Program-made: the position numbers and the translations under genes
Shown here: piece by piece, positions 1 through 26,352 of the stretch
Position numbering within the stretch: the stretch's first letter is position 1
Layout: each line of letters opens with the position of its first letter
The notes under the pieces: model-generated
Databases searched by the model: none
Seen by the model: the letters and a program-made list of their open reading frames with translations, nothing else
What the model was told of the DNA's origin: nothing
Virus record (IMG/VR): IMGVR_UViG_3300033150_000694
Span: 1-26,352 of that record
Length of the DNA stretch: 26,352 bases
Strand: one strand, 5' to 3'
Source of the DNA: a virus

Positions 1-717
1 GATGTAAGTATTCAAAAAGGACAATTTTTCCTGTTTTGAAGCCAATAAAAAGAACCTTCCGATAGATTCACCGTCAAAAACAAATCGACCCTTAAAACGT
101 CTTATTGCTGCATCATAGGCTTTTAAAACTTTTATTCTCTGTTTTTCGGAAGCTATTGGATTGTCAACCTCATCCATCATTGCAATTATAATGTCTTCAC
201 CAAGAATACCAAAACCTTGTATCTGTGGAGATGACAATTTATAATTAAAAATTGGAAATTCTATTTTTTGATTTTCATCATGACCAACTATTCTTCCGTG
301 TGACCTAAACCACGGAGATGAACAAAGATGTGATTGGACCAATGAATAACCACGTGATTTGCTTAATGATTTTGTTAGATTGAAAAACATTATTGCAAAT
401 TGACCGACACTACCTTTGTGGAAAAATTGCCACGGATCTTTCAGGCATAAAATTCTATACATTGTATAACAAACATCATACACAGCACATCGAGTTTTTC
501 CTGAACCAATACTACCGGTTAATACTACTATATATTTACTATCTTCTATTGATATATCATTTAGCACATTGCGCCAATATGGATATACTATTCGACCTTT
601 TTCCGTAACATTTCCCAAAAATTCAGTGGATTCCAAGAACACATCAATATCTACCGGTTTTTCACGATAGTCAAGATTGTACAAATAATCAATATATGAA
701 TTAATTTTATTGTTCAT
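1..717 (-). CDS. Terminase large subunit, N-terminal ATPase part (partial, runs off the left edge)
   Basis: Packaging motor ATPase that drives DNA into the prohead; the family also has a C-terminal RNase H-like nuclease, which is not in the window. The 239 visible codons start at ATG 717 and stay open to base 1. Walker A is GSIGSGKT (residues 68-75). Walker B is the hydrophobic run ending in MMDE (about 176-183, D182/E183). A likely coupling motif, LLASKQE, lies near 224-230. The first 11 bases overlap the end of the cupin gene, so translation is probably coupled. A cupin, a putative small terminase and a GroES-like gene lie just upstream, as expected at the start of a head/packaging module. 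Assignment rests on the ATPase motifs and this context. Walker motifs with this spacing and a preceding viral-type N-terminus fit TerL better than a helicase. Confidence 0.85.
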   Translation of the reverse strand, partial: MNNKINSYIDYLYNLDYREKPVDIDVFLESTEFLGNVTEKGRIVYPYWRNVLNDISIEDSKYIVVLTGSIGSGKTRCAVYDVCYTMYRILCLKDPWQFFHKGSVGQFAIMFFNLTKSLSKSRGYSLVQSHLCSSPWFRSHGRIVGHDENQKIEFPIFNYKLSSPQIQGFGILGEDIIIAMMDEVDNPIASEKQRIKVLKAYDAAIRRFKGRFVFDGESIGRFFLLASKQEKLSFLNTYI

Positions 718-1048
718 TTTTAACAAACCCAGTGGTTTCACGTACAATGTCATCGTGATTGTAAGCTACGGACATAATTTCTATAACAATGGATGGTTCC
801 ATTGCTTCGAATTGATGTTTCAGTAAAGGCGGCAGGAAAAAATTTTCACCCTGACGTAAAATATGGTCACCTATTTCAGTATGAATTTTAAGTTTTCCAC
901 TGATTACATAAAAGGTATTGGATTTAAATTTATGATAATGATATGAACAAGTTCCGCCTTTCACCAGATCCAAAAGATTAACACTTACGGACCCATTTCG
1001 GAATATCTCTGTATTTTTACCCCATATTTTTGGACGTGCATTTCCCAT
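707..1048 (-). CDS. Small cupin-fold protein
   Basis: A 113-residue single-domain cupin. The ATG at 1048 is preferred over an upstream in-frame start at 1081 because it follows the strong SD AGGGGG and removes an overlap with the upstream gene. Cupin motif 1 is visible as HYH followed twelve residues later by the conserved Gly (VISGKLKI). The usual metal-binding Glu position holds Asn. Motif 2 appears as GENFFLPPLLKHQF, supplying the third His. Metal binding is therefore plausible. The fold resembles sugar-phosphate isomerase-like cupins, but no substrate can be inferred. The gene sits between the putative small and large terminase genes and overlaps the latter by 11 bases, so it is co-expressed with packaging functions. 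It could be an accessory enzyme or a structural protein. Confidence 0.75.
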   Translation of the reverse strand: MGNARPKIWGKNTEIFRNGSVSVNLLDLVKGGTCSYHYHKFKSNTFYVISGKLKIHTEIGDHILRQGENFFLPPLLKHQFEAMEPSIVIEIMSVAYNHDDIVRETTGFVKNEQ

Positions 1049-1058
1049 TTTGTTCCCC

Positions 1059-1712
1059 CTAATTTTTGTCTTTCTCCTCAAAATTTGCCTCTGCTATTTG
1101 TTTACGTAGATCGTTTCTTAACATTTCTCTGGTTCTTGGGTCTAAATCTTCGGCTCTTTTTAACAATTCTTGGTCATCTTTTCCTAAATGTAGATTATAA
1201 TTTACTTCTTTTTTGGAAATTAATGGTGCATCTTGTTTGTTTCCGAACCCCAATTGTTCGGCGGCTTTTACTATCACTGTATCATCTTCTCTCAACTGTT
1301 TTAGTAATTTTAAAATAAAATTTTTATCTCTTGTATCTTTTAATGTAAATAAACAATCTTTTCCACATTTTTGACAGACAGCACGATGTTCATTATCCCA
1401 TATTAATTTCTTTATTGGTTTATTACAACACGTAGAAACCTCAACCGGCTGTTTGCTCAATTCTTCATTCAACAATTCACGAATGTGTGCTTTACGTTCT
1501 TCAGCACCCATTAGGATATAGGAAGCCATTGCTGTTCCAACAAACACACTAACATCCCTTGATTGTCGTTTTTTAAATTTATTGCATATTTTTAACGCAT
1601 ACGCATAATCAACATTACAATCGGTTGCCACCATCTCGACATTGCCGGCGTGTTTCAAATATGCTATTCTTATTCGTTCTTCTAATTTAAATTTTTCAAT
1701 AGATGTACCCAT
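1059..1712 (-). CDS. Putative terminase small subunit (HTH plus cysteine cluster)
   Basis: A 217-residue protein directly upstream of the cupin and large terminase. The N-terminus (about residues 10-48) reads as a helix-turn-helix of the sort found in small terminases that recognise the packaging site. A cysteine cluster follows: C95-C96, then C113-x2-C116-x3-C120, which looks like a zinc ribbon or knuckle. The C-terminal third is charged and helical. The start ATG 1712 lies a few bases after the GroES-like stop, with only a weak AAAGAA upstream, so coupling is likely. The small-terminase role is inferred from gene order and the HTH. The zinc cluster is not typical of the family, so another DNA-binding or regulatory role remains possible. 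Confidence 0.5.
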   Translation of the reverse strand: MGTSIEKFKLEERIRIAYLKHAGNVEMVATDCNVDYAYALKICNKFKKRQSRDVSVFVGTAMASYILMGAEERKAHIRELLNEELSKQPVEVSTCCNKPIKKLIWDNEHRAVCQKCGKDCLFTLKDTRDKNFILKLLKQLREDDTVIVKAAEQLGFGNKQDAPLISKKEVNYNLHLGKDDQELLKRAEDLDPRTREMLRNDLRKQIAEANFEEKDKN

Positions 1713-1715
1713 AAT

Positions 1716-2084
1716 TTATTCTTTGATTATACACTGGATATCTTGTTCCGTGCACATAACAACTGTATATTGTTTACCGTCAACACCTTTTACGGTTTGT
1801 CTCCATGGAACATTTAAATCAAAAGTTACTTTTACCCCTGGTTTTAATGCTTTAGAAACTTCCCTATAGACCCCAGTTTTTGGATCATAGTAACCAGGTC
1901 CAACGGCCAACAACACGCCTTCTGGTTTATAATGCTTATCTTTGTATTGATCCGGAATTAATATTGTCTTTTTATCACCAATCGTATCTTTGGGTGGTAT
2001 CGGGTATATCAGACAAATGTCGCGTAATGGTTCGAGTTTTAATACGATTTTTCCCTTTTTGTCGTGAAATGGAGTCTTTGTCAT
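1716..2084 (-). CDS. GroES-like co-chaperonin
   Basis: A 122-residue protein with the GroES beta-barrel pattern. It has an opening LEPLRD strand, a mobile-loop region (about residues 30-45) with the hydrophobic ILI patch expected to dock on GroEL, then the PEGVLLAVGPG strand, a KPGVKVTFD strand and a closing strand ending in an EQDIQCII-like tail. I chose the ATG at 2084 because it follows the SD GAAAGGG; an upstream in-frame TTG (2102) would place that SD inside the gene. Phage co-chaperonins such as T4 gp31 cap host GroEL to fold the capsid protein, and location beside packaging genes fits that. No GroEL gene is in this window. The segment between the PEGVLLAVGPG and KPGVKVTFD strands is longer than in bacterial GroES. 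Confidence 0.8.
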   Translation of the reverse strand: MTKTPFHDKKGKIVLKLEPLRDICLIYPIPPKDTIGDKKTILIPDQYKDKHYKPEGVLLAVGPGYYDPKTGVYREVSKALKPGVKVTFDLNVPWRQTVKGVDGKQYTVVMCTEQDIQCIIKE

Positions 2085-2098
2085 TTTCTTTTTCCCTT

Positions 2099-2401
2099 TC
2101 AATAAACCGGAAGTTTATCTGATTCTATATAAGAAGCTTTGCAACAACCATCTAATATTGCAGTGGCTTTATAACATAACGGCGTATTGATAACAAACCA
2201 TTCGGCAATTTTTTGTAATAATTGCATATTACAGGAGAATGGTTGGTGTGGCTCGAATAAAAACCAATCTTGTTTATATAAATCCGATGGTTTAGCTATT
2301 TCTGTTTCATTTATGATAAAATTGGACACCCTATAAATTGCGACTTGACATATGTCTCCACCATTTACTTGAACGTTAATACAATTTTTTGTTTTAAACA
2401 T
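2099..2401 (-). CDS. Hypothetical protein, 100 aa
   Basis: Not recognised. I use the ATG at 2401, which follows TGTGGAG at SD distance, rather than the ATG at 2416, which has no SD. With this start the gene overlaps the end of the upstream Rad50 C-half gene by eight bases (ATGTTTAA). The protein is soluble-looking, with several cysteines (including a GCC pair) and aromatic patches, and no signal peptide or membrane span. It lies between a recombination gene and the GroES-like gene, which gives no clear hint of function. Confidence 0.65.
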   Translation of the reverse strand: MFKTKNCINVQVNGGDICQVAIYRVSNFIINETEIAKPSDLYKQDWFLFEPHQPFSCNMQLLQKIAEWFVINTPLCYKATAILDGCCKASYIESDKLPVY

Positions 2402-3017
2402 CTGTTTTCTCCACATTTGATATATTATTAGTTTTTATGACAAGAAATGTTGAATCACCAGTCATCTTTAATTCATCTTCATGTGTTATTATTATGAATT
2501 GTAGATTTAAAGCTTTAGATAATTCCTTAATCATTTCTCCAGCTAGTGTTAATCTGGACGAATCCAGATTTTTCATTGGCTCGTCCAACAGCAATACATT
2601 ATCCGATTTTTCATCCTGAATGGCCCAGGATACGACTCGCAAAGCAAAACTGCATACATCAACTACCCCACCACCAAAATAATCATCGGCATTTTTTAAT
2701 AAACAACGCTCACCGTTTTCTACTACATACAAAAATGTCTCCGGCTGTCCACGATTTATTTTATTGTCGATTTCAAAAGAATGACTTTCACCGTATACTG
2801 ATTGTAGAGCTAAAGTTACCAATTCTTCAATAACATTTTTAGAATTTTCTTGTGCCAATATAGAGACTGCATTCATTACATCATCAGCTTCTCTTATATC
2901 GGATAATGATTTGTTTAATGAAGCCAATGTGAATTCGAGATTCGACCGTTTGTCAGTTAATATCTCAAGCTTTGCTTTTTGGGTATTTAAAAATTTTGTG
3001 TATTTATCCAAATTCAT
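2394..3017 (-). CDS. Rad50/SbcC-type ATPase, C-terminal half (separate gene)
   Basis: A 207-residue protein equivalent to the C-terminal lobe of Rad50/SbcC/T4 gp46. Residues 1-65 form a short coiled coil. The signature region GGGVVDVCSFALR is at 115-127, Walker B VLLLDEP at 141-147 (D145, E146), the D-loop NLDSS follows, and the H-loop IIITHED is at 175-181. There is no Walker A. The matching N-half with Walker A is encoded separately at 6175-7299. The two would have to assemble in trans to form the ATP sandwich that works with the SbcD-like nuclease (4884-5795) in DNA end processing. It starts with an ATGA overlap on the upstream gene. The classical signature Ser is not evident, although a GGG form is what I recall from phage members. 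Confidence 0.85.
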   Translation of the reverse strand: MNLDKYTKFLNTQKAKLEILTDKRSNLEFTLASLNKSLSDIREADDVMNAVSILAQENSKNVIEELVTLALQSVYGESHSFEIDNKINRGQPETFLYVVENGERCLLKNADDYFGGGVVDVCSFALRVVSWAIQDEKSDNVLLLDEPMKNLDSSRLTLAGEMIKELSKALNLQFIIITHEDELKMTGDSTFLVIKTNNISNVEKTDV

Positions 3018-3280
3018 TGACCATTCCCAATAAAAGCCGATTTGCCGTATAAAGATTTAATCAAATTCGTAAATTCCTTTTGGGTTATCAAAATTGGTAA
3101 TGGTACGTTTTTTACTTTTCCTGTATCAGCATTAACCAGTGATTGTGCTTTTTCAAAAGGAATGGACGTCATTCCCCATAAAATATTGTCAACCCATAAC
3201 AGATCGAGAATTGTTATTGGTTTATTGTCTGGCAAATTGGCGCATGAAAAATCAACGCCACCAACATCATCTAAAAACAT
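3014..3280 (-). CDS. Hypothetical protein, 88 aa
   Basis: Not recognised. ATG 3280 follows a clear GGAG, and the stop overlaps the Rad50 C-half start (ATGA), so the two are translationally coupled. The protein is rich in hydrophobic and aromatic residues in its first half (an ITILDLLWVDNILWGM stretch that is probably buried strands rather than a membrane span) with a basic, mixed second half. Coupling to the recombination ATPase raises the possibility of a shared pathway, but the sequence shows nothing that proves it. Confidence 0.65.
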   Translation of the reverse strand: MFLDDVGGVDFSCANLPDNKPITILDLLWVDNILWGMTSIPFEKAQSLVNADTGKVKNVPLPILITQKEFTNLIKSLYGKSAFIGNGQ

Positions 3281-3306
3281 AATCTGTCTCCAATTACCCC
3301 AAATTG

Positions 3307-3834
3307 TTATAATTTATATACTGTTACCGGTATTCCGTGATCACACCAAATTTCCTTGATTAATATTTTGATGAAATCCCAATTACCACCAGCTAAACCG
3401 GATCCAAATTTACAACAATGTATCGACGAATTAAATTTCATTTCTGGTAAAATAGATTCTCTAATGTATACCATACATTTGATTAGTGCTTCGTATTTTA
3501 ACGGTATTGGGTTATTTGGTCCTCGTACACCATCTTGTGCTATCATATTAACAACAAATGTTTTCATTACTATACGTGGATCATGCATATTAACCGGTAT
3601 GAATTGACAATCACCAAGACAAAGTTGTGTCGGCACCTGGGTAATTTCCTGTAAATAACGTTCTTTAACTTCTGGATATTTCTCAGCAACAGTTTTTGCA
3701 AACCCAGCCCCAAATCTCCCGGCGTTGTTGCAAACGTGTGGAGTAATTATCACTTTGCCAATTTTATAAAAATCTGTTGGATTAATTGCTGGTTCCAACG
3801 CATTGCCAATGATTTCTTTATATAAATTATTCAT
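3307..3834 (-). CDS. Macro-domain protein (ADP-ribose-binding, hydrolase-like)
   Basis: A 175-residue single macro domain. The diagnostic ADP-ribose pocket is visible: PHVCNNAGRFGAGFA at residues 32-46 (N-rich strand plus Gly loop), a FVVNMIAQDG strand at 93-102 and the phosphate-binding loop CKFGSGLAGGNWDFI at 141-155. Macro domains bind ADP-ribose. Poa1p/TARG1/DarG-like members remove ADP-ribose or its 1''-phosphate from nucleic acid or protein. The spacing GRFGAGFAK then YPEVKERY resembles that branch. The gene overlaps the PEP-CTERM gene upstream (ATGA). Likely roles, inferred only, are reversal of ADP-ribosylation by a host defence toxin such as DarT, or processing of ADP-ribose phosphates from RNA repair. 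An RNA ligase gene is present at 21710-22927. Confidence 0.8.
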   Translation of the reverse strand: MNNLYKEIIGNALEPAINPTDFYKIGKVIITPHVCNNAGRFGAGFAKTVAEKYPEVKERYLQEITQVPTQLCLGDCQFIPVNMHDPRIVMKTFVVNMIAQDGVRGPNNPIPLKYEALIKCMVYIRESILPEMKFNSSIHCCKFGSGLAGGNWDFIKILIKEIWCDHGIPVTVYKL

Positions 3835-4391
3835 TTAATTTTTCCATTTTTGCAAAACAGCAGACAACCAAGACCCAGGATGCATATTGTTGTTGGTTCA
3901 GGAACGATTATAATATTTCCATCTATAAACGACCCCGTTACATTATTCTTCTTAACAAGAACTTGTGTCGGGGAAAGACCCACATTATATATCACAATAT
4001 TAGTATTAGGAGTTTGGGCCAAAGCTTTTAAATTTACTGAAGCGAAAAGGAAATCCGTTGTTGGGTTAGATCTGGGTCGTTTTGCGGATATTGTATAATC
4101 CGGATTGCCGGAAAGGTTATTTTCAACAAAACTGTTCCACTTATAATCTCCCTGGCTCACGTTATTTAATTGCAAAAAGTTTTCATCCCAACCAAAATTA
4201 ACAACAACAGTAGTAATACCAGTCTGCCCATCATCGCGTAGCCATATGCCCACATTGAAATAATCACCAACACTAACTGTATCTACTGCTGGTTCAATTG
4301 ACATATCTACCAGATTGGCTTGAATAGATGTATTTGTAAATGAAACAAATAAAAAAATATTAAAAATTATTGATATATTTCTCACAATCAT
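3831..4391 (-). CDS. Secreted cohesin-like protein with PEP-CTERM sorting signal
   Basis: A 186-residue exported protein. Residues 1-25 form a signal peptide (charged start, hydrophobic stretch IIFNIFLFVSF, small residues before a likely cleavage near QA/N). The body (about 28-160) has alternating beta strands resembling cohesin-like domains: a VSVGDYFNVGIWLRDD strand pair and VVVNFGWDENFLQLNNVS. The C-terminus is a textbook PEP-CTERM tail: VPEP at 163-166, a hydrophobic span at 167-180 with Gly, and a basic tail (KNGKIK). In hosts, exosortase recognises this tail and processes the protein at the envelope. ATG 4391 overlaps the stop of the upstream gene (ATGA), so it is embedded in the phage operon and not a stray insertion. 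Finding such a protein in a phage recombination region is unexpected; it may remodel the infected cell surface or block superinfection. Confidence 0.75.
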   Translation of the reverse strand: MIVRNISIIFNIFLFVSFTNTSIQANLVDMSIEPAVDTVSVGDYFNVGIWLRDDGQTGITTVVVNFGWDENFLQLNNVSQGDYKWNSFVENNLSGNPDYTISAKRPRSNPTTDFLFASVNLKALAQTPNTNIVIYNVGLSPTQVLVKKNNVTGSFIDGNIIIVPEPTTICILGLGCLLFCKNGKIK

Positions 4392-4672
4392 TTCTGTTTT
4401 TTCTCTATTTTTATATTTTCTTCTATTTCACCAACAATCTCTATCGTCGTTCCGGCTTTAAATAATCTAACAGAAATCGATAGCGGTTCATTAAATGGTA
4501 ATTCATCACGGTCAAGCCAATTACTGTCAGTGGTTAGCCAATATTTAGCACCGGATTTCTTATCCTTTTTAATTATAGCTCTACCAATTACTTCCGGATT
4601 ACGAAGATTTATTTTCGGCCGAAGCAATGATTTCAGCCATTTCTGAATCCAAGTCAATAAGTTTTTTCTCAT
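4388..4672 (-). CDS. Hypothetical protein, about 94 aa (start uncertain)
   Basis: Not recognised. The reading frame is open up to 4711. ATG 4672 has an AAGG at SD distance and gives 94 residues, but then overlaps the coiled-coil gene by 74 bases. A TTG at 4627 would cut the overlap to 29 bases. The core (from about LRNPEVIGRAI onward) is beta-rich, with KYWLTTDSNWL and a lysine-rich C-terminus (IEKKQK). The stop overlaps the PEP-CTERM start (ATGA). The basic N-terminal segment in the longer form could simply be an artefact of reading the coiled-coil gene in a second frame. No function is assigned. Confidence 0.55.
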   Translation of the reverse strand: MRKNLLTWIQKWLKSLLRPKINLRNPEVIGRAIIKKDKKSGAKYWLTTDSNWLDRDELPFNEPLSISVRLFKAGTTIEIVGEIEENIKIEKKQK

Positions 4673-4859
4673 TTTCAGTAACCTTTTCTTGTAAATCATC
4701 CAATAAATCAACAGCAGATTTCAATGAATCAACACCAAATTCGGCTTTTAATTGTGAAAAAAGCTGTTCTTTTTGTCCATCTTGTCTGGATTTTTTCTGT
4801 ATCAGATCATTAATTATTGATTCTTTATTTTTTAATTGCTCTATAATATCATTGGACAT
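4599..4859 (-). CDS. Small coiled-coil protein, possible third piece of the split Rad50
   Basis: An 86-residue, almost wholly helical, charged protein. Heptad-like spacing runs through residues 3-35 and 50-78, joined by the segment FGVDSLKSAVDLL. ATG 4859 follows AAGGAA at good SD distance. It lies just downstream of the SbcD-like nuclease, between the genes for the N-half (6175-7299) and C-half (2394-3017) of a Rad50-type ATPase. The C-half carries only a short coiled coil, while the N-half has a long one, so this protein could supply the missing return strand of the arm. That is inference: coiled coils are compositionally similar to one another, and an unrelated scaffold or chaperone role is possible. 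Confidence 0.7.
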   Translation of the reverse strand: MSNDIIEQLKNKESIINDLIQKKSRQDGQKEQLFSQLKAEFGVDSLKSAVDLLDDLQEKVTENEKKLIDLDSEMAEIIASAENKSS

Positions 4860-4883
4860 TAGTATGTTCCTTATTCATTATAT

Positions 4884-5795
4884 TTATTTCGCGTTTATTT
4901 CTTCCAGACATTGGTCTATCACCAATTTCCCACCATCACTTGTGTTTTTTTCATCTGTGATTTTTACTAAAATTTGCTTCCAACCGGAAATTGCTGATTT
5001 GCCTCTATTTTTCAGTCTCTCGATAAATTTATTGAGTATTTCATTATCCCGTTTTTTTATCGGAGAAAGATCAAATACACTTTCTGCCGGTTCTATTGTT
5101 AATTCGACAATTTCTACTCTATTCGTATCGGTATCAAATATAATTACACCGGGTTTGTGTTCCAAATCAAATTTACCTATTGATTCACGAACCAACGCCC
5201 CCGCATTAAGAATTGTTCGTCCTTCATAAGTTTCTATAAACCTGTAATGATAGTGACCACAAACAACCAAATTATAATGTGGATGCTGTTTTAGAAAATT
5301 TTTTGGGTTTTTTAATTCCTGGTTTGGGAATAATGGCCGGTTGCCTATCATAGCGTGAATTACCAGTATATTATAATCATTTTGATTTTTGGGTATTGGC
5401 GGTTCTTCATTAAATCCAGCACCATATATCATCACGTTTCCGAATTGGTGTGGTTCATTATTTAACACGTGTATGACCCTGGCGGCTTTTAATACAGAAA
5501 GCGGGCTAGTCGGTAATGTTGCTGACGAGACACCGGAAACATCGTGATTGCCCCACGCCACATCCAATTGCACACGATATTTTTTAAGCATATTAATCAA
5601 TGCTGACATCACAATATTTGATACATTGGGGCTGTTAACTAAATCCCCAGGTTGGATAATTCTGTCACATTTTTTATCACGAAATATTTCCAACGCTTCA
5701 TTAAATTTTGATTTCTGAGTTTCCCAATAATTATCCAACCTACGCTTTGGTTGTGACGTTGTGAATTGTGTATCTCCTAATATACCAAGAATCAT
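4884..5795 (-). CDS. SbcD/Mre11/gp47-like nuclease (metallophosphoesterase)
   Basis: A 303-residue calcineurin-like phosphoesterase, the likely nuclease partner of the Rad50-type ATPase in DNA end processing. Visible metal-binding motifs are GDTQ at 7-10 (D8), PGD at 49-51 (D51), GNHD at 82-85, H146 in VIHAM and GHYH at 179-182. Motif I has Gln where Mre11-type enzymes usually have His (D-x-H). The C-terminal 70 residues are helical and charged, suitable for ATPase docking. ATG 5795 overlaps the upstream stop (TAATG) with GGGG upstream. The location between the two split Rad50 genes supports the SbcD role over a generic phosphatase. Confidence 0.8.
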   Translation of the reverse strand: MILGILGDTQFTTSQPKRRLDNYWETQKSKFNEALEIFRDKKCDRIIQPGDLVNSPNVSNIVMSALINMLKKYRVQLDVAWGNHDVSGVSSATLPTSPLSVLKAARVIHVLNNEPHQFGNVMIYGAGFNEEPPIPKNQNDYNILVIHAMIGNRPLFPNQELKNPKNFLKQHPHYNLVVCGHYHYRFIETYEGRTILNAGALVRESIGKFDLEHKPGVIIFDTDTNRVEIVELTIEPAESVFDLSPIKKRDNEILNKFIERLKNRGKSAISGWKQILVKITDEKNTSDGGKLVIDQCLEEINAK

Positions 5796-6163
5796 TATAT
5801 CCCCGTTTCAGATTTAATGTATTTGTCGCGTAGAAAATCCTCCGGAGTTACAGATAATTTGATTTCTTTTGCGTGTTCTTCGACAAGAGTCGCTTTTCTT
5901 ACTGTCATTTTTATTTCGGGTGGTTTGTAATGGGACGGTTTCTCTTCTACAGCCGAACGATATAGCGCAGGAGACACACTCACTTCCATCAAAAATACAA
6001 CATTCTCGGATTTACCCGCAATAATTGCATCAACTTGCTTTTGTAAAAATTCTTTGTCTCTAAAGCGGCAGAAATACCTACCGTCCAATTCAGAATAACC
6101 CTCTTCTCTTCCGTCTTTTAAATTCAAAAATTCTTCTCTCGTTATTTCAATTGTGGTTCTCAT
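5795..6163 (-). CDS. Hypothetical protein, 122 aa
   Basis: Not recognised. ATG 6163 follows a strong AAAAGGAG, and the stop overlaps the nuclease start (TAATG). The protein is highly charged. Its N-terminal half looks like a small alpha/beta domain (MRTTIEITREEFLNL, then DGRYFCRFRDKEF), and the rest is lysine- and glutamate-rich. It lies between the Rad50 N-half and the SbcD-like nuclease in one overlapping unit, so a role with that complex is possible but unproven. Confidence 0.7.
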   Translation of the reverse strand: MRTTIEITREEFLNLKDGREEGYSELDGRYFCRFRDKEFLQKQVDAIIAGKSENVVFLMEVSVSPALYRSAVEEKPSHYKPPEIKMTVRKATLVEEHAKEIKLSVTPEDFLRDKYIKSETGI

Positions 6164-6174
6164 TTATTCTCCTT

Positions 6175-7299
6175 TTAATAATCGTTTAATACTCTATGTT
6201 TTGATTCTTCTGTTAATTTCGCCCCACATTTTGGACATTCGACTAATTGTTCTTCTATTTCCTTTTTAGATCTTTCTTCCAATTCCAATTTGTGTTTAAT
6301 ATCATTAGTTAATGCGTTAATTTTATTTATTTTCTCTATTATTTTGAACAATTTGTCATAATTATTCTTATATTTATTATACGTTTTAATGATTTTTTCG
6401 TTTTGTTCCAAAATTCCATTGGCGTCCACAACGTTTATTTCTGTATTTCTAATAGACTTTATATTAAAAATTATTGATTTAAGATTACGATAATCATTGA
6501 TTAATTCATTGTGTTGGTTCTTTAAAAACAACGATGATTGTAATATCTTTTCACAATTATCCGGAATATTTATTGATTTTTTTAACAAGTCATCGATTTG
6601 ACACACAATAGTAAATAATTTTTTTATTTTTGTCTCAAGAACCGTATTCGTATCTATTATTTTTTTCGATTCTTTGATTTTTTGTTCCAATGATTCAAGA
6701 TTTATCCTTTCCAATTCCCCGATACGCGCATTCGTATCACACAATTCTGATTTATTACTGTCAATTTCTTTTTGTACTTTTCTTAATTTGCTGGAAATTA
6801 AATTGCACACTGAATCGATTTCGTTCAATTTCGTGATAGAACGGAGAAAAGTTGCTACTTGTCCGGGTGGATCAAATGCCAGAAAATATGGGGAAAGTTG
6901 GCGTTGAATGTTTATTTCATTTAAATTTATTACATCCAATACTTCTGGGGGTGGTGCCTGACCAAAAGAACTTAATGAAATTTTTGACTCACCATCAGCT
7001 ATCGTATATTTACCATTAGAATTTTTGGTTTTTGATCTAGAAACGGTGATTATTTTTCCATTTGCATCTTTTACTAATTCCGCCAACGCTTCTTCTGTTA
7101 AATGTTTTTCGCCGTTTATGTAATAATATCTTATCATCCCCACACCAAGTGGGCGATTGTCGGCTACCCAACATATGGCTCGACGGATCGCAGATTTACC
7201 ATCATTACTTTTCCCACATATAATATTTACACCAGGGGAAAAATTTAATAATGAATCTTCGTGGGAGAATAAATTTTTAAGTTTTATAGATTTAATCAT
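6175..7299 (-). CDS. Rad50/SbcC-type ATPase, N-terminal half ending at the zinc hook
   Basis: A 374-residue protein equivalent to the N-lobe and ascending coiled coil of Rad50/SbcC/T4 gp46. It opens with MIKSIKLKNLFSHED, the usual first strand. Walker A GKSNDGKS is at 29-36, and a Q-loop-like NIQRQLSPYFLAF segment lies near 130-142. Residues about 170-345 are long coiled coil. It ends with CPKCGAKL: C355 and C358 form the CxxC of a zinc hook just 16 residues from the stop. In one-piece Rad50 the chain would turn here and return to the C-lobe. That lobe is encoded at 2394-3017. ATG 7299 overlaps the resolvase stop (ATGA). The gene is complete, so this is a real split at the apex of the arm and not a frameshift. 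Confidence 0.87.
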   Translation of the reverse strand: MIKSIKLKNLFSHEDSLLNFSPGVNIICGKSNDGKSAIRRAICWVADNRPLGVGMIRYYYINGEKHLTEEALAELVKDANGKIITVSRSKTKNSNGKYTIADGESKISLSSFGQAPPPEVLDVINLNEINIQRQLSPYFLAFDPPGQVATFLRSITKLNEIDSVCNLISSKLRKVQKEIDSNKSELCDTNARIGELERINLESLEQKIKESKKIIDTNTVLETKIKKLFTIVCQIDDLLKKSINIPDNCEKILQSSLFLKNQHNELINDYRNLKSIIFNIKSIRNTEINVVDANGILEQNEKIIKTYNKYKNNYDKLFKIIEKINKINALTNDIKHKLELEERSKKEIEEQLVECPKCGAKLTEESKHRVLNDY

Positions 7300-7835
7300 T
7301 TATTCATCTTATCCAAACCATAATTGGCCACCAGTACGGCGTCTGCTCTCCCGTCCAGTACCCTGCCTCTTTTGGTTTCTAAAATTATTCGCGGATATAA
7401 TTCTTTAGCTTTTTTGATTGATTGTTCTTTAGTATCCCCATTTTTGCTGGAAATCCCATAAAAACGTTGCCATACGCGTGGATTTACAAATTCATATTTT
7501 ATATCAAGAAAATGCAGTATCGTTTCGAATATTGCTTCGCACCTTGCTAATCCCAAATTACTTTTTATTGTAAATCCCCTTGGTAATATTTGAACTTTTT
7601 CTAAAAATACTATAATATTTTTGTTCCAACATAAAGACGTTACAGATTTTATATCCTTTATAATTTTAATAATTTTGTCTATATCATACACGTGCTTTTT
7701 GGATTTTTTCTTTTTTTCTTTTACAACAATTACCGGCATATCAAACGCCAGTGTTACACCGTCCGGGAAAATTACAACTATGGCACCTTTCAATCCGGGA
7801 TCAACACCAATAACAGTTGATTCAACACGTTTCAT
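7296..7835 (-). CDS. RuvC-like Holliday junction resolvase
   Basis: A 179-residue RNase H-fold nuclease. The four acidic residues of the RuvC type can be placed: D12 in IGVDPGLKGAIV, E79 in VFLEKVQ, and D161 and D165 in DGRADAVLVA. The lysine-rich loop near 40-48 may contact DNA. The length fits RuvC (about 170). It would cleave recombination intermediates or branched DNA before packaging. It directly follows the RecA-type gene (RecA stop at 7836, this ATG at 7835) and overlaps the Rad50 N-half, placing it in a recombination operon. The D-xxx-D spacing at the end differs slightly from the bacterial D-xx-D. Confidence 0.85.
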   Translation of the reverse strand: MKRVESTVIGVDPGLKGAIVVIFPDGVTLAFDMPVIVVKEKKKKSKKHVYDIDKIIKIIKDIKSVTSLCWNKNIIVFLEKVQILPRGFTIKSNLGLARCEAIFETILHFLDIKYEFVNPRVWQRFYGISSKNGDTKEQSIKKAKELYPRIILETKRGRVLDGRADAVLVANYGLDKMNK

Positions 7836-8957
7836 CTACCATACCCTGGCTTTTCTCTCAACACCAACGGGTTCTTCTCTGTACATTAATTTCCAAACTT
7901 TCCATACTTCCTGTCGTAATTCTTCCTCCATATTATTATCTTCGATAACTTTAACCCAATGATGTATTTGATGTTCCTCACCAAATAATGATAATTTCGT
8001 TGAACGATTTTTCGCTGCAGTTTTTCCAACTTGATCAACGGCCAGGAAATACAAATTACTTGAAATATCATCTAATCCATACTCCCAAGTAATTTTGAAA
8101 CGTCCACTGCGGAAAGGGGGAGACACTTTATTCTTTATTATTTTAAACTTAACCCATATACCGGTTGTCACCCCTTTGCTATTTGTTATGTTGGAATCGT
8201 GTTTTAGGAGAACCTGAACTGAAGAATAAAATTCCAGTGCACGGCCACCTGATGTTACTTCTCTTGGGGCACCAAACATCGCATTGATGTTAGTTCTTGT
8301 TTGGTCAATACAAAACAGTGTAGTATTGGACGTTGCTATGGGGAATATATATTTTCTGAAACCACGACTCATTTGTTTAGCTCTGGTAACGGCGTATGAC
8401 GATTTTTCCATCGACTCCTCAAGTTCAACCTCCGAAGGCAGGGCGGTAATCGAATCTATAACTATTACTTTTGGTGCGGTATTCATCTTTTTTCCACGAC
8501 CATTTGGGTATATAATACCTCCCAAATATTTTTCAAACATCCCTTCTATGGAATTTTCTTTTTTAGGATCCGGGTCTAATTTTGTTGTCAATTTAAAGGT
8601 TTTAGAATCAGAGCAATCCAATCCATAAATACGAGCAAACACCGGATCCAATGTATGTTCAACATCTGCCATATAAGCAAGTTTTCCGGATCTTTGTGCA
8701 TAGCCCAATACCGTAGTCCCTAAAACTGTTTTACACGTTGACCCGGCACCAAATATATGAACAATTCTTCCAATAGGAATCCCACCAGGTAATTTGTTGG
8801 CAATTGCTAAATCAAGAAGTGTACAACCCGTTGGACAAAATTCGCTGACGGCTGGTAATTGTGTTACTTCATTCGCGGCTGCAGCAGAATCTGCAATTTC
8901 ATTGGTGATTTCACCCAATTCATCAGAATTATTTCTTTTTTTATCTTTTTTTGCCAT
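7836..8957 (-). CDS. RecA/UvsX-type strand-exchange recombinase
   Basis: A 373-residue RecA-family ATPase that would coat ssDNA and drive homologous pairing in replication and repair. After a charged N-terminus (1-35), CPTGCTLLDLAI leads into the core. Walker A reads GAGSTCKT at 70-77, with Cys75 replacing the near-invariant Gly before Lys76. The catalytic Glu is E100 (DVEHTLDP), Walker B is VIVIDS at 164-169, the switch Gln is Q219 (CIDQTR), and DNA-binding loop L2 is around 225-243 (MFGAPREVTSGGRALEFY). ATG 8957 has AAGGAAAAG upstream. All other motifs are intact, so it is probably active. The P-loop change is the notable feature. Confidence 0.9.
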   Translation of the reverse strand: MAKKDKKRNNSDELGEITNEIADSAAAANEVTQLPAVSEFCPTGCTLLDLAIANKLPGGIPIGRIVHIFGAGSTCKTVLGTTVLGYAQRSGKLAYMADVEHTLDPVFARIYGLDCSDSKTFKLTTKLDPDPKKENSIEGMFEKYLGGIIYPNGRGKKMNTAPKVIVIDSITALPSEVELEESMEKSSYAVTRAKQMSRGFRKYIFPIATSNTTLFCIDQTRTNINAMFGAPREVTSGGRALEFYSSVQVLLKHDSNITNSKGVTTGIWVKFKIIKNKVSPPFRSGRFKITWEYGLDDISSNLYFLAVDQVGKTAAKNRSTKLSLFGEEHQIHHWVKVIEDNNMEEELRQEVWKVWKLMYREEPVGVERKARVW

Positions 8958-9021
8958 TATCTTTTCCTTTATTTTATTCTATCCAGGTCTTTGCGTGGAT
9001 TTTCAGTATTTGCAGATATTT

Positions 9022-9564
9022 TTATTTGGTTTCTGCCTCTTCATTACGCCTTTTAGCATTTTTAATTCTTTCCTGAACAATTTGTTGTTCCGTTATTTCA
9101 CCAACGGTTTTTCTTTCAATATCCATATCTTGCAATTTGCTGTAATAATTATGAACCCACAATTGAACTAAATTGTTTAGTTCTGATTTTCTGTGATCCA
9201 AGGCTGTTTGCAAAGTTTTCAGATAACCAACGATTTTTTCAATCTCTGTTTTATCTTTTACGGCTTCCTGATACTCTCTGGTCAATAGAATAGCTGATTC
9301 TACAGAACCTTCAGTAATTTTTGTCACCCCATATTTTTCGGGTGAAGTACGAATTCTTGCGGATTGGTCTGCGTGGATAAATGATAATTTATCATTTGCC
9401 ATTTTTTCCATAGATCGCCATTCAGTTACCAATTGACCGACTTCGTCATACAATACCGGCTGATCAATACAAGCAAGTTCCAATTGAAATTGATTTATTG
9501 GTAATTGCTGTCTAAAAGTTTCCAACTTATCTTTTATTTCTTGAAGCATTCCTTGATCGACCAT
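9022..9564 (-). CDS. Putative recombination mediator / helical DNA-metabolism protein (UvsY-like by position)
   Basis: A 180-residue mainly helical protein. ATG 9564 is preferred over an in-frame TTG at 9579 because GGAG sits eight bases before it. Recognisable features are a TEWRSMEKMANDKLSFIHAD helix, the short conserved-looking stretch RIRTSPEKYGVTKITEGSVE, and paired helices with YQEAVKDKTEIE and ALDHRKSELNNL. I recall proteins with this R-x-P-E-x-YG-x-K-x-TE-x-x-V pattern beside SSB and RecA genes in other phages. The position between the gp32-like SSB and RecA fits a UvsY-like loader that places recombinase on SSB-coated DNA. That function is inferred from position and helical composition, not from a catalytic motif. 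Confidence 0.6.
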   Translation of the reverse strand: MVDQGMLQEIKDKLETFRQQLPINQFQLELACIDQPVLYDEVGQLVTEWRSMEKMANDKLSFIHADQSARIRTSPEKYGVTKITEGSVESAILLTREYQEAVKDKTEIEKIVGYLKTLQTALDHRKSELNNLVQLWVHNYYSKLQDMDIERKTVGEITEQQIVQERIKNAKRRNEEAETK

Positions 9565-9604
9565 TTGTTTAATCTCCAATGTTTGGTTTTATTCTAAATT
9601 TAAT

Positions 9605-10516
9605 TTATTCCCCGTCAACCCTTGCTGCACGCCTTCTCTTTATTTCTTCAAGTCTTTGATTAATTGATTGTTCGATATTTGAATCCTCCGATGAGTTTAC
9701 CTGTTGATTAACACTTCTATATGATCGCCTTGTCCTCGTTTCCTGTGCTGTTGGTTGTTCTGTTTCCTGTTGTATATTAACTGGTGTTTCTTTTTCATCA
9801 ACACCAGTAGGCGATTTTACATCATTCTCCGGTAAAACACCGTGTAATTCTTTATACATTTCTTCATAAGTTGGAATATCCAGTACGCTTTCAAATGTTG
9901 GAACACTTTCGTACCACTCTTTGGGTATTGCACCATTTTCTATTAATTGATAACCCATATAAGTGGTTTGTCTATCAGTACCCTTTCTTACAAATTTAAT
10001 GTCCATTCCTGTCTCAGGATCTGAAACATCCAATGGTGCCCCGGTTTTTGGATCTTTTGATAATGCAACAATATTTTCAACTATTGCGCAAGATTTTGAC
10101 GCTGGAGCGTTCCACCATCTAAGACCCTTTTCTTCTTCTTGTTGGCTGGTTACATCATAGAGAAATATCAGGTGTCTGAGTTTTGGCCAAAGTGCCGACA
10201 ATGTGTCTCTATCCGTGTCTTCGTCTTTTAATTTTTGAACATATTCGCAAATTGGACACGGCTTATTGAACATCTTATCCAAGCAAAGAAATGTTGAATT
10301 GTTGGCTCCAATATTTCGATGAATAAATATACGCTTTGCCCACGGCGTACGTGGATCTGACGGTGGAATAATCCTTATTATATTGTCACCAACCGCAGCT
10401 CTAAATTCCGTAATGCCCAGTCTTTCCAATTCATCCCGATCTACGTACAACCATCTTGGCTTTCCATAAGGATTTTTTGCTTCATTTACCATTGCTTGTG
10501 CTCTTTCACTACCCAT
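9605..10516 (-). CDS. gp32-type single-stranded DNA-binding protein
   Basis: A 303-residue SSB resembling T4 gp32. The zinc site can be placed as H66, C78, C87 and C90 (in FLCLDKMFNKPCPIC), nearly the same spacing as gp32 (H64, C77, C87, C90). The OB-type core runs to about residue 215, with aromatic and basic residues such as GKPRWLY and GLRWWNAP. A polar linker rich in Gln, Thr and Glu follows (about 225-285). The C-terminus ends RRRAARVDGE, mixed rather than strongly acidic, which differs from gp32's acidic tail. ATG 10516 follows AAGGGG. It would protect ssDNA at the fork and coordinate the polymerase, mediator and RecA encoded around it. Confidence 0.85.
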   Translation of the reverse strand: MGSERAQAMVNEAKNPYGKPRWLYVDRDELERLGITEFRAAVGDNIIRIIPPSDPRTPWAKRIFIHRNIGANNSTFLCLDKMFNKPCPICEYVQKLKDEDTDRDTLSALWPKLRHLIFLYDVTSQQEEEKGLRWWNAPASKSCAIVENIVALSKDPKTGAPLDVSDPETGMDIKFVRKGTDRQTTYMGYQLIENGAIPKEWYESVPTFESVLDIPTYEEMYKELHGVLPENDVKSPTGVDEKETPVNIQQETEQPTAQETRTRRSYRSVNQQVNSSEDSNIEQSINQRLEEIKRRRAARVDGE

Positions 10517-10573
10517 TTTTAACCCCTTATTAAATTTGTTATTTTGTTAATTTTTCAACATTCTTGTTGTTCA

Positions 10574-11119
10574 TTACCGCATTCTATCCCTTGATATATC
10601 GTCTATTTTTGAAACCGAACCATTTTCCCAACGTTTCTTGTCTTCATAATTAGCAGCTACTGTACGATACATTTCTAATTTTACACATTCAAGAACACCC
10701 CTTAATTCATTACTAACTGTCAACAAATCACCCTGTGGAATTATATTACGTATTAGACGAGTGATAAACAATATAAATACGTTTTTCCATCCATTTGGAA
10801 CACGCCAATACAATGCACCTAAATTGGACTGACAACCAACTAACATCCCAATGATATCATTTAATACATGGTATCTCAATCCGTTAACTCTTATTAATTC
10901 GTGAATAAATTTGCTTATCAAATAATTTAGTTCACCTTTCCAACTATCTGTATAATTAGCAACAATGGTGTATTTATTCAATAAATTAACAGCGTTTTCT
11001 ACCTCCACGTCTATTGATTTATTATGACGTGATACCTTGAATGGACTAACACATAAATCAATTAAATTATTAACTATTTTATCATACTCAAGTCTTTTTT
11101 CTGATTTAATGTATGGCAT
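10574..11119 (-). CDS. DUF6899-like phage protein
   Basis: A 181-residue protein starting MPYIKSEKR. ATG 11119 follows AAGGGG, and choosing it over the in-frame ATG at 11170 removes an overlap with the clamp loader gene. Pattern features I recall from a widespread phage family (DUF6899) are the MPYI opening, a GELNYLISKF helix in the middle and the C-terminal block GVLECVKLEMYRTVAANYEDKK. An insert around GALYWRVPNGWKNVF separates the two conserved parts. The family has no established function that I know of. Here it lies between the clamp loader and SSB, with the same SD type as both, so a DNA replication role is likely. The family name is from memory. Confidence 0.6.
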   Translation of the reverse strand: MPYIKSEKRLEYDKIVNNLIDLCVSPFKVSRHNKSIDVEVENAVNLLNKYTIVANYTDSWKGELNYLISKFIHELIRVNGLRYHVLNDIIGMLVGCQSNLGALYWRVPNGWKNVFILFITRLIRNIIPQGDLLTVSNELRGVLECVKLEMYRTVAANYEDKKRWENGSVSKIDDISRDRMR

Positions 11120-11132
11120 AATTAACCCCTTT

Positions 11133-12080
11133 TTATATTTTCTTTGATTTATTAAGGCAAGCTCTTGCAATTAATGCACCCAATGCTGGTTTACCTCCAT
11201 AAAATGTAGAGACATTAAATATATGTAACAAATATTCATAATCCATAGCTACTTCAATCTTATTACACCTTACCAATTTGTTATATATGAACGTCATAAT
11301 ACTTTTTCTTATTACTTCTGGTTCAACTTTTATTTCATTGAACGTTTGAATAATTTTTTGCCACCTTTTGAATCGTAATTCTGGATCCATTATTAATAAT
11401 TTACATAAATCTAAAATGTTTGCGTCTTTTATCGTCCCTTTAACCAATAATTCCAAAGCTTCATCAATATTTTCCACGCCAATTATTTGTTCCAAAGAAA
11501 CTAACGCCGCCCTTGGTGAACCATCGCACGTACAAGCTATCGCTTCTATTAAATCTTGGTCAATTTCCAATTTTTCCGATTTACAAACATTGTTTAATAA
11601 AGTTTTAATTTCTTTTTCTGTTAATTTATTTAACTCATATTCAGTACACCGATTGCGAACAGTTTTTATTATGTTGTTTGGATTTGTTGTTAATAATATA
11701 TAATAACAGTGTTCTGAACAATCCTCAAGAATTTTTAACATTGCTTCTTGTGATTCTTTTGTTAATTGGTGACATTCATCAATTAGATAAGTTTTATTGC
11801 CACCACCAATACCAAACGTGTACGACCCATTTGATATCTCTCTAATTGTATCTATACCACGCGTATTGGCAGCGTTATATTCTAATATATTTTCTGGTTT
11901 ACAATCAAATTTCGTTGCTAGTATTCTTGCAACAGTGGTCTTTCCACAACCCGTCGGTCCTTTTATCAATATAACGTGCGGTTTCTCACTTGATACCAAC
12001 ATTGATTTAATGGCGGACATTGTCGTGTTGTTGCCAATTATATCATCCAAATTTTTTGGGCGAACTTTTTGGTATAACAT
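11133..12080 (-). CDS. Clamp loader ATPase (DnaX/RFC-like)
   Basis: A 315-residue AAA+ protein that would open and load the sliding clamp encoded at 15393-16460. Motifs: MLYQKVRPKNLDDIIGN opening typical of RFC/DnaX, Walker A GPTGCGKT at 41-48, Walker B LIDECH (D101, E102), sensor 1 LLTTNP near 129-134, an SRC-like arginine finger VRNRC at 141-145 (Asn for Ser), and sensor 2 GSPRAAL near 188. A helical collar domain follows to about 310. It is shorter than bacterial DnaX and lacks its zinc finger and tau extension, like T4 gp44. No second (gp62-like) subunit is obvious; it may act as a homo-oligomer. ATG 12080 follows AGGGG. Confidence 0.88.
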   Translation of the reverse strand: MLYQKVRPKNLDDIIGNNTTMSAIKSMLVSSEKPHVILIKGPTGCGKTTVARILATKFDCKPENILEYNAANTRGIDTIREISNGSYTFGIGGGNKTYLIDECHQLTKESQEAMLKILEDCSEHCYYILLTTNPNNIIKTVRNRCTEYELNKLTEKEIKTLLNNVCKSEKLEIDQDLIEAIACTCDGSPRAALVSLEQIIGVENIDEALELLVKGTIKDANILDLCKLLIMDPELRFKRWQKIIQTFNEIKVEPEVIRKSIMTFIYNKLVRCNKIEVAMDYEYLLHIFNVSTFYGGKPALGALIARACLNKSKKI

Positions 12081-12147
12081 ATTAAACCCCTATATATCTT
12101 AATACCACCCCGCTACTTTAATTATACGTTTGGGTATTTCTAACACT

Positions 12148-12558
12148 TTATTCGTGGGTTCCACCTCCCAAGTATTCTTTTATTGTATTAAGAATTTTTT
12201 CATCCATATTACAACCATCACACCACTTTGATACGGCTTTAATTTCTGGTTTTAATTCATCATAAACGTCTTTTGCATATATACCTATTGCCGAATTTAT
12301 AATAAAAATAGTCCCCGGATGTAAATCAGCTAAACCCTCTATATTAGCTCTTGTTAGAAAAACTACATCACAACCTAAACTCATTAAGCCACCAACATCT
12401 ATAAGTATAAAATCGGGACTTCCAGTTTCTCTTGCAGCGTATCCGGCATTAAGGAAAAACTTTACTCTTGCTTTAGGAAATTCTTCCTTTATAACTTCTC
12501 TTTGGTACTCCCAAAGAGATTTATCATCTTCGCAAACCCATATAACAATTTTTTTCAC
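12148..12558 (-). CDS. Receiver-domain-like protein (GTG start)
   Basis: A 136-residue alpha/beta protein resembling a response-regulator receiver. The acidic pocket EDD is at 10-12 at the end of strand 1, the phosphoacceptor-like D54 lies in FILIDVGG, a Ser follows strand 4 (IINSAIG), and a possible conserved Lys is near 113. No output domain follows. The start is GTG 12558, with AAAGGAAA about 11 bases upstream. It lies between the polymerase and clamp loader genes. It could be a CheY-like decoy or regulator interfering with host signalling, or a degenerate receiver fold used structurally. Residues around the Asp differ from classical receivers (GG after Asp-Val), so phosphorylation is uncertain. 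Confidence 0.6.
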   Translation of the reverse strand: MKKIVIWVCEDDKSLWEYQREVIKEEFPKARVKFFLNAGYAARETGSPDFILIDVGGLMSLGCDVVFLTRANIEGLADLHPGTIFIINSAIGIYAKDVYDELKPEIKAVSKWCDGCNMDEKILNTIKEYLGGGTHE

Positions 12559-12591
12559 AACTATGATTTCCTTTGTAAAAATTTATTTAAA

Positions 12592-15159
12592 TTATATTTC
12601 TTTCATTTCAAAGTAATTTGGTCCACACTCCCACGACACATCGAGAGGGACTGTCATCCACGGCCATCGTTTCCTTGTCATTATTTCAGTACCGGCAGCC
12701 ACCACGTCATCTATTTCTTCCGGGTCCGTGTCTATAATTATTGCATCGTGGCATTCATTGATTATTCGACTTTTAAATCCATTATTTATTAAATAATTAT
12801 CAAGTTCAACCATTGAATCTAATAATATGTGAAAGCTTCCCCCTTGTATGGGAAAATTGAAAATTTGATATGCAGTCAACGGTCCATAACATCTGTAACC
12901 TGTTAAACCTTCGACATATCCGTTTTCATTGTAGAATTTTATCAGCCGTTTTTGCCATTCGTGAACACCAGAAAACTCAGCCCATAATTCTTCCTGTAAT
13001 CTACTAATTAAATCTTTGGAAACACCTAAATGTTTAGAAATTGCCGGTGGTTTTGATCCATAAATTGATGGAAATACAAACCCGTTTTTGCCTAACCACT
13101 TTTGATCCTTTGATACTTTATCTATTGGTACATTATAAATTTTTCCCGCCCATTTTTTATGAATATCAATTTTTGCCACGGTTTGTCTAATTAATTCTAC
13201 ATCACCAGATGCCATTCCTATATTTCGTGCTTCGTGGGCTTTATAATCACCCTCTAATAAAACATGTCCGGGTTCCGGAATAAAACATCGACGGACTTCT
13301 CTACACTCTGCGTCGTGTTTATACATATTTTGTGTTGGTGGATTAGTCACCGATGAGCGATAGGTAGGCACTGTATGAAGATTTGTCGTTGGGTGAATTT
13401 TCCCATCTGGATATATTAATCTTCTAAACAAACCAATTTGCTTTGAATTTTCAGATGGTTTAGAAGCAACTTTTTTTATAACATCTACATATTTTCTATA
13501 CCTAAATAAGTGCCCCAACAATTCTTTGACTTCCGGATTGCCAGTTTTTGTCAATATAATTTCCAATGCTTCATTGCTCGTTGATTCATTACCGGCGTCA
13601 GTTAATATTGGTGGTAATTTATACCCACCGTATAATATTTTATTCCATTGTTTTGGTGAATTTGGATTGAATGTTGTTCCAGTATCTTTTTCAAATTTCC
13701 GCACTTGCTCGTTTTGCCGTATAGCTGCTAATTTTTCATTTAATTTTCTAGTAAATTTTGATTCAACGTCGTCCAAAGCTTCCACGGAGACTCTTATTCC
13801 ACGTTCTTTCAAATTAACCAATGTTGGTAAACTGCGGGTAAACATTTCATTAAAAGCCGCTAATTTTTTATCGGACTTTAATTGTTTGTGTTGATCATGA
13901 TAAGCAGCTATTGTATGACGGCTGTCAAAACACGCATAATTAACTTGTTTTTCTATATCACATTCTTCAATTTTTTCTATATTAATTTCGTTTTTATATT
14001 CCTGACCATTAAATTCATATGCTTGAAATGCTAAATTATTTGTACCGGTTTTATTATTTATTACGTGATTGGAAATCATCGTGTCGTGGACAAAATGATT
14101 TATTGATACGTTAAGAACTACCCTGCTCCACAATTCCTCCATCTGATAATTTTGGATTGTCTTTGGTGAATCACTTGTTATAAAACTTTTCAGAGCTTCT
14201 TTGATTTTTTGCCTATCAATATCATTCCAAAAATATTTGTTGGTGATGTTATCTTTTAGGTCTATTGGTATATAATAACCTTTATTTTTATCATTAGATA
14301 ATGATATATTAATAATTCTTGCACCCGGTGTTAGTGGTGACAAGCTTGTGCATTCATAATCAAATGCTACTACATCTTCTGATTTCGAAAATTTATCAAA
14401 AATTTTTAATGCTTCGTCAACATTCGTAACAAATTCATTATTCTCATTTGTAAATGGTTTTGGTAATGGTAAATCCAAGACCCCCAAAATGTTTGCTAAA
14501 TCGTAAGTAAATATTAATTCGCTGGACACTCCATCATCATTATTCTTTTTGTGTAAAAAATAAGATGGGTGATATAAAACACCGACCCAGCAATTCAATT
14601 TGTGGTATGGGAAAACTTTTCCGTGAAGTTGTGTAACATTTGGTGAGGAAATCGCAGTAGTTTTCAATATAGCTTTCGTGGCTTCCGTCCCAAGACAAAT
14701 AATCAATTGTGGTCTGCATTCCTCAATTTCTCTTTGGATATTTTGTGAACAGCATTTTATTTGTGTATTAGTTGGTTTTTTGTCCCTGCCCCTGGCATCT
14801 CTTCCAGGATAGCATTCTACGATATTCGTTCTCCAACAATCGTTGTATAAATCAATACCACACAATTCACAATTTTTACTCAAGAAATTACCGGAAGCAC
14901 CAACAAATGGTGTAGGGGGTCTTGAATTATCTTCCTGTCTACCCGGACAAAGACCCACAAATAATATGGATCTTTCACCTTTTCCAAATTTAGTGATTTT
15001 TGGTGATTTGCAAGATTTATACAGACCGCAAGTTTCGCAATCAAATATTTTTGGTTCGGATTTTTTCGTCGAATGTCTAGTACGACTGCGTTTTCCGATT
15101 TTTGATGAACCAGTTATCTCTGCAATATCCCCAATAAAAAATGTACCTTGTTCATTCAT
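12592..15159 (-). CDS. Uracil-DNA glycosylase (family 4-like) fused to DNA polymerase I (family A)
   Basis: An 855-residue replicative polymerase with an extra N-terminal domain. Residues 38-230 match Fe-S family 4 UDG: cysteines C41, C44, C116 and C136/137; motif A GLCPGRQED (69-77, E76 kept, first Glu replaced); TNIVEC with N112; and HPS at 197-199. Residues about 245-425 are a 3'-5' exonuclease: D267/E269 (FDYE), N337...E341 where Asp is usual, and Y408/D412. The polymerase has motif A GDYKAHEAR (D638, E643), an O-helix KNGFVFPSIYG (691-701) and motif C CHDA (H804/D805, with Ala for the usual Glu). There is no 5'-3' exonuclease. ATG 15159 follows AGGAAA and overlaps the upstream stop (TAATG). 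Fusion could couple uracil detection to synthesis. Confidence 0.92.
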   Translation of the reverse strand: MNEQGTFFIGDIAEITGSSKIGKRSRTRHSTKKSEPKIFDCETCGLYKSCKSPKITKFGKGERSILFVGLCPGRQEDNSRPPTPFVGASGNFLSKNCELCGIDLYNDCWRTNIVECYPGRDARGRDKKPTNTQIKCCSQNIQREIEECRPQLIICLGTEATKAILKTTAISSPNVTQLHGKVFPYHKLNCWVGVLYHPSYFLHKKNNDDGVSSELIFTYDLANILGVLDLPLPKPFTNENNEFVTNVDEALKIFDKFSKSEDVVAFDYECTSLSPLTPGARIINISLSNDKNKGYYIPIDLKDNITNKYFWNDIDRQKIKEALKSFITSDSPKTIQNYQMEELWSRVVLNVSINHFVHDTMISNHVINNKTGTNNLAFQAYEFNGQEYKNEINIEKIEECDIEKQVNYACFDSRHTIAAYHDQHKQLKSDKKLAAFNEMFTRSLPTLVNLKERGIRVSVEALDDVESKFTRKLNEKLAAIRQNEQVRKFEKDTGTTFNPNSPKQWNKILYGGYKLPPILTDAGNESTSNEALEIILTKTGNPEVKELLGHLFRYRKYVDVIKKVASKPSENSKQIGLFRRLIYPDGKIHPTTNLHTVPTYRSSVTNPPTQNMYKHDAECREVRRCFIPEPGHVLLEGDYKAHEARNIGMASGDVELIRQTVAKIDIHKKWAGKIYNVPIDKVSKDQKWLGKNGFVFPSIYGSKPPAISKHLGVSKDLISRLQEELWAEFSGVHEWQKRLIKFYNENGYVEGLTGYRCYGPLTAYQIFNFPIQGGSFHILLDSMVELDNYLINNGFKSRIINECHDAIIIDTDPEEIDDVVAAGTEIMTRKRWPWMTVPLDVSWECGPNYFEMKEI

Positions 15160-15383
15160 TATGATTTCCTAAATGGACAATCACTACAATTGATTTTTAA
15201 GCCCATTAATTGTAACCCACATCTTATATCTTCATAATAACATATGATTTTCACCCCCTTTTTTGCCTTTTTGTTTGCTATTTGACACGCAATCTCAATA
15301 TCTGACAATTGTTGTATGTGCATATCAGGACTAAACGTATCAACGCATTTAACTTTGTGATAAATTCCAGGACTTAATTGCAT
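15159..15383 (-). CDS. Hypothetical cysteine-containing protein, 74 aa
   Basis: Not recognised. ATG 15383 follows GTAGGAAAA, and the stop overlaps the polymerase start. The protein carries a helical centre (LSDIEIACQIANKKAKKG) followed by a beta-like IICYYEDIRCGLQL and a C-terminal CSDCPF motif. Four cysteines in the second half suggest a small metal site, though spacing fits no family I can name. Coupling to the polymerase gene and the downstream position of the clamp gene suggest a replication accessory role. Confidence 0.65.
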   Translation of the reverse strand: MQLSPGIYHKVKCVDTFSPDMHIQQLSDIEIACQIANKKAKKGVKIICYYEDIRCGLQLMGLKINCSDCPFRKS

Positions 15384-15392
15384 ATTATTTTC

Positions 15393-16460
15393 CTACGTTG
15401 TGACGGGTCTCCTCGTTTGCAGTAAACATTTTAAATTTTCATCAACAAATAGTATAAGTTTCGTTTCCAGATAAAATGCAAACCCGGAACAATTGCCGAT
15501 TGATTGTTTTAGCAGTAATGGGTCCACGTAGAATTTTACTGTGGTGTTAATTGCGGTTTTTTCAATTTCGAATGATTCTTTTATTGTCCCAATAGATTTA
15601 CTGGTTGTTGTCAATTTGCAAATTTTATTTGATATTTCAATGCAAGTGTCTTTCTCCGACAGATCAACGTCTTTCAACAATGCGATGTGTCTACCCAATG
15701 CTTTTTTAAATTCATCCGGTTTTTCAAATATTATACGAATAGAATTTGCTTCGTCTTTTGGGAAATATTTATTTAAATCTGGGTATCCGTCACCATAAAT
15801 TGCTGTTGCAATCGCTGAATCACCAAAGAATCCCAATAACCCCATATCGTTCATTTGTATATCACGTATGTCGTCTTTATATTTTAACAGAACATCAATA
15901 AACGCTGTTGGTATTACACATTCAGTAATTACCGATGGTACTTCATATTTAATTATTCTAGTTCTATCACTTGCTATTATGAAATTTTTATCGATTTTAA
16001 CCCCGCACAATGAACCTAATGTTTTATCTTTCGATACAAATTTTTTACAATTTTCCATCCCCGACAATATTTCGTTTACTTGATTTTTTAACGCTGTTGG
16101 TTTTTTATATTTGTTAATGATATGTTCGTATTCTTTATAAGGAGAAGTTACAAATTTCCCCTCAACACCGGATGCAGAAACCGTCAATTGTTTTTTTCCA
16201 AATTCTATGGATACACTATCACTTCCCAAACTTCTTAAAAAATTCAATAAAGATTTGCCATGGACACAGCATTGTGCACCAACGTCAAATGGTAACAGGG
16301 TTTCGACGGCCATTCTTCCATTAGTTGCATATATTGTGGTCCCATTAAATCTAAAGCTCTGACGCTCCATTCTTGATTGTTCATTTGGATCATTATTATC
16401 ACCCAATGCGTGTTCAACTATTTCTAGACTGTCAATCAATTCCTGTCTATTAATATTCAT
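15393..16460 (-). CDS. DNA polymerase sliding clamp (beta-clamp/DnaN-like)
   Basis: A 355-residue protein with the length and three-repeat layout of bacterial DnaN (about 366). Domain 1 begins MNINRQELIDSLEIVEHAL and contains YATNGRMAVET and the CCVHGKSLLNFLRSL helix. Domain 2 contains FIIASDRTRIIKYEV, matching the DnaN strand around the conserved TDG/SDR. Domain 3 covers roughly residues 240-350. It would tether the polymerase to DNA and be loaded by the ATPase at 11133-12080. ATG 16460 follows GTGGAG. Having a bacterial-type clamp with an RFC-like loader and a PolA-type polymerase is a mixed replisome seen in some phages. The assignment rests on fold-level pattern and neighbours. Confidence 0.8.
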   Translation of the reverse strand: MNINRQELIDSLEIVEHALGDNNDPNEQSRMERQSFRFNGTTIYATNGRMAVETLLPFDVGAQCCVHGKSLLNFLRSLGSDSVSIEFGKKQLTVSASGVEGKFVTSPYKEYEHIINKYKKPTALKNQVNEILSGMENCKKFVSKDKTLGSLCGVKIDKNFIIASDRTRIIKYEVPSVITECVIPTAFIDVLLKYKDDIRDIQMNDMGLLGFFGDSAIATAIYGDGYPDLNKYFPKDEANSIRIIFEKPDEFKKALGRHIALLKDVDLSEKDTCIEISNKICKLTTTSKSIGTIKESFEIEKTAINTTVKFYVDPLLLKQSIGNCSGFAFYLETKLILFVDENLKCLLQTRRPVTT

Positions 16461-16477
16461 TTGTTAATTCTCCACAT

Positions 16478-17554
16478 TTAATTATTAAAAATCATATCAA
16501 TTCTTTTATTCAATAAGAAATTGGTTAAAAGTTGGGAACCATAATTCAAATCTCTTAAATTGATTATTTCAACAGGCGTATGCATATTTCTTAGTGGAAT
16601 ACCGATAAGTAAAGTTTTAATTCCATTTTCAAGCGACGATACACAATAATTTATTGTTCCACCGTCACCAGTTGATGCCTGGTACTGAATTTTTATTCTA
16701 TTTTTTCTTGCTATTGATGTTATTAATTTTAAGCTCTTTTTATCTATATCTACACCACGGAATAAAACTATGCCGCCTCCAAGTTTGCAATTTCCTGATT
16801 CTCTTTCCAAGACACCATCATCATTCCAATCGGTTGCAAATGTCGCGTCAACTTCTATAAACAAATTTGGTTTGTATTTATTAACAATCGGTTTGAACTT
16901 TTTGCCCCCAACTTCTTCTTGTGTTGAGAAAGTAAAAATTAATGTAGGAATTGGCTTGATTTTTGATTTTATAATGTTTTTTATTGTTTCTATTAATATA
17001 AAACACCCCGATTTATCATCAAACCCACAGCCGGAGTAATAACTTTCCGTTAAATGGCTAAAATGCGGTTTATAAACTACCGGGTCACCAATTTTTACTT
17101 TCGATTTAACGCTTCTCTTTTTTCTTATTCCAATATCTACTACGACATCTTTCATTTCCACTATTGATTCATCATCTTCATCATCAATTAGATGTGAATG
17201 TTTTCTATTTACAACAGCATTTATTTTTCCTTTATCCGTCAATATTATTAAATTTCTAGCACTAAGTATTGATTTATCACCGCCCCCTATATATTGTAAA
17301 CTTATAAAACCCTCTTTGTCTATATTATTAACTATAAATCCAATTTGGTCACTGTGTGCATCGATTATTATTGTTTTATTGGATTTTCCCTTAATGATTG
17401 CAATTACATTTTTCTGTTCATCTATTTTAACCTTTGTTCTTGGTAAATAGTTAAGCAGTTCATTCTTAATCATTTCGGCTATTTTTTCTTCAAATCCGGA
17501 CGGTGATGGGGTTTCAATTAATCCCTGTAATATTTTTATCTCCGAATTTTTCAT
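16478..17554 (-). CDS. M42 family metallo-aminopeptidase
   Basis: A 358-residue dinuclear-zinc aminopeptidase of the M42 (FrvX/TET) family, normal length. Expected residues are present: H67 and D69 (DAHSDQIGF), bridging Asp at 179/180 (GFDDKSG), catalytic Glu pair E213/E214 (STQEEVG), D236 (EVDATFATD) and H325 (MHTPVE). The insert around 90-165 corresponds to the PDZ-like lid domain involved in oligomerisation. ATG 17554 follows AGGGAATG. M42 enzymes trim peptides in the cytoplasm of bacteria and archaea. One in the replication region of a phage is unusual. It may recycle amino acids or degrade a host peptide signal. All ligands are intact, so it is probably active. Confidence 0.88.
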   Translation of the reverse strand: MKNSEIKILQGLIETPSPSGFEEKIAEMIKNELLNYLPRTKVKIDEQKNVIAIIKGKSNKTIIIDAHSDQIGFIVNNIDKEGFISLQYIGGGDKSILSARNLIILTDKGKINAVVNRKHSHLIDDEDDESIVEMKDVVVDIGIRKKRSVKSKVKIGDPVVYKPHFSHLTESYYSGCGFDDKSGCFILIETIKNIIKSKIKPIPTLIFTFSTQEEVGGKKFKPIVNKYKPNLFIEVDATFATDWNDDGVLERESGNCKLGGGIVLFRGVDIDKKSLKLITSIARKNRIKIQYQASTGDGGTINYCVSSLENGIKTLLIGIPLRNMHTPVEIINLRDLNYGSQLLTNFLLNKRIDMIFNN

Positions 17555-17610
17555 GTTTCATTCCCTGGATTATTTGAATCTTTAAACAGTTTTTATTTGC
17601 TTTTCTAAAG

Positions 17611-17683
17611 TAGGGGCACTGGGACTCGAACCCAGGACCTACGGCTTAAAAGGCCGTTGCTCTACCAACTGAGCTATACCCCT
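17611..17683 (-). tRNA. tRNA-Lys (anticodon UUU)
   Basis: A 73-base cloverleaf read on the minus strand. The acceptor stem AGGGGTA/TGCCCCT pairs fully (one G-T). The D arm is GCTC/GAGC with loop AGTTGGTA. The anticodon stem ACGGC/GCCGT encloses loop CTTTTAA, giving anticodon TTT. The variable loop is AGGTC, and the T arm is CTGGG/CCCAG with loop TTCGAGT. The discriminator is A, and CCA is not encoded. It lies in the 136-base gap between the zinc-cysteine protein gene and the M42 peptidase. It would read AAA/AAG codons, which are frequent in this AT-rich genome. tRNA-Lys(UUU) is also the target of anticodon nucleases such as PrrC, relevant because an RNA ligase gene is present. Confidence 0.96.
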
Positions 17684-17690
17684 TTATTGG

Positions 17691-18248
17691 TTATTCTTCC
17701 GTTGGTTTTTTCAATCCAAGACGTTTCATAGCATTAAAAACCGTACTTTGTGCATTATGCTTTGCTCTTTTAGCATCCCTGCCCACCCCCATATAGATAG
17801 CAATCAGAGATTGCAATACATCATTGTATGATTTTCCTTCCAACAACAACTTTTTGGCGGTTTCCAAAATTCCAACCGTTTGACCCCCACGAACAACCGT
17901 CGTTTTCTTATCTCCAGTTTGTTCTAAATTCTTTGTAAGGTTTATATTATCATTTGTTTTCATTTGTTCCGGTTTTTCTACTTTTGGTTCCATATGTCTT
18001 TCATTCCTTTCTGTTGGTTTTATAATAGAACGTTTATTTGGCAATTTAATTTCTGTAAAAGTTTTTCCATTTACATCAACACGTATATTGGTATTCAAAA
18101 GTATATTACCTTCTTTCATACATTCTTTGTACAATTCTGGATTTATTTTGGCACACTGTTTGCAACGAGGTGATTGTTTTGATGTTTCTTCATTAACACA
18201 CCCAAACATTACACACGATTTGTCACCGGGTTTCTTTTTGGCTATCAT
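17691..18248 (-). CDS. Zinc-cysteine N-terminal domain protein with helical C-terminus, 185 aa
   Basis: Function not recognised. ATG 18248 follows GGAGG; an in-frame GTG upstream at 18260 is less likely. The N-terminus (1-45) has cysteines spaced C-x4-C, then C-x2-C, and one further Cys (SCVMFGC, RCKQC, ECM), suggesting a zinc-binding module. A polar Lys/Glu/Asn-rich linker (about 60-115) joins a C-terminal helical domain (about 120-180) with LLLEGKSYNDVLQSLIAIYM. The architecture suggests a nucleic-acid-binding or adaptor protein. Its N-terminal 45 codons and ribosome binding site are duplicated immediately upstream (18245-18427), and the two genes overlap by ATGA. Confidence 0.7.
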   Translation of the reverse strand: MIAKKKPGDKSCVMFGCVNEETSKQSPRCKQCAKINPELYKECMKEGNILLNTNIRVDVNGKTFTEIKLPNKRSIIKPTERNERHMEPKVEKPEQMKTNDNINLTKNLEQTGDKKTTVVRGGQTVGILETAKKLLLEGKSYNDVLQSLIAIYMGVGRDAKRAKHNAQSTVFNAMKRLGLKKPTEE

Positions 18249-18267
18249 GTTAACCTCCACCTATTTA
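18114..18267. repeat. Tandem direct repeat, copy 1 (154 bp)
   Basis: Begins tttcatacattctttgtaca and ends at cctccacctattta. By hand alignment it matches 18293-18446 at about 140 of 154 positions without indels, at an offset of 179 bases. It covers the ribosome binding site and first codons of the 185-residue protein gene. Confidence 0.9.
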
Positions 18268-18427
18268 TTTTTATGCGCATCAAGGCATTTTGTTTCATAC
18301 ATTCTTTGTACAATTCTGGATTTATTTCAGCACATTGTCTGCAACTACGTGATTGTTTTGATGTTTCTTCGTTAACACAACCAAACATACCACATAATAT
18401 GTCACCGGGTTTCTTTTTGGCTATCAC
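18245..18427 (-). CDS. Truncated paralogue of the downstream zinc-cysteine protein, 60 aa
   Basis: A short gene whose first 45 or so codons repeat the N-terminal cysteine module of the next gene (CGMFGC, SCRQC, ECM cysteines all kept). After that it diverges into a short basic tail (LMRIKINRWRLT) that is translated through the downstream gene's SD sequence and stops at ATGA over its start. The start is GTG 18427 after the duplicated GGAGG; the equivalent position downstream is ATG. Most differences between copies leave the cysteines and reading frame intact, so it is probably a maintained small protein and not decaying debris. It may act as a competitor or partner of the full-length protein. 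Confidence 0.65.
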   Translation of the reverse strand: MIAKKKPGDILCGMFGCVNEETSKQSRSCRQCAEINPELYKECMKQNALMRIKINRWRLT

Positions 18428-18446
18428 GTTAACCTCCACCTATTTA
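18293..18446. repeat. Tandem direct repeat, copy 2 (154 bp)
   Basis: The second copy of the 154-base unit, separated from copy 1 by 25 bases. It supplies the start region of the 60-residue truncated paralogue, and its last bases coincide with the stop codon of the Dam-like methylase gene (TAA, 18444-18446). Confidence 0.9.
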
Positions 18447-19286
18447 GAATATTTTAATGTCAGTTTCTATTGAATCTTTAATAATAGGTGTTGCCCATAT
18501 ACATTCTATTCTGCCGTGATTCAAATTTACATTTTTAGTTCTTTTCGCAGCCTGACAAATTGATGTAAATTCTTGATAACACCAACCGTTGTCTATTAAT
18601 GGTTTATATATTTCATTCTTATATCCACTAAGTATTACTTGTCCTTTTAACGTTAATAGTATCTCAATTAATCTAATATGATCATCATCGGTTAAATCAT
18701 ATCTGTAGCACCTATGTTTTGTTCTTGTTGATTTCAAATATGGTGGATCCACATAGAATAATGTATCAACTGAATCAAAATTTTTGATAATATTTGACCA
18801 ATCAGAACATTCTATTATTGCATTCTGTAATCTATAATGGACTTCCGGTAAACCGTTAATACAATTTAACCATCTCTTGGCAACCGGGCTTTTTATTGAA
18901 TATCCCCAATTATCGAAATTTCCACTGAAGGATTGTCTGGCAATTACAAACCATTTAGCCGCCTTTTTTACTGGGTCATCTTCATTAATCCACGTTCTTT
19001 TGTATTCATTATACAATGATCTGCTGTGTGGTAATACAGAAACAATTCTCAAAAAGCTTTCAAATAGTTTACTGTTCGCTAGAACTTTAAAAAAGTTAAC
19101 TAATCCTCCATCGATATCATTGTACACCTCTAATTGTGATGGGGTTTTTGCTAACAATACGGATGCACCGCCACCAAACGGTTCAACATATATTTTATGT
19201 GGTCTTTCTTCAATAAATTTTACAATTTTTGGCGCCATTCTATATTTACCACCAAGCCACTGTATTGGTGCAATTATTCTACCCAT
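18444..19286 (-). CDS. Dam-like DNA N6-adenine methyltransferase
   Basis: A 280-residue D12-class (alpha group) adenine methylase. The AdoMet-binding motif is in two parts: QWLGGKYR at 9-16 and EPFGGGASVLL at 35-45. The catalytic motif IV is DPPY at 180-183, and the target-recognition region lies between. The length fits Dam (278). It probably methylates adenine in a short site to protect phage DNA from host nucleases or to mark it. No restriction endonuclease is adjacent, so it is an orphan enzyme. ATG 19286 overlaps the primase stop by eight bases. The recognition sequence cannot be read from the protein; GATC is the family default only. Confidence 0.92.
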   Translation of the reverse strand: MGRIIAPIQWLGGKYRMAPKIVKFIEERPHKIYVEPFGGGASVLLAKTPSQLEVYNDIDGGLVNFFKVLANSKLFESFLRIVSVLPHSRSLYNEYKRTWINEDDPVKKAAKWFVIARQSFSGNFDNWGYSIKSPVAKRWLNCINGLPEVHYRLQNAIIECSDWSNIIKNFDSVDTLFYVDPPYLKSTRTKHRCYRYDLTDDDHIRLIEILLTLKGQVILSGYKNEIYKPLIDNGWCYQEFTSICQAAKRTKNVNLNHGRIECIWATPIIKDSIETDIKIF

Positions 19287-20238
19287 CCCAATATTCCGTA
19301 TTTGTTATTAATTTTTGTAATGCTTGTTCACCAAATTTTGCACCAAAACTGTCGGGATCTTCTCCCCGTGGAAATTTTACTATTTTAATATTTTTTATAA
19401 AAGGCATAAATTGTCCCACTTCTGAATTATATTTTATCTCTTTTGTATAATAATCTTCATCACGACAAAAAACTAATTCATTTGGTTCTTTATCCAGGAT
19501 AAGTTTAAATTGTTTTTCCGTGAGATGTGCTCCAAAGCTGCACACTGCATCATCTCCGCATCTCCAACAATCCAATATTCCTTCAGTAATTATTATACGC
19601 CCAGAATTTTTTACCAAATCATAGTTATATAAATATTGATTAATATCACCTGGTGCTGTACTGTATTTAATATCCGCAAATCCTGTTAAATCTGCCGCCT
19701 GATAAGAAACAATTTTCCCATTGAACATTATTGGAATTATCATCCTGTTCATATATTTACCAAATCTGCAGACTCCACAGTGATGTTTTATAACGGTATC
19801 CAATGAAATTTTTCGTCTGCTTAGATATGAATAAAGTAACGGAAAATCTATCTCAATTTTTATTTCTTCAAAAAATCGTGGTAAACCTTCAAATTTTCTC
19901 TTGTCTGGATTCCGGTTTTCTGTTTGTGAATCAATGATCTTTTTTATAACTTCTAATGAATCTTCTTTAAATTGTAAATTTATACCATCTATTAATTCCT
20001 GGCAGTATTTTTCCGATTCCCCTGTAAGTTTTCGTAACAATCTAATAAAAGGGCCCGATTCACGACATCTCCAACAGGAGAAATTACCGGCACCAATCGC
20101 TATTCCACAATGATTTGAAGGATCATCACAGAATGGGCATTTAATGCCTATAAAACCAACGGATACATTTTTGGCCGGTGCAGTCGTATATGGCATATTG
20201 ATCTTTTGTAAAATGTCTATTATCTGCTGCTCATTCAC
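19279..20238 (-). CDS. DnaG-type DNA primase (zinc finger plus TOPRIM)
   Basis: A 319-residue primase that would make RNA primers at the fork. The N-terminal zinc ribbon has C34-x2-C37, H43/C44 and C55-x2-C58. The TOPRIM core has E219 in IIITEG with D223, and D260/D262 in FCRDED. The region between (about 130-200) contains basic RR and MNRMIIPI patches like the RNA polymerase domain of DnaG. There is no C-terminal helicase-binding or helicase domain, so it is shorter than bacterial DnaG and lacks the T7 gp4-type fusion. ATG 20238 follows AAGGTGA. It is followed by the Dam-like gene with an eight-base overlap. Confidence 0.9.
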   Translation of the reverse strand: MNEQQIIDILQKINMPYTTAPAKNVSVGFIGIKCPFCDDPSNHCGIAIGAGNFSCWRCRESGPFIRLLRKLTGESEKYCQELIDGINLQFKEDSLEVIKKIIDSQTENRNPDKRKFEGLPRFFEEIKIEIDFPLLYSYLSRRKISLDTVIKHHCGVCRFGKYMNRMIIPIMFNGKIVSYQAADLTGFADIKYSTAPGDINQYLYNYDLVKNSGRIIITEGILDCWRCGDDAVCSFGAHLTEKQFKLILDKEPNELVFCRDEDYYTKEIKYNSEVGQFMPFIKNIKIVKFPRGEDPDSFGAKFGEQALQKLITNTEYWDG

Positions 20239-20289
20239 CTTTTTATTTTAATCCGTATTATTTCCATTTAAAATATTTTTCCACCTCGT
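20239..20289. other. Short intergenic gap upstream of the primase
   Basis: The 51 bases between the 43-residue membrane protein stop and the primase start hold the primase ribosome binding site (AAGGTGA) and AT-rich sequence. No terminator hairpin or convincing promoter is seen. Confidence 0.4.
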
Positions 20290-20421
20290 TCATTTATACC
20301 TTAATTTTTGAATCTGCGTAATAGCTATTGGTTTTACAATTTTCACAATTGGCTCCAACGATGGTTGTAATAGATACCCAATTATTATACCAACTATTAA
20401 TACTATCAAAAATCTAATCAT
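20290..20421 (-). CDS. Small single-span membrane protein, 43 aa
   Basis: A short gene in the gap between the methyltransferase and primase genes. ATG 20421 follows GGGAGC at SD distance. Residues 2-18 (IRFLIVLIVGIIIGYLL) form a hydrophobic span with a short positively charged N-terminus. The C-terminal 25 residues are basic and mildly amphipathic (VKIVKPIAITQIQKLRYK). It could anchor replication proteins at the membrane or act in superinfection exclusion or lysis; nothing in the sequence decides between these. The clean ribosome binding site and tight fit between neighbours argue that it is real. Confidence 0.65.
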   Translation of the reverse strand: MIRFLIVLIVGIIIGYLLQPSLEPIVKIVKPIAITQIQKLRYK

Positions 20422-20435
20422 TTTAATGCTCCCAT

Positions 20436-21218
20436 CTAAAATATTTTTCCCGCTTGAATTTTAATTTCACTAATTAATCTATTTTTTGCCAATTCACAAT
20501 ATTTTTCAGATATTTCTACCCCTATACCTTTTCTGTTCGTACGATAAGCAGCAACTAATGAAGTTCCGGACCCCATGAACGGATCAAGTATTGTGTCACC
20601 AACAAACGTTAAAAGTTTTATACAACGTCTTGCCAGTTCAACTGGGAACGGTGCCGGGTGGTGAACTTTTTTAGCCGATTCCGGACAAATGCGCCAAACA
20701 ACATCACACCATTTTACAAACTCGCTTTTTGTTATATCAGTAATTTTTCCATCACAATCTTGTTTGTTCCATTTATTTTTATACATAATAATTATACTCT
20801 CAGCAGGCGGTATCAATAAAGGTGCTTTTGGTGATTGAAAAGTTCCCCAAGAAACTCTTGGAACATTGCCTTTTGTCCAAATGGCCGTTGTATAATGCTT
20901 GAATCCACAATTTTTTGCAATATTTAACAAATCAGCGTACACCGATTGTTTACCAAATTTTGCAGTCTCAAATGGGCAATTTAAGGCCAATCTTCCACCG
21001 TCTTTTAGCCAATAAAAACAATTATTTAGCCACCGCTTACTGAAATCTAAATATTCATTATATTGTGTGGCGTCGTTGTAATTTTCGTATTCTATACCCA
21101 CAGCATATGGTGGTGAAGTCAGGACCAAATCAATACTTTCGGCGTCTATAATGAATTTGTTTTCATTACATTTGTCGTGAATGATTTTTAAATTTTCTTT
21201 TTCAAAATATACAGACAT
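20436..21218 (-). CDS. DNA methyltransferase, SPPY type (N4-cytosine or N6-adenine, beta group)
   Basis: A 260-residue AdoMet-dependent methylase. The catalytic motif IV SPPY is at 35-38, and the AdoMet site DPFMGSGTS is at 212-220, so motif order is beta group (catalytic motif first). The Ser in SPPY is common in N4-cytosine enzymes but also occurs in N6-adenine ones. I chose ATG 21218, which overlaps the upstream stop (TGATG), over the TTG three bases before it. With the Dam-like enzyme at 18444-19286 it makes two orphan methylases, with no restriction partner nearby. Role: probable protection of phage DNA from host restriction. Confidence 0.9.
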   Translation of the reverse strand: MSVYFEKENLKIIHDKCNENKFIIDAESIDLVLTSPPYAVGIEYENYNDATQYNEYLDFSKRWLNNCFYWLKDGGRLALNCPFETAKFGKQSVYADLLNIAKNCGFKHYTTAIWTKGNVPRVSWGTFQSPKAPLLIPPAESIIIMYKNKWNKQDCDGKITDITKSEFVKWCDVVWRICPESAKKVHHPAPFPVELARRCIKLLTFVGDTILDPFMGSGTSLVAAYRTNRKGIGVEISEKYCELAKNRLISEIKIQAGKIF

Positions 21219-21502
21219 CAATCATTCCAAGCAGTCATTAATTTTGAAATTCTTATCCAGCCATCGTTTATTTGTTTACAAGTTGACAATGGAATATTTA
21301 ATCCTAATTCTTCCCGTATTTTACGTTGAATGGTCATACCAGGATTAGTTGAAGAAAAATTCGGGCTGATCATTTTGTGTGCTATCTTTAAAATCGCTTT
21401 CTTGTCCTCTTCGTAATGCTTTGGATAATTCCTAAATGAAAAATAACATTCAGTGGCAAAATCAAAAAGTAGAATATCCAAATCTTCTAATTTCAATTTC
21501 AT
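21218..21502 (-). CDS. Hypothetical protein, 94 aa
   Basis: Not recognised. I use ATG 21502, which has GGTGA at SD distance; ATG 21514, four codons earlier, is an alternative. A longer frame reaching 21577 would overlap the histone-like gene and has no ribosome binding site. The protein is helical and charged, with an aromatic-rich segment (LFDFATECYFSFRNYPKHYEE) and a C-terminal IREELGLNIPLSTCKQINDGW that could be a small HTH. It overlaps the methyltransferase start (TGATG), so a link to that enzyme is possible. Confidence 0.6.
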   Translation of the reverse strand: MKLKLEDLDILLFDFATECYFSFRNYPKHYEEDKKAILKIAHKMISPNFSSTNPGMTIQRKIREELGLNIPLSTCKQINDGWIRISKLMTAWND

Positions 21503-21518
21503 TTTCGTCACCATATTT

Positions 21519-21713
21519 TTATTGTATCTCTTTGAATGTTTTGCCTTTTGTTGGGTGTGCCTGAATTGCACGAACAATCATTGCTCTAAAATTGGCCTCC
21601 AATTGATCGATTGCTGATTTAGAAATCAATTTACAATCCCAACCGGGGCGCATTGTTTTTAGTTTATCCCTAATTAATTGTCGAACTCTTTTTTTGTAAA
21701 TTAACCTTTTCAT
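21519..21713 (-). CDS. Small basic protein, possible histone-fold (DUF1931-like) DNA-binding protein
   Basis: A 64-residue, strongly basic, helical protein. ATG 21713 overlaps the RNA ligase stop (ATGA) and follows GAGGAT. The layout fits a single histone fold: a basic first helix (YKKRVRQLIRDKLKTM), a short loop, a long central helix (SKSAIDQLEANFRAMIVRAI) and a final KGKTFKE segment resembling the K-T turn before the last helix. I recall the same pattern in short bacterial and phage histone-like proteins. The length is on the short side, and I cannot confirm the fold without a structure or profile search. It may simply be a small DNA-binding protein. Confidence 0.55.
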   Translation of the reverse strand: MKRLIYKKRVRQLIRDKLKTMRPGWDCKLISKSAIDQLEANFRAMIVRAIQAHPTKGKTFKEIQ

Positions 21714-22927
21714 AAACTATCCTCTATATCATTTATTTTTTTATCCCTTTGTCCAGATTCAAATACCAAAAATTCTTCTGATTTATGTTTCAATGCCGTC
21801 CATTCACCATTTAAATCTTTGAACCACACCACAATTCCTTCTCTTAACGTATTCGGATCCAATGCCGATTTGCCTTTTGCCAAACCGATGATTGCTTCAA
21901 TTTTATCATTTAAACTAATCAGTGGCGAATTTTCGTTTATTTTTCTCAATAAAACTGGTTTTTCCAATCCCAATTCTTCCGCACGTTTATAAACCAATTC
22001 TCTGTTCAAATCTGTGGAGCAACCATCGGGTGTGGTGATGGTTACCCTATATAGCATTACTTTGTACTGATTTGGTCTACAACCATATGAAAAACCTTTT
22101 TGAATTTCTGATGTCCCCCCATAACCGTATATTTCATAATAAATTTCTTCACCTTTATGAAGATTTGGAGCAACTTTTTCTTCAATTTCTTTTCTAATAT
22201 TGGATAAATGTGTATCTATATTATCAACTCTTCGTGTCCCACTTAAAACTTTCCATACTTGTTTTTCTTTCCAAATTTGCCACCATTTTTTGTTATTATC
22301 GCATAAAACATTACCGGTACGGCCAGACGTTCCATGAATCTTCTCTTCCACGTAAAACGTAGCATCCGCCGGTATTGAATTCAATAATTCCCTCATCAAT
22401 TGCTTGGTTTCCCAATGTCTGTGAAACATTGTGGATTTGAATCTCTTCTTTACGCCAACATTAAATGTCGAATTGTCAACTACGTATTTTTTACAAATTT
22501 TCACACCATTAATATGGGTAAATTCATCGCCAGTTCTTATATTCGCTAATATTTCGTGGAATGGTTCAACGGGGGCAATGGATGCTACAAATTTCAATGA
22601 ATCAAGTGGTGCCACATAACCATTTGAAATTTCTCCTCTAAATTTTTGGGCTTTTACTCTTCCGTTCTTTCCAAAATAACCCTTTTTCGTTTTATCCTTA
22701 TTCATTTCTCGACTTGAAAATAAATTGTTGTTATATAAATACTCTTGTGATAGACGCAAATTGGAATCAAAATATATAACAACATCACCATTTTTCGCTT
22801 CCGAATCTACAATTACTTGTGTGCCCAAAACCGTAGCTAATTTTAGTCTGTCGGCGTTCGGGTGTTCACGAACATTTGTTAATGTTGTGATTATTGCATT
22901 ATTGGTTTTACCCTTAGTTAATTTCAT
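21710..22927 (-). CDS. RNA ligase of the DRB0094/Rnl5 type
   Basis: A 405-residue ATP-dependent RNA ligase. The N-terminal OB-like domain (about 10-60, NVREHPNADRLKLATVLG) is the hallmark of the Deinococcus Rnl5 family. The adenylyltransferase domain has motif I EEKIHGTS at 194-201 with the lysine nucleophile K196, motif III YYEIYGYG at 263-270, motif IV EGIVVWF at 363-369 and motif V ALKHKS with K380/K382. The enzyme would seal RNA breaks. Rnl5 enzymes prefer 3'-OH/5'-phosphate nicks, but no kinase/phosphatase partner is in the window. ATG 22927 follows GGAG. With the phage tRNA-Lys(UUU) it could counter anticodon-nuclease defences, as T4 Rnl1 does; that is inference. Confidence 0.88.
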   Translation of the reverse strand: MKLTKGKTNNAIITTLTNVREHPNADRLKLATVLGTQVIVDSEAKNGDVVIYFDSNLRLSQEYLYNNNLFSSREMNKDKTKKGYFGKNGRVKAQKFRGEISNGYVAPLDSLKFVASIAPVEPFHEILANIRTGDEFTHINGVKICKKYVVDNSTFNVGVKKRFKSTMFHRHWETKQLMRELLNSIPADATFYVEEKIHGTSGRTGNVLCDNNKKWWQIWKEKQVWKVLSGTRRVDNIDTHLSNIRKEIEEKVAPNLHKGEEIYYEIYGYGGTSEIQKGFSYGCRPNQYKVMLYRVTITTPDGCSTDLNRELVYKRAEELGLEKPVLLRKINENSPLISLNDKIEAIIGLAKGKSALDPNTLREGIVVWFKDLNGEWTALKHKSEEFLVFESGQRDKKINDIEDSL

Positions 22928-22941
22928 GAAAATTCTCCATT

Positions 22942-23271
22942 TTATAATTTATCCATTAATGATGTTAAACAATCTTTTTGTAAATCTTCGAGATGCATTT
23001 GATTCATATACAAACAATTTTGCATCGCTTGAATTATTGCTTTTTTAAATATGGTATCAAAATTTTGTTTTTTATTTGGTCTATTAGCGGTGTTCAATTT
23101 GGTGGATACACCATATAGATTTAATATTAATCTATCATCAGCAATTTTACAACGATTAGCAAACATTGAATACAACCATTCAGTATGAGTATAGTTGTCT
23201 CCAACCCCAATTACTTTATACTTATTAATAACTTTTTGTAATTCTTTTTTATACATTTCATCATTCATCAT
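22942..23271 (-). CDS. Hypothetical protein, 109 aa
   Basis: Not recognised. ATG 23271 overlaps the helicase stop (ATGATGA; the next codon is also ATG). The protein is helical with several methionines, an N-terminal amphipathic helix (YKKELQKVINKY), and a C-terminal helix pair (IFKKAIIQAMQNCLY and LEDLQKDCLTSLMDKL). There is no signal peptide or membrane span. It lies between helicase and RNA ligase genes and could be a helicase accessory, though the sequence does not show this. Confidence 0.65.
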   Translation of the reverse strand: MMNDEMYKKELQKVINKYKVIGVGDNYTHTEWLYSMFANRCKIADDRLILNLYGVSTKLNTANRPNKKQNFDTIFKKAIIQAMQNCLYMNQMHLEDLQKDCLTSLMDKL

Positions 23272-24755
23272 TTATTAAAATCCTTTATATATGCCATAAC
23301 TGCTGATTTAAAACTTGTATTCTTCTTCAAATTTCTTATAACTTTTTCATCAAAAGAATTTTTCATTATTAAATCATAAATCTGATAATTATCAATTTGA
23401 CCATCACCCTTAATTCGACCTTCACATTGATTTCTCAATCTCGGTCCGGCTACCGGTGTATAGAACATCATATTAGAAGCTATTTTGGCATCAAAACCCT
23501 CACATATGGATTGCTGTACCAGTAACACTTTAATTTCCGGCTTCGAATTAAATTTGGCCATTATTGATTTTTTGGATTCTTTTATCGAACCACGCATTGA
23601 TACAAATTTTATATCATTCTTTGTTAATGCTTCTTCTATTATATACGCTTCTTCAGTATAATGGTGCCATACAAGGATTTTTCCAATACACAAATTTATC
23701 AAATTTATTAATGCATCTAATTTTGGGTTGGTTTTTAGTCTTTGAACATTGTGATTTCCGTGTTCGTCATAAATAAAACCAGCAGATAGCTGCAACATCT
23801 TTTGACCTTTTGTGGTCGGATTTGAAACGTCTACCGGTGTACCATTAATTTGTATTTCATCATTTTCAATCACATTCTTTTGCCATTCAAGAAATTCTTC
23901 TGACGGCTTAATGTAAATCGTTGTTGGTTTGTTGTCCGGGACTTTGGAACACTCAGACCTTTCAAAACTTATTGAGCGTTTACTTATTTTTTCCAGTATT
24001 CCTTTTTCTGCATTATGTTTTAATACCCATTTTTGGAAGCCTTTTTTAGTTTTACTATTAACTAAATTTATCGGCTTGAAATATTTATGACGAAAAGCAA
24101 AAAAATTGTTGCCAAAAGTTTCTCCCAAATCTATGACTTTATAAATATTAAATAATTCCAAATAATGTTTATTAATGGGGTCGGCTGACATTCCAATGCA
24201 AAATTTTGATCGCTTTGACAATTCATAGCAAATATTTGATTGTATAGTATTATAATCCGTAACTTTGTGTACTTCGTCAAATATTATACAATCAAAGTTA
24301 TCAACAAATTCATCATTACAAATCTCCCATTTACCTTTATTAATTGCATCACCAGGGTGTAAATGGGCATAAATGCTTTTTAATCCTTCATAATTTATAA
24401 TGTAAATATTATTGTTTGTGTGTCTCAATTTATAAATTCTATCATATCTAGTGCCGGTTAAAAATTTATATGTATAATTGGTAGCTTTTGGAATATCTCG
24501 ATCCCACGCTTCGAAAGCCGAGCTTGGGCAAACAGCCAACATTTTTTGACAACCCCAGAGTTGTGCAGTTAACAATGCGGTGATTGTTTTCCCAAATCTG
24601 ACTGGGAGCCAATAAGCAACCGAATCTAATTTTTGGCCCATAACAAAAGCCAAAGATATGAGTACTTGGTGTTTTGGCTGAATCTTAAATTTGTGGTCTT
24701 TAAAAATTTCAGCCAATTCTTCTTTGGTTAACGTTTTGTACGAAAAATCATTCAT
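23268..24755 (-). CDS. SNF2-like superfamily 2 helicase/translocase
   Basis: A 495-residue SF2 ATPase. Motif I is WLPVRFGKT at 49-57 (K56), motif II IIFDEVH at 157-163, a motif III-like MSADP lies near 194-198, and motif VI is NQCEGRIKGDGQ near 451-462. The opening IQPKHQVLISLAFVMG resembles the Q-motif region of SNF2-type enzymes. Such phage helicases (compare T4 UvsW) can remodel forks and R-loops, and may help start recombination-dependent replication. It is not a hexameric DnaB-type helicase, and none is visible in this window. The gene overlaps its neighbours on both sides (ATGA), so it is part of an operon with the metallophosphoesterase upstream. Confidence 0.85.
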   Translation of the reverse strand: MNDFSYKTLTKEELAEIFKDHKFKIQPKHQVLISLAFVMGQKLDSVAYWLPVRFGKTITALLTAQLWGCQKMLAVCPSSAFEAWDRDIPKATNYTYKFLTGTRYDRIYKLRHTNNNIYIINYEGLKSIYAHLHPGDAINKGKWEICNDEFVDNFDCIIFDEVHKVTDYNTIQSNICYELSKRSKFCIGMSADPINKHYLELFNIYKVIDLGETFGNNFFAFRHKYFKPINLVNSKTKKGFQKWVLKHNAEKGILEKISKRSISFERSECSKVPDNKPTTIYIKPSEEFLEWQKNVIENDEIQINGTPVDVSNPTTKGQKMLQLSAGFIYDEHGNHNVQRLKTNPKLDALINLINLCIGKILVWHHYTEEAYIIEEALTKNDIKFVSMRGSIKESKKSIMAKFNSKPEIKVLLVQQSICEGFDAKIASNMMFYTPVAGPRLRNQCEGRIKGDGQIDNYQIYDLIMKNSFDEKVIRNLKKNTSFKSAVMAYIKDFNK

Positions 24756-25306
24756 GCTCTAAACGTTTTATTTTTGTGTATAAAATTGAAATTGTCAGGT
24801 CTTTTGGCCATAATCTTTTTTAATTTTTCAAATGATACTGGTTCAAAATTATTATTATCAACACCAACATCCCATTGTTTTCCTATGGGCTTTAATAATC
24901 CGTGGGAGTGTCCAAATAATTGCCAACTGTTGTAATGAGATTTGTGCCAGACACGCATGGAATAATGGCATAAAACTATTATTTGTCCTTCAATTTTTGT
25001 TTCAATAATTCGTTGTGCATTTTCCTGTGCAAATATATGTTGAGCAGTGTCATCCAACCACCGATCGTGGCTTCCTCTTATAAATATATGTTGTTTGCCA
25101 TTTAATCTTTCAATGATTTGTTGTGCTTTACTTCTTCTTTTTAATGTAAAATCCCCTAAATGATAGACCACATCGTCATTATTCACAAGACGATTGTGGG
25201 CAGCAATTATCATTTCATCCATCTCTTCAACGTTGCTGAATGGGCGATTACAATATTTTATTATATTCGCGTGACCAAAATGTTCATCGGCGGTAAAAAA
25301 TATCAT
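24752..25306 (-). CDS. Stand-alone calcineurin-like metallophosphoesterase
   Basis: A 184-residue phosphoesterase, distinct from the SbcD-like one at 4884-5795. Metal motifs: DEH at 7-9 followed by FGH, GD at 51-52, GSHD at 78-81 (Ser replacing the usual metal-binding Asn of GNHD), H114 in LCHYSMRVW and GHSHG at 132-136. This short form is common in bacteria and phages; substrates range from 2',3'-cyclic nucleotides to phosphoesters in nucleic acid. A role in RNA end healing or in destroying cyclic-nucleotide defence signals is conceivable but not shown. ATG 25306 overlaps the upstream stop (ATGA), with GGTG nearby. Confidence 0.85.
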   Translation of the reverse strand: MIFFTADEHFGHANIIKYCNRPFSNVEEMDEMIIAAHNRLVNNDDVVYHLGDFTLKRRSKAQQIIERLNGKQHIFIRGSHDRWLDDTAQHIFAQENAQRIIETKIEGQIIVLCHYSMRVWHKSHYNSWQLFGHSHGLLKPIGKQWDVGVDNNNFEPVSFEKLKKIMAKRPDNFNFIHKNKTFRA

Positions 25307-25473
25307 TGTGCACCATCCAATCCGACAACACTGCCTGTATAGTGAAAATCTTTTTCGTGTGTAATATCTCTAATAGATAATTGTTCTCCGGCATCGATTC
25401 TTCTTATGTTTTCCGGTTTTGTAATAATCAATTGTTCACCGGTTGCCCTGCATTTAATTCGTCTTATTTCCAT
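25303..25473 (-). CDS. Hypothetical protein, 56 aa
   Basis: A short gene filling the gap between two neighbours. ATG 25473 lies six bases after the upstream stop, with GGTGGGA about 11 bases before it. It ends in an ATGA overlap with the metallophosphoesterase. The sequence is basic at the start (MEIRRIKCRATGEQ) then mixed (ENIRRIDAGEQLSIRDITHEKDF), with no hydrophobic span. Two short R-R-I-x-x-(G)EQL-like segments may be an internal repeat. No function is assigned. Confidence 0.6.
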   Translation of the reverse strand: MEIRRIKCRATGEQLIITKPENIRRIDAGEQLSIRDITHEKDFHYTGSVVGLDGAQ

Positions 25474-25479
25474 ATGCTA

Positions 25480-25926
25480 TTAATCCCACCAATACCTTAT
25501 GTGTTTATTTAATAATTTAAACAATAAATTCAAATCTTGTTTTATCATATTTTCTTTGTGTTCACATTCCCATTTAAACCTTTTTCTTCCTAGTTTGGTT
25601 TCTTCAAAATTTTCAACGTTTTCGTTTAATTCATCAAATGGTGATGTATAATCGTCTATCAGTATTCGTTCAATTAACAAACGACAAATTCTCATTCGTT
25701 TTGCCTGTTTTTTATTGTCAGTAGGCAATAAAAAATCGGAATCAAAATATTTTTCCATCAATGATAATTTTAGTCGTAAAATTTCGAATAAATATGATTG
25801 ATCCCATTGCCGGTCTTGCCATATAAGTGGGAACCAATGATATAGGTTTTTAATCCCATAAATCAATGAATCTAAATGCAAAAAATGTCTGATTATTTTA
25901 ATCATCACACGAAAAATTGATTTCAT
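25480..25926 (-). CDS. Hypothetical phage protein, 148 aa
   Basis: Function unknown. A basic, aromatic-rich helical protein with conserved-looking blocks NLYHWFPLIWQDRQWDQSYLFEILRLKL and NKKQAKRMRICRLLIERI. The pattern of a Trp-rich segment followed by a paired helical region resembles small proteins I recall in many tailed phages, whose role is not established. ATG 25926 has no convincing SD, and a second Met seven codons later (25905) is possible. The C-terminus ends WWD. The first 25 residues are hydrophobic and basic, but not a clean signal peptide. Confidence 0.65.
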   Translation of the reverse strand: MKSIFRVMIKIIRHFLHLDSLIYGIKNLYHWFPLIWQDRQWDQSYLFEILRLKLSLMEKYFDSDFLLPTDNKKQAKRMRICRLLIERILIDDYTSPFDELNENVENFEETKLGRKRFKWECEHKENMIKQDLNLLFKLLNKHIRYWWD

Positions 25927-25937
25927 AAGTAACCAGT

Positions 25938-26351
25938 TTAATTATGAAAACCATTACTTTTTACAATTCTTTGTGTATTATTTTTAATTTCATTTACTTT
26001 ATAGATAATTTCACCATCCTCGTTAATTTTTTTCTTTAGAACATAACCTTTTGGCAAACAATCCTTTGCAAGTTGTACAGTAATATATCCGGTGTGGAAA
26101 GTATAACTTCTGTTAAAAGTATTCTCGTCATCTGTGATTGCAACACTCATACTCGGAATAAACCCAACTTTGTTCATTACTCCAGTTCGACTTGACCACG
26201 GGCCAATTAACTCTTCTTTGGTTGTGTTACCATTTTTTTGCCTAATATTGATATTAAAAGTTCTCCCCCCGTATCCATTGCCTGGGTTTCGGTATGAGAA
26301 AAATGCAACATAGCCTTCTTTTTCGGCAAAATATAGAGGGTATTTTTTCTC
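25938..26351 (-). CDS. Phage protein of unknown function, C-terminal 137 residues (partial, enters from the right edge)
   Basis: The frame is open from base 26351 to the stop at 25938, so the gene begins outside the window. An internal ATG at 26177 is not the start: the coding pattern continues upstream of it with EGYVAFFSYRNPGNGYGGRTFNI and LIGPWSSRTGVMN. The visible part is beta-rich, with glycines in a turn (GNGYGGR) and a WSSR motif. I recall similar PWSSR-containing proteins in phages, but no function is assigned. It ends 12 bases before the next gene's start. Confidence 0.7.
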   Translation of the reverse strand, partial: EKKYPLYFAEKEGYVAFFSYRNPGNGYGGRTFNINIRQKNGNTTKEELIGPWSSRTGVMNKVGFIPSMSVAITDDENTFNRSYTFHTGYITVQLAKDCLPKGYVLKKKINEDGEIIYKVNEIKNNTQRIVKSNGFHN

Positions 26352-26352
26352 A

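Follow-up and report, generated by a model that had tools for sequence, protein, structure and literature searches.

A probable PEP-CTERM protein encoded in the recombination operon of a myophage and the recurrence of such genes in environmental viral contigs

RESULTS

The window analyzed here, a stretch of 26,352 nucleotides from IMG/VR record IMGVR_UViG_3300033150_000694, carries a small gene on its minus strand among genes for recombination proteins (Table 1). Its coordinates, strand, start codon, and length are exactly those of the original prediction, which had been made from the sequence alone, and the ATGA overlaps from which coupling had been proposed were found at both ends of the gene. 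As for the neighbors that had been named, Rad50 was supported by profile matches, whereas the macro domain fell short of its Pfam cutoff; the same ORF nevertheless matched a PHROG annotated as a phosphatase. A search of positions 2000 to 8000 for promoter- or terminator-like sites returned no more than was obtained at shuffle level.

Table 1. Features of the PEP-CTERM gene, its neighborhood, and a relative's PEP-CTERM gene
Feature	Position	Strand	Remarks
PEP-CTERM gene	3831..4391	-	186 aa, ATG start; single TIGR02595 match of record G001
Signal-peptide-like N-terminus	4317..4391	-	Residues 1-25, possible cleavage after IQA; hydropathy and inspection
Cohesin-like domain	3954..4286	-	Residues 36-146; Pfam PF00963, 25.3 bits (gathering score 24.1)
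PEP-CTERM sorting tail	3834..3905	-	Residues 163-186: VPEP, hydrophobic span, Lys-rich end
ATGA overlap with upstream ORF	4388..4391	-	From the sequence; suggests translational coupling
ATGA overlap with downstream macro-like ORF	3831..3834	-	From the sequence
Upstream ORF, function unassigned	4388..4711	-	Counterpart in relative G027, 33% over 90 aa
Macro-domain-like / phrog_335 "phosphatase" ORF	3307..3834	-	phrog_335, 3e-19; Pfam Macro 12.7 (cutoff 22)
Rad50/SbcC C-terminal-half-like ATPase	2394..3017	-	phrog_15167, 7e-31
Mre11/SbcD-like phosphoesterase	4884..5795	-	Probe that retrieved relatives L150 and L151
Rad50 N-terminal-half-like ATPase, CxxC motif at end	6175..7299	-	AAA_23, 37.4 bits
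RecA-like recombinase	7836..8957	-	Two PEP-CTERM genes directly downstream of its homolog in G027
C39-peptidase-like protein with PEP-CTERM tail	L151:5669-7069	+	Only other case found in the viral contigs: L092

Over its whole length, the window matches parts of a longer record, G001 (IMGVR_UViG_3300033149_002975; 102,811 bp), at 100% identity, and it spans the junction of the two G001 ends. The first 114 bases of G001 are identical to its last 114, which makes it very probable that the genome, of about 102.7 kb, is complete. Genes for tail sheath, baseplate, head, and portal (the last matching phrog_1497) identify it as a contractile-tailed phage (myophage), and the gene sits, as had been claimed, inside an operon of a phage genome with virion genes. 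Host contamination of the window was ruled out, since it is internal to a record with identical ends and virion genes. No match to exosortase (PF09721) or to tyrosine integrase (PF00589) was obtained in G001.

Several other features of this genome were recorded. Rad50 is seemingly split into two genes with Mre11 between them, and the same split is seen in G027, a relative described below. A single ORF at 12592-15159 (minus strand) combines a uracil-DNA-glycosylase-like domain, a 3′-5′ exonuclease, and a family A DNA polymerase, for which only distant relatives were found in GenBank, the best-ranked at 25.6% identity. Among the phage replication genes, an ORF resembling M42 glutamyl-aminopeptidases (16478-17554, minus strand; 212.5 bits) adjoins a tRNA-Lys gene, and a 154-bp direct repeat (18114-18267 and 18293-18446, 91% identical) lies inside neighboring ORFs with near-alike N-termini. 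G001 also encodes a PurZ-like succino-amino-deoxyadenylate synthase (L022:4404-5504, plus strand) that scored 208.7 bits against a curated cutoff of 300; its best PDB match was 6fm1 (177 bits), and 7odx, labelled PurZ, was matched as well. Judging from this gene, the DNA of the phage may contain 2-aminoadenine (Z).

The small protein shows the overall anatomy that had been proposed for it, with a signal-peptide-like start (judged by eye), a cohesin-like body, and a VPEP-hydrophobic-basic tail. Hydropathy peaks are confined to residues 1-21 and 160-183. The extreme C-terminus, VPEPTTICILGLGCLLFCKNGKIK, presents the PEP motif, then a hydrophobic span (about 14 residues in the PEP-CTERM criterion), and then a basic end. 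Residues 26-160 contain 13.3% Asn, 7.4% Ser, 8.1% Thr, no Cys, and 5.9% Lys plus Arg, against 6.6, 5.6, 5.2, 2.1, and 14.4%, respectively, in the 27 other ORFs of the window; the same bias, a depletion of Cys and basic residues together with an enrichment of Asn, Ser, and Thr, is described for PEP-CTERM proteins by Haft et al. (PMC1569441). The GC content of the gene (0.346) is near that of the phage (0.333). According to the Pfam model, whose threshold is just exceeded, the body is cohesin-like. Cohesin domains adopt a nine-stranded jelly-roll fold and have dockerin as a partner. Cohesin structures were absent among the matches of a PDB sequence search with the protein, and AlphaFold, run on the lone sequence without relatives, gave a mean pLDDT of 36.

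Curated models scored the tail close to their cutoffs. TIGR02595 (cutoff 16) gave 14.4 bits with hmmscan and 16.7 bits in six-frame searches, and PF07589 gave 17.2 bits, under its cutoff of 20.7; the profile match proposed as a check was thus obtained in one of three scorings, by TIGR02595 in six frames. The TIGR02595 cutoff was also reached at E ≤ 1 in 2 of 14 control genomes, and in none of the 14 at stricter limits, and the best match of G001 was the weakest among 50 records compared. A DNA pattern for VPEPx[ST]xx[hydrophobic][LF]G occurred once in the window and never in 100 shuffles of it. We also built a tail HMM from 49 tails of other viral contigs, with the window and two PEP-CTERM-bearing relatives excluded. 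In this test, which is partly circular because the training tails were selected by a VPEP pattern that the window also satisfies, the window tail scored 20.2 bits, compared to a runner-up of 4.5 among the 442 six-frame open-frame ends of G001 (60 codons or more), a best of 2.6 among 749 open-frame ends from 11 control loci, and no more than 9.4 for any of 40,000 shuffled versions of the tail itself. On these sequence grounds, we hold with high confidence that the ORF would encode a genuine PEP-CTERM protein.

The search for homologs of the whole protein was less productive. In a scan of the viral contigs for close relatives, the ORF had no homolog besides the identical G001, which leaves it without conservation evidence, and no match was found among plasmids. 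Two weak similarities were judged to be chance: lactococcal phage matches among GenBank phages, at E = 6 only, and a Bacteroidales protein (L021, the sole locus in a scan of genome contigs) sharing the stretch NPTTDFLFA. A 24-residue consensus tail retrieved nothing from GenBank phages, although a query of that length had little prospect of a significant score. GenBank phages likewise yielded nothing for the C39-like protein of Table 1 or for one member of each of the two families, A and B, described below, and plasmids yielded nothing for one family A member or for the choice-of-anchor R protein of L151.

Relatives of the phage were retrieved with other genes. The Mre11-like neighbor as a probe found L150 (49%) and L151 (46%), RecA found L148 (90%, 4.6 kb), and PolA found L007, L008, and L009 (36 to 41%). 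L151 is part of a 39-kb record, G027, in which 21 of 65 ORFs match G001, the portal protein is 51% identical, and the replication genes follow the same order. Between recA and rad50, G027 carries two ATGA-overlapping PEP-CTERM genes, one C39-peptidase-like and one choice-of-anchor R-like; the record was also among the contigs retrieved by the PEP-CTERM pattern alone (as L067). Another pattern-derived record, G040 (L092; 11.4 kb), encodes a portal protein 53% identical to that of G001, and four of its listed ORFs are 50 to 66% identical to G027. It has homologs of both G027 PEP-CTERM proteins at a different place, roughly 3 kb ahead of the portal gene. The TIGR02595 tail scores of these proteins were 18.5 and 20.6 bits in L151 and 19.7 and 17.2 bits in L092, for a cutoff of 16. 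No PEP-CTERM match was found in L148, L007, L008, or L009, each under 7 kb, or in G051, the partial 20.7-kb record of L150. The expectation that related phages would carry homologs was therefore borne out only for the type of gene: the ORF itself had no counterpart, whereas two relatives had other PEP-CTERM genes and the partial G051 had none. PEP-CTERM genes, with differing cargo or location, thus occur in three of the four group members for which more than 10 kb of sequence is available, a proportion that is no unbiased rate because it counts both G001, from which the finding comes, and G040, which was retrieved only through its tail pattern; of the two relatives retrieved through Mre11, one (G027) has such genes and the other (G051) has none. 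That 2 of 80 listed pattern loci fall in so rare a phage group is, we infer, far above chance.

The original prediction had set this phage gene against PEP-CTERM proteins that are normally chromosomal. A view of it as a singular case is not supported, since such genes recurred in a pattern scan of the viral contigs. The scan found at least 119 stretches, and 80 loci (L028-L107) were taken further. These gave 81 matches, 73 of them located 17 to 34 codons before a stop; by inspection, at least four of the 73 (L050, L066, L073, and L090) are short or without PEP-CTERM anatomy. Sixty-nine listed proteins had 60 aa or more, and 63 were profiled together with the window protein: at E ≤ 0.01, PF07589 matched all 64 and TIGR02595 62, the window protein being one of the two misses. 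PHROGs gave no convincing match for these 64 proteins (best 0.0085, for 1 of 64). Clustering of the bodies, among the matches listed, yielded a family A of 21 proteins (for example, L057:6969-7610, plus strand), a family B of 17 (for example, L105:8043-8759, minus strand), small groups, and singletons, one of which is the window protein. Some of these genes lie near terminase or portal genes; in L039, a family B gene shares one base with the ORF before it and stops two bases short of a P22-like portal gene. On a crude ORF map, 16 of the 49 genes with neighbors on both sides were codirectional with both, 25 with one, and 8 with none.

Among the matches listed, 49 other contigs of at least 10 kb, all selected by their tail, were examined. 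Because their PEP-CTERM proteins form 45 groups at 90% identity and 41 at 70%, these contigs are mostly, not wholly, independent. TIGR02595 exceeded its cutoff in all 49 tail-selected contigs, with one or two matches each, and exosortase (PF09721) matched none of them. A terminase (phrog_2 or phrog_9) or portal (phrog_156) match at E ≤ 0.001, weak in some cases, was present in 32; G040, with a portal that matches the G001 portal, is one of the 17 contigs without these phrogs, and G001 itself likewise has none of the three. Host contamination is possible for individual contigs of this set. TIGR02595 had no match in a further 16 viral contigs, which had been retrieved with PolA, RecA, or Mre11. 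Finally, the PF00589 integrase was detected in 3 of 50 records, G001 not among them. On this test, which addresses tyrosine integrases only and includes fragmentary records, lysogenic conversion is not favored.

A possible clue to function came from the second PEP-CTERM protein of the relatives, in which the choice-of-anchor R domain scored 36.9 bits (L092) and 22.9 bits (L151) for a cutoff of 30. One ORF away from a baseplate gene, G001 encodes a 437-aa tail-module protein (L023:5393-6706, minus strand) with two choice-of-anchor R stretches (41.6 bits) and an Ig domain, and direct alignment of the relatives' protein with this one gave 31% over 153 aa. When these four choice-of-anchor R domains were combined in a profile, it matched (8.4e-8) a solved chain that bears the label "DUF4815 domain-containing protein | ORF65"; PDB entries 9EUF, 9EUJ, and 9EUK are presumably a staphylococcal phage baseplate. 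For the Ig domain, the best PDB matches were chains labelled "Tail protein" and "Immunoglobulin-like domain protein"; animal Ig proteins ranked lower. A fold comparison of the choice-of-anchor R pair was discarded (AlphaFold mean pLDDT of 50; best Z of 4.1, to unrelated proteins). Were a binding module of the virion also exported, its expected effect would be to occupy the receptor or glycan of the phage itself. This link rests on relatives with different cargo and is an indirect hint of receptor or glycan occupancy; for the window protein, which had no BLAST match (E ≤ 0.01) among the other G001 proteins, such occupancy would be an analogy because its cohesin-like body has no such counterpart.

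DISCUSSION

The window protein resembles substrates of the PEP-CTERM/exosortase (EpsH) system of Gram-negative bacteria (TIGR02595, PF07589; Haft et al. 2006) in its start, body composition, and tail. It differs from that system in its setting, a phage replication/recombination operon with one such match and no exosortase match in the genome. Cohesin-domain proteins (PF00963) share its body according to the Pfam model, although no solved cohesin was matched by sequence. Viral families A and B have the same type of tail on contigs that likewise have no exosortase match, some of the genes lying among packaging genes; unlike the window protein, their bodies are unrelated to it by BLAST, and the examples studied in detail belong to structural modules rather than to a replication operon. 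A functional parallel is offered by Llp of phage T5, a lipoprotein with a lipoprotein signal that infected cells display and that mediates superinfection exclusion. The window protein would act alike, as an exported phage protein changing the surface of the infected cell, but with a PEP-CTERM tail requiring a host exosortase in place of the lipoprotein signal. In the titles and abstracts searched, with most subscription journals and bioRxiv outside the search, we found no description of phage-encoded PEP-CTERM proteins; the matching passages of the top-ranked paper (PMC12642866) concern Microcystis genes.

We propose that the ORF encodes an exosortase substrate. The protein would be made during infection from a single coupled operon that also supplies the proteins of recombination and replication, and the host Sec pathway would export it by means of its signal peptide. 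The tail would then retain it in the inner membrane, where a host exosortase would recognize the PEP motif, these steps being modeled on the family. Such a route, from signal-peptide export through retention by the tail and PEP recognition to delivery toward the surface or matrix, is the sorting model set out in PMC1569441, where most PEP-CTERM substrates are described as being without known homology or role. Because the phage has no exosortase match, sorting would fall to the host, and it is likely that a host exosortase does sort the protein. The small cohesin-like beta domain would be released to the cell surface or the exopolysaccharide. More speculatively, it might there occupy a surface glycan or receptor, such that the infected cell or its debris would stop capturing phage, with superinfection exclusion or protection of progeny as the outcome. 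Should the protein be sorted by the host, the analogies above leave this last role about evenly poised between true and false; the explanation as a whole, from exosortase substrate through host sorting to receptor or glycan occupancy, we likewise consider an even bet.

The main rival is that the sorted protein acts on the matrix instead of on a receptor, binding or loosening host exopolysaccharide or keeping it attached, with the result that progeny disperse or the infected cell stays aggregated. Overexpression of PepA in an Aquincola mutant lowered soluble polymer and raised bound polymer according to one report (PMC9850573), and another describes loss of biofilm formation upon loss of the Nostoc exosortase (PMC12188702); the C39-like peptidase among the relatives' cargo points the same way. 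Cohesin-like and choice-of-anchor domains are frequent binding modules, which also counts toward remodeling of the matrix. The window protein itself, however, shows neither an enzyme nor a known glycan-binding site, its coexpression with recombination genes is not an obvious fit for the release of progeny, and the Aquincola pepA gene is presented as acting in floc formation, not biofilm formation (PMC9850573). We regard matrix remodeling as a minority possibility, though one to be taken seriously.

Alternatively, the gene could be a host PEP-CTERM gene, recently acquired and carried without benefit, as the absence of a homolog from our searches and the different placement of PEP-CTERM genes in the three related phages, typical of genes that come and go, would allow. 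An undamaged reading frame that overlaps both neighbors by ATGA speaks against a mere passenger, as does a GC content near that of the phage, though a low-GC host would yield the same; the presence of PEP-CTERM genes in three phages of a rare group, together with two multi-member families elsewhere, argues for selection, and we find such a passenger improbable. Even less probable, in our judgment, is that the tail is simply a membrane anchor with an incidental PEP, serving a role in the periplasm or inner membrane (lysis control or an entry block) without exosortase. Borderline curated scores would suit this, and a C-terminal hydrophobic span would anchor the protein by itself, but the complete tripartite order stands at the very C-terminus, the tail HMM score is more than twice that of the best shuffled tail, and all four tails of the relatives exceed the TIGR02595 cutoff.

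Beyond the window, the recurrence of PEP-CTERM genes in dozens of other environmental virus sequences suggests that phages may use the sorting machinery of their hosts to change what an infected cell presents at its surface. We tentatively extend this to the idea, which we think possible although somewhat doubtful, that phages of exosortase-bearing bacteria form a large undescribed class that dresses the infected cell with its own exosortase substrates. The modules would be interchangeable (cohesin-like, choice-of-anchor R, C39-like, families A and B), and at least one group would reuse a tail-module domain and so cover its own receptor externally by way of the host's sorting pathway. Most phages examined for this class had no tyrosine-integrase match. 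As to the host, the style of the tail and the low GC content recall a planctomycete-type bacterium, which is a guess. A planctomycete MAG has been reported from the metagenome of the relative L150 (PMC7449369), a coincidence that is suggestive only.

Environmental Gram-negative bacteria use the PEP-CTERM/exosortase system as one means of constructing their outer surface and matrix. If phages do supply substrates to this borrowed enzyme, infection could reshape the surfaces of biofilms and flocs through a pathway not previously linked to phages in the literature searched, and some orphan PEP-CTERM proteins ascribed to hosts may originate from phages. A PEP-CTERM gene in a viral contig would then predict an exosortase-positive host, and superinfection exclusion by exosortase-sorted proteins would be directly testable in tractable hosts.
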